DNA of 64,000 nt from Candidatus Rhodoblastus alkanivorans (GTDB lineage: Bacteria; Pseudomonadota; Alphaproteobacteria; Rhizobiales; Beijerinckiaceae). A model generated the notes under the pieces. It had not been told where the DNA came from, ran no database searches, and saw only the letters and a program-made list of their open reading frames with translations. The DNA is taken from NCBI RefSeq assembly GCF_022760755.1, contig NZ_JAIVFP010000001.1, positions 3,328,001 through 3,392,000 on the forward strand, in the 5' to 3' direction. Both the position numbers and the translations under genes were made by a program. Each line of letters starts with the position of its first letter. The first letter of the stretch is position 1. Below, one piece after another: positions 1 to 64,000 of the stretch.

Positions 1-448
1 GCTTGCCACGCAGCCGTTCCGGCTCCTCGGCGGAAAACAACAGGCTTCTGGCGCCGTTCGGCCATTCCAGCCGCCGCCTGTGCGCGACGTAGCGAGGACG
101 TTCGTCGCGCGGACACACCGCCAGCACGCCCGATTCGCCCTCTACCATTACGTCGCGCACATCATCGGCGGTGGCGCCGATCAGGTTGACCAGGGAAAAT
201 TCGCGCGTCCAATGACGCACGGTCTCCGCCCCGGTGCGAGTCTTGCCCCAGCCGCGCCCGGCCAGCGGCAGCCAATAGACCCAGTCGCCCGGCGGCGCGA
301 GTTGCTCGGGCCGCGCCCAGAAGGGCCACAGGGTTTTCAGTGATTCCAGTTCATCGGCGTCAAGCCGGGCGAAAAACGTCGCGCGCTCGCGCGGGCTCAG
401 GCGCGCCAGTGCGCGGGCGTCGGTCGGCGTCCGATCCATGGCGATCAT
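1..448 (-). CDS. Phage terminase large subunit, N-terminal part (cut by window edge)
   Basis: ATPase/nuclease motor subunit that packages phage DNA into proheads. I translated the minus strand from the ATG at 448. About 60-75 residues in there is a Walker A-like loop, GRGWGKTRTGAE, followed by the hydrophobic strand and acidic region typical of terminase ATPase domains. The frame stays open to base 1, so only about 149 residues are visible and the nuclease domain lies outside. The start ATG overlaps the stop of the upstream small-subunit gene by 4 bp (ATGA), which supports both gene calls and translational coupling. A gene-transfer-agent terminase is an alternative to a true prophage and cannot be separated from this fragment. 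Confidence 0.8.
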   Translation of the reverse strand, partial: MIAMDRTPTDARALARLSPRERATFFARLDADELESLKTLWPFWARPEQLAPPGDWVYWLPLAGRGWGKTRTGAETVRHWTREFSLVNLIGATADDVRDVMVEGESGVLAVCPRDERPRYVAHRRRLEWPNGARSLLFSAEEPERLRGK

Positions 449-945
449 TTCTTGGCCTTGGCGTCGCCGTCCGCCAGCCCGCGCGCGAGAGCGTCGAGCT
501 TCTTCAACAGCGTAACGCGCGCCTCCTCCAGCGAAACCACGGCCTCCGGCCCGGCGTCGAGGCCGAGCAGCTTCGCGCGCCGGTCCATGATCGACAACAC
601 ACGCGAAGCGGCGGCGGCGTCGCCGCCCATCGCCGCCTTGTAATGGGCCGCCTGCAACTGATCGAGCCGCAGCAGTTCAAGCTGGCGCAATTCGCGCGCC
701 GGCTGTTCGCGGCACGAACGCAGGCTCTTCGCGACGATCGCATGAACGCGGCTGACGCTGACCGGGCGGAACCCTGCTTCCGGCAATTGGCGGGCGATTT
801 CATGAAAGGTCAGCCCATGCAGGCGCATGTTCAGGATCGCGAGGTCGCGATCGACGCAGGACGGCGCCGGGTTGCTCCCGTTCGCCTTCGACCCGCCCCG
901 GCCCTTGCCATTTTCCTGCAAATCCTCGCGCGGATCGGACGCCAT
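445..945 (-). CDS. Terminase small subunit-like phage protein
   Basis: Probable DNA-recognition subunit of the packaging terminase, 166 residues from the ATG at 945 (MASDPREDLQ). An open frame extends further upstream to 1062, but that stretch overlaps the terminator region and is arginine-rich noise, so the shorter start is preferred. The protein has a helix-turn-helix-like centre (LTFHEIARQLPEAG...SVSRVHAIV), a leucine-rich helical region, and the segment MDRRAKLLGLDAG. That last segment is common near the C-terminus of small terminase or phage DNA-binding proteins. It overlaps the downstream large terminase by 4 bp. Function is inferred from position and these features; sequence divergence in this family is high. 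Confidence 0.6.
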   Translation of the reverse strand: MASDPREDLQENGKGRGGSKANGSNPAPSCVDRDLAILNMRLHGLTFHEIARQLPEAGFRPVSVSRVHAIVAKSLRSCREQPARELRQLELLRLDQLQAAHYKAAMGGDAAAASRVLSIMDRRAKLLGLDAGPEAVVSLEEARVTLLKKLDALARGLADGDAKAKK

Positions 946-1074
946 ATCTCTTCCAATTCGTCTGCTGAAGCGGCGTGCGAAAAGTGGACGCCGGGTTTTC
1001 GTGGAAACGCCGCGAAACTGAAGAATTTCGATTTGACGACGGTTCGGCGGACGCGCCATCAAATCGAGTCCGAA

Positions 1075-1112
1075 ACAAAAACCCGGCGGCTCCGCTTCGG
1101 GAGCGCCGGGCG
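1075..1112 (-). terminator. Rho-independent terminator downstream of the repressor gene
   Basis: Read on the minus strand, a GC-rich hairpin (arms CCCGGCGCTCC and GGAGCCGCCGGG, one bulged base, short loop) is followed directly by TTTTTGTTT. It lies about 130 bases past the repressor stop and before the terminase genes. It would separate repressor transcription from the packaging genes. Confidence 0.7.
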
Positions 1113-1159
1113 CACATCGTCAACATGGATATTTCTAGCAAAAGTCGGTCGACCGGTCA

Positions 1160-1239
1160 ATGGGCTTTGATGGGATTTTTGCAATATTCTGGGATTTTTC
1201 CCATTTTGGTGCCCAATCAGCCCGATGGGCTTTGATGGG
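1160..1239. repeat. 15-bp direct repeat pair flanking an operator-like site
   Basis: The 15-mer ATGGGCTTTGATGGG occurs at 1160-1174 and again at 1225-1239, 65 bp apart. The interval contains the TGGGA-N4-TCCCA site at 1190-1203. The repeated TGGG cores suggest extra half-sites for the neighbouring repressor, but this is inference. Confidence 0.6.
1190..1203. promoter_or_regulatory. Candidate repressor operator (TGGGA-N4-TCCCA)
   Basis: Perfect inverted repeat TGGGA/TCCCA with a TTTT spacer, lying between the repressor stop and the terminase genes. It matches the palindrome over the repressor's own ribosome-binding site at 1996-2011, so it is a candidate site for the same protein acting on packaging-gene transcription. 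Confidence 0.5.
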
Positions 1240-1244
1240 CTCCG

Positions 1245-1994
1245 TCAGTTGACGGTGAAGCGCCCGGCGAAACGGCCGATGATCCGGATTTCATCCAGCG
1301 GAGTCTCATAAGGCGCGTAAGACGAATTGGCCGAGATCACCCGCACCCGGGTCGGCTCCGACCCCATGACGATCTGCAGCCTTTTGATCACCAGGCCGAA
1401 ACCGTCCCACAGCGCAAAAATGCCCTCGGGGCTCGGCGTGGTGTAACGCAGATCGATGAACACCCGGTCGCCCTCGAACAGGCGCGGCTCCATCGAATCG
1501 CCAATGACCTCGAAAACCCTGATATGGCGCGCCGAAGCATGGAGCACGCCCTGCACGACGGACGGCGGCAGGCTCCATTCCGCCGCGATCCCCTCGGCCG
1601 CGTAAACATTGCCCTGTTCGTCATGGACGAAGGCCTCGACCGGCACGCCGCCGCCGCCCGCCCCCGCGCGCACGTCGACTTCGAGGATTGTCGTCCCCGC
1701 CTCGGTCGCGCCGTCGACGATCTTTCGGTCCACGCTGGTGTCGAGTCGACGGCGTGGCGGTTTTTCCGGGGCGAATTCGCCGCCCGCCGTCTCCGCGCCG
1801 GTCAAAAGCCAGTCCAGCGACCGGCCAAGGGCCGCGGCAAGTTTGTTGAGCGCCGGCAGCGAGCCGCCGCGCCCGCGCTTGAGCGCGTCGCGAACATAGG
1901 TTTCGCCCAGACCGGCAAGTTTCGACAGGCCTTTCATATCGAGGCCCTGCCGCTCCATCTCGGCTTTGACGCGATTGCGGATCACTTCATCCAT
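1245..1994 (-). CDS. CI/LexA-like phage repressor (HTH-XRE + S24 peptidase fold)
   Basis: Transcriptional repressor of a temperate phage, 249 residues. The N-terminal ~65 residues form an XRE helix-turn-helix (GLSKLAGLGETYVRDALKRG). After a linker comes the LexA/CI C-terminal domain, with a cleavage-region Ala-Ala-Glu-Gly segment near residue 110, GDSMEPRLFEGDRV (catalytic Ser context) near 155-170, and a basic VIKRLQ segment carrying the expected Lys. Such proteins self-cleave when RecA is activated by DNA damage. The ATG at 1994 is preferred to an upstream alternative because a GGGAG ribosome-binding site precedes it and the domain begins there. That ribosome-binding site lies inside a palindrome, suggesting autoregulation. 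A terminator follows the gene. Confidence 0.85.
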   Translation of the reverse strand: MDEVIRNRVKAEMERQGLDMKGLSKLAGLGETYVRDALKRGRGGSLPALNKLAAALGRSLDWLLTGAETAGGEFAPEKPPRRRLDTSVDRKIVDGATEAGTTILEVDVRAGAGGGGVPVEAFVHDEQGNVYAAEGIAAEWSLPPSVVQGVLHASARHIRVFEVIGDSMEPRLFEGDRVFIDLRYTTPSPEGIFALWDGFGLVIKRLQIVMGSEPTRVRVISANSSYAPYETPLDEIRIIGRFAGRFTVN

Positions 1995-1995
1995 G

Positions 1996-2011
1996 ATGGG
2001 AATTCTCCCAT
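1996..2011. promoter_or_regulatory. Candidate repressor operator over the repressor's own RBS
   Basis: Perfect inverted repeat ATGGGA/TCCCAT around a 4-base centre, ending two bases before the repressor start codon. On the minus strand it contains the GGGAG ribosome-binding sequence. Binding here would plausibly give autorepression. Confidence 0.6.
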
Positions 2012-2031
2012 ATTTACCTTGATCGAGCCAG

Positions 2032-2045
2032 GGGGATTTTGCCCA
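2032..2045. promoter_or_regulatory. Candidate repressor operator, imperfect copy
   Basis: GGGGA-TTTT-GCCCA has the same geometry as the two better sites with one mismatched outer pair in each arm. It abuts the -35 hexamer of a rightward promoter and is centred 35 bp from the site at 1996-2011, as expected of a divergent phage switch. Confidence 0.45.
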
Positions 2046-2075
2046 TTGACAGTTTAGCAATGTTCCCTTTATGTT
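2046..2075 (+). promoter_or_regulatory. Sigma-70-type promoter for the rightward phage genes
   Basis: A consensus -35 TTGACA (2046-2051) is followed after 18 bases by TATGTT (2070-2075). It sits about 50 bp upstream of the first rightward gene and touches the operator at 2032-2045. Confidence 0.6.
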
Positions 2076-2125
2076 CTATTTCGCTGCGCAGTCAAGTTTT
2101 TCCTTCCCACCACCCCAAGGCGACC

Positions 2126-2635
2126 ATGACTTTCCCCGCACCTTTCCGCGTCTTTTCGCCCTTTTCCTCCACCACCATCATCGTGCCCCGCGCCGGCGCG
2201 AGGCCCCTGCGGGTCGAGACCGTCAAAGCCCGCGCGGCGGCGCCGAAGACCGGGTCCTTCGGCCTCAGCGCCGAACCCCGCCCCGCCGCGCAGAAAATCA
2301 CGGTGCGCGTCCCCGTCCCGCCGCCAGCATCGGTCCTTTACGTTCCCACCCCAAAGGGCCTCGTGCGCTCCGAATCTTACGAGGAATGGCTCGACCAGGC
2401 CGCGCGCCGGCTGAACGCCCAGAAGCCGGGCCGGATCGGCGCGATTTACGCGCTGGACGTCATCGCGCCGCGCAACGCCCGCACCCGCCAGTTCGGCGCG
2501 CTGGAACGTCCGCTGGTCGAACTCCTCGCCCGCTGCCGCATCGTCCGCCGCGGCCTGCCGCCGGAAAAATTCAGCGCAACTTACGGCGCCGGCGCTGAAC
2601 TGGCGCTGACCATCAGCAACTTTCCCGCCGCCTGA
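2126..2635 (+). CDS. RusA-like phage protein, catalytic acids apparently lost
   Basis: 169-residue protein from the ATG at 2126. The first ~60 residues are a Pro/Ala-rich tail. The rest follows the layout of RusA-type Holliday-junction resolvases: VPVPPPASVLYVP at the start of the domain, SYEEWLDQAARRLNAQKPGRIG, then a beta strand YALDVIAP. Where the family has Arg-Asp-Leu-Asp-Asn, this protein reads TRQFGA. Where a second acidic pair is expected, it reads IVRRG. The aspartates needed for metal-dependent cleavage are therefore not visible. It is the first gene behind the rightward promoter and is followed 26 bp later by another phage-type gene. Assignment rests on pattern resemblance only. 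Confidence 0.45.
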   Translation: MTFPAPFRVFSPFSSTTIIVPRAGARPLRVETVKARAAAPKTGSFGLSAEPRPAAQKITVRVPVPPPASVLYVPTPKGLVRSESYEEWLDQAARRLNAQKPGRIGAIYALDVIAPRNARTRQFGALERPLVELLARCRIVRRGLPPEKFSATYGAGAELALTISNFPAA

Positions 2636-2661
2636 ATCCCCCTCAAAATTCCGAGCGCAAG

Positions 2662-3348
2662 ATGAGCAAGACGCACAAGAACAAGATTTCCCTGCCCAAA
2701 CTTGGCTGCCTCGAAACGCCGTCGCGCGAAAGCGCGCGGCGCGCTCTGAAAAAATTTCAGCGCGCCGGCGATCGCGCCCCGGAAGGCCCGAGCGTCGAGC
2801 GCCTGATACAGGCGGGCGGCGCCGCGCGCATCGAAACCTTTTCCGAAATGGTCGAGGTTTCGCGCGGTGACAAATTTGAAACGGAAACGGTGGATTCGGT
2901 CCGGATGCGGCTCGATGACGGGCCGCTGGCGCGGCTGCGCGACCGCAACCAGCTCGACCGCGCCGACAAGGCGCGCAACTTCGTCCTCGCCCAGGCCGGC
3001 GAGAAATATCGCGAAAGCTTTTTCCGCGCCGGCCTCGATCCCTTGCGCTCGCTCGATCCCTCGCAGGAGGTCAAGGCGGCTTTTTCCCCCAACGGGATGT
3101 GGCGTTGCGAGAGCCAGATCGAAAACCTGCAGAAATTCCGCGCCGCGCGCGAGGCGATTCCCGAGGATTTTCGCGATCCTTTGGCGGCGATCGTGCTCGA
3201 AGACCGCGAGATCGTCGATGTCGGCCGCGAGATCGGCGCCTATAAGGACGCCAAAATGGCGGGCGCGGTCGCCCTCTTCACCCTGCGCCGCGGCCTTACG
3301 GCGCTTGCCCGCCATTACCGGCTGATTTCGGCGGCCGGCGCCGGCTAA
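2662..3348 (+). CDS. Phage-type hypothetical protein, DUF6456-like C-terminal layout
   Basis: 228-residue hydrophilic protein with no signal or membrane segments. The C-terminal half (LARLRDRNQLDRADKARNF... to the final LTALARHY) resembles the module seen in alphaproteobacterial DUF6456 proteins, which often pair with helix-turn-helix regions in phage or regulatory loci. A lysine-rich N-terminus may bind nucleic acid. It is the second and last gene of the rightward phage operon. Its TAA stop overlaps the stop of the convergent meaB gene, so it forms the exact edge of the phage-like segment. Function is unknown. Confidence 0.5.
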   Translation: MSKTHKNKISLPKLGCLETPSRESARRALKKFQRAGDRAPEGPSVERLIQAGGAARIETFSEMVEVSRGDKFETETVDSVRMRLDDGPLARLRDRNQLDRADKARNFVLAQAGEKYRESFFRAGLDPLRSLDPSQEVKAAFSPNGMWRCESQIENLQKFRAAREAIPEDFRDPLAAIVLEDREIVDVGREIGAYKDAKMAGAVALFTLRRGLTALARHYRLISAAGAG

Positions 3349-4283
3349 CCCTTCTGCAGCAGCCGTGTCAGTTCACGCGCGATTTCCAGTTCGCGCGTGA
3401 ACGGGCCTGGCGCGGAAAAAGGGATGGAGCTCGCGCGCGAAAAACCCTCGCTGCCGAAACGGGCGCGGATCGATTGCTCCACCCAGGCCTTTTCCTGCGC
3501 CGCGCGGCGCGCCTTCAACGCGCCGCCGCGCTCGGCCCAGGCGCGATGATCGGCCAATGCCTTGTGCAATTCCGCCATGCCGGCGCCGCTCGCGGCCGAG
3601 GCCAGGATCACCGGCACGCGCCAATCGTCGTCGCGCTCGAACAGCGTCAGCGCCCCCTCGACCTCGCTTTTCGCGCGTTTGGCGGCGTCGCCCATGTCGG
3701 CCTTGGTGACGACGACAATATCAGGCAATTCCATTACGCCAGCCTTCATGAATTGCAAACTGTCGCCCGAACCCGGCTGAACGCACAGGATCACCGAATC
3801 CACGGCGAAGGAAATATCGGCTTCCGACTGGCCGATACCGACGCTTTCAATCAACACGCGATCGAACAGAGCGCGCATCAAAGCGGCGGCGGCGATGGTC
3901 TGATCGGACAGGCCGCCCAGCCGGTCGCGCGCCGCCATGGAACGGACGAAAACGCCCTGATCCTCGGGATCGGTCGCCATGCGCGCGCGGTCGCCGAGCA
4001 ACGCCCCGCCGGTGCGCCGCGAGGAAGGATCGACGGCGATCACCCCCAATGTCTCGCCGCGCCCGCGCCAGTCGCATATCAGCGCATTGGTCAGGGTCGA
4101 TTTGCCGACGCCCGGCGGCCCGGTGAGGCCCGCCGTATGCGCGCGGGTCTGCGCCAAAGCAGCGTCAAGCAGTTCGGCCAGCTCCGCCGTGCCCTCATGG
4201 GTTTCGATCAAAGCCAGGGCGCGCGAAAGGCCGCGCTTGCCGCCCGCGGCGATGGACTGGAGATCGGGGAAGGACGCCAGCAT
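3345..4283 (-). CDS. meaB: Methylmalonyl-CoA mutase-associated GTPase MeaB (ArgK family)
   Basis: G3E-type GTPase chaperone that loads adenosylcobalamin onto, and protects, methylmalonyl-CoA mutase or related B12 mutases. 312 residues, near the family length. Visible motifs are Walker A GPPGVGKST (residues 55-63), VDPSSRRTGGALLGDR (switch region), IESVGIGQSE in place of the usual ETVGVGQSE, and the NKxD-equivalent TKAD near 193. The cobalamin mutase itself is not in the window. The gene is convergent with the phage-type gene, the two stop codons overlapping. In methylotrophs MeaB also serves ethylmalonyl-CoA pathway mutases. Confidence 0.92.
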   Translation of the reverse strand: MLASFPDLQSIAAGGKRGLSRALALIETHEGTAELAELLDAALAQTRAHTAGLTGPPGVGKSTLTNALICDWRGRGETLGVIAVDPSSRRTGGALLGDRARMATDPEDQGVFVRSMAARDRLGGLSDQTIAAAALMRALFDRVLIESVGIGQSEADISFAVDSVILCVQPGSGDSLQFMKAGVMELPDIVVVTKADMGDAAKRAKSEVEGALTLFERDDDWRVPVILASAASGAGMAELHKALADHRAWAERGGALKARRAAQEKAWVEQSIRARFGSEGFSRASSIPFSAPGPFTRELEIARELTRLLQKG

Positions 4284-4321
4284 ATATCCTCAAAAAACCG
4301 AAACAAATGCGGAGGACGTCG

Positions 4322-4741
4322 TCATTCTCCGATCACATGCAAGACCACCTCGCGACGACGCGGGTCGCGACGATGTTCGAACAGAAAGATCCCCTGCCAC
4401 GTCCCCAGGACCAGATCGCCGGAGGCGAAGGGAATAGTCAGGCTCGATGGCGTCAGAGCCGTGCGGATATGTGCCGGCATGTCGTCCGGCCCCTCGTTCT
4501 CATGGCGATAGAGGCCCCGCCCCTCCGGCGCGACCCGATCGAAAAAGGAGAGCAGGTCGGCGGCCACGGAAGGATCGGCGTTTTCCTGAATCAGCAGCGA
4601 CGCCGAAGAGTGCCGGCAGAAAATCGTCATCTGGCCCATCGACATCCCGCTGGCGCGCAAAAAGGCGCGCGCCTCGCCAGTAAATTCGAGCAGCCCGCGC
4701 CCGCTGGTCGCAATGGAGATTCTTTGCTGGGCCTGACGCAT
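4322..4741 (-). CDS. yjbQ: YjbQ / UPF0047 family protein
   Basis: 139-residue protein from the ATG at 4741 (MRQAQQRISI). The same frame is open further upstream but there it overlaps the transglutaminase gene and has no family similarity. Family features are FCRHSSASLLIQENADPSV, DRVAPEGRGLYRHENEGPDDMPAHI, and GTWQGIFLFEHRRDPRRREV with conserved His and Asp residues. YjbQ proteins have weak secondary thiamine-phosphate synthase activity; their true role is uncertain. It lies downstream of the transglutaminase on the same strand with a ~120-bp gap. Confidence 0.88.
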   Translation of the reverse strand: MRQAQQRISIATSGRGLLEFTGEARAFLRASGMSMGQMTIFCRHSSASLLIQENADPSVAADLLSFFDRVAPEGRGLYRHENEGPDDMPAHIRTALTPSSLTIPFASGDLVLGTWQGIFLFEHRRDPRRREVVLHVIGE

Positions 4742-4862
4742 GAACGATCCTTCGTGACGAACACAGCGGCGGCTCCCTCTCCCGCCTGCTGCAACAGAGA
4801 TCGTCATATCACGGGAAAGGAGCATTTCGTCAAAGACGCCGTCTCCGGGCTCCACCGAAAAC

Positions 4863-5762
4863 TCAAGAAAAAGTCGGCGGCGTGTCCTCGGACTTGACGG
4901 GGATGACATCCACGGCGACTCCGACGTCCTGTCCGCCCGAGGACAGGATGACGCCGTTGATCGGCGAAATGTCCGCATAATCGCGGCCTTCGGCGAGGAT
5001 GATATGGTCGTCGCCGACCAGAATCTTGTTGGTCGGGTCGAGCCCGACCCAGCCGTCGAGCGGCCCGCACCACACCGCGACCCAGGCATGGGTGGCGTCG
5101 GCGCCCTCCAGCCGCTCCTGGCCCGGCGGCGGCACGGTGCGCAGATAGCCGCTGACATAGCGCGCCGGCAATCCGATCCCCCGCAAGCCCGCGATCATGA
5201 TATGGGCGAAATCCTGGCAGACGCCGCGCTTCTTCTCGAAAGCTTCGCCAAGCGGCGTCGAAACCAAGGTCGCCTTGGAATCATAGTCGAAATCGTTCCA
5301 GATGCGCTCCATCAGATCGGTCGCGCCGTCGAGAATCGGCTGTCCCTCCGGAAAGCTCCTGCGCGCATAGGCGACGACCGGTTCGTCGAGCGTCACCACC
5401 CGGCTCGCATAGATGAAATGGGCGGGCGACTGCGGCCCGAGATCGTTGACGCTGAAGGCGTGCTGGCGCACCTCCTCCCAATTGGGCGTCGCCGCCGGCG
5501 CCACCGGGCGCGAGACGACGATGCGCGCGCGCGCGGTGACCAATAGCTCGCGGTGCTCGGCTTCGATATTGACGATCTCGAATTTGTTGCCGAAAAAACA
5601 TTCGCGCTCAATGCGCTTGGCGGCCGGCGGATCGATGTCGACATGCACGTCGATGACTCTTTGGCCGGCGCGGCTGGTCGGCCGCAACCGCAGCGCGCAC
5701 AGCGAATAGGCGACCGGCGCGTCATAGCTGTAGGTCGTGATGTGCCGAATGTCGTAAATCAC
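4863..5762 (-). CDS. Transglutaminase-like cysteine protease family protein
   Basis: 299-residue cytoplasmic-looking protein with an N-terminal bacterial transglutaminase-like region (MIYDIRHITTYSYDAPV) and a papain-like core. The catalytic triad is visible as Cys182 (GVCQDF), His225 (THAW) and Asp242 (LDPTNK). Its start overlaps the stop of the upstream ATP-grasp/alpha-E gene by 4 bp, giving strong translational coupling. This trio (circularly permuted ATP-grasp, alpha-E, transglutaminase) is a recurrent but biochemically uncharacterised bacterial set. Comparative work suggests peptide-bond ligation plus hydrolysis; that is inference for this copy. Confidence 0.88.
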   Translation of the reverse strand: MIYDIRHITTYSYDAPVAYSLCALRLRPTSRAGQRVIDVHVDIDPPAAKRIERECFFGNKFEIVNIEAEHRELLVTARARIVVSRPVAPAATPNWEEVRQHAFSVNDLGPQSPAHFIYASRVVTLDEPVVAYARRSFPEGQPILDGATDLMERIWNDFDYDSKATLVSTPLGEAFEKKRGVCQDFAHIMIAGLRGIGLPARYVSGYLRTVPPPGQERLEGADATHAWVAVWCGPLDGWVGLDPTNKILVGDDHIILAEGRDYADISPINGVILSSGGQDVGVAVDVIPVKSEDTPPTFS

Positions 5763-8302
5763 GCGAGCCCCACCTGTTTCTCCGCGCGCGCGGCGTTGGC
5801 GCCCTGCAGGAAATAGCGCGTGGCGACGGCGTCGGCGAGGCCCATCAGGCGGCGCTCGACCGACAACACGAATTCGGCGGTGATGCAGGACGCGACCTTG
5901 GTTTTCAAATCGGCGTGGACCTCGATCGCGATACGGTTCGGCGCCTCCAGCATGCCGTCGAACTTCAGCACCGGCAAGGTCGCGATGTGCTCGGCGAGCC
6001 TTTCGATCTGGAAGGCGACCGAGCGCGGATTGTAGGGATCGAGCAGCACCATGTCGCGCACCGGATAGGGCGCGACGCCGACGATATAGCGCGAGCGATA
6101 GGTGATCTGCGAATCGATCAGGTCGAGCAGCACGTCGAAATCGGCGGCGCGGGCCTGCTCCATGCCAAAGGTCCGCGCCAGGCGGCAGGTGTTGACGCCG
6201 CGCTCGAGGCGCCGGCCTATTTCAAGGAAGCGCCAGCCGGCGACCCGGTTCATGTTCTCCTGCGCGAGGCCGGAAATGCTGGCGACCGCCTGCAGCGCGC
6301 TGTCGGTCAGCTCCAGGATTTCCGGCTCGTCGAGCGGAACGCGGCCGTCCTCCAGCTTCTGGCTCAAATCGACGATGATGCGCCAGGTGTCGGGCGACAG
6401 GCGCTCCCGGATCGCCGCGGCGGTGCGTTGCGAGGCGCGGGCGAGCGACACCGCCGAGCCGAATTCATCGACGTTGAACATTGCGGCGTTGAGAAACATC
6501 TGCGGCGTCAACGCGGTCGTGGTCTTGGCCGGGACCGCGCCCCAGTCGCCGAGCACCTTGCGCAGGCGCTGGGTGGTCGCGGCGCCTTCCTGATACATAT
6601 CCTCGTTTTCGATGGCGCGGCGCGCCAGGCAGCGGATAAGGCGAAGCGTCGCCTCGGCGCGCTCGATATAGCGGCCCAGCCAGAACAGATTGTCGGCGGC
6701 GCGGCTCGGCAGATTGCCCATGATGCGGCGGATCGAAACCGCGTCGCTGCGCGGAAGCAGCGTCGTCTGCTCGACCGGGCGGCTGGCGGCGATCCAGACG
6801 TCGGCGGTCTGCACCCCCTGCCCCATGGCCACGGCGCGCGAATCCATGCGGTCGGAAATGCGGCAGAAGCCCCCGGGCATGACCTGGAACTTGCCATCCG
6901 GCCCCACGGCGGCATAGACGCGCAGCACGAAAGGGCGCGGCTCCAGCTTGTTGTCCACCCAGACCGGCGTCGTCGAAAGGCGAACGACCTCCTGGCCGAC
7001 GAAATCGGCGCCACGTTCGCGGATCGCCGTGGCGAGCGCGGCGCGCTGCTTATCCGAAACCTCGCCGGCGACCACCGAACGGCCGAGGAGCCTGCGCGCG
7101 GAGGCCGAGCCGCTGAAGGCCGGCGCGATCGCCATGTCCTGCAGCCGGGCGAGCACATATTCGCGTTCCGCCTCCTGCCCGCACCACCAGGTCGCGATGG
7201 TCGGCAGGATCAGCTTCTCGCCGAGCATCCGGCCGGCGATATTGGCCATGAAGCCGAGCAGAGCCGGCGTCTCCGCCACGCCGGCGCCGATGGCGTTGGC
7301 CACCGCGACATTGCCCTGGCGGATCGTATCGATCAGGCCCGGCACGCCGAGCTGCGAGCCGCTTTTCAGCTCCAGCGGATCGGCGAAATCCGAATCGATG
7401 CGCCGCCAGATCACGTCGGCGCGCTTAAGGCCGGCGATGGTGCGGACATGGACGAGACCGTCGCGCGCGACGAGGTCAGCGCCCTCGACGAGCACGAAGC
7501 CGAGATAACGGGCGAGATAGGCCTGCTCGTAATAGGTCTCGCTATAGGGGCCGGGCGTGTGCAAACAGATGCGCGGCTCGGAACGGTTGGCGAGATTGGC
7601 CAGGCCGGCGCGGAAATCCTGGAAGAAGGGCGCGAGCCGTCGCACGTTCATTTCGCGATAGATGGACTGGAAGGCGCGCGACAGGTTGAGGCGGTTCTCC
7701 AGCGCATAGCCAAGGCCCGAAGGGGCCTGGGCGCGGTCGTTCAACACCCACCATTGCCCGTCAGGCCCCCGCCCGAGATCGGCGGCGTAGATGCTCAGAT
7801 AGCGACCGCAGCGCGGCTTGACGCCGATCATGGGATGGAGGAAATCGGCGCTCCCGGTGACCGCCGCGGCGGGCAGATAACCCTCGGAGATCAGTTCGCC
7901 CCCACCGTAAAGGTCGGCGAGCAGCCCCTCGAAAACCTCGGCGCGCTGGGTGACGCCCGCCTCGATCACCGCCCACTCCTGTTCCGAAATCAGGAGCGGC
8001 ATGTGGCTGAGCGGCCAGGCGCGGTCCACTGTCTCGCCATAGGCGCGGTAGGAGACGCCCTGTTCGCGGATGTTGCGCTCGATGGTCTCGAAACGGCGTG
8101 CGATGTCGTCGCTGCCGAGCCCGGCCAGTTTGTCGAAAAATTCCAGCCAATGACCGCGCGGGCGTCCATCCGCGCCGATGAATTCATCCGGAACGCCGTC
8201 GAGCGGCCGATAGGCCGCGGTCATCTCCACCAGGCGCCTCGCCTTGGCGTTCGAGGCCCTCCCCGGCGTCGGTCCCAGCATTATCCCCCCTGATGAACCC
8301 AT
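5759..8302 (-). CDS. Fused circularly permuted ATP-grasp + alpha-E protein
   Basis: 847-residue fusion. Roughly residues 30-500 are the circularly permuted type 2 ATP-grasp domain, a likely carboxylate-amine ligase (segments WWVLNDRAQAPSGLGYALENR, ICLHTPGPYSETYYEQAYLA, LPTIATWWCG, PFVLRVYAAV). From about 527 an alpha-helical alpha-E (DUF403) domain begins (SRAADNLFWLGRYIERAE). In many genomes the two halves are separate genes. The stop overlaps the transglutaminase start. The ATG at 8302 is used; Met8 (8281) or Met27 (8224, MTAAYRPLDGV) could be the true start. Substrate unknown. Confidence 0.88.
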   Translation of the reverse strand: MGSSGGIMLGPTPGRASNAKARRLVEMTAAYRPLDGVPDEFIGADGRPRGHWLEFFDKLAGLGSDDIARRFETIERNIREQGVSYRAYGETVDRAWPLSHMPLLISEQEWAVIEAGVTQRAEVFEGLLADLYGGGELISEGYLPAAAVTGSADFLHPMIGVKPRCGRYLSIYAADLGRGPDGQWWVLNDRAQAPSGLGYALENRLNLSRAFQSIYREMNVRRLAPFFQDFRAGLANLANRSEPRICLHTPGPYSETYYEQAYLARYLGFVLVEGADLVARDGLVHVRTIAGLKRADVIWRRIDSDFADPLELKSGSQLGVPGLIDTIRQGNVAVANAIGAGVAETPALLGFMANIAGRMLGEKLILPTIATWWCGQEAEREYVLARLQDMAIAPAFSGSASARRLLGRSVVAGEVSDKQRAALATAIRERGADFVGQEVVRLSTTPVWVDNKLEPRPFVLRVYAAVGPDGKFQVMPGGFCRISDRMDSRAVAMGQGVQTADVWIAASRPVEQTTLLPRSDAVSIRRIMGNLPSRAADNLFWLGRYIERAEATLRLIRCLARRAIENEDMYQEGAATTQRLRKVLGDWGAVPAKTTTALTPQMFLNAAMFNVDEFGSAVSLARASQRTAAAIRERLSPDTWRIIVDLSQKLEDGRVPLDEPEILELTDSALQAVASISGLAQENMNRVAGWRFLEIGRRLERGVNTCRLARTFGMEQARAADFDVLLDLIDSQITYRSRYIVGVAPYPVRDMVLLDPYNPRSVAFQIERLAEHIATLPVLKFDGMLEAPNRIAIEVHADLKTKVASCITAEFVLSVERRLMGLADAVATRYFLQGANAARAEKQVGLA

Positions 8303-8416
8303 CCCTGGCCCCGGCGCGCTCCCTTAGGCGTGGTCAAGCGTGAATTTAACGGCCGGTGCGGAATATGATAGCCGTCCGTCAAAAAAATCGCAGGACAAAA
8401 AGGCAGCGATTTCAGC

Positions 8417-8953
8417 CTATTTTTTAATCGGCCGGACCGTTTTGACAAATTCCGGATGGGTGTCGAGCCAGGCGCCGCCGATCAATTCGACACAATAGGG
8501 AACGGCCGGGAAGACAGCCCGCAGGCAAAGATCGATGGAGCGCGGGCTGCCGGGCAGATTGACATAAAGGCAGGCGCCGCGATGAGCCGCCGTCTGGCGC
8601 GAGAGAATGGCGGTCGGCGTCTGTTCGAGGCTTTTCAGGCGCATCAACTCGCCGAAGCCAGGCAGTTCGCGGTCGGCGGCCGCAAGCGTCGCCTCAGGCG
8701 TCAGGTCGCGCGGAGCCGGCCCGGTGCCGCCGGTGGTGAGCACCAGGCAGCAGCCCGCCCGGTCGGCCATGTCGATCAATTCGTCGCGCACCCGCTCGAA
8801 ACCGTCGGGAATGACCCGCATGTCGAGTTCGAACGGCACGGAAAGCGCCTTGCCGAGCCATTCCGCGATGGCGGGGCCGGAAATATCCTCATAGACTCCG
8901 GCGCTGGCGCGGTCGGAAATGGTCAGGACTCCGATCCGTGCGGGCGCGGTCAC
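8417..8953 (-). CDS. mog: MogA/MoaB-like molybdopterin adenylyltransferase
   Basis: 178-residue MoCF_BD-fold enzyme that adenylylates molybdopterin before metal insertion. Seen are IGVLTISDRASAGVYEDISGPAI at the N-terminus, the TTGGTGPAPRDLTPEA loop (near residue 75-90), and LPGSPRSIDLCL near 140. I chose the GTG at 8953 because it overlaps the hpnN stop (GTGA) and gives the exact family N-terminus; an upstream extension of the frame would run through hpnN. Coupling of a molybdenum-cofactor gene to a hopanoid transporter gene looks like proximity rather than shared pathway. Confidence 0.88.
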   Translation of the reverse strand: MTAPARIGVLTISDRASAGVYEDISGPAIAEWLGKALSVPFELDMRVIPDGFERVRDELIDMADRAGCCLVLTTGGTGPAPRDLTPEATLAAADRELPGFGELMRLKSLEQTPTAILSRQTAAHRGACLYVNLPGSPRSIDLCLRAVFPAVPYCVELIGGAWLDTHPEFVKTVRPIKK

Positions 8954-11568
8954 GGCTCGTTCTCCTTGCTGACGCGGGGCGGACCCATCAGAGCCGGCTG
9001 GAACAGAATCGCCGCGCAAAGCGTGGTCGCCAGCGACAGGGCGAGCAGCTTGCCCATGCTCGACGTGCCGGGATGATTGGACAGCCACAGACTGCCGAAG
9101 GCGGTGGCCGTGGTCATGGCGCTGAAGAAGATCGCACGGGTGAGGCCGGTGCGCAGCAATTTGGCCGAGCCCGCGCGCCACGCGATCACGTAATAGATCT
9201 TGAAGGCGACGCCGAGGCCGAGAAGCAGCGGCAGCGCGATGATATTGGCGAAATTCAGCTTCAGCCCGATCAGCGCGCAGATCTCCATCGTATAGACCCC
9301 GGCGAGCAGCAGGGGCGCCAGGGTCAGGGCGACGTCGCCGATCCGCCGCAAGGCGATATAGAGCAGCAGAGCGATCGAGGCGAAGGCGAGAGCCCCGGCC
9401 TCGGCGAAGGCGCGCAGCACGGTGTCGCCGGAGGCGAGAATCCCCACAGGCGCGCCCGAGGCGTCGGGCGCGATTTTCAGCACCGCGTTCACGAAGGGCC
9501 GCATCCGTTCGTAATCGTTCTTGTCGCCGCGCGGGGCGACCTCCATCCGGGCGCGGCCGTCGGCCGCGATCCAGTCGCGGCGCAGTTCCGTCGGCAGGTC
9601 GGCGAGCGTCACCGGCCCGGCCTGCAGCGACAGGCGCACGTCGTCGAGCAGACTTTTCATCGGCTGGATCAGCAGCGCACGGGCCCGCGCGCGCGCGCTT
9701 TCCGGCCCCTGCCCAAGCCGTTCGAGCGCCGCGCCGGCCCGCGCCAGCGACGCGAGCGCGGGCTTGCCCTCCGCCGCCTTTTGCAATGCCGCGCCGGCGT
9801 CGGACAAGGCGCGGGCGTCTTCGGCGTCGGTCGGCGGCGGAGGCGGATTGACGGGATCGAGGCTCGGACCAAGCAGGCTGCGGGCGTCGGCGATCATGGC
9901 GAGCTTGGCCTTCTGGTCCTCCGGCACGAAATCCGACAGGGTGGTGACGCTCTCGACCGTCGGCAGCGCCCGCAATTTGACCGCGAGCGCATTCGCCGCC
10001 TTGAGGGATGGCTTAAGGATCTCGATGATGTTCGGCGTCATGTGTGGGTCCTGCATGACGTCGAGCAGGGTCGAGACCGATTCCGTCTTCACGCTGCGCA
10101 GATGCAGGGGATTATAGTCGAAGCGCACTTTCAGGAGCAGCGGCGCGCCGAGCACCGCGAGGCCAAGCGCGAAGGCGATGATCCCGCGGCGATGGCGCAT
10201 CTGGAATTCGTCGAGCGGGGCGAGGAAGGAATAGCCGACCGTCTTCGTTTCCGCGCGCGGCCGCAGCAGGGCCAGCAGCGCCGGCAGCGCGGTGATCGAA
10301 GTCAAGAAGGCGATGATCATGCCGGTGCCGGCCACCAGGCCCAGTTCCGACACGCCGCGATAATCGGTCGGGATGAAGGAATAGAAGCCCGCCGCGGTGG
10401 CCGCCGCGGCCAAGGCCAGCGGCAGGCTCGCCTTGGCGCCGGCGGAATTCAGGGCGCGGCGCAGATCGTTGTCGCGATAGCGCTCCTCGCGATAGCGCAC
10501 GCAGAACTGGATGCCGAAATCGACGCCGATGCCGACGAACAGCACAGCGAAGGCCACCGAAATCGGATTGAGCGACCCGACCATCGCGAGGCCGACGGCG
10601 GCGGTGATCGCCAGACCCATGAACATGTTGAGCATGACGGCGAGGATCAGCCTTCGCCAGCGCAAGGCGCGCCAAAGAATGAAAAGAACGGCGATGACGG
10701 TCAGGCTGTTGCTGAGCACGGCGCCCTCGGCGAGCGTGCCGAACTCCTCGTCCTGCATGGCGACGTCGCCGGTCAGGCGCACGCGATAACCCGACTCGGG
10801 CGTCAGGCCGATCCTGCGCGCGACGGCGCGCAGGGCGTCGGAGGCTTCGGCGCCCGGCTCCAGCGCCGAAAAATCGAGCACCGGCTTGACCATAATGAAG
10901 CGGCGCTTGTCGCGAACGGTTGGCGGCGCGCCGGAGAACAGCGCCGACCACGAGAAGTCGCTCGCCTTTCCCCTGACGGCGTCGTCGATCGCGCCAGTGA
11001 TGCTTTCGAGCGGCTTGGCGAGCCCGGCGGACTCAGCCCCGCCGCGCGCCATCAGGCCAAGCGCTCCGGCGAAGCCGCGCAGCGAGGGGTCGCGCGCCAG
11101 CGCGCCCAAAAAGGGCTGGGCGTCGATCAACTGGTCGGTCTTGGCCTGAACCTCCTTCGCCGGCAGATAGAGCAAGCCGTTGCGGCGAAAGAATTCGCTG
11201 GTTTCCATGCTGGAGACGTCGGCGAAATATCTGGGCTCGGCTTTCAGCGCCGCCTCCAGCTTCAGCGCCCCGTCGGTCGCGAGTTCCGGCGACCGCGCGT
11301 CGAGCACCACGAGCAGCGCGTTGGCACGCTGGGGAAAGGCGTCTCCGAGCGCGATCTCGCGCTGGCGCCACGGCAAATGCGGATTGATCAGCTTGTTGAG
11401 GTCGGTGCTGATGGCGAAATGATCCGCCGCGAACCAGCCGGCGAGCGCCGTCACCAGCAGCGCCAGCGCCAGAACCGTGAATTTGTGCGCTGCGCTGAAC
11501 GCAACGGTCCTGGCGACAATGCCGATCACCTCGGCTTCCGGATGGAAAGTTTCTTCAGCGTCAGCCAT
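8950..11568 (-). CDS. hpnN: Hopanoid RND-type transporter HpnN
   Basis: 872-residue inner-membrane protein of the RND/MmpL type that moves hopanoids toward the outer membrane. The ATG at 11568 (MADAEETFHPE) precedes a first transmembrane helix at about residues 28-48. A large periplasmic domain follows, then a helix cluster (VIAVLFILWRALRWRRLILA...AVLFVGIGVDFGIQFCVRYREERY, the RND motif near 400). A second periplasmic domain and C-terminal helices (NIIALPLLLGLGVAFKIYYVIAWR) complete the duplicated architecture. It diverges from hpnH across 200 bp that presumably hold both promoters. The downstream mog gene overlaps by 4 bp. Confidence 0.92.
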   Translation of the reverse strand: MADAEETFHPEAEVIGIVARTVAFSAAHKFTVLALALLVTALAGWFAADHFAISTDLNKLINPHLPWRQREIALGDAFPQRANALLVVLDARSPELATDGALKLEAALKAEPRYFADVSSMETSEFFRRNGLLYLPAKEVQAKTDQLIDAQPFLGALARDPSLRGFAGALGLMARGGAESAGLAKPLESITGAIDDAVRGKASDFSWSALFSGAPPTVRDKRRFIMVKPVLDFSALEPGAEASDALRAVARRIGLTPESGYRVRLTGDVAMQDEEFGTLAEGAVLSNSLTVIAVLFILWRALRWRRLILAVMLNMFMGLAITAAVGLAMVGSLNPISVAFAVLFVGIGVDFGIQFCVRYREERYRDNDLRRALNSAGAKASLPLALAAAATAAGFYSFIPTDYRGVSELGLVAGTGMIIAFLTSITALPALLALLRPRAETKTVGYSFLAPLDEFQMRHRRGIIAFALGLAVLGAPLLLKVRFDYNPLHLRSVKTESVSTLLDVMQDPHMTPNIIEILKPSLKAANALAVKLRALPTVESVTTLSDFVPEDQKAKLAMIADARSLLGPSLDPVNPPPPPTDAEDARALSDAGAALQKAAEGKPALASLARAGAALERLGQGPESARARARALLIQPMKSLLDDVRLSLQAGPVTLADLPTELRRDWIAADGRARMEVAPRGDKNDYERMRPFVNAVLKIAPDASGAPVGILASGDTVLRAFAEAGALAFASIALLLYIALRRIGDVALTLAPLLLAGVYTMEICALIGLKLNFANIIALPLLLGLGVAFKIYYVIAWRAGSAKLLRTGLTRAIFFSAMTTATAFGSLWLSNHPGTSSMGKLLALSLATTLCAAILFQPALMGPPRVSKENEP

Positions 11569-11768
11569 GTCGCTCCCGCGCCGGCGAAATTTCAATTTCT
11601 CTCTCCCGGCGCCGCGAAATTGCGTTATTTTGTAAGGAAAAGAAACCGGGGTCGCACAATTTTCCCTAAGCTTTTGGGTTGAGGCGGTTTTTGCTTGCGG
11701 CCCCGGGCAAGTTCGGCCTAATGGTCGCTTTTGCAGTGAGAGTTTGACGCAGCGCAACAGGAGCGACC

Positions 11769-12917
11769 ATGGGTATCCCGGTGATCGAAGGCGCGCGAAT
11801 CGGCGCCTATATCCTCAAGCAGCACTTGATTGGGCGCAAGCGCTATCCCCTCGTCCTGATGCTGGAGCCTTTGTTTCGCTGCAATCTCGCCTGCGCCGGC
11901 TGCGGCAAGATCGACTATCCCGACAAGATCCTGAACCAGCGGCTGCCCTATGAAGACTGCATGTCGGCGATCGACGAATGCGGCGCCCCGGTCGTGGTGA
12001 TCGCCGGTGGCGAGCCCCTATTGCATAAGGACATCGGCCGGATCGTGCGCGGAGCGCTCGACCGCAAGAAATATGTCACGCTTTGCACCAACGCGCTGCT
12101 GCTCGAAAAGAAAATGGGCGAGTTCGAGCCCCATCGCGCCTTCAATTTCTCGGTTCATCTCGACGGCGATCGCGAGATGCACGACAAATCCGTCTGCCAG
12201 GCGGGCGTCTACGACCGCGCCGTGGCCGCAATCAAAGCCGCGCGCGAAAAAGGCTTCAAGGTCACCGTCAACTGCACCCTGTTCAACGACGCCGATCCCG
12301 AACGCGTGGCCGGCTTCCTCGACAGGCTCAAGGAAATGGGCGTGGACAGCGCCACGATTTCGCCTGGCTACGCCTATGAACGCGCGCCGGACCAGGACCA
12401 TTTCCTCAACCGGACCAAGACCAAGGAACTGTTCCGCGCCATCTTCCGGCGCGGGAACAATGGCCGCAAATGGGCCTTTTTCCAGTCGTCGCTCTACCTC
12501 GACTTCCTCGCCGGCAACCAGACCTATCATTGCACGCCCTGGGGGAATCCCCTGCGCACGGTCTTCGGTTGGCAGCGCCCATGCTATCTGCTCAACGAAG
12601 GCTACGCCTCGACGTTCAAGGAGCTGATGGAGGAGACCGACTGGGACGCCTATGGGGTCGGAAATTACGAGAAATGCGCCGATTGCATGGTCCATTCCGG
12701 CTTCGAGCCGAGCGCCGTGGCCCATGCCGTGAAAAATCCCTTCGCCGCGCTGAAAGTCGCTCTGTTCGGCGTGAACACCGAAGGCCCGCTCGCTCCGGAC
12801 ATTCCGCTCGACAAGCAGCGTCCCGCGAAATTCGGTTATGCGGATCAGGTCGAGCGTCAGCTAAACGACCTGGTCGAAACCGAAAAAGCCCCCAAGCAGA
12901 CGGCGGCTGCCGAGTAA
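11769..12917 (+). CDS. hpnH: Adenosylhopane synthase HpnH (radical SAM)
   Basis: 382-residue radical SAM enzyme that joins 5'-deoxyadenosyl to diploptene/hopene, the first step of bacteriohopanepolyol side-chain formation. The cluster motif CNLACAGC gives Cys38, Cys42 and Cys45 (CX3CX2C), followed by CGKIDYP. GGEPLLHKDI is near residue 78. The C-terminal part carries HpnH-type cysteines (YHCTPWGNPLRTVFGWQRPCYLL, YEKCADCMVHSGFEPSAV), consistent with the extended SPASM-like end. It is preceded by the divergent hpnN. Its last 57 bp overlap the 3' end of the convergent hpnG, its pathway partner. Confidence 0.95.
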   Translation: MGIPVIEGARIGAYILKQHLIGRKRYPLVLMLEPLFRCNLACAGCGKIDYPDKILNQRLPYEDCMSAIDECGAPVVVIAGGEPLLHKDIGRIVRGALDRKKYVTLCTNALLLEKKMGEFEPHRAFNFSVHLDGDREMHDKSVCQAGVYDRAVAAIKAAREKGFKVTVNCTLFNDADPERVAGFLDRLKEMGVDSATISPGYAYERAPDQDHFLNRTKTKELFRAIFRRGNNGRKWAFFQSSLYLDFLAGNQTYHCTPWGNPLRTVFGWQRPCYLLNEGYASTFKELMEETDWDAYGVGNYEKCADCMVHSGFEPSAVAHAVKNPFAALKVALFGVNTEGPLAPDIPLDKQRPAKFGYADQVERQLNDLVETEKAPKQTAAAE

Positions 12918-13604
12918 GGCGGCGATCGCCGCCCGCGCGTCGAAGGCCGTGCGGATCAGCGCGGCGGTCTGGCCGGGACTGCGGGCGAGCGCAGCCAGCA
13001 CCGCCCAGCCGTCGGCCGCGCCGTCCGGCCGGAAACCGGCCAGGGCGGCGGGGGGAATGGCGCGTTCCTGCGGGTCGGCGACCGCGCGCAGAACCGCGAA
13101 GGGCAGGTCGTTTTCCGCCGCAAAACGCGCGGCGCCATGCGATTCCATATCCACGGCGTGAGCGCCGCGCTCCTGATGCAGGCGGCGCTTGCGTTCCGGC
13201 GTGACGATGGCCGCGTCGGCGCCGAGCAGAGCGCCGGTCCGCGCCCCGGGCAGGACGCGCGCCAGATGGCCGGCCCAACCGGCATGACAGGGAAAGACGC
13301 CCGCCTCCGCCATCACGACCACCGGCGCGAGCAGGTCGCCCGGCCGCAAATGGGGCGCGAGCGCGCCAGCGACCCCGAAGCTCAGCACGCCCTGTAACGG
13401 ACGGCCCTGGTCGGCGGCCCGGCGATGGGCCTGCGCGAGGCCGGCCTCGACCCGCGCCGCCGAACCGCCGCCGATGATGGTCAGATCCGGCCCGGCGTCG
13501 GCGATGCGCGCCTCGGACGTCATGCCCACGACGATCGCGATGCGCGGCTTCGCAAGCGCGGCCGCCGCAAATTCGCGAGATCTGGAAGGAAGGCGGCCGT
13601 TCAT
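12861..13604 (-). CDS. hpnG: Adenosylhopane nucleosidase/phosphorylase HpnG
   Basis: 247-residue nucleoside phosphorylase-fold enzyme that removes adenine from adenosylhopane to give ribosylhopane. Seen are a GMTSEARIA motif near residue 30, SFGVAGALAPHLRPGDLL (phosphate/nucleoside-binding strand), AHAVDMESHGAARFA (the MTAN/PNP MexE signature), and a C-terminal LLGSRRLLGGFFGF. The ATG at 13604 (MNGRLPSRSREF) is used; the frame upstream reads through a perfect hairpin and is unlikely to be coding. It converges on hpnH with a 57-bp tail overlap that includes its real C-terminus. Confidence 0.9.
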   Translation of the reverse strand: MNGRLPSRSREFAAAALAKPRIAIVVGMTSEARIADAGPDLTIIGGGSAARVEAGLAQAHRRAADQGRPLQGVLSFGVAGALAPHLRPGDLLAPVVVMAEAGVFPCHAGWAGHLARVLPGARTGALLGADAAIVTPERKRRLHQERGAHAVDMESHGAARFAAENDLPFAVLRAVADPQERAIPPAALAGFRPDGAADGWAVLAALARSPGQTAALIRTAFDARAAIAALLGSRRLLGGFFGFDQVV

Positions 13605-14222
13605 CGATGCGGCTCGATCGCCCGCAAATCGCCGCGAATGGTATCGCGCCACACGGCGCGATACCATTCGCGAAGGCGTTCGAGATTTTCGTTTCCGCCG
13701 GCCATGATCACAGGCGTAGCAGATTTCGAAATCGACTTCCATTCCATCGTCCCTGACGAGACGACGAATTTTGCCCGGTTGCTCGATCGCCGCTTCGCTC
13801 CAAGCCGCCCATCCATGCGACTGAAGCAGGCCGCAAATTCAGGCCCCCGAGGAGCGATCGTCCCTCACCGCGCGCCGAAGACCGATGATTTGCTCGCCTA
13901 AAGGTTTTTCGACGGTGAGCACGAAATCAATTTCGGAAGGCAGGTCGTCCATTTTTTGCGTCGCGCCTGGATTCGATGCGCGCAAGGTCCACCCCGCATC
14001 TCGCGCAACGGTTCGAGAACGGGATGGTCCGGTTCGCCGGCCATAGCGCCGGGAAGGGCCATCTCTCCGAACGCACCCAATTGGCCGGCGAGGTCGTTTT
14101 GCCCTATTTTCGCGTCGGTTCCGGAGCGACGAACCGCGTTAGCTTCGACAAGCCCGCGTCATTTGATTGGCTCCCTCCCGGCGTGACCGTTTCGGATCAC
14201 GATCCCGGCCTGACTGCGCCGT
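13605..14222. other. 618-bp gap between hpnG and the heme-binding-like gene
   Basis: Holds the perfect hairpin at 13633-13672. Several short frames are open on both strands (for example minus 13601-13816 and 13898-14080, plus 13976-14326), but none has a recognisable family or a convincing ribosome-binding site. The plus-strand frame 13976-14326 runs antisense into the next gene. No confident gene seen; the hpnG promoter should lie here. Confidence 0.5.
13633..13672. repeat. Perfect 18-bp inverted repeat with 4-base loop upstream of hpnG
   Basis: Arms CGCGAATGGTATCGCGCC (13633-13650) and its exact complement (13655-13672) flank ACAC. No T-run follows on either strand, so it is not an ordinary terminator. 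It lies 29 bp upstream of the hpnG start and could be an operator, an attenuator-like structure or a REP-type element. Confidence 0.85.
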
Positions 14223-15446
14223 TTACGGCGCCCTGCGCACAGCATCCCAGACCGAAGGCGGTGGCGCGATCGGCGTGGAAGGCGCCAGCGTCGCCACCGA
14301 AACATGAGGCCACGTCAGGCCGTTGAAGTTCAGGAGGACGACCTGCGAATATTGGATTTGCGTCGAATGAACTTTGATCGGGATCGGGCGGGGAATCGGG
14401 AACGGCGGATGGATCACGAAACGGGGGCCCGGAATGCCCAACGTTGGGTGCGGGGCGCCTGGAAGCGTGAGCGGGAGCTGTCCGGGGTGAAATATAGGCA
14501 CGAGAATTTCGTGCTCGACTGTTTCGATCCAGAAGGTCGCCTTTGCGCCCGCAAAAATTTTATTTGCGGGACCAGCCTGCTGATTAGGAACATTGGCGTT
14601 GACGGTGAGAAAGGCGATGTCCGCGTTCCCGCCGCCAACTGCCGGGATCGCGAGCTGCCCCGCGGGCGTCTCCGGCGCGCTGGCGACTTCGAGGATCACC
14701 GTGCTGACGATCGTCTGTCCCGCGATGGCGTTGCGGAGCACGGTATTGGGATCATCGAGGATTGCCTGCGTAATCGAGCCGCTGGCAATATGGCTGGTAA
14801 GATCCTGGGGTATGCGAAAAGTATTCTTGTCGGTCGCGGTCTGGCTCGGGAAGCGGAACGGCGCCCGCGTCGCGTCGAAGAACGGCGTCGGGTCCACCGA
14901 CGGAATCGTCGGTGGACCGGCAATGACCGCGGAAGCGGACCCTTGCAGGTTGATTGTCGTTCCATGCGGAACCGAGGCCATGCGCACGAATGTGACCGCC
15001 TCGGCCGGGTTTGTGGTTGCCGGCACGGCAAGCCAAATTCCCGGTTCGAAATGGATCGCGACGGGCGCGCCATTCGTCACATCATTGACGGTTTGAACAT
15101 AGGGAACGCCGTTTAGAAAAATATCGCCCTGGACCATCCCGCGATTGGGAATGCTGCCAAGACTCGCCGAAAACGCCAGGTTTTCAGTTGTGACATTGAG
15201 TTCGAGGATGTTGTCGTTGGGGCCGTTCGCGGGATTGGGCAGCGGCGTGGGCGTGGCGGCGCTTTGGGGTCGGAATATCAGATTGAATCCCTTGCCCGCA
15301 AAAGCGCCTTGGAAATTGGACAGAACGCCAAGCGATGGCGCAAAATTCAGTAGCGACCTCAGCCGCTCGTTTGCCAGCGACTTGACTTCATTAATGTGGA
15401 ATCCCTCCGGTAATTTCATCGAAGCAGGAGCATTCGCGTTCGTCAT
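14223..15446 (-). CDS. Hypothetical protein resembling proteins annotated as heme-binding
   Basis: 407-residue soluble protein without signal peptide or membrane helices, rich in beta-type segments and prolines. The stretch from LELNVTTENLAFSASLG through GVPYVQTVNDVTNG, HFEPGIWLAVPATTNP and VRMASVPHGTTINLQGSA resembles a family commonly annotated 'heme-binding protein' (FABP/THAP4-like barrel), found in bacteria and fungi. I cannot point to a heme ligand with confidence. The C-terminal ~130 residues (HPPFPIPRPIPIKVHS...) look like a proline-rich or second barrel region. The start at 15446 follows a strong AGGGAGG site. The upstream DNA is AT-rich, and the gene has no operon partner. Confidence 0.5.
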   Translation of the reverse strand: MTNANAPASMKLPEGFHINEVKSLANERLRSLLNFAPSLGVLSNFQGAFAGKGFNLIFRPQSAATPTPLPNPANGPNDNILELNVTTENLAFSASLGSIPNRGMVQGDIFLNGVPYVQTVNDVTNGAPVAIHFEPGIWLAVPATTNPAEAVTFVRMASVPHGTTINLQGSASAVIAGPPTIPSVDPTPFFDATRAPFRFPSQTATDKNTFRIPQDLTSHIASGSITQAILDDPNTVLRNAIAGQTIVSTVILEVASAPETPAGQLAIPAVGGGNADIAFLTVNANVPNQQAGPANKIFAGAKATFWIETVEHEILVPIFHPGQLPLTLPGAPHPTLGIPGPRFVIHPPFPIPRPIPIKVHSTQIQYSQVVLLNFNGLTWPHVSVATLAPSTPIAPPPSVWDAVRRAP

Positions 15447-15536
15447 TGGAACCTCCCTCATTTCAGTTACCTATATCAAATATAGACACTTAAATGCAAC
15501 ATTGTTGTTTAACGTGCCGACATCTGTCATTATTTA

Positions 15537-15568
15537 TAACACAACGTCTCATGTACTGTAACACAACG
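15537..15568. repeat. 10-bp direct repeats, 22-bp period
   Basis: TAACACAACG occurs at 15537-15546 and 15559-15568. The two-turn spacing places both copies on one helix face about 90-120 bp upstream of the heme-binding-like gene, as expected of an activator site. Confidence 0.5.
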
Positions 15569-15594
15569 CGCTAGAATAATTAGTAAATTTATAG

Positions 15595-15622
15595 TGATAA
15601 AAATTTAACATACTTTTTATCA
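15595..15622. repeat. AT-rich 9-bp perfect inverted repeat
   Basis: TGATAAAAA (15595-15603) and TTTTTATCA (15614-15622) flank a 10-base loop in the AT-rich gap. It could be a regulatory palindrome; too weak for a terminator. Confidence 0.45.
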
Positions 15623-16023
15623 AACTTATCTACAGCCAATATTGCCAAACTATCAGAATTCGTCGATATGGGATTTATCCAGCCGACTTTTGCTGGAGGC
15701 TCTCGCATTTCGGCCGGGACGACGCTGGTCGCTGGACTTTCGGACCAGGTGGACGGTGGCCGGCCTGTCATCGGACCGGCGGCCGTGTGCGACACGCGAC
15801 CACGTCACGCCACAGATGCGCCCAATGGCGACAGCAGCTCGGCGATCGTGCATAGGATTTCGGTGAACGAGCTTTGCGGAACGGTCGTGACGAGACGGAC
15901 GGGGCCGTAAGGCGGCCGTCTCATTCGAGTCGACCACCGTCCATCGGAGCAACGGGCGATCGGGCGCCAAACGTCGGATTTGAACCACCGGCAGGATTTC
16001 CGCAAATCCCGCCGAAACCGACG

Positions 16024-16881
16024 CTAAACGACAACCTTGCGGTAAAGACGCCAGGTCGCGTGGCCGAGGACCGGCAGCACGACGATGAGCGCGGTCAAAG
16101 CCGAAAGCATGCCCAGGGCGAGCCCCGTGGCGATGATCAGGCCCCAGGCCAGCATCGGCCCCGGATTGGCCTCGCAGGCGCGGATGGACGTGGCGATCGC
16201 TGTGAAGATCGTGACCTTGCGATCGAGAAGCAGGGGAAAGGACACGACGCTGATCGCAAAGACGACAAGGGCGAAAATGAAACCGACGCCACAGCCGACG
16301 GCGATCATCGTCCAACCGGCATGGGTCGTGAAAACGTTACTGGTCAATGACGTAAGCGACGCCGGCATTTCCGGTCCGATCGTCAAAACATAGATTTTCC
16401 ACGCCGCGAGGATCCACAGCCCATAGATGGCGATGAGCAGCAGCCCGAGCTTGAAAATTTCGGCGGCGGACTGCGAGGCGAAGGCCTTAAAACCGTCGAT
16501 CCAGTTCGCCTTCTCGCCGCGTTCACGCCGGCGGCTCATTTCATAGAGCCAGACCGCGGCAAAGGGACCGATCAGGGCGAAGCCGGCAAAGACCGGAAAC
16601 AGCAGCGGCAACGCGTGCGAATGGGATATGGCCCAGGTCAAGGCAAGACCGACAGCGGGGTAAATCAGGCAGATGAAGATCACATCGTCGCGGAAGAAGA
16701 GGAAATCGTCGAAACCCTGGCCGAGCGCGTTCCTGAGATCGGCGAAGGAAATCCGCCGCACCTGCGGCGCGAGCGACTTGTCGACATCGGGACGAAACAT
16801 TGCCCGCCCGATCGAGCGCAAAGCGTGGCCTGAGGCGGCGATTTGCACCGCGCCCCATTCGGCGGGGTTCCTGATCCACAT
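16024..16881 (-). CDS. DUF2189 family integral membrane protein
   Basis: 285-residue predicted inner-membrane protein from the ATG at 16881 (MWIRNPAEWGAVQIA), preceded by GGGAGG. An in-frame TTG two codons upstream is possible. The cytoplasmic N-terminus (RRISFADLRNALGQGFDDFLFFRDD) is followed by about six hydrophobic segments arranged in pairs, with the DUF2189-type loop SLTSNVFTTHAGW near residue 190. The role of the family is unknown. It sits downstream of hpnE on the same strand after ~290 bp, in the place where other genomes often carry the hopene cyclase. Confidence 0.75.
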   Translation of the reverse strand: MWIRNPAEWGAVQIAASGHALRSIGRAMFRPDVDKSLAPQVRRISFADLRNALGQGFDDFLFFRDDVIFICLIYPAVGLALTWAISHSHALPLLFPVFAGFALIGPFAAVWLYEMSRRRERGEKANWIDGFKAFASQSAAEIFKLGLLLIAIYGLWILAAWKIYVLTIGPEMPASLTSLTSNVFTTHAGWTMIAVGCGVGFIFALVVFAISVVSFPLLLDRKVTIFTAIATSIRACEANPGPMLAWGLIIATGLALGMLSALTALIVVLPVLGHATWRLYRKVVV

Positions 16882-17167
16882 TGGCAAATCCTCCCGAGAC
16901 TGAAGCAGCCGGCGGGCGCCCTACGGCCTGGCGCCCCCGTCGGCGCAGAACCTCATCTTATCTAGTCGCTCGCCGCGCTCCCGCCAGCGCCAAAGCGATC
17001 ACAATTTCTGGAGGCGTGTCCTTGGCCCGAACGCGGTCAATTCTGCCCCTCAATCGCCGCGCCACGCTGTTGATGGACAGGGCTTCAAATCCCGATTGGG
17101 AAGAAAGTCCCCGCGCGTCGGCCCTGCGCCTTGGCTTTCCCGCCGTGACGAGCCAGCCCCTTTATGG

Positions 17168-18403
17168 TCAGCGCCCTGCGCAAAACCCCGCCGCCCGCAC
17201 GCCCGACCGCACCGCGCCTTCGATGGTTGCGGGCAGGCCGGTCTGGGTCCAGTCGCCGGCGAGGAAGAGATTGCGCCACGCGGTTCCGGCGCCCGGTCGA
17301 AGCGCGTCCTGGGCGGGGGTCGCGGCGAAGGTCGCACGTTTTTCCTTGATGACCTGCCACGCCGGCAGGGGCGCCGAAAAACCCGCGACCGCCTGGACCT
17401 CGGCCCAGATTCTTTCGGCCAGTTCCTCGCGCGGGACGCCAAGAAAACGCTCCGCCGCGCTGATCGTCACCGAGAGACGATCGGAAAAGCCGAACAGCCA
17501 TTCACTCGCGGCGCCGATCACTCCTGTCAGCAGCGGCAGGTTCTGGGGCGCGGGATGAGCGAAATGGGCGTTGACGATGGCGCGGAATTCCGTCGGCGCC
17601 TTGAGACCGGGCAGCAGCGCCGCCGCGACCGGCGCGGTGACCGCAAGCACAACCTTGTCCTGCGACGCGATCGTCACTTTCTCGTCGCCGAAATCGAGCG
17701 CCGCCGCGCGATCCTCCGCGAAGTCGATGGCCTTCAAACTGGCGCCGAAGCGAATCTCCGCGCCTTTGCCCCGCAAAAACTCCAGCGCCGGATCGACAAA
17801 GGCGGCGGACAGCCCCTCCACCGCCACCACCGGCCGGCAGGCGTCGCCTCCTTTAGCAAAAGTCTCGCGCACGATGGCGCCGGCGAGCGCGGCGGACGCC
17901 TCGGCAGGATCGGTGTTCAGCGCCGAGACGAACAACGGATTCCAAAGATTGCGGGCGATCTCGCCGGTCCCGAGAAAGGGCTGCAAGGTCTGGTCGGGTC
18001 TGGCGAAAAGCAGTTTGATCAAAGCGAGATAATCGAGGCCCGCCGTATTGGGAACACGGCGGTCGGGCGCGAGAATCCACCACGGCAATTTCCCGGCGTT
18101 TGGCCGCAGTTTCCAGCGCGTCTTGCGCGCGAGATCGCAGAAATCGAACGCGGCCTCTTCCGGCCCGGCCAGCTTTTCCGCGCCGCCGATTTTTTTCACA
18201 TAGGCCAAAGCGGCGTGATTGCCCGACAGCAGCAGATGATTGCCGTTGTCGATCGTCATATTGAGGCCGGCGTCGAAATAGGACCGGCAGCGCCCGCCCG
18301 CCTGCGGCGCGGCCTCATAGAGCGACACCTCGGCGGCGCCGCAAAGCTCGACCGCCGCCGAAAGGCCGGCCAGCCCCGCCCCGACGATGTGGACGCGCGC
18401 CAT
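17168..18403 (-). CDS. hpnE: Squalene-forming FAD-dependent desaturase/reductase HpnE
   Basis: Third enzyme of the HpnCDE route, reducing hydroxysqualene to squalene. 411 residues with the N-terminal dinucleotide-binding loop VGAGLAGLSAA (Gly8, Gly10, Gly13), EAAPQAGGRCRS soon after, and the C-terminal FAD segment NLFLAGDWTQTGLPATIEGAVRSG, typical of the carotenoid desaturase-like amine oxidase family. Its ATG shares one base with the hpnD stop (TGATG). It is the last gene of the hpnABCDE run. Confidence 0.95.
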   Translation of the reverse strand: MARVHIVGAGLAGLSAAVELCGAAEVSLYEAAPQAGGRCRSYFDAGLNMTIDNGNHLLLSGNHAALAYVKKIGGAEKLAGPEEAAFDFCDLARKTRWKLRPNAGKLPWWILAPDRRVPNTAGLDYLALIKLLFARPDQTLQPFLGTGEIARNLWNPLFVSALNTDPAEASAALAGAIVRETFAKGGDACRPVVAVEGLSAAFVDPALEFLRGKGAEIRFGASLKAIDFAEDRAAALDFGDEKVTIASQDKVVLAVTAPVAAALLPGLKAPTEFRAIVNAHFAHPAPQNLPLLTGVIGAASEWLFGFSDRLSVTISAAERFLGVPREELAERIWAEVQAVAGFSAPLPAWQVIKEKRATFAATPAQDALRPGAGTAWRNLFLAGDWTQTGLPATIEGAVRSGVRAAGFCAGR

Positions 18404-19242
18404 CAGAAAAAACCATAGCGCAGGATCGCGCCGATCAAGGCGATCTTCGGCGTCGGGATTTTTTCGCGCGGCTTCCTGAAACCCCGGGCGGCGAGCCGCC
18501 GCCAGATCGCGCCATAGGCGAGGCTCATGATTTTCGGCGCGCGAATTTCATCGCGAGGCCGGCGCGCCATGATCGCGTCGGCCTCCTCGAAATGATCTTT
18601 GGCCTGTTGCAGCAAAGGCCGGCAGACGGCGTCGAGATCGTCCATCGCCGCCACTTTTCCCGGCGTCGGGTCGGAAATTCCGGCGGCCGCAAGATTTTCG
18701 CGCGGCAGATAGAGCCGCCCTATTGCAGCGTCCTCGTCGATGTCGCGCAAAATATTGGTGAGCTGTAGGGCGCGGCCGAGATGACGCGCCAGCGCGATTC
18801 CTTCCGCCTCCGGCAAGCCGAAAACGCGCACCGAAAGCCGCCCGACCGCGCTCGCCACCCGGTCGCAGTAAAGGTCGAGCGTCGCGGCGTCGGGCGCGAC
18901 AATGTCGGAATCAACATCCATCTCCATGCCGTCGATCACGGCGACAAAATCTTCGCGGGCGAAGCCGAACCGGCGCAAAGGCGCCGCGAGGCCGGCGGCA
19001 AGGCCCGGCGGCTTCCCGGCGTAAAGCGCATCAATGGCGCGGCGCCAGGCGTCGAGCGCGGCCTTTTTCGTGGCCTTGTCGCCGCCCTCGTCGGCGACGT
19101 CGTCCACGGCGCGGCAGAAGGAATAAATCTCGAACATGGCGTCGCGTTTTTCGCGCGGGAGAATGGCCATGGCGCGGTAGAACGAACTCTTGCTGGCGCG
19201 CTGGCGGGCGAGTTCGGCGGCTTCGTCAAACGCAGCGGTCAC
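18403..19242 (-). CDS. hpnD: Presqualene diphosphate synthase HpnD
   Basis: 279-residue head-to-head prenyl synthase condensing two farnesyl diphosphates to presqualene diphosphate. Two aspartate-rich motifs are visible: AVDDVADEGGD (Asp47, Asp48, Asp51) and NILRDIDEDAAIGRLYLP near residue 165. The GTG start at 19242 overlaps the hpnC stop (GTGA), so the two squalene-pathway enzymes are translationally coupled. Confidence 0.95.
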   Translation of the reverse strand: MTAAFDEAAELARQRASKSSFYRAMAILPREKRDAMFEIYSFCRAVDDVADEGGDKATKKAALDAWRRAIDALYAGKPPGLAAGLAAPLRRFGFAREDFVAVIDGMEMDVDSDIVAPDAATLDLYCDRVASAVGRLSVRVFGLPEAEGIALARHLGRALQLTNILRDIDEDAAIGRLYLPRENLAAAGISDPTPGKVAAMDDLDAVCRPLLQQAKDHFEEADAIMARRPRDEIRAPKIMSLAYGAIWRRLAARGFRKPREKIPTPKIALIGAILRYGFF

Positions 19243-20126
19243 GCGGCCCTCCGGGTCAGACGGGAGACAGCCTCGCCCATCGCCGCGGCGATCGCGCCGA
19301 TGAGCATGCCGCTCTTGGAAAGCCTCACATTTTCGCTGAGCGGATCGCGCGCGATCAGCAGATCGGCGATCGTGAACGCATGGCGCACGATCACTGCGAT
19401 CTCCATGCCCAAACGCAAATCCTTGATGTCATGGGGCAAGCTCATTCCTTCGGCCAGCAGGCCGCGATTGCGCAGCGCAAGGTCGCGCAGACAGGCGCGC
19501 AAAGCGGGCGTCGCCTTGCCTGCGCCGAGATCCTCGGCCCGCGCCCCTGCCGCCGCAAGCGCATCCTGCGGGACATAGACGCGGTCCAGCGCGCGAAAAT
19601 CCTTGCCGCAGTCCTGCAGATGGTTGTTGATTTGGAGCGCAGCGCAGATCGCGTCGGAGGCCGGCCACAGGTCGCGGCTCTCGCCATGGACGTCGAGCAG
19701 GAAACGCCCGACCGGCATGGCCGACAGCCGGCAATAATCGATCAGCTCGTCCCAGGTCGCATAGCGGTTCTGGTCCACGTCGCGGCGGAAGGCGTCGAGC
19801 AGGTCGCGGGCGTGACGGTCGGTCAGGCCGCATTCCGCGAGTTTGGCGCGCAGTTTCACGCCGAGCGGTTCGGCGTCGCTCGCGCCGGTCAGACTCTGGT
19901 CGAGTTGGTCGAGCAGCGCGCGTTTTTGCGCCGGCGCGAGGTCCGGATGATCGGCGACATCGTCGCCGGCGCGGACGAAATCGTAAAAGGCGAAGATGAC
20001 CGGGCGCAAAGGCGAGGCGATCAGCAGGGAGGCGACGGGAAAATTCTCGTCGTTTCCGCCCTTGCCCGAGCGCAGGCTTTCCGCCGTGACCGGCGCGGGC
20101 TCGACTTGTCTCGCAGCGGCGCTCAT
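19239..20126 (-). CDS. hpnC: Hydroxysqualene synthase HpnC
   Basis: 295-residue squalene/phytoene synthase-family enzyme that converts presqualene diphosphate to hydroxysqualene. GGNDENFPVAS and FYDFVRAGDDVADHPD mark the first half. NNHLQDCGKDFRALDRVYVPQD is the HpnC version of the second motif. The start at 20126 (MSAAARQVEP) gives an ATGA overlap with hpnB; the frame stays open into hpnB but that extension is the hpnB shadow. Confidence 0.95.
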   Translation of the reverse strand: MSAAARQVEPAPVTAESLRSGKGGNDENFPVASLLIASPLRPVIFAFYDFVRAGDDVADHPDLAPAQKRALLDQLDQSLTGASDAEPLGVKLRAKLAECGLTDRHARDLLDAFRRDVDQNRYATWDELIDYCRLSAMPVGRFLLDVHGESRDLWPASDAICAALQINNHLQDCGKDFRALDRVYVPQDALAAAGARAEDLGAGKATPALRACLRDLALRNRGLLAEGMSLPHDIKDLRLGMEIAVIVRHAFTIADLLIARDPLSENVRLSKSGMLIGAIAAAMGEAVSRLTRRAA

Positions 20127-21334
20127 GGCGTCTCCGTCTCGATTTCTTTTCCGCGCGCGCGCCGCACGAGTTCTTTTCCGCGCGCGCGCCGCACGAGGTG
20201 GGCTTGCGCCCTGCCCTTCCACATCCCGCCGCGCCCGCGGAAAAATTGCAGGGCGGAATCGAGCGTATAGAGCAAATAGGGCGCGGCGATAAGCGGCAAA
20301 GTCATGGCCCGCCAGCGCTTGAGCCCATAAAAACGCTGGATCGGCCCGAAACTCACGCTCATCAGCACGAAGGCCGCAATGCCGCACAATCCGGCAACAC
20401 CGTCCGCGAAAAAGGCGAGCACAACGGGGACGAAAAAGGTCAGGACGAGGCCGAGGCTCGTCAGCGCGAGCCAAAGCGGCGAAAAGCGCAGTTGCGCATA
20501 GGCCGAACGCGACACCATGCGACGAATGTCGGCGAAACTCGGATAGGAGCGCAGCGAGTGCAGGCGGTTCGACAGGCCGAGCCAGATCGGCCCCACGCTT
20601 TTCATGCGCGCGCCGAAGGCGCAATCGTCGATCAGGGCGTCGGAAATCGAGGCGACGCCGCCCGCCTTTTCCAGCAGATCGGCGCGCGCCAGCATGAGAT
20701 TGCCCGCCGCGGCGGCGATTTTCCTGCGCGGATCGGAGACCCAGCGGAAGGGATAAAGCATCTGGAAAAAATAAGTGAAGGCGGGGATCAGCCATTTCTC
20801 GGCCGCGCTCTCGCAACGCCAGGTCGCCATCAGCGAGACGAGCGCATAAGAGCCGGCCTCCGCCCGCGCCACCACGGCGCGCAGATTTTCTGGCGCATGC
20901 AGGATGTCGGCGTCGGTGAAAAGAATATAGCGGGGCGCGAAATTCTTCCGCGCCAAAGCTTCGCCCTGGGCCATGGCCCAGACCTTTCCGGCCCAACCGG
21001 CGGGCAAAGGCGCGCCGGGAAGAATGGCGAGGCGTTCGAGATGGGGCGATGCGGCGGCGGCGGCGCGGGCCTTGTCCGCTGTGCCGTCGCCGCTCTGGTC
21101 GTCGGCCAGAATGATGTGAAACTCGCCCGGATAATCCTGCGCCAGCAGCGAACCGAGGCTTTCGCCGATCAAGGCCGCCTCGTCGCGCGCCGGAACTACC
21201 GCCACGACACTCGGCCATTGCGCCGGCGCCGGCGGATCATCCAGATCGTCGCGGTCGCGGCAGCGCCAGAAATTTCCGCGCGCGCATACGAGAACCGGCC
21301 AGATCGCGAGGACCAGAAGGCCGAGCCAGTTCAC
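20123..21334 (-). CDS. hpnB: Hopanoid-associated glycosyltransferase HpnB
   Basis: 403-residue GT2-family membrane glycosyltransferase. It has an N-terminal membrane helix (WLGLLVLAIWPVLV), VVAVVPARDEAALIGESL, DDQSGDGT, the acidic FTDADI motif, and DALIDDCAFGARMK, with two or three C-terminal helices from about residue 285. The GTG at 21334 overlaps the hpnA stop (GTGA). HpnB is linked to hopanoid loci but its substrate is not established. The last residues are a perfect 9-residue duplication (LVRRARGKE twice) encoded by a 27-bp tandem repeat. Confidence 0.9.
   Translation of the reverse strand: MNWLGLLVLAIWPVLVCARGNFWRCRDRDDLDDPPAPAQWPSVVAVVPARDEAALIGESLGSLLAQDYPGEFHIILADDQSGDGTADKARAAAAASPHLERLAILPGAPLPAGWAGKVWAMAQGEALARKNFAPRYILFTDADILHAPENLRAVVARAEAGSYALVSLMATWRCESAAEKWLIPAFTYFFQMLYPFRWVSDPRRKIAAAAGNLMLARADLLEKAGGVASISDALIDDCAFGARMKSVGPIWLGLSNRLHSLRSYPSFADIRRMVSRSAYAQLRFSPLWLALTSLGLVLTFFVPVVLAFFADGVAGLCGIAAFVLMSVSFGPIQRFYGLKRWRAMTLPLIAAPYLLYTLDSALQFFRGRGGMWKGRAQAHLVRRARGKELVRRARGKEIETETP
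20144..20197. repeat. 27-bp perfect tandem duplication in the 3' end of hpnB
   Basis: Two identical adjacent 27-mers (20144-20170 and 20171-20197) encode LVRRARGKE twice near the HpnB C-terminus. The unit is a multiple of three, so reading frame is kept. It ends about 20 bp before the hpnC start. Confidence 0.95.
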
Positions 21335-22332
21335 GCGATCATGCCTTTTTCGCGGAACCATTCCACGGCGTCGGCGAGCGCCTGCGCGTAAGGCCGCGCG
21401 GAAAAACCCAATTCGCGCTCGGCCTTGGCGGAGGAGAAATACATGCGATATTTCGCCATGCGCAAAGCATCGGCGGTAATGAAAGGCTCCTTGCGGGTGA
21501 TGCGGGCCACGGCCTCGGCGCCATAGGCCAGCGGGAACAGCGGCCTGCGCGGCATTTTCAGCTTGGGCGGCCTGCGCCCGACCAGCGCCGCGATCTCGGC
21601 AAGCATCGTTCCGAGCGGCGCGTCCTGTCCGCCGAGAATATAGCGCTCGCCGATGCGGCCGCGCTCCATGGCGGCGATATGGCCGGCGGCGACGTCGTCA
21701 ACATGGACGAGATTGAGCCCGGTGTCGACATAGCCGGGCATGCGGCCGCTGGCGGCCTCGACAATGATCCGCCCGGTCGGGGTCGGCTTGATGTCACGCG
21801 GGCCGATGGGTGTGGAGGGGTTGACGATGACCGCCGGCAGGCCCTGTTCCGCGACCATCTGCTCGACCAGCCGCTCGGCGATGGTCTTGCTTTTCTTGTA
21901 AGCCCCGATCGCCTGGTGCGGCTTGGCGGGCGAAGTCTCGTCCACCGGACGGCCGTCGTCCTTGAGCTTGAGCGTCGCCACCGAGGAGCAATAGACGATG
22001 CGGCTCACCCCGGCGCGCAGGGCCTCCGCCATGATATTGCCGGTCCCGATGCGATTGGCCTCGACGATCTCATTGGGGTCCGGCGCCCACATGCGATAAT
22101 CCGCCGCGACATGATAGAGCCGCTCCACCCCGCGCAGGGCGGGACGCAGCGACGCGGCGTCGCGCAGGTCGCCAACAACCACCTCGGCGTCCAGCCCCTC
22201 GATATTGCCGCGCGCCGAAGTCTGGCGCGCCAGCAGCACGACGCGCTCGCCGCGCGCGATCAGGGCGCGGGCGACCGCCGCGCCGACGAAGCCGGTCGCG
22301 CCGGTGACAAGCGTTTTGCCTGACGGATTCAT
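21331..22332 (-). CDS. hpnA: Hopanoid-associated sugar epimerase/reductase HpnA
   Basis: 333-residue extended SDR of the dihydroflavonol-reductase type. It has the NAD(P) loop GATGFVGAAVARAL at residues 10-23, VGDLRDAASL, YCSSVATL (active-site Ser), and the catalytic Tyr-x-x-x-Lys as YKKSK near 150. The ATG at 22332 has a strong GGAGGAGG site; the longer open frame upstream is intergenic. First gene of hpnABCDE. The exact reaction of HpnA is not established. Confidence 0.92.
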   Translation of the reverse strand: MNPSGKTLVTGATGFVGAAVARALIARGERVVLLARQTSARGNIEGLDAEVVVGDLRDAASLRPALRGVERLYHVAADYRMWAPDPNEIVEANRIGTGNIMAEALRAGVSRIVYCSSVATLKLKDDGRPVDETSPAKPHQAIGAYKKSKTIAERLVEQMVAEQGLPAVIVNPSTPIGPRDIKPTPTGRIIVEAASGRMPGYVDTGLNLVHVDDVAAGHIAAMERGRIGERYILGGQDAPLGTMLAEIAALVGRRPPKLKMPRRPLFPLAYGAEAVARITRKEPFITADALRMAKYRMYFSSAKAERELGFSARPYAQALADAVEWFREKGMIA

Positions 22333-22639
22333 ATTGGCGCTTTTCCTCCTCCCCCGTCCTAACATGGGTTGGCCGCCGCCTGAACGGCGAAAAACGCCCG
22401 GATGGCGCGGCGCGACTGCTTTTGGATCCATATAGGATAAATTTCTCCCCACGAGCGACATGAGACTCTTGATATAGACAATTCTTCTTGTAATCATGCT
22501 GTATTTGCAAAAATATTCTTTTTCATACCGTTGAAACGTCATTCGCACGGCCCTAATCTCTTCCGGAACGGCGCGGAAGAGAAATGTCCCGCGCCTCCAA
22601 ATGATCCCGCCGCCATGCGGCGCATGAAGAGGACAGACG
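22333..22639. other. Divergent promoter region between hpnA and the sulfate operon
   Basis: 307 bp without a gene. The middle (about 22430-22530) is AT-rich. On the plus strand TTGATA (22469-22474) and TAATCA (22491-22496) with 16-base spacing are a weak promoter candidate for the sulfate operon. The hpnA promoter should read the other way. No clear operator seen. Confidence 0.4.
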
Positions 22640-22963
22640 ATGGCCGCCCCGAAGCGTCCCAACCTGCCGGCGATTCTGGTCGCCAGCGATCTGCTCGAAG
22701 GCGAGGTGGTTTTCGCCGCCGAGCAGGGCTGGACGCGCGACCTGCGGCAGGCCCTCGTCGCCAGTGACGAACTGGCCGCCCAGGCGCTGGAGCGTTTCGG
22801 CGCGACCGAATTCCTCCACGCCAAAGTGGTCGATCCCTATCTGGTCGCCGTCGAGACCGGCGCCGACGGCGCGCCCCGCCCCCGGCATTATCGCGAGGTC
22901 TTGCGCGCGCTCGGGCCGAGCGTGCGCCCGGACCTCGGCAAGCAGGCCGATTTCCAGATCTGA
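22640..22963 (+). CDS. DUF2849 family protein of the sulfate assimilation operon
   Basis: 107-residue small protein (PAILVASDLLEGEVVF... VDPYLVAVETGADGAPRPRHYREVLRALGP) matching the DUF2849 layout. It is the first gene of the cys operon, 11 bp before cysI. The family almost always sits directly upstream of sulfite reductase in alphaproteobacteria; a small accessory or regulatory role is inferred, not shown. Confidence 0.85.
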   Translation: MAAPKRPNLPAILVASDLLEGEVVFAAEQGWTRDLRQALVASDELAAQALERFGATEFLHAKVVDPYLVAVETGADGAPRPRHYREVLRALGPSVRPDLGKQADFQI

Positions 22964-22974
22964 AAGGCCGCCCC

Positions 22975-24645
22975 ATGTATGCTTTTGATGAATTCGACGA
23001 GCGGTTGGTGCGCGAGCGCGTGGCGCAATTCGCGAGCCAGGTCGAGCGACGCCTCTCGGGCGCGCTGACCGAGGACGAATTCAAGCCTCTACGTCTGAAG
23101 AACGGCCTCTATCTGCAGCTTCACGCCTATATGCTGCGCATAGCCATTCCCTATGGCGCCTTGAACGGGCGCAAGCTGCGCATGCTCGCCCATATCGCGG
23201 ACGTCTATGATCGCGGCTACGGCCATTTCACCACGCGGCAGAATCTCCAGTTCAACTGGCCGAAGCTGAAGGACGTCCCGGCGATCCTGAGCCTTCTCGC
23301 CGATGTCGAGATGCATTGCATCCAGACCTCGGGCAATTGCATCCGCAATGTCACCTCTGACCATTTCGCCGGCGTCGCCCATGACGAGATCGAAGATCCG
23401 CGCCCGATCGCCGAACTGTTGCGGCAATGGTCGAGCCTGCACCCGGAGTTCGACTGGCTCGGCCGAAAATTCAAGATCGCGGTCACCGGCGCGGCGCAGG
23501 ACCGCGCCGTGCTGAAAGCGCATGATGTCGGCGTGCGCATCGTCCGCGATCCGGCGAGCCAAAAGATCGGCTATTGCATTCTCGCCGGCGGCGGCCTCGG
23601 CCGGACGCCGATGGAAGGCAAGGTGTTACGCGACTTCCTGCCGCGCGAAAAACTGCTGAGCTATCTCGAAGCCGTGCTGCGGGTTTTCAATCTCGAAGGC
23701 CGGCGCGACAACAAATACAAGGCGCGTATCAAAATCCTCGTCCACGAGCTCGGGATCGACGCTTTCCGGGCCCGGGTCGAAGAGGAATTCGCCGCCATCG
23801 ATTCCCCGCGCCATGATGTGGACCCGCGCGAATTCGCGCGGATCGCCGCGCATTTCGCCCCGCCGGCCCATGAGAGCCTGCCCGCCGTCTCGCGCAGGCT
23901 GGAAGAGGCGGTCGCGAAGGACGAAGCGCTGTCGCGCTTCGTCGAGCACAATCTCACCCGCCACAAGCAGCGCGGCTATGCGGCGCTGACCATTTCGCTG
24001 AAGCCCATCGGCCTGCCGCCGGGCGACCTGACCTCGCGCCAGATGCGGGCAATCGCCGATCTCGCCGAAAAATACTCATTCGACGAGGCGCGCGTCGCCC
24101 ACACCCAGAATATCGTGCTGCCCCATGTCCGGCTCGACGACGTCGCCGATATTTTTGCGATCCTGCGCGCCGAGGGTCTAGGCGAGGCCAACGCCGGCCT
24201 GATCACCGATATAATAAGCTGCCCCGGCCTCGATTATTGCGCGCTCGCCACCGCGCGCTCGATCCCCGTCGCGCAGGCTTTGGCGCTGCATTTCGCCGAT
24301 CCCGCGAAGCAGAAGGAGATCGGCCCGCTCAGCATAAAAATCTCCGGCTGCATCAACGCCTGCGGCCATCATCACATCGGCAATATCGGCATTCTCGGTC
24401 TCGAAAAGAAGGACGCCGAATCCTACCAGATTACCATCGGCGGCGACCCAGGCGATTCTTACGCGCTTGGCGAATTGCTCGGGCCGGGCCTGCCTGCCGA
24501 AATGGTTCCCGAGGCCGTCGATCGCATCGTCGCCGTCTATCTCGCACAGCGCCAATCCGGCGAGACCTTTATCGAAACCTACCGTCGTCTCGGCCTTGCG
24601 CCGTTCAAATCCGCATTCAAGGAGATCGCCGATGTTGTTGCTTGA
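22975..24645 (+). CDS. cysI: Assimilatory sulfite reductase hemoprotein (nitrite/sulfite reductase)
   Basis: 556-residue siroheme/4Fe-4S enzyme reducing sulfite to sulfide. The family duplication is visible: GYGHFTTRQNLQFNW (near 80) and TSGNCIRNVTSD (near 120) in the first half. The cluster/siroheme cysteines are Cys416 and Cys422 (CPGLDYC) and Cys459 and Cys463 (CINACGHHHIGN). As usual in this alphaproteobacterial operon there is no flavoprotein CysJ beside it, so ferredoxin is the likely donor. It overlaps the next gene by 14 bp. Confidence 0.92.
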   Translation: MYAFDEFDERLVRERVAQFASQVERRLSGALTEDEFKPLRLKNGLYLQLHAYMLRIAIPYGALNGRKLRMLAHIADVYDRGYGHFTTRQNLQFNWPKLKDVPAILSLLADVEMHCIQTSGNCIRNVTSDHFAGVAHDEIEDPRPIAELLRQWSSLHPEFDWLGRKFKIAVTGAAQDRAVLKAHDVGVRIVRDPASQKIGYCILAGGGLGRTPMEGKVLRDFLPREKLLSYLEAVLRVFNLEGRRDNKYKARIKILVHELGIDAFRARVEEEFAAIDSPRHDVDPREFARIAAHFAPPAHESLPAVSRRLEEAVAKDEALSRFVEHNLTRHKQRGYAALTISLKPIGLPPGDLTSRQMRAIADLAEKYSFDEARVAHTQNIVLPHVRLDDVADIFAILRAEGLGEANAGLITDIISCPGLDYCALATARSIPVAQALALHFADPAKQKEIGPLSIKISGCINACGHHHIGNIGILGLEKKDAESYQITIGGDPGDSYALGELLGPGLPAEMVPEAVDRIVAVYLAQRQSGETFIETYRRLGLAPFKSAFKEIADVVA

Positions 24646-25135
24646 TCGTCACGGCCCCAAGGAAGACGTGTGGGAGCGCGCCGAATATCTCTGCCAGGCC
24701 GAGACCAAACAGGTGCTCGCTCCCCTCGCTTCAATCGTCGGCTCGGATGCGATCACTGACGACCTCAAGCTCGGCGCCTTGCTTGAGCCCAACCGCACGG
24801 TCGAGGAAGTCGCGCCCTTTTTCGACCGGCTCGATATGATCGTCATCCATTTTCCCAACGCCGCCAACGGGCGCGGCTTTTCGACAGCGCGCCAATTGCG
24901 CCAGGCGGGCTACAAGGGAACATTGCGCGCCTTCGGGCCCTTGATCGCCGACCAGTTCCCTCAGGCGCTCGCCTGCGGCTTCGACGAGGTCGAAATCATC
25001 GGCGCCGCCGCGACGCGCCAGCCGGTCGAGCATTGGATGGAGGCTCTGAATCGCATCAGCTTCCTGTATCAGCGCGATTATGGCGCGGATGACAGCATCC
25101 CCGATCAGCGCGTCGCGCGAGCCGCCAATGGCTGA
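24632..25135 (+). CDS. DUF934 family protein (sulfite reductase operon partner)
   Basis: 167-residue protein with the family segments LGALLEPNRTVEEVAPFFDRLDMIVIHFP and GRGFSTARQLRQAGYKGTLRA...DQFPQALACGFDEVEI. It starts inside the end of cysI and overlaps cysH by 8 bp, so expression is tightly coupled. DUF934 members accompany CysI-type reductases and may deliver electrons or aid assembly; the mechanism is unproven. Confidence 0.88.
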   Translation: MLLLDRHGPKEDVWERAEYLCQAETKQVLAPLASIVGSDAITDDLKLGALLEPNRTVEEVAPFFDRLDMIVIHFPNAANGRGFSTARQLRQAGYKGTLRAFGPLIADQFPQALACGFDEVEIIGAAATRQPVEHWMEALNRISFLYQRDYGADDSIPDQRVARAANG

Positions 25136-25883
25136 CGCGCTTCGCACGCTCGCCGGGCGGCTCGACGAGGCCTTCGCCCAGACCGATCTCGCCGGACGCC
25201 TGCGCCTGCTGCGCGAGGCGCTCGCCGGGCCCATCGTTTTCACCACCAGCTTCGGGATCGAGGATCAGGCGCTGACCCATGCGATCCGCTCGCAGGATCT
25301 CGACGTGGAATTCGCCACGCTCGACACCGGCCGGATGTTCCCCGAAACCTATGACGTCTGGGCGCGGACGGAGGAAAAATATCAACTGCGGATCAAGGCG
25401 TTCTATCCGGACGCCGACGCCCTCCAGGATTTGGTCGCCGACCAGGGCGTCAACGGCTTCTATTACGGCCTCGACATGCGCAAGGCCTGCTGCGACGTGC
25501 GCAAGGTCGAACCCTTGGGCCGCGCGCTCGCTGGCGCGCAGGGCTGGATCGCCGGCCTCCGCAGCGACCAGTCCGGCCATCGCGCCGGCCTGTGCTTCGT
25601 CGAATATGACGCGGCGCGCGGCCTGATCAAGGCGAGCCCCCTGCTCGATTTTTCGCGCGGCCAGATCGCCGCTTTTTGCGCGACGAATGAGGTTCCTGTC
25701 AGCACACTGCACGAGAGAGGTTTTCTCTCGATCGGCTGCGCCCCCTGCACCCGCGCGATCGAACCCGGAGAGCCGGAACGCGCCGGCCGCTGGTGGTGGG
25801 AGAGCGAAGACAGGAAGGAATGCGGCCTCCACGTCGGCGCCGACGGCCGTCTGCGCCGCGCGAAGGAATTGGCGAATTCATGA
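25128..25883 (+). CDS. cysH: Adenylyl-sulfate (APS) reductase, thioredoxin-type, 4Fe-4S
   Basis: 251-residue enzyme reducing APS to sulfite. The PP-loop region [15 protein letters not shown] and [10 protein letters not shown] bind the nucleotide. Cys121-Cys122 (KACCDVRK) and Cys204/Cys207 (GCAPCTR) form the cluster-binding pairs that mark APS rather than PAPS reductases. KECGLH near the end carries the nucleophilic Cys. The start at 25128 ([10 protein letters not shown]) is chosen from the overlap with the DUF934 stop. Use of APS fits the absence of an APS kinase domain in the neighbouring cysN. Confidence 0.92.
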
Positions 25884-26782
25884 TCCAGCTCACCCATCTA
25901 CAGAAGCTCGAAGCCGAAGCCATCCACATTTTCCGCGAGGTCGCGGCGGAATGCGAAAGGCCGGTGCTGCTCTATTCGATCGGCAAGGATTCCGCGGTGC
26001 TGCTTCATCTCGCGATGAAGGCCTTTTATCCGTCGCGGCCGCCCTTCCCGCTGCTCCATGTCGATACGACCTGGAAGTTCCACGAGATGATCGAATTCCG
26101 CGACCACCGCGCGAAAGAACTCGGGCTCGAACTCCTGGTTCATATCAATGAAGACGGCGTGAAGGCGGGCGTCAATCCCTTCGAGTCCGGCTCGCGTCTC
26201 CATACCGACGTGATGAAGACGCAAGGCCTGAAACAGGCGCTCGACAAATATCGGTTCGACGCGGCTTTCGGCGGCGCGCGGCGCGACGAGGAAAAATCCC
26301 GCGCCAAGGAGCGCGTGTTCTCGCTGCGCTCGGCCGAACATCGCTGGGACCCCAAGAACCAACGCCCCGAACCCTGGCGGCTCTACAACACCCGCAAACG
26401 CCCCGGCGAAAGCTTTCGCGTCTTCCCGCTCTCCAATTGGACGGAAGCGGATGTGTGGGACTATATCGCCAGGGAAAACATTCCCGTCCCGCCGCTCTAT
26501 TTCGCTAAAACGCGTTCGGTCGTGCGCCGCGACGGCGCGCTCATCATGCGCGACGACGAGCGCATGAAACTGCGTCCCGGCGAGGCGGTCGAGAACCTGA
26601 GCGTGCGCTTCCGCACCCTTGGCTGCTATCCGCTCACCGGCGCCGTCGAAAGCACCGCCGCGACCCTCCCCGAGATCATCGCCGAAATGCGCGCGTCGAA
26701 AGTTTCCGAACGCGAAGGCCGCATCATCGACCACGACGGCTCCGCCTCGATGGAGCAGAAAAAGCAGGAAGGCTATTTCTGA
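25880..26782 (+). CDS. cysD: Sulfate adenylyltransferase subunit 2
   Basis: 300-residue PP-loop ATPase subunit of ATP sulfurylase, which makes APS from sulfate and [20 protein letters not shown] (near 35-50) is the PP-loop; [18 protein letters not shown] and [15 protein letters not shown] are family signatures. The ATG overlaps the cysH stop (ATGA), and the stop shares a base with the cysN start. Confidence 0.95.
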
Positions 26783-28383
26783 TGACCTATGCTTTGGCGG
26801 AACGCGATTTTTCACGCGCCGCGCCCTTCGCCGCGCATGACGCGGGCGAAAAGGCCCTGCTGCGCTTCATCACCTGCGGCTCGGTGGACGACGGCAAATC
26901 GACCCTGATCGGCCGGATGCTCTATGACTCGCAGATGATCGCCGAGGACCAGCTCGCCGCGCTCGACCGCGACTCGAAAAAGTTCGGCACGCAGAACGGC
27001 GCGCTCGATTTCGCGCTGCTGGTGGACGGCCTCGCCGCCGAGCGCGAACAGGGCATCACCATCGACGTCGCCTATCGCTATTTCCGCACCGACAAACGCT
27101 CTTTCATCGTCGCCGACACGCCCGGGCACGAGCAATATACCCGCAACATGGCGACCGGCGCCTCGACCGCCGATCTCGCCATCATCCTGATCGACGCGCG
27201 CAAGGGCATATTGCCGCAGACGCGCCGCCATGCCTTCATCGTCGCCATGCTCGGCGTGCGCGACGTGGCGCTGGCGATCAACAAGATGGATCTGGTCGAT
27301 TACAGCGAGGCGCGCTTCAACGCGATCGCCTCCGATTTTCGCGACATGGCGCGCGACCTCGGTTTCCGCTCGACCGCGCCGCTGCCGATCTCGGCGCTGA
27401 ACGGCGACAATATCGCGACATTGTCCGAGCGCACGCCATGGTTCCAGGGCGAGGCCCTGCTGCCCTTCCTCGAAAATATCGAAACCACCGGCCCCCAAGC
27501 CGCCGAGGCGCCCTTCCGCTTCCCGGTGCAATGGGTCAACCGACCCAATCTCGATTTCCGCGGCTTCTCCGGCTCTGTCGCCTCCGGCGCGGTCAAAATC
27601 GGCGACGAAATCGCCTCCATGCCTTCGGGCAAGACCAGCCGCGTGCAGCGCATCGTCACCCAGGACGGCGATCTCGACATGGCGATCGCCGGCCAGTCGG
27701 TGACGCTGACGCTGGCGGAAGAAATCGACGCCTCGCGCGGCGACGTGCTGGTTGGGACGGACGAGCGCCCGGAGATCGCCTTGGAGGCCCGGGCGCGCCT
27801 GCTGTGGACGGCCGAGACCGATATGCATCCCGGCGCCTCTTATATCATCAAGCTCGGCGCCCGCACCGCCAATGCGGCCATCGCGAAGCTCCATCATCTG
27901 GTCGATATTCACACCTTCGAGCCGGAGCCGGCGCGGCCGCTCGGCCTCAACGAGATCGCCCTCGCCACCCTCCGTTTCGACCGGCCGATGATCCTCGGCG
28001 ATTATCGCGACAATCGCGATCTCGGCGGCTTTATCCTGATCGACCGCATCACCAACGAGACGGTGGCCTTCGGTCTGATCGACCCCCGCCCGGCGCCGGA
28101 AGCGGAAGAAGTGGCGCCTGCCCCGGCGACCGAGACGGCGGATTGGCCCCGTCTGCGGCGGCGCCTGCGGACGCGGCTGGCGCCGGCTTTGTTCAGCGGG
28201 CTTTGCGTGGGATTGGGCGCGGTTTTGCTCGGCGCGAGCCCGGCCACCGGCGTGATCCTCGGCCTCGCCGACGCCGCCCTGCGCCCGCTGGCGCGCAGGC
28301 TCTGCGCCGATTATCGCCTGAACCGGGCGCGGCGCGCGGCAAGTCGTAGCGAGGAAACGCTCGGCGATGGCGGCGGGATCTGA
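26782..28383 (+). CDS. cysN: Sulfate adenylyltransferase subunit 1 (GTPase) with an unusual hydrophobic C-terminal tail
   Basis: 533-residue EF-Tu-like GTPase that drives APS synthesis by CysD. Switch and nucleotide motifs are GSVDDGKSTLIGRM, DTPGHEQYT and NKMDLVD, followed by two beta-barrel domains to about residue 440. Where many proteobacteria carry a fused APS kinase (CysC), this protein has an acidic Pro/Ala linker, an Arg-rich stretch and a hydrophobic segment at about 467-496, then an Arg-rich end. The tail faintly resembles a DUF2061-type membrane module. Last gene of the operon, convergent with a lipoprotein gene 10 bp away. Confidence 0.92.
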   Translation: MTYALAERDFSRAAPFAAHDAGEKALLRFITCGSVDDGKSTLIGRMLYDSQMIAEDQLAALDRDSKKFGTQNGALDFALLVDGLAAEREQGITIDVAYRYFRTDKRSFIVADTPGHEQYTRNMATGASTADLAIILIDARKGILPQTRRHAFIVAMLGVRDVALAINKMDLVDYSEARFNAIASDFRDMARDLGFRSTAPLPISALNGDNIATLSERTPWFQGEALLPFLENIETTGPQAAEAPFRFPVQWVNRPNLDFRGFSGSVASGAVKIGDEIASMPSGKTSRVQRIVTQDGDLDMAIAGQSVTLTLAEEIDASRGDVLVGTDERPEIALEARARLLWTAETDMHPGASYIIKLGARTANAAIAKLHHLVDIHTFEPEPARPLGLNEIALATLRFDRPMILGDYRDNRDLGGFILIDRITNETVAFGLIDPRPAPEAEEVAPAPATETADWPRLRRRLRTRLAPALFSGLCVGLGAVLLGASPATGVILGLADAALRPLARRLCADYRLNRARRAASRSEETLGDGGGI

Positions 28384-28393
28384 CCCCCGCCGA

Positions 28394-28852
28394 TCACCAG
28401 CGGCGCGCCCAGCCGTGTCCCCAGGCTCCGCCGCCGTTCCAGGCGCCGGCCCAGCCGCCGCGCCAGCCCCAGCCGTAATAAACGGGGCCGCCATAGAAGA
28501 AGGGATCCGGCCCGTAAAAGCCGGGGCCGGGATTGTAATAATAGCGTGTGACCGTTTCGGAGATCGTGTAGCCGCGATCGAGCATGCAATTGGAATAGAC
28601 CGAATTATACTGGTCCTGCAGCCCGAATTGACCGGCGATGGTCGCCGCCTTCACCGTCGCCGCATAGGCGCGCGCCCGGCATGCGGAATCGTCGCGCGCG
28701 AATTTCCTGTTCGAGACATTGGGCCCGGCGATGGCGCTGACAGTCGGCCCCGACGGCGGCGCGCTGGCGCAGGCGCCGAGCGCCAGGGGAAGCGCGAGAG
28801 CAAGCGCCAGGGGCGCGATTTTGGGAAATTTTTCGACTTGAGCAAAAGTCAT
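28394..28852 (-). CDS. Small Gly/Tyr/Trp-rich lipoprotein
   Basis: 152-residue predicted lipoprotein with hydrophobic signal PLALALALPLALGAC; the lipobox LGAC places the modified Cys at 28. The mature part has an Ala-rich helix with Cys residues (DSACRARAYAATVKAA, SVYSNCMLDRGYTI) and a low-complexity tail of Tyr-Gly-Trp. This type is common in Rhizobiales envelopes; function unknown. Confidence 0.75.
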   Translation of the reverse strand: MTFAQVEKFPKIAPLALALALPLALGACASAPPSGPTVSAIAGPNVSNRKFARDDSACRARAYAATVKAATIAGQFGLQDQYNSVYSNCMLDRGYTISETVTRYYYNPGPGFYGPDPFFYGGPVYYGWGWRGGWAGAWNGGGAWGHGWARRW

Positions 28853-28947
28853 CGGCGCCTCGCCTGCGAGTCGGCGGGGTCAAATTCGCACAAGCGAAAG
28901 CCCTGCGCAACTCATGTGGATTGCGCGGCAATCTCGCGGGAACCGCA

Positions 28948-29388
28948 TTAAACGTCAGCGTCCGGCCCCTGATCGAAATCCCGGCAGGAATGGCCATAGG
29001 CGGCCAAGGCGTCCTCCAGATAATCCGGCAGAAGGGGCTCGCCGAGCAGATATTGCGCGGTCGGCGTCTGGCGGCGGTCGCGGGCCTGGGCCACGGCGTC
29101 CTCCCAGTCCGTCGACTCGAAATCGCCGCGCCCGATCCACATCAGCGCGACGAGCGCCGCCGCCTCGTCGTCGTCAAGATCAGCGATGAATTGCACGAGT
29201 TCGGCGTGCACCGGCCCATAGGCCGCGTCCGTCAGAATCGAGCGTTCGCCGTCGTCCGTGGCGTTGGAGGCGTCGGGCCTGGAGCCTTCGTCCTCGCTGA
29301 GCAATTCCCGCGCCTTGGCGGCGATGAAGCAGACTTTGCTCGGATTGATCTCCGGCATGGCGGGGTTGGTGTCGTCAATAATGCGCAT
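28948..29388 (-). CDS. DUF3775 family protein
   Basis: 146-residue acidic cytoplasmic protein. INPSKVCFIAAKARE, ELVQFIADLDDDEAAALVALMWIGRGDF and QTPTAQYLLGEPLLPDYLEDALAAYGHSC follow the DUF3775 pattern. Function unknown. It stands alone between two envelope-protein genes. Confidence 0.8.
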   Translation of the reverse strand: MRIIDDTNPAMPEINPSKVCFIAAKARELLSEDEGSRPDASNATDDGERSILTDAAYGPVHAELVQFIADLDDDEAAALVALMWIGRGDFESTDWEDAVAQARDRRQTPTAQYLLGEPLLPDYLEDALAAYGHSCRDFDQGPDADV

Positions 29389-29461
29389 GTCTCGACCGGC
29401 GCGCGCCGTCTCCCTTTTTGTTCAATATAGGCGCCTTATGGCGATTTCGCCTTGCGGCGCA

Positions 29462-30037
29462 TCAACGATGCGGCTCGATGGTCAGATTTTCTATCCAGCG
29501 CGCGCCGGGCTGGATCTCATAGCGGTGGTCGCCGGTGAAAAAAGCCGCGCTCTGATCGTCGGGCGGGATGGCGATCTCGTCGAGGTCGATCGATTCCGGC
29601 TTGCCCGTCAGGCGATCCCCGTTCACGCTCAGGCTATAAATCAGCCCATGCGACATTTTCGCGCCATAATCCGCCGGGCTCTTGTAAAAGAATAACAAAG
29701 CGTGTTCGAGCCAGGACAGGTCAGAAGCCGTCACGACGGCCGGGTTGGGATAGGGATAAGGCACATGGCAAAGGACTTCCGGGCCCTCGACGCATTTGAA
29801 CTCGCGCATCGAGAGGAAATATTGGGTGAACTTGCTGTCGTCGAAGTCGATCCTGAAGCGCGCCTTGTCGCCCTGCGGCGTGAAGGTCACGCGTCCGATC
29901 ACGATGTGCTTGCCGTCCCTGGCGTGCAGCACGATATCCTTGACGCCGTCGAGCGCGGACACGGCCGCGGTCGCGCCTGACTGGCCCGTGGCAAGCCAGG
30001 AAAGAACAGCGGCGATAACTCTTACACGCGCGAACAT
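29462..30037 (-). CDS. Hypothetical exported protein
   Basis: 191 residues from the ATG at 30037, with a short signal-like N-terminus (RVRVIAAVLSWLATGQSGATAA). The mature part looks globular, with two Cys (FKCVEGPEVLCHV) that could form a disulfide in the periplasm, and aromatic-rich strands. No family recognised. A GAGGGG site precedes the start. Its start codon overlaps, head to head, the most upstream possible ATG of the L,D-transpeptidase gene. Confidence 0.65.
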   Translation of the reverse strand: MFARVRVIAAVLSWLATGQSGATAAVSALDGVKDIVLHARDGKHIVIGRVTFTPQGDKARFRIDFDDSKFTQYFLSMREFKCVEGPEVLCHVPYPYPNPAVVTASDLSWLEHALLFFYKSPADYGAKMSHGLIYSLSVNGDRLTGKPESIDLDEIAIPPDDQSAAFFTGDHRYEIQPGARWIENLTIEPHR

Positions 30038-30599
30038 GGCCCCTCCCCTTCCTTCCTTTAGCAGAAATCTGCGGCTGATCGCCGCCTTGCGCAAGCGCGT
30101 AGCGGCCGCATTGTTCGTCGCCGCCGCGCTCTGCGTCCCGCCTTCCATCGCGCAAGCGAAAAAAATCGTGCATTACGAGACGGAGGCCGGGCCCGGAACC
30201 ATCGTCATCGAGGCCGCGCGGCGAAAATTGTTTTTCGTCCTCGGCGGCGGGCGGGCGATCGAATATCGCGTCGGCGTGCCGCGCCACGGCGCCGAATGGT
30301 CCGGCGAAACTTATGTCAACGGCAAATATGTTCGACCGGCCTGGGCGCCGACGCCCGAGATCAAGGAGGAGGAGCCTTGGCTTCCCGACGAGATCAACGG
30401 CGGCGCGCCGAACAATCCGATGGGCGCCCGGGCCATCACCCTCGAACGCTCCGAGGTCGCGATCCACGGCTCGACCCGGAGAATGCGCGCGACCATCGGC
30501 GGCGCGGCGTCGCATGGCTGCATAAGAATGTACAATGAGGACGTCATCGACCTCTATAAGCGCGTCCATATCGGCACCCCGGTTCTGATGCTGCCGTAA
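30036..30599 (+). CDS. L,D-transpeptidase (YkuD domain)
   Basis: Periplasmic peptidoglycan cross-linking enzyme, up to 187 residues. The catalytic motif reads AIHGSTRRMRATIGGAASHGCIRMYNEDV, giving the conserved His and SHGCIRM Cys. The signal peptide is clear (RVAAALFVAAALCVPPSIAQA). The ATG at 30036 overlaps the divergent start codon and lacks a ribosome-binding site; a TTG at 30087 would give an ideal signal peptide starting MRKRVAAAL and is a serious alternative. Confidence 0.85.
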   Translation: MAPPLPSFSRNLRLIAALRKRVAAALFVAAALCVPPSIAQAKKIVHYETEAGPGTIVIEAARRKLFFVLGGGRAIEYRVGVPRHGAEWSGETYVNGKYVRPAWAPTPEIKEEEPWLPDEINGGAPNNPMGARAITLERSEVAIHGSTRRMRATIGGAASHGCIRMYNEDVIDLYKRVHIGTPVLMLP

Positions 30600-30680
30600 A
30601 AGGCGCGGCCTCGGCTTGTGGAAGGCAACAAATCCGGGCATGTTCGGCGCCATTCGGATGCGCCAAGGGAAGAAGATTCC

Positions 30681-31139
30681 ATGAAAAAACATCTCCTCCT
30701 CGCCGTTGCTGCGGCCGTGCTGGCCCTGCCCCTGCTCCGCCCGGCGGCGGCGGAACCCTCCCAATCTCAGGCCCAGGCGCAGAAATTCGAGGCGGATCGC
30801 GCCACGATCGTCGACGCGCGGATCGCCGCCATCAAGGCTGGATTGCGCCTCGCTCCGGCCCAGGAAAAGGATTGGGACAATCTGGAAACGGTCGCGCGCG
30901 AGGTCATCGCCGCGCGGGCGGCGCGCCAACAGGAAGCGATGAAGGAAGCCGCCGCCTTTCACGACAAGGACGACGTCATCGACGGCATGAAACTCGCCTC
31001 CAAGGAGCTCATCGCGCGCGGCGAGGAAGTGCAGAAGGTCGCGGAGGCCGCGGCGCCTCTTTACGCAAGCATGGACGCGGCCCAGAAGCATCGCTTCGCC
31101 ATGCTTCTGCACTCCTTCGCGCCCTCCGCCCAACATTAG
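30681..31139 (+). CDS. Spy/CpxP-like (LTXXQ) periplasmic protein
   Basis: 152 residues with a signal peptide (KHLLLAVAAAVLALPLLRPAAA) and an entirely helical mature chain. RLAPAQEKDWDNLETV and KHRFAMLLHSF resemble the LTXXQ repeats of Spy/CpxP chaperone-like proteins, with LTxxQ degenerate. The start at 30681 follows GGGAAGAAG. Likely periplasmic; role inferred from fold only. Confidence 0.65.
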   Translation: MKKHLLLAVAAAVLALPLLRPAAAEPSQSQAQAQKFEADRATIVDARIAAIKAGLRLAPAQEKDWDNLETVAREVIAARAARQQEAMKEAAAFHDKDDVIDGMKLASKELIARGEEVQKVAEAAAPLYASMDAAQKHRFAMLLHSFAPSAQH

Positions 31140-31175
31140 ACCGGCCCGCCACCCGAAGCTTGAAAAGAGGTTGAG

Positions 31176-31445
31176 ATGCGTAAAAGCTTTCTGGCGGTGG
31201 GCGCGGCCTGCCTAGGCGTCCTTGCGGCCTTCGGTCCCGTTCTGGCTCAGTCGAGCCTGACGGTTCATCCGCGCCGCGGCATACCGCTGCCGTCCTATGT
31301 CACCTCGAGCGACGACTGGCTCAATCCCGGCAATGTCGTCCCCGAACATTCCGACCCCAGCCAGAATTACGCGCGTCTGGTCGAGGACCCGATCGGCAAT
31401 ATCGTCCCGGTGGGCCCGGATTACGGGCCGATGCCGTGGAACTGA
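31176..31445 (+). CDS. Small secreted protein, first of a tandem pair
   Basis: 89 residues, signal peptide ending near PVLAQ. The mature chain starts SLTVHPRRGIPLPSYVTS and ends with GNIVPVGPDYGPMPW. It is a close paralogue of the next gene. No known family; a short beta-rich secreted protein is all that can be said. Preceded by AAAGAGG. Confidence 0.7.
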   Translation: MRKSFLAVGAACLGVLAAFGPVLAQSSLTVHPRRGIPLPSYVTSSDDWLNPGNVVPEHSDPSQNYARLVEDPIGNIVPVGPDYGPMPWN

Positions 31446-31546
31446 CGCCGGCCGGGCGACGCCGGCGCGAACTTGCCGCACGCTTGAAAAAAACGACGGA
31501 AATCGCCACCTCCACAATGGGGCGTTGCCCCTTTGGAGGCGCTCCG

Positions 31547-31813
31547 ATGCATAAGCGTTTTCTCTCGGCCGGCGCGGCCCTTGCTTTAACTTTTGCGGCT
31601 GCCGGTCCGGCTTTCGCCATGTCGAGGCTGACGGTTCATCGCGGCCGCGGCATTCTTTTGCCCGTCTATGTCACCTCGAAACATTACTGGCTCTATCCCG
31701 GCCCCATCCCAAGGCGCCGAAGCGTCGCGGACAATTATGATTACATCCGCCTCGTCGCCGAGCCGGTCGGCAATATCGTCCCGGTGGGCCCGGACCTCGG
31801 CTTCCCATGGTAA
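31547..31813 (+). CDS. Small secreted protein, second of a tandem pair
   Basis: 88 residues from the ATG at 31547, with a GGAGG site eight bases upstream and a clear signal peptide (FLSAGAALALTFAAAGPAFA). The mature chain (RLTVHRGRGILLPVYVTS... GNIVPVGPDLGFPW) matches its upstream neighbour along its length. The pair arose by tandem duplication. Function unknown. Confidence 0.7.
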   Translation: MHKRFLSAGAALALTFAAAGPAFAMSRLTVHRGRGILLPVYVTSKHYWLYPGPIPRRRSVADNYDYIRLVAEPVGNIVPVGPDLGFPW

Positions 31814-32177
31814 GCCGTGAAGGAGCGCCGAGGCGCGGCGCGCCACCGGAAAGCTCATTTGCGCCGTCACTTACGTGATTTCGCTCAAGCCCCTGATCAA
31901 TCAACTGGCGAAAGACGGAAATTTTCGGCGCGCCGACTCGCTGTTGAGATTGTCCCGCGGGTCGAAAGGTTCGATCTCGACAAGGGTGAGATATTCGGTG
32001 AAGCCGACGGCCACCCCGGGGACGGTCTTCGTCGAACTGTTGCGCTAACGCTGTCGGCGGGACAGGACAAATTCCACCGGCCCAAATGGCCGTCCATCCC
32101 TGGAGCGGATTTTCACCCCGATCTGGAGTGAATCGCTCCGCTTGCGCGGGCGCCCCTTCCCTGTTAGCTTTCTCCTT
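31814..32177. other. 364-bp gap before the TPP riboswitch
   Basis: Open frames exist on both strands (plus 31817-32131 is the longest) but none has a plausible start site or family. An imperfect hairpin (GGAGCGGATTTTCAC ... GTGAATCGCTCC, about 32103-32141) resembles dispersed extragenic palindromes. The thiC leader promoter should lie near the end. Confidence 0.4.
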
Positions 32178-34167
<1,990 letters not shown>

Positions 34168-34209
34168 GGCGGGCGAACTGCGCCCCCGGGCGCCCTTCGG
34201 CAATCAGGC

Positions 34210-34239
34210 CGTCATTGCTTCGCTGCGCTCGCAATGACG
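34210..34239. terminator. Hairpin between convergent thiC and hpnI
   Basis: CGTCATTGC (34210-34218) and GCAATGACG (34231-34239) pair perfectly around TTCGCTGCGCTC. No T-run follows, but position between converging genes suggests a bidirectional terminator. The same sequence type is a frequent extragenic palindrome in Rhizobiales. Confidence 0.55.
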
Positions 34240-34269
34240 TTGCCGTGGCGGTCCGCGCGACGCCTGCGC

Positions 34270-35499
34270 TCAAGCGACCTCGGCTTCGGCGCCCTCGACA
34301 TCGGTGGGCGCCATGCTGCCGTCATCGCCGAGCGCATAGTCGCGTCCGCGCCAATGGACCTGTCCGGGCAGGAAGCTGACGACGAAAATCGCGAAACTGA
34401 ACAGGTCGCGGACGGGCCCAAGCCAAAGCGCGTGATCGTGGCCGGGAAAACGACGGTCGATTTCGACCTGCAGGACCATGCGGGCGAGGACGGCGGTGCC
34501 GACGAGGGCGACGAGCGCCGGCGCGAATCCGCTGACGACCAGGGCCAGCAAGGCCCAGGCGACCGGAAAACTCACCGCCAGGCCGATATAGCCGAGCGGG
34601 TCCAGCGAGCGGATGGTGCGCCCCCAGCGCAGGTCGCGCCGCCAAACCTCGCCGAAACCGCGCTCGGCATGAGCGTGGCCGACGACGAAATCGGCGACCG
34701 CCACCTGCAGGCCGTTTTCGCGCACCGCCTCGCCAAGCACATAATCATCCGCGAGTTGATCCTTGATCCGCTCGAAGCCGCCGATGTCTTCCAGCGTGCA
34801 GCGGCGCAAAGCGATGGTCGCGCCGACACAGGGCCGGGCCATGTTCAGCGCCACCCCGGTCAAGGCATTGGGCAGGAAGCCGTAGTCAACCCCCATCGCG
34901 CCAAGGCGCGACCAGAAGCCGGCCAGCGGCCGGCCGCGATAAAGACAGGTCACGATACCGACGTCCGGACGCTGGAGCGCCGCCGCCAGACGGTCGAGAT
35001 AATCGGGCTCTACGGCGATGTCGCTGTCGGCCAGCACCACGAGCGGATGTTCGATGCGCCGCGACAGATTGATGAGATTCGAGACCTTGCCGTTGGTTCC
35101 GTGAATCGTCGGATCGACCACCAGTTCGACGCTAAGCTGCGACGGCGCGCCCTCTATCAGCCCGGCGCGCGCCAGGGCCACGATGCGCCGGGCAGCCACT
35201 GCGGCCGGATCCTTGGCCTCATGAACGCCAAGGAGAATCTGCACCGGCCCGGCATAGGTCTGGCGGCAGAAACTCAGCAGGTGCTCGTAAAGCCCGACCT
35301 CGGCGCCATAAAGCGGCTTGAGCACAGTCACGCCCGGCGATGTCGGCGCCGGCGCCTTGGCCGGCCGCGGAAAGCGCCGCAGACTGGCCAAGGCGAGAAA
35401 AGTGTAGAGAATGGCCGCGAGGGCAAGCACGGAAAGAGCCGCCGCGACGGGCGCCGCGAGAAACGCCTTCGCTATCGTGTCGAGCCACCCATGATCCAT
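34270..35499 (-). CDS. hpnI: Hopanoid glycosyltransferase HpnI
   Basis: 409-residue GT2/GT21-type membrane glycosyltransferase that adds N-acetylglucosamine to bacteriohopanetetrol. An N-terminal helix (VLALAAILYTFLALAS) precedes GVTVLKPLYG, the acidic ADSD motif, LADDYVLGEAV and RWGRTIRSLDP (the D...D...D...RW signature of ceramide glucosyltransferase relatives), then C-terminal helices. Last gene of hpnL-hpnM-hpnI. Its partner hpnJ is in the window at 61253, but hpnK is not seen. Confidence 0.92.
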   Translation of the reverse strand: MDHGWLDTIAKAFLAAPVAAALSVLALAAILYTFLALASLRRFPRPAKAPAPTSPGVTVLKPLYGAEVGLYEHLLSFCRQTYAGPVQILLGVHEAKDPAAVAARRIVALARAGLIEGAPSQLSVELVVDPTIHGTNGKVSNLINLSRRIEHPLVVLADSDIAVEPDYLDRLAAALQRPDVGIVTCLYRGRPLAGFWSRLGAMGVDYGFLPNALTGVALNMARPCVGATIALRRCTLEDIGGFERIKDQLADDYVLGEAVRENGLQVAVADFVVGHAHAERGFGEVWRRDLRWGRTIRSLDPLGYIGLAVSFPVAWALLALVVSGFAPALVALVGTAVLARMVLQVEIDRRFPGHDHALWLGPVRDLFSFAIFVVSFLPGQVHWRGRDYALGDDGSMAPTDVEGAEAEVA

Positions 35500-35515
35500 C
35501 GTCGCATCCGATCGT

Positions 35516-36124
35516 TCAAGGCGTCAGCAGCGATTCCGTGCGCTGACGCAGGGTCGCCACGGCGCCGGCGAAGCCGCTCTGACTCAGCCCGCGCAGTGAA
35601 CGGCGCCATTGCGCCAATTCGCTGATCGAACCTTCCGCGAGAATGTCGCCGATTTTCCAACCTTTCGGCGTCCGGCGTACGACATAGTCGAGCGCCATCG
35701 GCGGCCCCTTGGTGAGAATGACCCGCGACGTCACGATCTGAGCGCCGTCGCGCGCGACGGTCTTGTCGTCGCGCTCGAAGCCCTTGCCGTTGAAGCCTTC
35801 GAGATGCGCCGCATAGGAGGCGGCGATGTAATCGGCAAGCGCGCCGGTCCATTCGGCTTTCTGGGCGTCGGTCAATGAGCCCCATCCGGCGCCATAGACG
35901 ATTCTGGCTATGTCCGGCAGGTCGAAGGTGGCGCCGATGGGAGGCCGCAGGGCGTCATAGCGCTGCTTTACGCTCATCTGGCCGATCTTCGGGATGATTT
36001 CGAGCTGACTGTCCTGGAGCTGCTGGACGGCGGCGACAGCCTCGGCCGCGTCATCCGCCCGGGCGGCTGAAAGCGCGGGAAGGACGGCGAGGGCAGCCAG
36101 AAAAAACCGACGATCACAAACCAT
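35516..36124 (-). CDS. hpnM: HpnM, MlaC/Ttg2D-like periplasmic lipid-binding protein
   Basis: 202 residues with a signal peptide cleaved near ARA (residue 23). The mature part follows the MlaC pattern: RYDALRPPIGATFDLPDIARIVYG, EWTGALADYIAASYAAHLEGF, YVVRRTPKGWKIGDILAEGSI. MlaC proteins ferry phospholipids across the periplasm; the hopanoid version is presumed to handle hopanoids. The start overlaps hpnL by 11 bp and has a GGGAGGAG site. Confidence 0.9.
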   Translation of the reverse strand: MVCDRRFFLAALAVLPALSAARADDAAEAVAAVQQLQDSQLEIIPKIGQMSVKQRYDALRPPIGATFDLPDIARIVYGAGWGSLTDAQKAEWTGALADYIAASYAAHLEGFNGKGFERDDKTVARDGAQIVTSRVILTKGPPMALDYVVRRTPKGWKIGDILAEGSISELAQWRRSLRGLSQSGFAGAVATLRQRTESLLTP

Positions 36125-37124
36125 GGGACTCCTCCCTTGCCGAAAATTTTTGGCCGAAAAAGACGTCGCGCAAATTCGACCCCTCCATCTTCCGCCAAAC
36201 CCACAGGCCCGGCGCGCCGCAGACGAAATCCGGAATGCGCTTGGTGAGCGACAAAGCAATGGCCGTGGGCGATCCGATGCCGAAGGCCGCGCACAGCGCG
36301 ATGAAGCCGCCCTCCTGAATTCCCCAGGCGCCGGGAATGAGGAAGCCCGCCGCCCTCACCGCATGGCCGAGGCTCTCGATCGTCAGGGCGATGGCGAAGG
36401 AGCGCGGGTCGCCGAGCAGATAGAGCGCCAGCCAGATTTCGAACACGCCGAGGAACCATATGCCCATATGAATCGCCAGCGCCGCCGCAAGCCCGGAGCG
36501 GCGGCGCAGAACGCCGTCGAGCCCCTCGCGCAAAGCGGGCAGGCCGCTTACCAGCGCCCAGCCGGCGCCGCGCTCGACATAAGCGGCGAGGCGGTCGATC
36601 CAGCCCATCGAGAGCAGGCGCGGCGCGAGCCAGAAACCGGTCAACGCCGGAGCCATCATGACCAGGCCGATCACGACCGCAAAGGCAAGGTCGCTGCCGG
36701 CGCCGCTGTCCACCAGGAAGAAAACCCCAAGCAGGGTGAAAACGACCTGGGTCGCCGTCTGCGCCAGCAGATCGCCGATCACGCTCGCCGAGGCGAGTCC
36801 GCCGGGCACGCCCCCGTTGCGCAACAGCCGCGCGCCGAGCACGTCGCCGCCGATCTGCGCGACGGGCAGCAGATTATTCACCGATTCGCGCACCCAGCGC
36901 AGCCGGGCTACGAGCCAGGCCCGGGGACGCGGGCGCGACAGCAGCGCGCGCCAGGCGAAACTGGAAAGAAAGGTCTGGGCGAGCCGGAGCGCCGCCAAAG
37001 CAAACGCGCCGCCAAAGCCCACCGAGGCGAAAGCTTTCGCGACGTCTCCCGCCCCCTCGTAGAAGGTCAGGGCGGCGAACAGGCTCAGCCCCAACAGTAG
37101 GGCGAATCCGGCGGCGGTCTTCAT
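36114..37124 (-). CDS. hpnL: HpnL, hopanoid-associated membrane protein
   Basis: 336 residues, mostly hydrophobic, with about seven or eight helices in the flippase-like fold of the lysylphosphatidylglycerol synthase N-terminal domain. Family segments include LRWVRESVNNLLPVAQIGGDVLGARLL and FLIPGAWGIQEGGFIALCAAFGI near 260. First gene of hpnLMI. Role unproven; transport or flipping of a hopanoid precursor is inference. Confidence 0.9.
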   Translation of the reverse strand: MKTAAGFALLLGLSLFAALTFYEGAGDVAKAFASVGFGGAFALAALRLAQTFLSSFAWRALLSRPRPRAWLVARLRWVRESVNNLLPVAQIGGDVLGARLLRNGGVPGGLASASVIGDLLAQTATQVVFTLLGVFFLVDSGAGSDLAFAVVIGLVMMAPALTGFWLAPRLLSMGWIDRLAAYVERGAGWALVSGLPALREGLDGVLRRRSGLAAALAIHMGIWFLGVFEIWLALYLLGDPRSFAIALTIESLGHAVRAAGFLIPGAWGIQEGGFIALCAAFGIGSPTAIALSLTKRIPDFVCGAPGLWVWRKMEGSNLRDVFFGQKFSAREESHGL

Positions 37125-37231
37125 TGCACAGCACTTAAACGCATTTTGCCGGGATGTCAGCCCGAACAGCCGCGCTCATGCGCAATATGCTGAATGTGTG
37201 TCCGCAAGGAAACGCTTCCACCCGCGACAAA

Positions 37232-39538
37232 TCAGCGCCCTTTCGGCCGCTCGCGCGCCGCGCGGGCGAAAGCCTCGGCGAAGGCGTTGCCGCTCGGGGC
37301 CTGAGCTTTTTCCCGGCGCGGCGCGGGCCCCCTGCTCTCCGGCCGCGGCGGACGCGCGTCGGCGTCGTCTTCGAGGCGCATGGTCAAGGCGATGCGCTTA
37401 CGGGGGACATCGACCTCCAGCACCTTGACATTGACCACATCGCCCGGCTTGGCGACCTCGCGCGGATCCTTGATGAAGGTTCTGGACATGGCCGAAATAT
37501 GGACCAGCCCATCCTGATGCACGCCAATGTCGACGAAGGCGCCGAAGGCGGCGACATTGGTCACCACGCCCTCCAGAATCATGCCCGGTCTGAGGTCCGA
37601 CAGGCTCTCGACACCCTCCTTGAAACTCGCCGTCTTGAATTCCGGGCGTGGGTCGCGGCCGGGTTTTTCCAGTTCGCGCAGCACATCGGTCACGGTCGGC
37701 GCCCCAAAGGCGTCATCGACGAAATTCTTCGGGCTCAGGCCGCGCAAAACCTTGGCGTTGCCGATCAGGGCGTGAATGTCGCTCTTGGTCGCGGCCAGGA
37801 TTTTGCGCACCAAAGGATAGGCCTCCGGATGCACGCCCGAGGCGTCGAGTGGGTCGTCGCCGCCGCGAATGCGCAGGAATCCGGCGCATTGCTCGAAGGC
37901 CTTGGCCCCCAGGCGCGGCACTTTCTTCAAGGACTCGCGCGAGCGGAACGGGCCGTTGGCGTCGCGATGGGCGACGACATTGGCGGCAAGGTTCGTCCCG
38001 AGCCCGGACACGCGCGCGAGCAGGGGCGCGGAGGCCGTGTTGAGATCGACGCCGACCCCGTTGACGCAATCCTCCACCACCGCGTCGAGCGAGCGCGACA
38101 AGGTAGCCTCAGCCAAGTCGTGTTGGTATTGCCCGACACCGATCGATTTCGGGTCGATTTTCACCAGTTCCGCCAGCGGGTCCTGAAGCCTTCGGGCGAT
38201 CGAGACCGCCCCGCGCAGGGTCACGTCGAGCTCCGGCAGTTCGCTGGCGGCGAAGGCGGAGGCCGAATAGACCGAGGCCCCCGCCTCCGACACCACGATC
38301 TTGGTCAGCTTCTGCTCGGGCATTTTGGCGATGAGTTCGCCCGCGAGCTTATCGGTTTCGCGCGAGGCCGTGCCGTTGCCGATGGCGATGAGTTCGACCT
38401 TGTGAATACGGCAGAGCCGGGCAAGCGCGAGCAGCGCGTCATCCCAGCGACGTTGCGGTTCGTGCGGATAGATGACGCCGGTGTCCACCACCTTTCCGGT
38501 GGCGTCCACCACCGCGACCTTGACGCCGGTGCGAAACCCAGGGTCGAGCCCCATGGTCGCCCTCGGGCCGGCAGGGGCCGCGAGCAGCAGGTCGCGCAGA
38601 TTGCCCGCAAATACCTTGACCGCCTGATCCTCGGCGTTCTGCCACAGGCGTGAGCGGAGATCGACGGCGAGAGAAATTTTTATGCGCGTGCGCCAGGCCC
38701 AGCGCGCACAGTCCGTCAGCCATTTGTCGGCCGGACGGCCGCGATCGGCGATCCCCGCGCTGGCGGCGACCGCCTGTTCGTAAGCCGTCTCGCCCTGCAG
38801 GCTCGCGTCGGCCGCGCTTTCCGGCTCCAGGGCGAGATCGAGGATTTCCTCCTTCTCGGCCCTGAACAAGGCGAGGATGCGATGAGAGGGCAGTTTCGTC
38901 AGCGGCTCGGCAAAATCGAAATAATCGGCATATTTCGCCCCCTCCTGCGCCTTGCCGTCGCGGACTTTCGACACGATCCGGCCACGCGTCCAGAAATTCT
39001 CGCGCAGGCGGCCGATGAGGTCGGACTTTTCGGAAAATTGCTCGACCAGAATGGCGCGGGCGCCTTCGAGCGCCTCTTCCGGGGTTTTGACGCCCTTGGC
39101 CTCGTCCACATAGCGCGCCGCCTCAGTGCGCGGATCGCGGGTCGGGTCGGCGAGCAGGTCGGCGGCAAGCGGCGCGAGCCCGGCCTCGCGGGCGATGGTC
39201 GCCCTGGTGCGGCGCTTCGGCTTATAGGGCAGATAGATATCTTCGAGCTTGGCCTTGGATTCGGCCGCCAGAATCTCGGATTCGAGCTGCGGCGTCAGCT
39301 TGTCCTGCGATTTGACCGACTCGAGAATCACCTTGCGGCGGTCCTCCAGCTCGCGCAGATAGCGCAACCGCTCCTCCAGATTGCGCAATTGGGTGTCATC
39401 CAGCGCGCCGGTCGCCTCCTTGCGATAGCGGGCGATGAAAGGAACGGTGGAGCCGGCGTCCAGCAGTTCGACTGCCGCGGCGACCTGCCGCTCTTCGACC
39501 TTCAGCTCCAAAGCGATGCGGCGGGCGATCGAAACCAT
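37232..39538 (-). CDS. tex: Tex-like RNA-binding transcription accessory protein
   Basis: 768-residue nucleic-acid-binding protein. The N-terminal Tex domain ([21 protein letters not shown]) is followed by a YqgF-like RNase-H fold ([21 protein letters not shown], near 330), helix-hairpin-helix motifs ([35 protein letters not shown]), and an S1 domain ([21 protein letters not shown], near 650) before a basic, disordered tail. Highly conserved housekeeping factor. Confidence 0.95.
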
Positions 39539-39644
39539 GCGCGACTCCTATGCGGGCCGCGCTTTTACCGCCGTCCCGTCGGGCGTTGCAAGTGGCGCGG
39601 GCGAGGATCGGCTACACTGCAAGCGACAGACGGGTTGCAAGCTG

Positions 39645-40874
39645 TCAGCGGACCGCTTCAAGCTCGGTGTCCCACTTGAGCAATTGCTCGACCGGCTTTC
39701 CATCGCATTCGTGCGGATCAATCTCGGAGCGGCAAACGGGGGGCGGATTCCATCCGTCGTTGACGGGCTTTCCATGGAAGGCGACGGACGGCCATATTTC
39801 AATCGCCGACGCGCCGAGCTCGACGCCAAGACGAATGGTCCCGTCCCAGTCCTTCAACAGGCCGGTGGTGGTTCCATCAGGACGCAGAGCGCCGGCCGAG
39901 GCGGTCTGGAACTGCATCGGCCCGCCCAGGGCCTTCATCGCGGCATAAAGCGTGCGATTCACTGGGAAAGGCGGCGCCGCGAGGTTGTGATTGCTGATGA
40001 TGGCGCGGGCGCCGAGGGCGGCGCGGAACGCCCGCATGATGGCGATAGTAATCTGATTGTCCAGGGGCCCGTAAACGCCGGTCGTGACCCCCTGCGCGTC
40101 GGTTTTGACCGACAGAGTCTCGAAAGGATTCTGGGTGAAATCGACGCGGGTCGTTTTCCAGGCGTCATAATCTTGGATCGAATTCCGCAGGCAGGCCTTG
40201 AACTTGTCATTGGTGAACCCCGCCTTGAATAAGGCGACGATCGAGTCCGAATCGGTCGGATTGACATAGGGCTCGTCCGTCTGATGCGCGCATTCCGTGT
40301 TTGAAACCTGCGCGATGAGCGGTTCGGGATCATATCGCGCCGCCAGCCGCGCCTGCAGATTTCGCCAAGCTTTGCGGTATGAGTCGGTCCAGAACAGCGG
40401 CGCTTCCAAAATCCTGTTCCGGTTGACGCGAAGCTTGATCCCGACCGGCCCGCCATCGAGCGTCCTGACCCATTCCGGAGCGTCCACGGCGCCATTGACG
40501 CGGAGCACGACTTTCAACGGATGGCCGGGGTTTTCGTGATTGTAACGGCGAACCTTGTCGAGGGATGCGTCAATGACCGACGTATCCAAGCTGGCCACAG
40601 ATTGCGGCTGCAACTGCCTCCATGTAACGTTGATGACATAGCCCGCCAGAACATTCGGCCTGGAGAACGCATCCTGCAGGTCATTTGCCCTGTCGCCCAT
40701 CGACATGAGGCCCTTGATCAAGGGCTTTGCGCCCGTCGGGCAGTCGGCGCCATCGCAGCCTCTGGCGTCCAGATGGCTTGAATTCGGGTCAGCGCGGCTT
40801 TGCCCAAAGCCAACGCTAGGAAAAAAAATGATAACGGCAAGGCATGCTCCGACCCGGGAAATTACCGACGCCAT
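39645..40874 (-). CDS. Secreted TIM-barrel glycosidase-like protein
   Basis: 409 residues from the ATG at 40874, with a signal peptide (ISRVGACLAVIIFFPSVGFG). Strand-like segments (GYVINVTWRQLQP, LKVVLRVNGAV, PLIAQVSNTECAHQTDEPY, RAIISNHNL, ASAIEIWPSV) are spaced as in a clan GH-A barrel. Glutamates in NTEC/DEPY and AIEIW are candidate acid and nucleophile. No specific GH family recognised. It neighbours polysaccharide-type glycosyltransferases, consistent with glycan trimming. Confidence 0.45.
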   Translation of the reverse strand: MASVISRVGACLAVIIFFPSVGFGQSRADPNSSHLDARGCDGADCPTGAKPLIKGLMSMGDRANDLQDAFSRPNVLAGYVINVTWRQLQPQSVASLDTSVIDASLDKVRRYNHENPGHPLKVVLRVNGAVDAPEWVRTLDGGPVGIKLRVNRNRILEAPLFWTDSYRKAWRNLQARLAARYDPEPLIAQVSNTECAHQTDEPYVNPTDSDSIVALFKAGFTNDKFKACLRNSIQDYDAWKTTRVDFTQNPFETLSVKTDAQGVTTGVYGPLDNQITIAIMRAFRAALGARAIISNHNLAAPPFPVNRTLYAAMKALGGPMQFQTASAGALRPDGTTTGLLKDWDGTIRLGVELGASAIEIWPSVAFHGKPVNDGWNPPPVCRSEIDPHECDGKPVEQLLKWDTELEAVR

Positions 40875-41135
40875 GCTTAAGCCCCCAACTCGGAAAAAAA
40901 CCCACCAATCGCGACTGCGAACTGGCATTTCCCTTAACAGTTTTCGCACCTTTCAAGAAATCGCTTGCATGCCCGCGATCGCTACGCCGATACTCCCACA
41001 CGACCGTTTTCGACCTCGGAACACTTTGTTCGATCCCAGTAGCCCACGACTGGACTGCATATCGAACCCAAGCGCCGTCAACCCAAACCGCAAAGCTCGA
41101 AGACCGGCTTCGCCGGTTGCGCGCAGGATTATACA

Positions 41136-42449
41136 ATGAAGTTCGCTAGCATCGAGGCAGACAAACGGGAGTTCTTCAAACAAATTTTATCGAAAAAGGA
41201 TGATCTTTACGCCTTAGTAAAGTACTATATATTATACGATGGCGTTATATTTGGCGATCAAAAACAAATAGTTTTTAAGCTGTTAAAAGCCATACTTCAA
41301 GACCGCTATCCAGAACTTTCAATAAATTCTGTTTTCGACCAAGATGGAGCCTTTCAGAAAACGTTTGTGGAGCTAACCTGCCCGGAACTGAGTGAGCTAT
41401 ATTTCACCGAAAACGATACGCAATCCTTCGACGAGAAGATACTGCTAGAAGGAACTGAAAACGAGTTGCAATGCGCGGGCGCTTTTCCTACTATTCACTA
41501 TTCAAGTAGCCTGAATAGAGCTCGACGCCCGCCGCTTTCTCTTTTTATAAGCGACGCAAAAAGCCTTTTCGTCGGCCCTTATCAATTCGAATATTTTGAC
41601 GATAAAAATAATTTCTTTTACCCCGCTGCCTCCTCAAGACGATTCTCGAAAGAAGTCGTAAAATATAGACCGGAAGAAGTAGATAAAGACGTTGTCTTGA
41701 TCCAGGACTCGGCCGACGGAGCCAATTTTGCTCATTTTCTTTTTGACTGGATGACACGCCTCAGCCTTCTGGTATCGAAAGGCGAGTGCGGATTGACGGA
41801 TCCCATTTTTATCATGGGAGGAACCAGAGGCGTTTTCCACGATGTTTTGATCGATTCAGCCTGCAAGATTTTTAAACTTCGCCGCGAAATGTTCTATTTC
41901 CCAAGCGATCGTCAGATTCTGACTTTGAAGAAGAGATTTATGTTCTTCTCCGACCAGAAAATCAGGCGCATGCACCCCGCACAGCTTGCTCACCCTGAAT
42001 CCGTGAGCCACATAAAAGCCTTGACCGCCCGATTTCCGATTGCACCGGCCCCGCATGCGAGGATCTTCATCACGCGCGAAGATGCAAAACTGAGAAAAAT
42101 CCGCAACGAACATGAGTTAATTGAAGTTGCCCGGAAATATGACTTCACGATCGTAACGATGAGTTCCATGACCCTCTTAGAGCAGATTTCTGTCGTCCAA
42201 GGCGCGCAAATCATCGTTGGAGCGCACGGCATGGGCCTGACCCACATCGCGTTTCGTCGTGACCCTCACTTAAGCCTGATCGAACTCTTTCACCCTAGGA
42301 TTGGAACCGACGCTTACGCCCTCATTGCGCGAGCTTACGGCTTTAAATATGACCTCTTGGTCGGCGAGGAAATTGAAGACAATCGCGGTTCATACGCGAT
42401 CGATTGCGAATCGTTTGAAAAAAAATTGCAAGAAGCTGTAAAGATGTGA
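41136..42449 (+). CDS. GT61 (DUF563) family glycosyltransferase
   Basis: 437 residues. The catalytic region contains VLIQDSADGANFAHFLFDWMTRL, FITREDAKLRKIRNEHELIEVA, and QIIVGAHGMGLTHIAFR, the His-Gly-containing signature of DUF563/GT61 enzymes. The N-terminal ~150 residues are unassigned. Base composition is visibly AT-richer than the neighbours, with rare-looking codons (TTA, ATA, AGA), pointing to acquisition. Likely adds a sugar in an exopolysaccharide or O-antigen-type glycan. Confidence 0.8.
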   Translation: MKFASIEADKREFFKQILSKKDDLYALVKYYILYDGVIFGDQKQIVFKLLKAILQDRYPELSINSVFDQDGAFQKTFVELTCPELSELYFTENDTQSFDEKILLEGTENELQCAGAFPTIHYSSSLNRARRPPLSLFISDAKSLFVGPYQFEYFDDKNNFFYPAASSRRFSKEVVKYRPEEVDKDVVLIQDSADGANFAHFLFDWMTRLSLLVSKGECGLTDPIFIMGGTRGVFHDVLIDSACKIFKLRREMFYFPSDRQILTLKKRFMFFSDQKIRRMHPAQLAHPESVSHIKALTARFPIAPAPHARIFITREDAKLRKIRNEHELIEVARKYDFTIVTMSSMTLLEQISVVQGAQIIVGAHGMGLTHIAFRRDPHLSLIELFHPRIGTDAYALIARAYGFKYDLLVGEEIEDNRGSYAIDCESFEKKLQEAVKM

Positions 42450-42494
42450 GCTGGCAACGTCGATGTCGACCACAAACCAGTCGACAAGAATCGT

Positions 42495-43295
42495 TTAACC
42501 CCGAGCGAAAAAAAGAGGACCCTTTGCAAGATCCGCGACGTCCGCGCGCATGAAGGCGCTGACATCTTGGTGATTATCGAACCCCTTTTCTTGCAGGAGA
42601 ATTTGAATGAAACTCGTATTCTTAAGTATTTCTCTTGAATACCAAAAGGGGCTGGCGATCGCCACCCCATATCCCGTTCTCTTTGGATAATCGACAAATC
42701 CATAATCGGTCTCCTGGAACATTCTTACGAGTTTCTCAAAAGCTTCCCTTTCGAGATTATAATGCATCCAACTGCGACCTTTGTCGTTTTCCCAATCGAA
42801 CCCACGCATTCGCTCCACCGGGAAGCGTCCTTGCGTCGTAAAGATCAAAACGCCATTTGGGCGCAGGGCCTTCAGAAGAAGTGGAAGCAGTTGCGACACC
42901 GTTTGGGACGGTAAGTGCGTAAAAACCGAACCAAGGAATATGAGATCATAGAAATTTTCGGCGATGCCCCCTTGCGTATCAAGGCATTGGAACTGCTCGA
43001 CGCAAAATTGCACGCCCCGCGCGTCAAAATCGGTCACATGAACCTCGGCTTCCGGAAAGGCTGAACGAAAATAGCGCGTAACGCGCCCGTAACCACAGCC
43101 AAAATCAAATATTCGTTCAATGTTCGACAAGCCAAATTTGTAGGACGCTCTCAAATTCAAGCAATTGAAGACAGCCCAGAGCATGCTCCTCCCCACCGCA
43201 AAGTAATGATCAGGAGAATCTTTTTTATACATTGTGTCTTGCGGATGGACGTCACGGGAAGGAGACAGGCTCTGAACAATATCGAAACTATACAT
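42495..43295 (-). CDS. Class I SAM-dependent methyltransferase
   Basis: 266 residues with the SAM-binding motif IFDFGCGYGRVTRYF (near 65), VTDFDARGVQFC (motif II acidic), LIFLGSVFTHLP and LLLKALRPNGVLIFTTQG (motifs IV-V). No membrane segment. Convergent with the GT61 gene and also AT-richer than average. Likely methylates a sugar or glycan precursor; substrate not evident. Confidence 0.82.
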   Translation of the reverse strand: MYSFDIVQSLSPSRDVHPQDTMYKKDSPDHYFAVGRSMLWAVFNCLNLRASYKFGLSNIERIFDFGCGYGRVTRYFRSAFPEAEVHVTDFDARGVQFCVEQFQCLDTQGGIAENFYDLIFLGSVFTHLPSQTVSQLLPLLLKALRPNGVLIFTTQGRFPVERMRGFDWENDKGRSWMHYNLEREAFEKLVRMFQETDYGFVDYPKRTGYGVAIASPFWYSREILKNTSFIQILLQEKGFDNHQDVSAFMRADVADLAKGPLFFARG

Positions 43296-43385
43296 CGCGC
43301 AAGCACTCCGTAGGCAGTCCGTCTCTATCCCCTGGAAGAAACGAGGCGGCCAAAAGCAAGAAAATTAATGCGGAGCCACCATGTC

Positions 43386-44765
43386 TCAGGCTTCGTCGAC
43401 GGAGCCGAACAGCGCCTCCAGATTGGGAAACTTTTCCGGCCCGATCTCGGCCGCCAAAGCTTTCGCATCGGGTTTGGGAGGCGGCGCGGGCTTCCCTTCC
43501 GGCTCGCCCCACACCTGCATATGGGCGTCGAACATGTCGAGCTCGCTCCAGTCCGGCTTGATCCCCTCATGGGCGCGGCGCCATTCCAGCTCGTTGCCGG
43601 CCAGCTCGGCGATGAGATCGGCGAGCGCGGCGCTATTGCGCGCAGGGAAGGTGAAGCCGTTCACTTCGTGCTTGACGCGCTCGCCGAGGCCGGCGATGTC
43701 GCTGACGATCGCCGGGCGGCCGAACATCCACGCCTCAGACACGACAAGGCCGAAAACCTCCCACCAGGTCGAGGGCGCGATCACCCAATCCACCATCATC
43801 ATGCGTTCGGCGAGTTCGTCGCGGCTGTAGCGCCCGAGTTCGTGGATCCGGACGCGGTCGTCGTCGAGCGCGCGAATCTCCGCGATCAGGGCGTCGACCC
43901 TGGCGAGATAGTCCTTGGTCGCATAATGGCGGTTGCCGCCATTGATCATGATTTCGACGCCGCCTTCCGGCAGGCGTTCCTCGCGGGCGAGCAGCAGGAC
44001 CGCGTCGAGAATGACGTCAATGCCCTTGTTGTCGATGAACTGGCCGAAAAAGCCGAAGCGATTGACGCCGCGACTGTGCCGCGAACGCTCGACGCGGGGC
44101 TCCGGATGGACTTGGCCGTTTGGAACGACATGGCATTTCGCCGGGTCGAGGCCCCAGTCCTGATAACGCCGCGAGATGAACTCCGACGGGAAGAAGAAAA
44201 AATCGCATTCGTCAAGGATCGCCTGGAGGCGCGCCTCGCGCAGGGTGAAGAATTCCGGGCGGAGATGCTCGAAACAGCCGTGACAGTCGATCGGAGTCGC
44301 CTTGCGGCAGAGGTCGCGATTGGTCGTTTTGACCATCTGGCCGCCGGCGAGACAGATCGCCATCATCTCGTGGAAGGTCATGCAGATTCTGGCGTCTGGC
44401 GCGGCCATGCGCGCGGCGCGGATCGATTCCACCCCGATGCGGTGATAATGATGGAAATGAATGACGTCGGGCGCGATCGAAGCGACCAGATTGTGGAAAA
44501 ACTTGAGCGAGCGCCATTCGCCGACCGATTTGTGAACGAAATTATAGTGCTGGGGAAAGTAGAAATATTGGTTTTTCTCCCCCGGCATCGGCACGATCGG
44601 GGCGCCCGGCTTGCCGAACGCCCCCTCCTGATCGGCTTCCAGCGCCGCGACCATAAAGGCCTCATGGCCGCGCGCGATCGCCGCCTGACGCATTTCGTCG
44701 GCGACCTGCTGGGCGCCCCCGGGCGTGACGGACGGATGCATGTAGCTGACGAACAGAATGCGCAT
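43386..44765 (-). CDS. GT4-type glycosyltransferase
   Basis: 459 residues with a GT-B fold. N-terminus MRILFVSYMHPSVTPGGAQQVADEMR; middle VHFHHYHRIG-like acceptor region (VIHFHHYH), FFGQFIDNKGIDVILDAV at the second Rossmann domain, and APSTWWEVFGLVVSEAWMFGRPAIVSD, the EX7E donor-binding motif. A proline/alanine tail follows. Its start is one base from the stop of the upstream GT2 gene, so the two are an operon. Confidence 0.88.
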   Translation of the reverse strand: MRILFVSYMHPSVTPGGAQQVADEMRQAAIARGHEAFMVAALEADQEGAFGKPGAPIVPMPGEKNQYFYFPQHYNFVHKSVGEWRSLKFFHNLVASIAPDVIHFHHYHRIGVESIRAARMAAPDARICMTFHEMMAICLAGGQMVKTTNRDLCRKATPIDCHGCFEHLRPEFFTLREARLQAILDECDFFFFPSEFISRRYQDWGLDPAKCHVVPNGQVHPEPRVERSRHSRGVNRFGFFGQFIDNKGIDVILDAVLLLAREERLPEGGVEIMINGGNRHYATKDYLARVDALIAEIRALDDDRVRIHELGRYSRDELAERMMMVDWVIAPSTWWEVFGLVVSEAWMFGRPAIVSDIAGLGERVKHEVNGFTFPARNSAALADLIAELAGNELEWRRAHEGIKPDWSELDMFDAHMQVWGEPEGKPAPPPKPDAKALAAEIGPEKFPNLEALFGSVDEA

Positions 44766-44766
44766 T

Positions 44767-46335
44767 TCAGGCTTCCGTCGATTGGGCCGGCGTTTCGGGC
44801 TCGTGTTCGGGAAACTCGCGCGCGCCCGTCATGAGTTCGGGATGAGACTGGAACAGGTCGGCGTAGCGCGCCGAGAACAGATGACGGTTGGCGAGCTGGG
44901 CGCCGCGATATTGCTCGCCCTTGGCCTTGGAGCCCTGCCCTTCGAGATGGACCAGGCGCAGGTCCGGATCGACCGCGACCGGGCCGTTTTCCTGGGCCCA
45001 GCGAAGCGAAAGATCGGCGTCCTCGTAATGGCCGTAGATATAGCGGGTCGAGAAGCCGCCGATCCTGTCGAACATGCGGCGATCGAAGGCCATCACGGCG
45101 CCGGAAATCGCCGGAACGATGAGCGGACGCTTCCATTGCCCGGCGACGAAGGGAACGCCCTTGTCGAAATGTTCGACGCGCGCGAGCTTGACGGAGACCG
45201 GCTGCGCATCGCCGATGGACCCCAGCCCGCGACCCCGGATGAAGACGTCCTGCTCGATGAACATGCCCGAATGCATCAGATTCTGTTCGTCATAAAACAG
45301 CAGGCCGCCCCAAAGCACATCGCCCAGACCATCGCGGTCCAGAGCGCGCCGCAACGGCGCGATTTGCGACTTCATCGGATAGATGTCGGGATTGACGATA
45401 TAGATCGAATTGCCGCGCGCGAGCGAAACGCCGACGTTGTTGGCCGCGCCGAAACCGACATTGTCCGCCATCACGACCACAGTGATCATGACGTCATAAA
45501 GCTCGGAAATCGTGCGGCCGATGCGCAAGGCGGAATTGCCGTCCTCCGGCGAGTTGCAGACATAGATCCATTCGCCGAAATCGACGCCGGCGCGGTTGAA
45601 CAGAAGCGGCTGGAGCAGCATCGGCTCGACCGAACCGAACAGGACGGTGAGAAAGGACCGGGAGACCGGACGCGGCCGGAACGTCTCGACATGTGGCGAC
45701 TGCGAATTGGCCTGGGCGTGGGCGGTAAACAGCGACGTCATGGTCTCGCCGGCCGATCCGGCGAGAAACTGGTGGACGCCAGCCTCCAGGCCGCGATGCG
45801 ACTGGGCGTTTTTCAGGCGGATCAGGAGCGTGTCGAGGACGCGCCGGTCGGACCAGGCGTCGGGCGTCGCCGTGCCCTTGAACTGCGCCGCGCGCGAGCG
45901 CGCCTGAAGCATGACCGGTTGTTTGAGCAGGTTTTTCGACGGCGTGCGCCCGAAAATGATGAAGCCGTAATCATAGGCGCCGTCGCGATAGCCACTTTCG
46001 ACGTCCTTGCGCGCATGCCGGAAGATAGCGTCCGGCGTGATCTCGACATCGAACTCCGCCCCGACCAGGCGCCATTGCGGAGGAGCGACGCCCTCGTCGC
46101 CAAGCCAGCCGAAAATGGTGAAATAGCCCGATTCCGACACGGCGAAATGTTCGACGGAGCCTACGAGGGTCATGGGTTCCCGGCTCAGTTTGGGGGTGCG
46201 GTTCTCATCGACGCCATGGTTCAGGTAATGATCGTAGGCATTGCGGTGCCGCCCGGCCACAATGCCCTCCGCGACGTCCGGATTGGCTTCGAGATAGGCC
46301 TCTTCGCTGAATTTGGGAAAGGTCACCTTGAACAT
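44767..46335 (-). CDS. GT2-type glycosyltransferase with an N-terminal PDV repeat
   Basis: 522 residues. The first ~50 residues hold one EAYLEANPDVAEGIVAG...HYLNHGVDENR unit, the same repeat that makes up the upstream protein. The GT-A domain follows from about 195 (SFLTVLFGSVEPMLLQPLL, VCNSPEDGNSALRIGRTI, DNVGFGAANNVGVSLARGNSIYIVNPDI as the rhamnosyltransferase-like DxD region, YIYGHYEDADLSLRW). Organised with the GT4 gene downstream. Confidence 0.88.
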   Translation of the reverse strand: MFKVTFPKFSEEAYLEANPDVAEGIVAGRHRNAYDHYLNHGVDENRTPKLSREPMTLVGSVEHFAVSESGYFTIFGWLGDEGVAPPQWRLVGAEFDVEITPDAIFRHARKDVESGYRDGAYDYGFIIFGRTPSKNLLKQPVMLQARSRAAQFKGTATPDAWSDRRVLDTLLIRLKNAQSHRGLEAGVHQFLAGSAGETMTSLFTAHAQANSQSPHVETFRPRPVSRSFLTVLFGSVEPMLLQPLLFNRAGVDFGEWIYVCNSPEDGNSALRIGRTISELYDVMITVVVMADNVGFGAANNVGVSLARGNSIYIVNPDIYPMKSQIAPLRRALDRDGLGDVLWGGLLFYDEQNLMHSGMFIEQDVFIRGRGLGSIGDAQPVSVKLARVEHFDKGVPFVAGQWKRPLIVPAISGAVMAFDRRMFDRIGGFSTRYIYGHYEDADLSLRWAQENGPVAVDPDLRLVHLEGQGSKAKGEQYRGAQLANRHLFSARYADLFQSHPELMTGAREFPEHEPETPAQSTEA

Positions 46336-46376
46336 CGGGGGAAATCACCGGCTGGCGTTGCGAAGGAGGCCCCACA

Positions 46377-46422
46377 TCCCAAAGCATGACGCGTCTCCAC
46401 GGAAACGCGTCATGCTTTGGGA
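46377..46422. repeat. Perfect 18-bp inverted repeat between the repeat protein and GT2 genes
   Basis: TCCCAAAGCATGACGCGT (46377-46394) and its exact complement (46405-46422) flank CTCCACGGAA. It overlaps the last 13 bases of the repeat-protein gene and lies 42 bp before the GT2 start. No T-run follows. It resembles mobile extragenic palindromes carrying ACGCGT and CCACGGA cores seen in methylotrophic Rhizobiales. Confidence 0.85.
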
Positions 46423-46922
46423 CGCGGAAGAGCGCCATTCAGATAGCCTATCGTGACAAAGTGGTCGAAGCATTTCTCCGGCGTGGCGTCGTTGGCGCGC
46501 CCGGCGCCCATATAGGTCGCGGCGTACCAGTGCGGATCGATGTCGGGGTCGGCGGGAATACGGCCTTCGCGATAGCCATTGGTTGCGAAATGCTCTTGCG
46601 CGCCGGCTAGAAGGCCCTGGATGAGCGCGTTCGCGACATCGGGATAGGTGGAGAGATACCAGTCCTCGTCAACTTCTAGAGGAACGGGCGCTCGCCCTTC
46701 GTAATATCCGACGGCGAGATAATGCGAAAAAGCGTCGGGAAAGGCGGATGAGGGAAAGGCGCGGATGAGATCGGGATTTGAATGCAGATACCAATCCTCG
46801 TCGAAGTCCCATGACGACAGATAGGAACGCATGAAAAAATCCGCGGCCCGATTGCTTTCCCGCAATTGGGCGATGTTTTTCAAAGTTTCGCTGAGCGCTT
46901 CGAAATGCGGTGCAACTTTCAT
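46410..46922 (-). CDS. Stand-alone D-W-Y-L/PDV repeat protein
   Basis: 170 residues from the ATG at 46922 (MKVAPHFEALSE). Three repeats of about 42 residues follow a short helix: FDEDWYLHSNPDL...GYYEGR, VDEDWYLSTYPDV...GYREGR, IDPHWYAATYMG...GYLNGA. The same unit occurs once at the N-terminus of the neighbouring GT2. Such repeats are common as add-ons in bacterial glycosyltransferases; a scaffold or glycan-binding role is inference. Its 3' end forms part of the adjacent hairpin. Confidence 0.75.
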   Translation of the reverse strand: MKVAPHFEALSETLKNIAQLRESNRAADFFMRSYLSSWDFDEDWYLHSNPDLIRAFPSSAFPDAFSHYLAVGYYEGRAPVPLEVDEDWYLSTYPDVANALIQGLLAGAQEHFATNGYREGRIPADPDIDPHWYAATYMGAGRANDATPEKCFDHFVTIGYLNGALPRPKA

Positions 46923-47029
46923 TTCACGACCCCGGGACGTAGGCGGCAAAGGCTCGGAAAAATCGTAGCGCCTTGTATAGCGGGGCGACGAATCCCCGCA
47001 AGCCGCCGCCGAAGAAAGCCTTGGCGTCC

Positions 47030-47812
47030 TCACGCCGGCAAGGCGATCGCCGCGACCAGCCGGCCGTAGTCCGGCTCCTTGCGGTGGGTCGTGCGGCGGT
47101 AGGAATAGAAGCGCGTCTCGTCGGCATAAGTGTCGAGGCCAAGATTTTCGAACCGCCCGACGCCGGCCCGCCGGGCGCGCATATCGATAAAGCCCGGCAG
47201 GTCGAACAGGAAATGGCCAGGCTTGCTGGACGGCGCGAAAAACCTTGCGAAGCTCGGGTCCTCGGCCTCGAACCGGGCGATAAACTCCGAGCCGACCTCA
47301 TAGTTTTTCGGCCCGATGGTCGGCCCCAGCGCCGCAGCTATATTGGCCCGGCGCGCGCCGAGCGCCTCCATCGCCGAAACCAAGGCCTCGACCATGCCGG
47401 TCAGCGCCCCCTTCCAGCCAGCATGAGCGGCGCCGATGACGCCGGCGGAAAAGTCGACGAAGAGCAGCACGCCGCAATCCGCCCCGGTGACGCCCAGCGC
47501 CAGGCCCGGCGTGGCTGTGACCAGACCGTCGCAGCGCGGCCTTTCGCCCTCGGCCCAGGGCGCCGCGACCGCTTGCGCCTCTGCCGAATGAATTTGATAG
47601 GGAACGAGAAAACGCGCCGGCGCCACGCCGAGCGCCCGCGCCATCCGGGCCCGGTTCTCCGCCACGGCGGCGGGATCGTCCCTCGAGCCGACGCCGCCGT
47701 TTAGCGTCGCATAGACGCCCTGCGACACGCCGCCCTGGCGGGTGAAAAAAGCGTGGGGCGCGCCATCGAGCGCCGGCGCGCGTATGGCGGCGCACGAAAT
47801 CTCTTCGCTCAT
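47030..47812 (-). CDS. pgeF: Purine nucleoside phosphorylase / laccase-domain protein (YfiH, PgeF)
   Basis: 260 residues of the multicopper polyphenol oxidase-named family. GADCGVLLFVD (Cys ligand), GAAHAGWKGAL (His ligand) and GPTIGPKNYEVG mark the zinc site and fold. Family members act on purine nucleosides or clean up peptidoglycan errors. The start shares one base with the stop of the DUF185 methyltransferase gene. Confidence 0.9.
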   Translation of the reverse strand: MSEEISCAAIRAPALDGAPHAFFTRQGGVSQGVYATLNGGVGSRDDPAAVAENRARMARALGVAPARFLVPYQIHSAEAQAVAAPWAEGERPRCDGLVTATPGLALGVTGADCGVLLFVDFSAGVIGAAHAGWKGALTGMVEALVSAMEALGARRANIAAALGPTIGPKNYEVGSEFIARFEAEDPSFARFFAPSSKPGHFLFDLPGFIDMRARRAGVGRFENLGLDTYADETRFYSYRRTTHRKEPDYGRLVAAIALPA

Positions 47813-48915
47813 CAGGCCGCGCCCGCCGGCGCGAAGCCCGGCGCCTCCTTCAGGCCGCGGCGGGTCGCCGCGAGAACCTTGAACAAGGCGCCCATCTGGC
47901 CTTCGCCGTCGCCGCTCAGCCGCGCCACGGCCGAATCGACCGCCGCCGCCTGTTCCGCCGTCGCATTGCGCTTGAGCGCTTCGGCGCGCTGGTAAATCCC
48001 CAACTCGGTCAGGAAGGCGCCCTGTTCGACCGGGCCGTGGACGAGGGCGTTGGCCGAAGCGGCGGCGCGGGCGAGCGCCGAGAAATCGACATGGGTGGTC
48101 AGGTCGGCGAGGCCCGGCTCGGTCAAAGGATCGACGAATTGATGCGCTTTCACCGCCTGCAGGGTCTCGCCGAAAGCGGTGCGTTCATAGCCGTAATCGA
48201 TGATCAGCGCGGCCCCGCCTTCCGAGACGATGCGCGCCGCGATCCGGGTCATGAGCCTCTGCGCGGCGGCGCCAACCTCGAGAACGGCGCCGACCGGCGC
48301 CTCCGCCTTGATATAGGGCTCGACCTCGAGGCTGAGGCCGAAAGCGAGCTCGCCGTCGGGGTCGAGCCCGACCAGCCGCTCGCGCCAGCCCTCGGCGGTC
48401 TTGAGATAGTGGCGGACCGGCAGGGCGTCGAAAAATTCATTGGCGATGAAGATCGCCGGACCGGGCGGAACCTCGTCGAGGCTCTTGCGCCAGGACGCCG
48501 CCTTGCCGCTTGCCGCGAGCGCCGCGCTCTGCTGCGCGGCGAGCAGGTCGCTGGCCTCGATGAGTTCGACTTCGACCGCCGCGAAGAATTCCGGCGCGGC
48601 GCGGGCGGCGCGCAAGGCGTCAGCCATCAGCGCGCCGCGGCCCGGCCCCAGCTCGACCAGGCGGACGTGGCGCGGCGCGCCGATCTGGCTCCAGATTTCC
48701 GCCGCCCACAGGCCGATCAGCTCCCCGAACATCTGGGAGATTTCCGGCGCCGTGATGAAATCGCCGTCGGCGCCGAACGGATTGCGGGTGGTGTAATAGC
48801 CCTTGATCGGATGGGTAAGGGCGAGCGCCATATAACGTTCGAGCGAGATCGGCCCTTCGTCGGCGATGATCTCGCGTATATCTTCCTTGAGCGTCCGCTC
48901 CTGCGCCTGCGTCAT
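47812..48915 (-). CDS. DUF185/NDUFAF7-type SAM methyltransferase
   Basis: 367 residues from the ATG at 48915. SLERYMALALTHPIKGYYTTRNPFGADGDFITAPEISQMFGE is the hallmark N-terminus; LVELGPGRGALMADALRAAR (near 80) binds SAM; IFIANEFFDALPV and ALIIDYGYER follow. The mitochondrial relative dimethylates an arginine in a complex I subunit. It overlaps lgt by 4 bp upstream and pgeF downstream, a conserved alphaproteobacterial block. Confidence 0.92.
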   Translation of the reverse strand: MTQAQERTLKEDIREIIADEGPISLERYMALALTHPIKGYYTTRNPFGADGDFITAPEISQMFGELIGLWAAEIWSQIGAPRHVRLVELGPGRGALMADALRAARAAPEFFAAVEVELIEASDLLAAQQSAALAASGKAASWRKSLDEVPPGPAIFIANEFFDALPVRHYLKTAEGWRERLVGLDPDGELAFGLSLEVEPYIKAEAPVGAVLEVGAAAQRLMTRIAARIVSEGGAALIIDYGYERTAFGETLQAVKAHQFVDPLTEPGLADLTTHVDFSALARAAASANALVHGPVEQGAFLTELGIYQRAEALKRNATAEQAAAVDSAVARLSGDGEGQMGALFKVLAATRRGLKEAPGFAPAGAA

Positions 48916-49757
48916 CGCCCCTCCGCCGCCAGATCGCGCGCCGCGGGCCGGGCGCGGCGCAAGGAATAGAAAACCATAAGCGCTCCCAGCAGAACGAGCG
49001 GCACGGAAAGAATCATGCCCATGGTCGCGCCGCCGAACAGGAAGCCCAGTTGCGGGTCCGGCTCGCGGAAGAATTCGCAGAAAATCCGCGCCAGACCATA
49101 AAGGCCGATGAACAGGCCCGAGGTCAAGCCTGGCCGCCGGAAGGCGCCGGCGCGCACCGCCAGAGCCAGGATGATCCCAAGCGCGATTCCTTCGAGCCCG
49201 GCCTCGTAAAGCTGGCTCGGATGACGCGGCAAAGGTCCGGCGCCGGGAAAGATCATGGCCCAGGGAACATCGGTCGGCCGGCCCCATAATTCCGGCTTGA
49301 TGAAATTGGCGATGCGCACCAGGAAGAGACCGATGGGCGCCACCGCGCAGCACAGGTCGCCGACGCTCAGGAAGGAAATTTTTTCCCGGCGCGAGAAGAG
49401 ATAGGCGCCGAGCGCGGCGCCGGTCAGGCCGCCGTGGAAGGACATGCCGCCGTTCCAGACCTGGGGAATCTCCAGCGGATGCTGGAGGAAATAGGGAAGA
49501 TTGTAGAACAGGACATAGCCGGTGCGGCCGCCGAGCACGGCGCCGAAGGCGACATAGACGAGCAGGTCGTCGAGCCGCTCGGCCCGGGGCCGCCTGACGT
49601 CGCCCCATAAGGCGTCGCTGCGCGCCAGCCGCGCCGCGATCAGCCAGCCCGCGATGAGCGAGACGATATAGCCCATGGCGTACCAGCGGATTGGAAACGG
49701 CCCGAGATGGACCATCACCGGATCGATGACCGGATAGGGCAGCAGAAAAAGCGGCAT
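48912..49757 (-). CDS. lgt: Prolipoprotein diacylglyceryl transferase
   Basis: 281-residue inner-membrane enzyme adding diacylglycerol to lipobox cysteines. Seven helices are visible. GGMSFHGGLTGAALGAY, RIANFIKPELWGRPTDVPWAM and PRHPSQLYEAGLEG are conserved catalytic segments, along with the C-terminal GLYGLARIFCEFFREPD. First gene of the lgt-DUF185-pgeF operon. Confidence 0.95.
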   Translation of the reverse strand: MPLFLLPYPVIDPVMVHLGPFPIRWYAMGYIVSLIAGWLIAARLARSDALWGDVRRPRAERLDDLLVYVAFGAVLGGRTGYVLFYNLPYFLQHPLEIPQVWNGGMSFHGGLTGAALGAYLFSRREKISFLSVGDLCCAVAPIGLFLVRIANFIKPELWGRPTDVPWAMIFPGAGPLPRHPSQLYEAGLEGIALGIILALAVRAGAFRRPGLTSGLFIGLYGLARIFCEFFREPDPQLGFLFGGATMGMILSVPLVLLGALMVFYSLRRARPAARDLAAEGR

Positions 49758-49906
49758 GTCGTCGAAAACCTTTTTGGCAGGAACAAGCGCGCGGGGCCGT
49801 TAGAACCTGAATAGGGCGCCTGTATTAAGGCCGTTCAACAAAATTCTTGCGCTCCCGCCGCTCTGCGCCCATGTCTGTTGAAAACGCCACATTCTGGAGC
49901 CTTCCC

Positions 49907-50173
49907 ATGAGCGCCTCGCCCAACCGCTTCTTCGACGACATGTCGCGCCTGTTCAGCGACGCCGCCGGCGCCGCACGCAGCCTCGGCCGCGAGGCGGAAA
50001 TGGCGGTCAAGACCCAGGTCGAACGCCTGCTCGCGAATATGGATGTGGTGACGCGCGAGGAATTCGAGGCGACGCGCGACATGGCGGTCGCCGCGCGCAA
50101 CGCCAATGACGCGCTAGAGCGCCGCATCGTCGAACTCGAAGCGAAAATCGCCGAGCTCGAAAAGAAGGCCTGA
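49907..50173 (+). CDS. UbiK-like (BMFP) accessory protein
   Basis: 88 residues from the ATG at 49907, after a GGAG site. Helical N-terminus (NRFFDDMSRLFSDAAGAARSLG) and a C-terminal coiled coil (LERRIVELEAKIAELEKK) with DVVTREEFEATRDMAVAAR between, as in the YqiC/UbiK family that aids aerobic ubiquinone synthesis and fuses membranes in vitro. Starts the YbjN-proC run on the plus strand. Confidence 0.85.
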   Translation: MSASPNRFFDDMSRLFSDAAGAARSLGREAEMAVKTQVERLLANMDVVTREEFEATRDMAVAARNANDALERRIVELEAKIAELEKKA

Positions 50174-50437
50174 ACAAATCCGATTAGCTGTGGACGCCGC
50201 CCGCGCGCGGATGGACGATTCCGCGCGAATCCAGCAGCTTGCGCAGGGAAGGCGGACAGGATTCCTTCGCCGGGCAAATCTGATTATATTGGATAAGTCC
50301 GGTGATTCGGCTGAGAACTCAGGCGGATCGAGGGGGTCCGGGCCATCGCCGAGTAAAAGCCGCGTTCCTTTATCTTTGCCGCGCAGCCCGCATCTGTGGT
50401 GGGCTGCTCGCGCGCTGCTCGACCCTGGGACCGATTC

Positions 50438-50941
50438 ATGCTGCTGTCTGGAATTGAAACGAATGAGAGGGTCGAGCATCCGGTCGATGTGGTCGAGCGG
50501 ATCGCCATTCTCAGAGATTGGGCCTTCGACCGCGACGATCCCGACGAAATTTCGATCGGCGTGTCCGGAACCTGGGCGGATTACACCATAGCGTTCACCT
50601 GGCTGCCGCAACACCAGGCGCTGCATCTCGCCTGCGCCTTCGATCTCAAGGTTCCCGATCGTCGCCGCGCCGAGGCCTCCCAGCTCGTCGCCCGCATCAA
50701 CGAGCAATTGTGGGTCGGCCATTTCGACGTCTGGTCCAAGGACAATGTCGTCATGTTCCGCCACGCCTTGCTGCTCGCCGGCGGGGCGGAGCCCAACGAC
50801 GCCCAATGCGAAGCGGCTCTGGCGGGCGCGATCGACGCCTGCGAGCGTTATTTCCAGGCCTTCCAATTCGTCGTCTGGGCCGGCAAGTCGGCGGCCGAGG
50901 CGCTGGAAGGCGCATTGATCGACACCCGCGGCGAAGCGTGA
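50438..50941 (+). CDS. YbjN domain protein
   Basis: 167 residues from the ATG at 50438 (MLLSGIETNER). HPVDVVERIAILRDWAFDRDD, HLACAFDLKVPDRRRAEASQLVARINEQLWVGHFDVW and FVVWAGKSAAEALEGAL follow the YbjN layout. YbjN proteins affect stress responses; molecular role unknown. The stop shares a base with the proC start, a pairing conserved in Rhizobiales. Confidence 0.88.
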   Translation: MLLSGIETNERVEHPVDVVERIAILRDWAFDRDDPDEISIGVSGTWADYTIAFTWLPQHQALHLACAFDLKVPDRRRAEASQLVARINEQLWVGHFDVWSKDNVVMFRHALLLAGGAEPNDAQCEAALAGAIDACERYFQAFQFVVWAGKSAAEALEGALIDTRGEA

Positions 50942-51747
50942 TGGACGCGGCCCCCGCCCTCGTTCTGGTCGGCGCGGGCAAGATGGGCGGCGCCTTGCTC
51001 GGCGGCTGGCTCGCCGCCGGGGTCGAGCCCGGGACGATCGGCGTCGTCGAGCCCGAACCTTCCGACGCCCTGAAAAATCTCGCGGCGGAAAAAGGGTTTG
51101 CGCTCAACCCCGCGCCGGCGCCGGCGCGCACGATGGTTCTCGCGATCAAGCCGCAGATGCTCGATGCCGCCGCGCCCGGTCTCGCGCCATTCCTCGACGC
51201 TGACAGCCTGCTGATTTCGATTCTCGCCGGCAAGACGGTCGCCAATCTCGCGTCGCGCCTGCCGGCGCGCGCGATCGTCCGGGCCATGCCCAATACACCG
51301 GCCGCGATCGGGCGCGGGATCACCGGCGCTTTCGCCATCGCCCAAGTGACGCCGGCGCAGCGCGAGACCGCGCAAGAGCTTTTGTCCGGCGTCGGAGCGG
51401 TCGAATGGGTCAGCTCGGAACAGGCGATCGACGTGGTGACCGCGATTTCCGGCTCCGGCCCGGCCTATGTCTTTCTGCTTGTCGAGGCGCTGGCGAAAGG
51501 CGGCGAAGCGCTCGGCCTGCCCCCGGACCTCGCCATGCGTCTGGCGCGGGCGACCGTCGAGGGCTCCGGCGAATTGCTGCATCTTTCGCCCGAAATTTCC
51601 GCAGAGATTTTGCGCAAGAACGTCACCTCGCCCGGGGGCACGACCCAGGCAGCGCTCGACGTGCTGATGGCTGACGACGGTCTCGCGGCGCTGATGGCCC
51701 GGGCGACGGCGGCGGCGGCGAAGCGCGCGGAGGAATTGGCCGGCTGA
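50941..51747 (+). CDS. proC: Pyrroline-5-carboxylate reductase
   Basis: 268-residue NAD(P)H enzyme for the last step of proline synthesis. VLVGAGKMGGALLGGWL is the dinucleotide loop; VRAMPNTPAAIGRGITG and AISGSGPAYVFLLVEAL...KNVTSPGGTTQAAL are signatures. The start at 50941 is set by the one-base overlap with ybjN; longer frames upstream are shadows of that gene. Confidence 0.95.
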   Translation: MDAAPALVLVGAGKMGGALLGGWLAAGVEPGTIGVVEPEPSDALKNLAAEKGFALNPAPAPARTMVLAIKPQMLDAAAPGLAPFLDADSLLISILAGKTVANLASRLPARAIVRAMPNTPAAIGRGITGAFAIAQVTPAQRETAQELLSGVGAVEWVSSEQAIDVVTAISGSGPAYVFLLVEALAKGGEALGLPPDLAMRLARATVEGSGELLHLSPEISAEILRKNVTSPGGTTQAALDVLMADDGLAALMARATAAAAKRAEELAG

Positions 51748-51804
51748 CCTTGCCGCCGCGCCGGTTTTATCCCATTTTCAAGGGGGAAAGACCGGAGCTC
51801 GGCG

Positions 51805-52491
51805 ATGAACAAGGCGATCAAGGACGACAAGGGACCGCAGCCGAAGAGCGATCCGCGCGAAAAAATCATTGACGCGCTGATGGCGCTTGCGGGCGAAAAG
51901 CCTTGGGAGGAGATTTCGCTCGCCGATGTCGCCGACCGCGCCGGCCTCACCTTGGCCCAGTTCCGCGATTGCTTCCCCTCCAAAGGCGCCGTTCTCGCCG
52001 GCTTTTCCCGGCGCATCGACAAGATCGTGCTGGAAGGTGGCGAAAGCGCGGGCGAAACAGACCGGGACCGCCCCAGGGACCGTCTGTTCGACGTGCTGAT
52101 GCGGCGCTTCGACGCCATGGAGCCCTACCGGGACGCGCTGAAAAACATCAATGACTGGGCGATGCGCGATCCGCTCGCCCTTCCCGCCTTGAACCAGCTC
52201 GCGCTCAATTCGCTGCGCTTCATGCTGGAGGCGGCGGGACTTTCCAGCGAAGACGCGCTCGGCGCCCTGAAATTGCAGGGCCTCGCGCTGGCCTGGACCC
52301 GCGTCTTTCATATCTGGCTCGACGACGACAGCACCGACCACGCCAAAACCATGGCCGCGCTCGACCGCGAACTGTCGCGGGGCGAGATTTTGGTTGAGCG
52401 CGCCGAAGGCGCCCGCCGCCGGCTGGAGCCCCTTGCCAGGCCTTTCATCGGCCTGGCAGAGCGAATGCTCGGCGCCGGCAGGTCGCGATGA
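51805..52491 (+). CDS. TetR-fold protein with COQ9-like C-terminus
   Basis: 228 residues. N-terminal TetR helix-turn-helix (EKIIDALMALAGEKPWEEISLADVADRAGLTLAQFRDCFPSKGAVL). The C-terminal half, with RLFDVLMRRFDAMEPYRDALKNI and LALAWTRVFHIWLDDDSTDHAKTMAALDREL, matches COQ9/RpsU-divergent helical proteins that bind lipid or ubiquinone intermediates. It may therefore be a lipid-binding accessory factor rather than a regulator. Convergent with the ABC permease gene. Confidence 0.78.
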   Translation: MNKAIKDDKGPQPKSDPREKIIDALMALAGEKPWEEISLADVADRAGLTLAQFRDCFPSKGAVLAGFSRRIDKIVLEGGESAGETDRDRPRDRLFDVLMRRFDAMEPYRDALKNINDWAMRDPLALPALNQLALNSLRFMLEAAGLSSEDALGALKLQGLALAWTRVFHIWLDDDSTDHAKTMAALDRELSRGEILVERAEGARRRLEPLARPFIGLAERMLGAGRSR

Positions 52492-52495
52492 TCGG

Positions 52496-53626
52496 CTAAT
52501 TGTTCGACTGCGACGACACGGCGCGGAAACGCCACAGGCCGAGGGCGAGGAAAACGCCGCCGATCGCCGCCATCGCCACGAATCGCGGCCAGACGATATC
52601 GAAGCCGGCGCCGCGGTAAAGGACCGCCTGGGCGATGGCGACGAAATGGGTCGTCGGCGAAGCCTGCATGATGGCGCGCAAAAAGGGCGGCATGGATTCC
52701 AGCGGCGTATTCGCGCCCGAAAGCAGGTTCAGCGGCACGGCGACGAGGAGGTAGAGCAGGCCAAGCTGCGGCATGGTCCGCGCGATGGTCGCCAGGAAAA
52801 TCCCGACCGAGGTCGCGAAGAACAGATAGAGCGCCACGCCGCACATGAAGAGCGGGATCGAGCCCTCGATCGGAATGGCGAGCAGCCTTTTCACCACGAA
52901 GATCAGGGAAAGCAAGACGGCGCCGGCGATGATCAGGCTGTTGGCCCAGATCTTGGCCATGGCGATTTCGAAAGGCGTCACCGGCATCACCAACAGGTGC
53001 TCGACCGTGCCGTGCTCGCGTTCGCGCACCACCGCCGCGCCGGCGAGGATGATCGACAGCATGGTGACGGAGCCGATGATGCCCATGACGCTGGAAAACC
53101 ATGCGGTGACGAGATTGGGATTGAACGCGATGCGCACGACCTGGCCGATCGGAACGGGCGACGGGTGGTCCTGCCGGGTGAGGAATCTGGCGATTTCGTT
53201 GGATAGAATCTGCTGCGTGTAGCCCGCGCCGATCCCCGCCTGCATCATGGCGGTCGCGTCCACATTGAGCTGAAGGGTCGGCTGGCGGCCCGCGAGCGCG
53301 TCGCGCTCGAAATTGGGCGGAATGTCGAGGATGAACGTATAGGCCCCGGTGTTCATCAGGCGGTCGATGTCGCCCTGGCCGACGGGAACGGCGGGCAGGA
53401 AATAAGGCGGCAGAAAGGCCCGGGCCAGACGCGCCGACAATTCCGAATGATCCTCGTCGACATAAGCGATCGAAGCGTTATGCAGCTCCTGCGCATTGCT
53501 CTGCGCCTGGGCGATGATCGCGAGCGAAAAGGAATAGATCACCAGTCCGAGCAGCACCCAGTCGCGGAAGAAACTGCGCAGCTCCTTGGTCCCCAGCCAG
53601 AAGATGTTGCTCAAGGTCTGCATCAT
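52496..53626 (-). CDS. ABC-2 type exporter permease
   Basis: 376 residues: one N-terminal helix (DWVLLGLVIYSFSLAIIAQA), a large periplasmic domain and five C-terminal helices. VVREREHGTVEHLLVMPVTPFEIAMAKIWAN and LSGANTPLESMPPFLRAIMQ are typical of YhhJ/YbhR permeases. The start overlaps the RbbA-like stop by 4 bp. Third gene of the HlyD-RbbA-permease operon. Confidence 0.9.
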   Translation of the reverse strand: MMQTLSNIFWLGTKELRSFFRDWVLLGLVIYSFSLAIIAQAQSNAQELHNASIAYVDEDHSELSARLARAFLPPYFLPAVPVGQGDIDRLMNTGAYTFILDIPPNFERDALAGRQPTLQLNVDATAMMQAGIGAGYTQQILSNEIARFLTRQDHPSPVPIGQVVRIAFNPNLVTAWFSSVMGIIGSVTMLSIILAGAAVVREREHGTVEHLLVMPVTPFEIAMAKIWANSLIIAGAVLLSLIFVVKRLLAIPIEGSIPLFMCGVALYLFFATSVGIFLATIARTMPQLGLLYLLVAVPLNLLSGANTPLESMPPFLRAIMQASPTTHFVAIAQAVLYRGAGFDIVWPRFVAMAAIGGVFLALGLWRFRAVSSQSNN

Positions 53627-56415
53627 TTCTCCTGTTTGCGCAGGAGCAGCCAGCTGACCAGGATCAGCGCCGGCGGGAACAGCGACAGGATCACGAGATG
53701 GCGCGCCAGGTCAACGAAGCCGAGACCCTTGGTGAAGGCGCCGACCGAGATCGGCAGAAAATAGGTCATGGGGAACAAAGCGCCCAGCACGCGACCGAAG
53801 CCGGTGATCGAGGACGCCGGGATGGACATGCCGGCGAACATGCTCGCGGGCAGGATGGTGAGGATGACCGTGCCGAACAAAGCCGCGATCTGGGTTGTGG
53901 TGAAGGCGGAGACCACCATGCCATAGGCCGTCGTTCCCATGACATAAACGAGCGCGCCGAGCGCGAGAATGCCGAAGCCGCCTTTGAGCGGCACATTGAA
54001 AATGAAGATCGCCATCAGGAACATGACGAGGAAATTGACGAAGGCCAGCGCGATATAAGGCAATTGCTTGCCGAGGAGGAATTCGAGCCGCGTCACCGGG
54101 GTCACATAGAGATTGGTGATCGAGCCCAGCTCCTTTTCGCGCACGATCGCGAGCGCCATCAGAATCGCCGGGATCAAGGCGAGCTGGAGCGCGATGGCGC
54201 CGGGAACCATCGCATAGATCGAATCGAAATCCTGATTGTAACGGAAGCGAGTCTCTATATTGGCGGGCGCGGTCTTGCCTCCCGGGGCCATCCCGCGAAT
54301 GGCGGGATCGGCGAGGAATTGCTGGTGAACGCCCGCGAGATAGCCATGGATCGTCTCCGCGCGGAAGGGCATGGCGCCGTCGATCCACACCGAAACCTCG
54401 GTCGGCCGGCCACGCTCGATGTCGCGGCCGAAACCAGGGGGAATTTCTATGGTGGCGCTGACCGCGCCGCCTTTCAAGCGGTTGCGCAGGTCGGCGGCGT
54501 CGCGGATCGGCTTCTGTTCGAGAAAATAGGCGGAGCCGCGGATTTCGCTCGAATAGGCGCGACTCAGGAAGGAATTGTCACGGTCGAGCACGGCATAGGT
54601 CAGCGAATCGACGTCGGTGGTGATGCCGAAACCGAGCACCAGCAGCAGCACGGCAGGGCCGAGCAGCGCGTAGCCGAGGCGGATCGAATCGCGCGACAGC
54701 TCCAGTATCTCGCGGATCGTATAGGCCATCATCCGGCGCCAGCTGAAGGAGGGATTTCGCGGCGGCGTCGCGGGCGCTGCGAGGCGCGGCGGCTCGGCCG
54801 CGGCCTCCTCGTCGCCGCGCGCCCCGGCCTGCTCCAGATATGAGATGAAGGCGTCTTCCAGATTGTCCGCGCCTTTCGCGGCGGCGAGGTCCGACGGCGC
54901 GCCGGTGGCGAGAATGCGTCCGGAATCCATGAGCGAAATCCGGTCGCAACGCGCCGCCTCGTTCATGAAATGGGTCGAAATGAAAATGGTGACGCCGCTT
55001 TCACGTGAAAGCTCGATCAACAGCCGCCAGAATTCGTCGCGCGCCACCGGATCGACGCCCGAGGTCGGCTCGTCGAGGATCAGCAGTTCCGGCTTGTGGA
55101 CCAAAGCCACGGCGAGCGCGAGGCGCTGGCGGACTCCGAGCGGCAGGTCGGCGGCAAGCGCGCCCCGGTAATCGTCGAGGCCGAAGCGCTCGGTCAATGT
55201 GGCGATCTGGGCCCGCGCCGCCGCGCGCGGGAGGTGGAACAGCCGGGCGTGGAGGTCGAGATTCTGCTCGACCGTCAGCTCTGTATAGAGCGAAAAGCCC
55301 TGCGACATATAGCCGACACGGCGGCGCGATTCCATGCCGCCCGCCTCCATGGTCTGGCCGAACAGGCGCGCCGTCCCTTCGCTCGCCGGCAGCAGGCCGG
55401 TGAGCATTTTCATGGTCGTGGTCTTGCCGCAGCCGTTGGAGCCGAGGAAGCCGAAAATCTCGCCCCGCCCGATGTCGAGATCGACATGATCGACGGCGAT
55501 GAAATCGCCGAAGCGGCGGGTCAGGCCCCGGGCGGAGATCACCGGCCCGTCGCTGTCCGCGCGGCGCGGCGGAATGTCGAGCTTTTTCGCCCGCGCCCGT
55601 TCGGCCTCGGGCAGCAGCGCGACAAAGGCCTCCTCGATGCTGGCGGCAGCTCCTTTTCCGCTGGCGGCAGCTCCTTTTCCGCTGGCGGAAGCTCCTTTTC
55701 CGCTGGCGGCGCCTGCCTGCGCCTTGACCTCGGCGGGGGCGCCGGCGGCGAGGATTTTGCCGGCGTGAAGCACGATCAGGAAATCGAAACGCTCGGCCTC
55801 CTCCATATAGGCGGTCGCCACCAGCACGCTCATCGGCGTCGCGGCGCGTTGTCTCATGCGCTCGACCAATTCCCAGAACTGCCGACGCGACAGGGGATCG
55901 ACGCCGGTGGTGGGCTCGTCGAGGATCAGGAACTCGGGATCGTGGATCAGGGCGCAGCACAGACCGAGCTTTTGCCTCATGCCGCCCGACAGCTTGTTGG
56001 CGGGGCGGTCGGCGAAGGGCGCGAGGCCGACGTCGCGCATGAGCTGGGCGGAGCGCGCGGTTCCTTCCGCCCGACTCTGGCCGAAAAGCCGGGAGAAGAA
56101 ACGGATGTTTTCCGCGACGGTGAGATCGGGATAGAGATTCCTGCCGAGGCCCTGCGGCATATAGGCGATGCGGTGGCAGGCCTCGTCGCGAAAGCCGGAA
56201 TCGGCGATGTCGCCGCCCAGAACCTCGACGCCGCCATCCTGCAGGGCCTTGGCGCCGGCGATCAGGCCCAGCAGGGTCGATTTGCCGACGCCGTCCGGCC
56301 CGACGAGGCCGACCATGCAGCCGGCGGGAATGTCGAGCGACAGGCCGTCGAGCGCGCGGGTCCGGCCATAGGCATGGCGCAGATGGCGCAGGCGGACGAC
56401 CGGGTCCGCATTCAT
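53623..56415 (-). CDS. rbbA: RbbA-type fused ABC transporter (two ATPase domains + permease)
   Basis: 930 residues. First NBD with Walker A GPDGVGKS (39-46) and LSGGMRQKLGL; second NBD with GSNGCGKTT near 323 and EPTSGVDP; permease from about 570 with a helix, periplasmic domain and five helices (EKELGSITNLYVTPVTRLEFLLG). The linker has three SGKGAxA repeats encoded by 21-bp tandem units. The E. coli relative associates with ribosomes, but transporter function with the adjacent HlyD protein and permease is likelier here. Confidence 0.9.
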   Translation of the reverse strand: MNADPVVRLRHLRHAYGRTRALDGLSLDIPAGCMVGLVGPDGVGKSTLLGLIAGAKALQDGGVEVLGGDIADSGFRDEACHRIAYMPQGLGRNLYPDLTVAENIRFFSRLFGQSRAEGTARSAQLMRDVGLAPFADRPANKLSGGMRQKLGLCCALIHDPEFLILDEPTTGVDPLSRRQFWELVERMRQRAATPMSVLVATAYMEEAERFDFLIVLHAGKILAAGAPAEVKAQAGAASGKGASASGKGAAASGKGAAASIEEAFVALLPEAERARAKKLDIPPRRADSDGPVISARGLTRRFGDFIAVDHVDLDIGRGEIFGFLGSNGCGKTTTMKMLTGLLPASEGTARLFGQTMEAGGMESRRRVGYMSQGFSLYTELTVEQNLDLHARLFHLPRAAARAQIATLTERFGLDDYRGALAADLPLGVRQRLALAVALVHKPELLILDEPTSGVDPVARDEFWRLLIELSRESGVTIFISTHFMNEAARCDRISLMDSGRILATGAPSDLAAAKGADNLEDAFISYLEQAGARGDEEAAAEPPRLAAPATPPRNPSFSWRRMMAYTIREILELSRDSIRLGYALLGPAVLLLVLGFGITTDVDSLTYAVLDRDNSFLSRAYSSEIRGSAYFLEQKPIRDAADLRNRLKGGAVSATIEIPPGFGRDIERGRPTEVSVWIDGAMPFRAETIHGYLAGVHQQFLADPAIRGMAPGGKTAPANIETRFRYNQDFDSIYAMVPGAIALQLALIPAILMALAIVREKELGSITNLYVTPVTRLEFLLGKQLPYIALAFVNFLVMFLMAIFIFNVPLKGGFGILALGALVYVMGTTAYGMVVSAFTTTQIAALFGTVILTILPASMFAGMSIPASSITGFGRVLGALFPMTYFLPISVGAFTKGLGFVDLARHLVILSLFPPALILVSWLLLRKQEK
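55639..55701. repeat. Three 21-bp tandem repeats in the RbbA-like gene
   Basis: Unit GCTGGCGGCAGCTCCTTTTCC at 55639-55659 and 55660-55680, and a third copy with one change at 55681-55701; a fourth partial unit follows. It encodes repeated Ser-Gly-Lys-Gly-Ala in the linker between the two ATPase domains, in frame. Confidence 0.9.
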
Positions 56416-57539
56416 TCCTTGTTTCCCTGAACCTGGCGGCCCAGGAGCGAGGCCGGCCAGGGCTGGGCCGGGTCGGTCTTGATATAGGCCATTCCGGGCA
56501 GGCCGCTACGCACCGCGTCGGCGTGCGCCCGGGCGAGATCGGGGTCGACCTTTACCCGCACCCTGAACATCAGCTTGTCGCGATCGCTCTTCGTCTCGAC
56601 CATTTTCGGCGTGAATTGCGCCTGGCTCGCCAGAAAGGAGACTTTGGCCGGAACGGGGCGGTCGGGAAAAGCGTCGAGCACGATGCGCGAATCGGCGCCG
56701 ATCCTGACCTTGTCCGCCGAAAGCGTCGGCAGATAGACCTCCATATAGACATAGGACGTGTCGAGCATGGTGAAGACCTTGCCGCCGACCGGGAGCACTT
56801 CTCCGACATTGGAGAGGCGATATTCGATCCGCCCGTCCTTCGGTGCGATCAGCTTGTTGTCGTCGATATTGACCTGGGTCAATTTGGCGTCGTGCCGCGC
56901 CGCCTCCAGCGCGTGCTGCGCCTCGGTAACCCGATGTTCGGCGACGTTCTGGATCGCGCGCGCGGAATCCAGCGCCTGTTTGCGCTGGTCGTAGACTTCC
57001 CTGGTGGTCCAGCCATTGGCGAGCAGTTTTTGCGCGCGCTCCATCTCCTGCCCGGCGAGGATGGTCGAACTGCGCGCCTGCTCCAGCGTGGACGACGCCG
57101 CCTCCACCGCCTTTTGCGCCTGCTCGACCTGCGCCTGCTGTTTTTGCAGGGTCTGGGCGAGATCGCGGGTGTCCATCACCGCGACGATCTGGCCCGCTGT
57201 CACCTTGTCGCCCTCGTCCGCGCGCAATTCGGCGACCCGGCCGGCGAATTTGGTCGCAATATCGATCGGGTCGGCCTCCAGCCGGCCGTTGCCGTAAACG
57301 ATCCAGGATGGGATCGCCGGCGCGCGATGGGCCTGCCAGATCGCGAAGCCGATTCCGCCGCCGACAACGGCGAGAATCGCCAGCCGCCGCGTCCATATGC
57401 TGCGCCGGCTCGGCGGATGATGCTCGATCACCGCATGCAGCGCCTCCGGGGGAAGTTTCGCCGGAAGCTGCGCGGGCGCGACGGGTTCAACCGCCGGAGG
57501 CGACGACGCGGCCTGGTTCTTGTCATCGGTTTCGTTCAA
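56412..57539 (-). CDS. HlyD-family membrane fusion protein
   Basis: 375-residue periplasmic adaptor: cytoplasmic Pro-rich N-terminus, one helix (RLAILAVVGGGIGFAIWQAH near 48-67), lipoyl-like half motifs (VYGNGRLEADPIDIATKFAGRVAEL, LIAPKDGRIEYRLSNVGEVL), a long coiled-coil hairpin (QKQQAQVEQAQKAVEAASSTLEQA), and a barrel end. It overlaps the RbbA-like gene by 4 bp and is first in the operon. Links the exporter to an outer-membrane channel not seen here. Confidence 0.92.
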   Translation of the reverse strand: MNETDDKNQAASSPPAVEPVAPAQLPAKLPPEALHAVIEHHPPSRRSIWTRRLAILAVVGGGIGFAIWQAHRAPAIPSWIVYGNGRLEADPIDIATKFAGRVAELRADEGDKVTAGQIVAVMDTRDLAQTLQKQQAQVEQAQKAVEAASSTLEQARSSTILAGQEMERAQKLLANGWTTREVYDQRKQALDSARAIQNVAEHRVTEAQHALEAARHDAKLTQVNIDDNKLIAPKDGRIEYRLSNVGEVLPVGGKVFTMLDTSYVYMEVYLPTLSADKVRIGADSRIVLDAFPDRPVPAKVSFLASQAQFTPKMVETKSDRDKLMFRVRVKVDPDLARAHADAVRSGLPGMAYIKTDPAQPWPASLLGRQVQGNKE

Positions 57540-57655
57540 GGGGGAAACCTCGCGATTGACGCAAGTTCAAAATTACCCGCGGTCTCTCTTTAGCGCCATG
57601 ATCTGACGCTATTGCGGCGGCGCGTTTTTCGGTAGCGGCGCGAACGGAGGCGGCA

Positions 57656-58585
57656 ATGCCCGATCTGCATGATGTTGTCGATGAGATCGCCGAGAAGATG
57701 GGGCAGCGCGAAGACCGCGGCGCGGTCGCGACCTATATTCCCCAGCTTGCCCGCGTCGACCCGCGCCATTTCGGCATCGCGGTCGCGACCGCCGACGGGA
57801 CGCTCGCCTGCGCCGGGGACAGTGAAATCCCCTTCTCGATCCAGAGCATTTCCAAGGTCTTCACCCTGACTTTGGCTTTGGGCGTCGTGGGCGATTCGCT
57901 GTGGCGGCGTGTCGGCCGCGAACCGTCCGGCAACGCCTTCAACTCCATCGCTCAGCTCGAACTGGAAAAGGGCGTGCCGCGCAATCCCTTCATCAACGCC
58001 GGCGCGCTGGCGGTGACCGACGTGATCCTGTCCGGCCATCCGCCGCGCGAGGCGCTCGGCGAGATCCTGCGTTTCATCCGCTTCGCGGCGCAGGACGATT
58101 CCATTTTCATCGATGAGGCGGTGGCGCGTTCGGAAAAGGCGACCGGCTTCCGCAACGCGGCGCTCGCCAATTTCATGAAGAGCTTCGCGGTTTTGCAGCA
58201 CCCGGTGGACCATGTGCTGGGAACCTATTTCCACCATTGCGCCATCGCCATGACCTGCCGCCAGCTCGCGCTGGCCGGGCGCTTCCTCGCCCAATCGGGG
58301 CGCAATCCGGACACCGGCTTCAGCCTGGTTTCGCCGGAACGCGCGCGCCGCATCAATGCCTTGATGCTCACCTGCGGCCATTATGACGGCTCGGGCGAAT
58401 TCGCCTTTCGCGTCGGCCTGCCGGGAAAAAGCGGGGTCGGCGGCGGCATTCTGGCCATAGCGCCGGGACGCGCCTCGATCGCAGTGTGGTCGCCCGGCCT
58501 CGACGCCGCCGGCAATTCGCATCTGGGCCGCATGGCTTTGGAGATTCTGGCGCACAAAATGAAATGGTCGATCTTCGGCGATTGA
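57656..58585 (+). CDS. glsA: Glutaminase (class A beta-lactamase-like fold)
   Basis: 309 residues; hydrolyses glutamine to glutamate and ammonia. [13 protein letters not shown] carries the catalytic Ser-x-x-Lys; [23 protein letters not shown] and [26 protein letters not shown] are family signatures. No signal peptide. It lies between the exporter operon and the TetR gene with which it converges. Confidence 0.95.
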
Positions 58586-58589
58586 GCCT

Positions 58590-59333
58590 TCAGCCCGCGG
58601 CCACGCGCTCCCTCAGGAACAGGCGCGCCAGAGCGCGGATTTCGCTTAAGACTCCCTCGCCCTCCCCCGCATTGCCCGCCGCCATCTTGAAGATCAACTG
58701 CAGAACCCGGGCTTTGGTCTCGACCTCGTCCGCCGGCAGCTTCGGATTGATCGCGGCGACCGCCTCGGCGAGCCGGTCGTGCAGGACCGCGCGCAATTTC
58801 CCCCTTTGGGCGCCACCGACGCTGCGCGCCTCGATCAGGACCAGCGCCGCCGCGCGTTGCGCGCCCCAGGCGAGGGCGTGTTCGACCAGGGCGTCGGCAA
58901 AAGCGTCAAGCGGCATATTCCGCGCAGCGCGCTCCAGCCCCGCCAGCGCCCCGTCGAGCCGCTCGGCATAGCGCTTGAGCAAAGCGTCGGCCAGTGTTTC
59001 CTTGGTCGGGAAAAAACGATAGAGCGAGCCGATCGCGGTCCCGGACCGCACGGCGACCTCAGTCATGGTCACCGCATCATAGCCCTGCTGTGCGAAGAGA
59101 GCGCCGGCGGACTCCAAAATCGCGGCGACCCGCAGGTGACCGCGCCGGCGCTTTGGCTCGGCGCCTTCGGATTTGGGCTCGGCGCCTTCGGATTTGGGCT
59201 CGGCGCCTTCGGATTTGGGCTCGGCGCCTTCGGATTTGGGCTCGGCGCCTTCGGATTTGGGCTCGGCACCTTCGGATTTGGGCTCGGCACCCTCCGTTTT
59301 CGCTTCCGCCTCTTCGATGAGCTTGTCCGACAT
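58590..59333 (-). CDS. TetR-family regulator with a seven-unit EGAEPKS repeat at its N-terminus
   Basis: 247 residues. Residues 13-61 are seven units of (T/S)EGAEPK, giving an acidic/lysine tail, followed by the TetR DNA-binding domain (HLRVAAILESAGALFAQQGYDAVTMTEVAVRSGTAIGSLYRFFPTKETL, about 65-112) and a helical C-terminal ligand domain. The helix-turn-helix of normal length starts only after the repeat, so the tail is an addition. Two palindromes between it and the divergent YecD-like gene are likely operators. Confidence 0.9.
   Translation of the reverse strand: MSDKLIEEAEAKTEGAEPKSEGAEPKSEGAEPKSEGAEPKSEGAEPKSEGAEPKSEGAEPKRRRGHLRVAAILESAGALFAQQGYDAVTMTEVAVRSGTAIGSLYRFFPTKETLADALLKRYAERLDGALAGLERAARNMPLDAFADALVEHALAWGAQRAAALVLIEARSVGGAQRGKLRAVLHDRLAEAVAAINPKLPADEVETKARVLQLIFKMAAGNAGEGEGVLSEIRALARLFLRERVAAG
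59151..59297. repeat. Seven 21-bp tandem repeats inside the TetR gene
   Basis: Seven in-frame units encode TEGAEPK then SEGAEPK six times. Most units are identical, with core TTCGGATTTGGGCTCGGCGCC on the plus strand; the unit nearest the start codon has diverged. Near-identity indicates recent slippage or amplification. Unit length keeps frame. Confidence 0.95.
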
Positions 59334-59349
59334 CGACCTTGACTTTTAC

Positions 59350-59387
59350 GAGGATATCCTCAAATTCATAAATACGAGGGTATCCTC
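59350..59387. promoter_or_regulatory. Paired palindromic operators for the TetR regulator
   Basis: GAGGATATCCTC (59350-59361) is a perfect 12-bp palindrome; GAGGGTATCCTC (59376-59387) differs at one base. Each is preceded by AC. Centres are 26 bp apart, in the divergent space between the TetR start and the YecD-like gene. Two-site arrangement is typical of TetR autoregulation. Confidence 0.75.
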
Positions 59388-59445
59388 TCATATTTTCGCC
59401 ACGCCAGCCAGTTCCGGCGCGGCAAATTCTTGCCAAAGACCCGCG

Positions 59446-60018
59446 ATGATCACGCTCGATCCGAAATCCGCCGCGCTGGTCCTGATCGACCTCCAGAACG
59501 GCATTGTCCAGACGCCCACCGCCCCGCATTCCGCGCCGGAAGTCGTCATCCGCGCCAGATCGCTCGCCACGCGTTTCCGGCAGAATGGCGCGCCGCTCTT
59601 TCCCGTTCGCGTCGCCTTTGCGCCGGATTTCGCCGATGCGCCGCGCCAGAAGGTCGATGCGCCGATGCAGCTTCCCGCCGGCGGTCTGCCGCCCGGCTGG
59701 AGCGATCTGGTCGAAGGCGTCGCGGCGCCGGGCGATATCGTCGTCACCAAGCGCCAATGGGGCGCCTTCCACGGCACGGAGCTTGAGCTCCAACTGCGGC
59801 GACGCAGCGTGAAGACACTGGTCCTCGGCGGGATCGCCACCAATTTCGGCGTCCAATCCACCGCCCGCCAGGCCTGGGAGCTTGGGTTCGAAGTGGTGAT
59901 CGTCGAAGACGCCTGCGCCTCGCGCGCGGCCGAACTGCACGACTTCGCGATCCGCCAAATCCTTCCCCGGGTCTCACGGGTGACGACCAGCGTGGATGTG
60001 GTCTTCGCCACGGCATGA
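59446..60018 (+). CDS. YecD-like isochorismatase-fold protein without the catalytic Cys
   Basis: 190 residues from the ATG at 59446. Isochorismatase fold with Asp15 (LIDLQNG) and Lys102 (VTKRQWGAF) of the triad. The position of the nucleophilic Cys is Gly135 in GGIATNFGVQSTARQAWELGF, the pattern of E. coli YecD and isochorismatases proper, not nicotinamidases. Divergent from the TetR gene, so probably under its control, and overlapping the AbrB-family gene by 4 bp. Substrate unknown. Confidence 0.85.
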   Translation: MITLDPKSAALVLIDLQNGIVQTPTAPHSAPEVVIRARSLATRFRQNGAPLFPVRVAFAPDFADAPRQKVDAPMQLPAGGLPPGWSDLVEGVAAPGDIVVTKRQWGAFHGTELELQLRRRSVKTLVLGGIATNFGVQSTARQAWELGFEVVIVEDACASRAAELHDFAIRQILPRVSRVTTSVDVVFATA

Positions 60019-61133
60019 GCGCGCGGCGAAATTTCTCGTTCCGCGACAGCGCCGTCCCGACGCAATGGGCGGCGCTGATCGCCCTCACCCTGCTGCTCAG
60101 CGGCGTTCTGATCGCCCTGCGCCTGCCTGCCGGCCTGATGCTGGGCGCGATCGTCGCCGCCGCGGCCATTTCCAATTTCGACGGCAAAACCCACGTTTCG
60201 TCGCGGGCGTTCATCATGGCGCAGGCGGCGATCGGCGGCATGATCGCGCAGAAAATGACGCCGGCGATCCTGCATGAAATGGCGCGGGACTGGCCGCTCT
60301 TCATCGCCGCCGCCTTCTCCGTCGTGGCGGTGAGCGGACTGTTCGGCTGGCTGCTGACCAAATGGCGCCTGTTTCCGGGAACCACCGCGATCTGGGGCGC
60401 CCTGCCCGGCGCGGCTTCCGCCATGGTCGTCATGGCCGACGCCTATGGCGCCGACATGCGCCTGGTCGCTTTCATGCAATATTTGCGGGTCCTCCTCGTC
60501 GCTTTGGTCGCCAGCCTGATCGCGCGGTTCTGGGCGCCGGGCGCGGGCGCTGGCGCCGGCCCTCTCGCCCATTTCTTCGCGCCGGTCGCCTGGCCCGCCT
60601 TTGCCGTGACGCTGGCCGTTCTACTCGGAGCCGCCTTTGTGGCGCAGCGTCTGCGCATCCCCGCCGGCCCGCTGTTGCTGCCGCTCTTCGTCGGCGCCCT
60701 GGCGCAGGACTCAGGCCTGTTCGCACTTGAGCTTCCGCCCCGGTTCCTGGCGCTGAATTACGCCATTCTCGGCTGGTGCGTCGGACAGCGCTTTTCGCGC
60801 GCAATCCTGCTGCACGCCTTCAAAGCTCTGCCCGCGATCCTCGGCTCGGTCGTGGCGCTGATCGCGCTGTGCGCCGGGCTCTCCGTCATCCTCGCGGCGA
60901 TCACTCACAAGGACCCGTTGACCGCTTATCTCGCGATGAGCCCGGGCGGGATCGACGCCGTCGCCATTATCGCGGCGTCCGCCAAGCTCGATCTGCCCTT
61001 CGTCATGGCCTTGCAGGCGGCGCGGGTGCTCATGGTCATCCTCATCGGCCCCGGCGTCGCGCGCTTCCTCTCCGGCGCCGCGCCCGCGGCGAGCACCATG
61101 TTGGCGGGCGATGACGACCCGGCGATTGATTGA
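60015..61133 (+). CDS. AbrB-family membrane protein (TIGR03082 type)
   Basis: 372 residues with about ten helices in two similar halves. LPAGLMLGAIVAA, PGTTAIWGALPGAASAMVVMADAYGADMRLVAFMQYLRV and LAMSPGGIDAVAIIAASAKLDLPFVMALQAAR are the duplicated signature loops of the family named AbrB or (misleadingly) ammonia monooxygenase. Transport is likely; substrate unknown. Coupled to the YecD-like gene. Confidence 0.85.
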   Translation: MSARRNFSFRDSAVPTQWAALIALTLLLSGVLIALRLPAGLMLGAIVAAAAISNFDGKTHVSSRAFIMAQAAIGGMIAQKMTPAILHEMARDWPLFIAAAFSVVAVSGLFGWLLTKWRLFPGTTAIWGALPGAASAMVVMADAYGADMRLVAFMQYLRVLLVALVASLIARFWAPGAGAGAGPLAHFFAPVAWPAFAVTLAVLLGAAFVAQRLRIPAGPLLLPLFVGALAQDSGLFALELPPRFLALNYAILGWCVGQRFSRAILLHAFKALPAILGSVVALIALCAGLSVILAAITHKDPLTAYLAMSPGGIDAVAIIAASAKLDLPFVMALQAARVLMVILIGPGVARFLSGAAPAASTMLAGDDDPAID

Positions 61134-61252
61134 ACGGCCGCGATGTTGTTTAAGTCGCCCTTCACTGGCGCCACGGAATGGCCGCGATCGGCGGGCTTGG
61201 TGGCGCGACGGAATTTCGACCATTAACATAAGCTTGGGCGGAGCAGCCTTTC

Positions 61253-62683
61253 ATGCGCACTCTCTTTTTGCAAGCGCCTTCCTTCGACGGTTTCGACGGC
61301 GGCGCCGGCTCACGCTATCAGGCGCGCCGCGAGATCGCCTCGTTCTGGTACCCGACCTGGCTGGCGCAACCCGCCGCTCTGGTCGAGAACTCCAAGCTGA
61401 TCGACGCCCCGCCGCACAAGACCAAGCTCGCCGAAGTGGTCGCGCAGGCCAAGGATTTCGACCTCGTCGTGGTGCACACTTCCGTGCCGTCCTTCGCCTC
61501 GGATGTGAAATGCATCGAGGCGCTGAAAGCGGCCAACCCCAGCCTCAAGGCCGGTCTGATCGGCGCCAAGGTCGCGGTGGACGCCGATGGCAGCCTGAAA
61601 AACGCGCCGGTGGTCGATTTCGTCGCCCGCAACGAATTCGACTTCACCATCAAGGACGTCGCCGATGGCAAGGACTGGAAGGATATTCTGGGCCTGAGCT
61701 ACCGCGACGCCAACGGCAATATCCAGCACAATGAAGAGCGGCCGATCCTCGAAAATATGGATTCGCTCCCCTTCGTCTCGCCGATCTACAAGCGCGACCT
61801 GAAGATCGAGAATTATTTCATCGGCTATCTCAAGCACCCCTATATTTCGATCTATACGGGGCGCGGCTGCAAATCGCGCTGCACCTTCTGCCTGTGGCCG
61901 CAGACCGTCGGCGGCCACCGTTACCGCACCCGGAGCGTCGGCCACGTGATCGAAGAGATCAAATGGTGCAAGGAGAACTTCCCGCAGGTGCAGGAATATT
62001 TCTTCGACGACGACACTTTTACCGACGACCTGCCGCGCGCCGAAGCGATCGCCAAGGAACTGGGCAAGCTCGGCGTGACCTGGTCGTGCAACGCCAAGGC
62101 CAATGTGCCGCGCGCCTCGCTGAAGGTGATGCGCGACAACGGCTTGCGCCTGCTGCTCGTCGGCTATGAATCCGGCAACCAGCAGATTTTGCACAATATC
62201 AAGAAGGGCATGCGGGTCGAGGTCGCCAAGCAATTCGCCAAGGACTGCCGCGAACTCGGCATTGCCGTCCACGGCACCTTCATCATGGGCCTGCCCGGCG
62301 AAACCCGCGAGACGATCAAGGAGACGATCGAATTCGCCAAGGAGGTCAACCCGCACACCTTGCAGGTGTCGCTGGCCGCGCCCTATCCCGGCACTTTCCT
62401 CTATAATGAGGCTTTGGAGAACGGCTGGCTCGATAGCGCCAACGCCGAACTGGTGGACGAGAACGGCGTCCAGATCGCGCCGCTGCATTATCCCGACCTA
62501 AGCCACAAGGAAATCTTCGACGCGGTCGAGACGTTCTATCGCCAGTTCTATTTCCGCCCGCGCAAAATCGGGGCGATCGTCAACGAGATGGTGCGCGACC
62601 GCGCCATGATGAAACGCCGCCTGCGCGAAGGCGTGGAATTCTTCCAGTTCCTGCGGGAGCGGAAGCAAGGCGCGCAGTGCTGA
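61253..62683 (+). CDS. hpnJ: Hopanoid radical SAM enzyme HpnJ
   Basis: 476 residues; converts the glucosamine head group of bacteriohopanetetrol to the cyclitol ether, after HpnI and HpnK. A B12-binding-like N-terminal domain (about 1-150) precedes the radical SAM core with GRGCKSRCTFCLWP (Cys206, Cys210, Cys213), then FFDDDTFTDD and FIMGLPGETRETIKETIEFAKE. It stands 24 kb from hpnI. hpnK is not in the window. Confidence 0.93.
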   Translation: MRTLFLQAPSFDGFDGGAGSRYQARREIASFWYPTWLAQPAALVENSKLIDAPPHKTKLAEVVAQAKDFDLVVVHTSVPSFASDVKCIEALKAANPSLKAGLIGAKVAVDADGSLKNAPVVDFVARNEFDFTIKDVADGKDWKDILGLSYRDANGNIQHNEERPILENMDSLPFVSPIYKRDLKIENYFIGYLKHPYISIYTGRGCKSRCTFCLWPQTVGGHRYRTRSVGHVIEEIKWCKENFPQVQEYFFDDDTFTDDLPRAEAIAKELGKLGVTWSCNAKANVPRASLKVMRDNGLRLLLVGYESGNQQILHNIKKGMRVEVAKQFAKDCRELGIAVHGTFIMGLPGETRETIKETIEFAKEVNPHTLQVSLAAPYPGTFLYNEALENGWLDSANAELVDENGVQIAPLHYPDLSHKEIFDAVETFYRQFYFRPRKIGAIVNEMVRDRAMMKRRLREGVEFFQFLRERKQGAQC

Positions 62684-62705
62684 GGCGCCGCGAGCCACGG
62701 CATTG

Positions 62706-64000
62706 TCAGGGCGTAGGCCAGCTGTAACAGTTATCGCGACAAGCCTCGTAATTTTCGTCGAGCCGATCGCTCAGAAGGATCAGCGTGGTCAGGCGCCGTA
62801 TCATGGCCGTCACCTCGCGAGCCTCATCCTTAACAATCGGTCGGCCGAGAATGGCTTCCTCACGATAGGAGAGCCATTTCTTAATCACTAGATAGCCGCC
62901 GATCACATAGTCCCATGCGGCCTCGGGCACACACGCCCAGAAGGTCGTCTCGTTCAGAAAGACATCGATCGCGCGGCCGAGCAGCGCGAAACCCCGCGCC
63001 TCGTCAATACCTTGAGCCGCAAATCCGTTGCGCAGAGCCTCCTTTTCGGGGCCGGTCCAATCCCGCGTCTCAGTCTTGCCGAGGCCCGGATTGACGCGCC
63101 CCTTGGAGTCGCGGCTGCCCCAGCCGGCCCTCACGCTCAGATCGGTGCTGGAAATGCCACCCAGCACACGCAGGTGCTCCGCGACGGTGCCGCTGGTGAC
63201 GCCCGGCACATCGGCCTCCGTGTCGAGCAGCGCCGCCACTTGCGCACCGAGCGCCACCGAATTGTCGAGCAGCGCCCGTTGGTCGGGCAGCGGGATGCGC
63301 GGCCAGTCGGTCGTAACTCCGTGACAATTTTGATCGACGTACATAGGCGAATAGGAAATTGAAAGACAGTGCATCCAAATTATTTTTGCGTTATCTTCTG
63401 CATTATTCCCAGCATCTCCAATACTCGAGAGATATACTACCGCCTTCTCTGAGACGTTATCGTGGACGCGCAAAGCAAATAGGCTCACATCGTTGACTAC
63501 ATAGTGGGATGTAAATATCGACGCATTTGGCGGCATAGCGTGGTAGTCGCACAAACAACGAGAAAATAATATCTGAGGTCCTTCTTTTTCCTTGGCTGCT
63601 TTAAAACGTGAAACAATGGACCATTTCGAATTCTGGAAGCTGCCCCATTATTCCGGGCGTGGCTCGCGCCACAAGGGCCGACATGGAGAGTAATAGGCCC
63701 ATTGAACATCAAACGGCCTCATAGCGAAGCGAATAATACGGGTGGGGTCATAGCCTTCCGCCGCGAGCATGGTAGTGCGAGCCGCCTTCGCATCGAAGCG
63801 TGGAACATCTATTGATAGACCACTCTCCAATGCCTGAACTGAGAGCCAATCATTCGATCCATCAAAGTACACCTGCATCCTGTTCTGTAAAGGTGACTTG
63901 TCTATCGAGCTGAGTGCCTTGCCTCTGTCTTCCGAAACACCGGCAAAAGGTGGCGTATTTGCGAGGTCAGGTAGTTTTGGCCATGAGCGGTAACGGCTCG
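62706..64000 (-). pseudogene. Type ISP restriction-modification enzyme, C-terminal part, interrupted by an in-frame stop (cut by window edge)
   Basis: Minus-strand coding sequence enters from the right edge. Reading continuously, it gives RYRSWPKLPDLANTPPFAGV, then VQWAYYSPCRPLWREPRPE, an in-frame TAA at 63648-63650, then WGSFQNSKWSIVSRFKAAKEKEG and on to the C-terminal WDYVIGGYLVIKKWLSYREE...EVTAMIRRL. These segments follow the C-terminal target-recognition region of single-chain type ISP R-M proteins (nuclease, helicase, methylase). The stop lies where relatives have a Leu (TTA to TAA would do). Frame is the same on both sides, so this is a nonsense change, not a frameshift. A sequencing error remains possible. 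Confidence 0.75.

Follow-up and report, generated by a model that had tools for sequence, protein, structure and literature searches.

A TetR-family repressor gene with a seven-unit acidic repeat tail and paired operators facing a divergent hydrolase gene in Candidatus Rhodoblastus alkanivorans

Within a 64,000-nucleotide stretch of Candidatus Rhodoblastus alkanivorans (contig NZ_JAIVFP010000001.1; hereafter the window, whose positions are used throughout), a tetR-family repressor gene encoding 247 residues was identified on the minus strand at 58590-59333 from its open reading frame, a Pfam TetR_N match and the helices of an AlphaFold model. The Pfam profile (PF00440) matched residues 72-118 (E 1.2e-14; 54.2 bits, cut-off 24) across profile positions 1-47 of 47, identifying a TetR-type helix-turn-helix. 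Further, the model comprises nine helices spanning residues 63 to 245, with core blocks at pLDDT 89-98, corresponding to the all-helical TetR fold. Fold comparison with the PDB placed TetR-family entries at the top, including 6yj2 (E 9.6e-6) and 3mvp; TM-scores by query length were modest, at 0.36-0.57 among the 50 matches listed, and a profile search against structures returned 3bni as its best match (E 2.6e-23). Since both searches gave generic TetR matches, no ligand is suggested by them. Among the 14 NCBIfam models listed, none for a named TetR subfamily scored above its cut-off, the best being ScbR_bind_reg (50.1 bits versus 150).

From its N-terminus, the protein consists of a non-repeated tail start, MSDKLIEEAEAK (59298-59333, minus strand, from the translation), an array of seven units reading TEGAEPK(SEGAEPK)x6 (residues 13-61; 59151-59297, minus strand), a basic arm, RRRGHLR, and the helix-turn-helix. 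Tandem Repeats Finder (TRF) reported the array at 59155-59288 with a period of 21, 99% matches and a score of 261, and together with the unit listing and the translation this bears out the original prediction of a 49-residue (S/T)EGAEPK tail encoded by a nearly identical 21-bp repeat. That prediction had also placed 49 residues ahead of the helix-turn-helix; this figure holds for the repeat itself, whereas 61 residues (12 + 49) precede the arm and the Pfam match begins at residue 72. The first unit encodes TEGAEPK and units 2-7 encode SEGAEPK. Expansion of the array looks recent, given that the DNA of units 3-6 is identical and that units 2 and 7 differ from these synonymously only; unit 1 diverges more at the DNA level, its first residue included. 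The 61 residues before the arm carry a net charge of -9. AlphaFold placed no helix before residue 63 and gave mean pLDDT values of 52-59 for the ten-residue blocks of residues 1-50, low values which suggest that the tail is disordered. A mobile or multi-copy origin of the repeat was rejected, the 147-bp array matching one place only in the genome.

Divergent from tetR, on the plus strand, lies a gene for an isochorismatase-type hydrolase (59446-60018; PF00857, with NCBIfam PRK11440 above its cut-off), which is likely the regulated gene. Its end is overlapped by 4 bp by the start of a gene for an AbrB-family membrane protein (60015-61133, plus strand; PF05145, TIGR03082), and the two are likely co-transcribed. 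To place this organization in a wider context, we drew on a family-level search of 397 genomes, in collections holding one genome per species, of which 35 possessed a relative at E <= 1e-18; among the 37 matches listed, 30 loci, the window's own included, were available and examined. The divergent hydrolase gene adjoins tetR in 29 of these 30 loci (the exception being L066), and an AbrB-family gene accompanies the hydrolase gene in 10 of the 30, within a 1.5-kb flank.

Two palindromic operators separate tetR from the hydrolase gene, as originally predicted for the divergent promoter: operator 2, GAGGATATCCTC (59350-59361), which is proximal to tetR, and operator 1, GAGGGTATCCTC (59376-59387), neither of which is assigned to a strand, at a centre-to-centre distance of 26 bp. 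Operator 1 was delimited by its palindrome, the consensus, the pair scan and a shuffle control. Pairs resembling GAGGnnnnCCTC, matching at no fewer than 13 of 16 positions (a limit chosen after the scores were seen) and spaced 25-29 bp apart, were detected in 29 of the 30 loci, window included; at the remaining locus, L049, the pair scan found none, and degenerate forms are visible by eye. In the window, both operators match at all eight outer positions (16/16), and not one of 200 dinucleotide-shuffled versions of the upstream region attained this score. Across the 29 of 30 loci to which this control was applied, 0/200 shuffles attained the observed score in 22 loci, 1/200 in six and 150/200 in L049. 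From the conservation of these sites, we infer that TetR dimers would bind the palindromes and be released by a ligand. A search of the 4.35-Mb genome for the exact operator 12-mer gave a single location, and an 18-bp degenerate consensus with at most one mismatch recovers operators 1 and 2 only. TetR therefore looks local, and a wider regulon was rejected at this threshold. Allowing two and three mismatches yielded 46 forward and 39 reverse rows in all, among which weaker targets may lie; the reversed pattern gave 12 and 13.

Closer inspection of the control region indicated putative promoter elements on the hydrolase strand. In 28 of 29 loci, again with L049 as the exception, a TTG-hexamer directly precedes operator 2, represented in the window by TTGACT (59339-59344, plus strand), a good candidate -35 element of the hydrolase gene. 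In 13 of 29 loci, TATAxx follows 18 bp past the TTG hexamer, and elsewhere variants such as TAAATC and ACTATC are found; the window itself has a weak -10-like AATTCA. With this spacing, operator 2 would fall in the promoter spacer. The putative tetR start also bears on the operators. An in-frame tetR ATG overlaps operator 2 in 26 of the 28 loci outside the genus (20 wholly inside it and six across its edge), some of these frames holding further in-frame starts as well. Where the two overlap, the opening residues of the protein (of the M-R-M-S-S-Q-K type) would follow from the sequence of the operator. This overlap has been lost in both genomes of the genus that hold tetR, in which the operator-2 ATG is now ATA, the palindrome is perfect, and a single in-frame ATG remains ahead of the arm, 28 bp further along. 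A stop codon also breaks the former tetR frame in the window.

The second of these genomes, G006, contains the only close tetR orthologue in the genus (74% identity; search of 11 genomes, counting that of the window), the remaining genus matches being at most 43% identical, and a contig scan gave eight loci, among which the G006 contig is the sole close relative. Its N-terminus, MSEQKNQVAETIAEGAEPKRRRGHLR, contains one EGAEPK unit followed by RRRGHLR as in the window, within a tail of 19 residues and net charge -2, and its operators are likewise spaced 26 bp apart. The final unit of the window and the single unit of G006 both end in AAG adjoining CGCCGG, a common junction by which the last unit looks ancestral. 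At the place occupied in the window by a glutaminase gene downstream of tetR (57656-58585), the G006 locus has a short frame that by eye resembles the gene start only (L003, about 1432-1482), and a scan of this locus for the glutaminase gave no match.

Outside the genus, tails before the arm comprise 13-26 residues in 27 relatives and carry net charges of -1 to +4, positive in 21 of the 27. No repeat array was seen in the tails of the relatives in alignment A1, whose 28 members have 13-26 residues before the arm, their start codons having been picked by the analyst. The original statement that TetR proteins normally begin with the helix-turn-helix was thus too strong for this family. As leads, a scan with no shuffle control was extended to nine loci on plasmids or in other families (L118-L126) and gave best pairs of 13-16 of 16 in all nine and a hydrolase match in six. 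Two plasmid genes, Gluconobacter oxydans GOX_RS00375 and Paroceanicella profunda FDP22_RS21065, share the divergent TetR-hydrolase layout, with the hydrolase detected by tblastn in both; unlike the window, they have no repeat tail at the N-terminus, and their operator-like pairs match less well (13 and 14 of 16, respectively, with no shuffle control). By annotation, the second gene encodes a DHA2 transporter in Gluconobacter and an AbrB-family protein in Paroceanicella. Among the open-licence literature matches listed, titles and abstract openings mention neither a TetR with a repeat tail nor this operator family.

Given its pair of palindromic operators, flanked by tetR and a divergently transcribed gene, the organization looks like a divergent, autoregulated module of the Tn10 type, as far as can be judged from sequence. 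The operator sequence of Tn10 differs from those of the window, and to our knowledge Tn10 TetR has no repeat tail. The target also differs, being TetA in Tn10 and here a hydrolase with an AbrB-family membrane protein. What the two share, going by a modelling paper, is a TetR-type autoregulator, a divergent target and two operators in a shared control region (PMC3037858). A flexible N-terminal extension adjoining the DNA-binding domain is also a feature of SimR, a TetR-family repressor of Streptomyces antibioticus. Going by its title, the SimR-DNA study of Le et al. 2011 reports that this extension takes part in minor-groove binding; N-terminal extensions of TetR proteins can thus affect how DNA is bound. 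Since the window tail is acidic and repetitive, a comparable role is unlikely here.

Taken together, we consider it probable that the locus represents an autoregulated divergent TetR-hydrolase module in which the tail has grown from one to seven units in a near-neutral manner. One TetR dimer would sit on operator 2, flanked by the hydrolase gene's -35-like and -10-like hexamers, and a second on operator 1, near the expected hydrolase transcription start; together they would shut off the hydrolase and tetR genes until a ligand released the repressor; this ligand might perhaps be the substrate of the hydrolase or a related compound. Members of the family have a short tail at the N-terminus, followed by a basic RxRG arm. 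In the window's lineage, one EGAEPK-encoding 21-bp unit would have become seven through slippage or unequal recombination, a direction to which the single congener and the repeat-free relatives point. The outcome would be a long acidic tail, probably disordered and near-neutral, which would weaken DNA binding slightly at most. Neutral slippage is the leading explanation of the tail expansion. Against this reading of the module stands the weak -10-like hexamer of the hydrolase gene in the window, and selection could account for a tail charge more negative than in any of the 27 non-genus relatives.

A second array in the window is relevant to the origin of the first. In the linker of an RbbA-type ABC transporter open reading frame, 3.4 kb from the tetR array, 3.4 copies of a 21-bp unit encode ASGKGAA-type repeats (55639-55710). 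Of the 17 matches listed for this gene, 12 genus loci were fetched; one was the window itself and two, G006 included, were unreadable at the linker, and the array was absent from all nine loci readable there. Seven of these nine are likely orthologues at 75-85% identity, and two are paralogue-like at 56-57%. The two arrays thus share a 21-bp period, an in-frame position and absence from genus relatives, and differ in that one lies in a transporter linker and the other in a transcription-factor tail. As an unrelated neighbour has an array of its own, expansion of tetR needs no regulatory cause. A broader sample of 464 kb (20 stretches and the window) was also surveyed with TRF, the rows of which merge into 68 arrays. 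As raw shares, periods divisible by three were found in 53 of these arrays and in 10 of the 12 with scores of 100 or above, and the tetR array ranked fourth by score. In-frame expansion in flexible segments therefore seems common in this genome, and if so the tetR array again calls for no regulatory cause; this claim of a genome-wide habit stands on two arrays, since lineage-specificity was tested for the tetR and RbbA-type arrays only. The sample also includes 880 bp of perfect 13-bp repeats (L092:10677-11556; 67.7 copies) in an open frame of about 2.1 kb, which yields a PSDQPVRPTRPTN-type repeat.

The original interpretation was that a variable tail might tune affinity or cooperativity between the two operators. 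Its premise stands insofar as tail length differs between lineages, from one unit in G006 to seven in the window, whereas the link from tail to operators is not supported: pairs spaced 25-29 bp apart occur in 29 of the 30 loci whatever the tail, and the one-unit congener has the same 26-bp spacing. A rheostat or cooperative interaction between the operators was accordingly rejected as the leading explanation, as neither the operator pair nor its spacing tracks tail length. The most sensible functional form of the rheostat idea is an electrostatic brake, whereby the acidic tail would compete with DNA for the arm and recognition helices and repeat number would set the strength of this competition, a proposal we regard as unlikely. 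A tail of charge -9 could weaken binding by electrostatics, and this charge lies directly before RRRGHLR, where the congener has -2 and the 27 non-genus relatives have -1 to +4; the tail is also predicted to be without structure, and the perfect outer arms of both window operators would suit a weakened protein. Speaking against such a brake, 16/16 pairs occur alongside short tails too (L003, L045, L047, L060 and L067), and the neighbouring RbbA-type linker has its own array.

Less probable still is that the 21-bp array, prone to slippage, sets the length and charge of the acidic tail and thereby provides a heritable and reversible dial on TetR affinity, the departure of the tetR start from the operator in this genus having freed both operator and N-terminus to change. 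Cooperative tuning, in which the tails of dimers on operators 1 and 2 would touch or repel one another and repeat number would adjust cooperative binding, appears very improbable. In its favour, the window does contain two operators at a 26-bp distance, a long and flexible tail could span the gap between them, and some TetR-family proteins, QacR and CgmR among them, bind longer operators as two dimers according to a published account (PMC4150764). Nevertheless, 28 of the 29 loci with such pairing and spacing are short-tailed, acidic tails would be expected to repel rather than bridge, and for Tn10 tetO1/tetO2 the modelling paper reports no indication of cooperativity (PMC3037858). Of similarly slight probability is that the copy number of seven stems from faulty assembly of a nearly perfect array: the 147 bp of near-identical units approximate a short-read length and there is one genome of the species to go by, but units 1, 2 and 7 are distinguishable from the others, and the genome assembles into 5 contigs with the 880-bp perfect array, which suggests that long reads were used.

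Returning to near-neutral expansion as the preferred reading, the finding on its own leaves knowledge of TetR regulation unchanged and amounts to a modest curiosity, open to testing, in a TetR that is ordinary in other respects. The window and its congener nonetheless form a natural pair, with seven units and one, equal operator spacing and the same divergent gene, through which one may ask if a TetR repressor is affected by how long its disordered tail is. The antisense strand of the array is also open, forming a plus-strand frame (59173-60018) that continues in frame into the hydrolase gene, probably as a side effect of a repeat unit whose length is a multiple of three.
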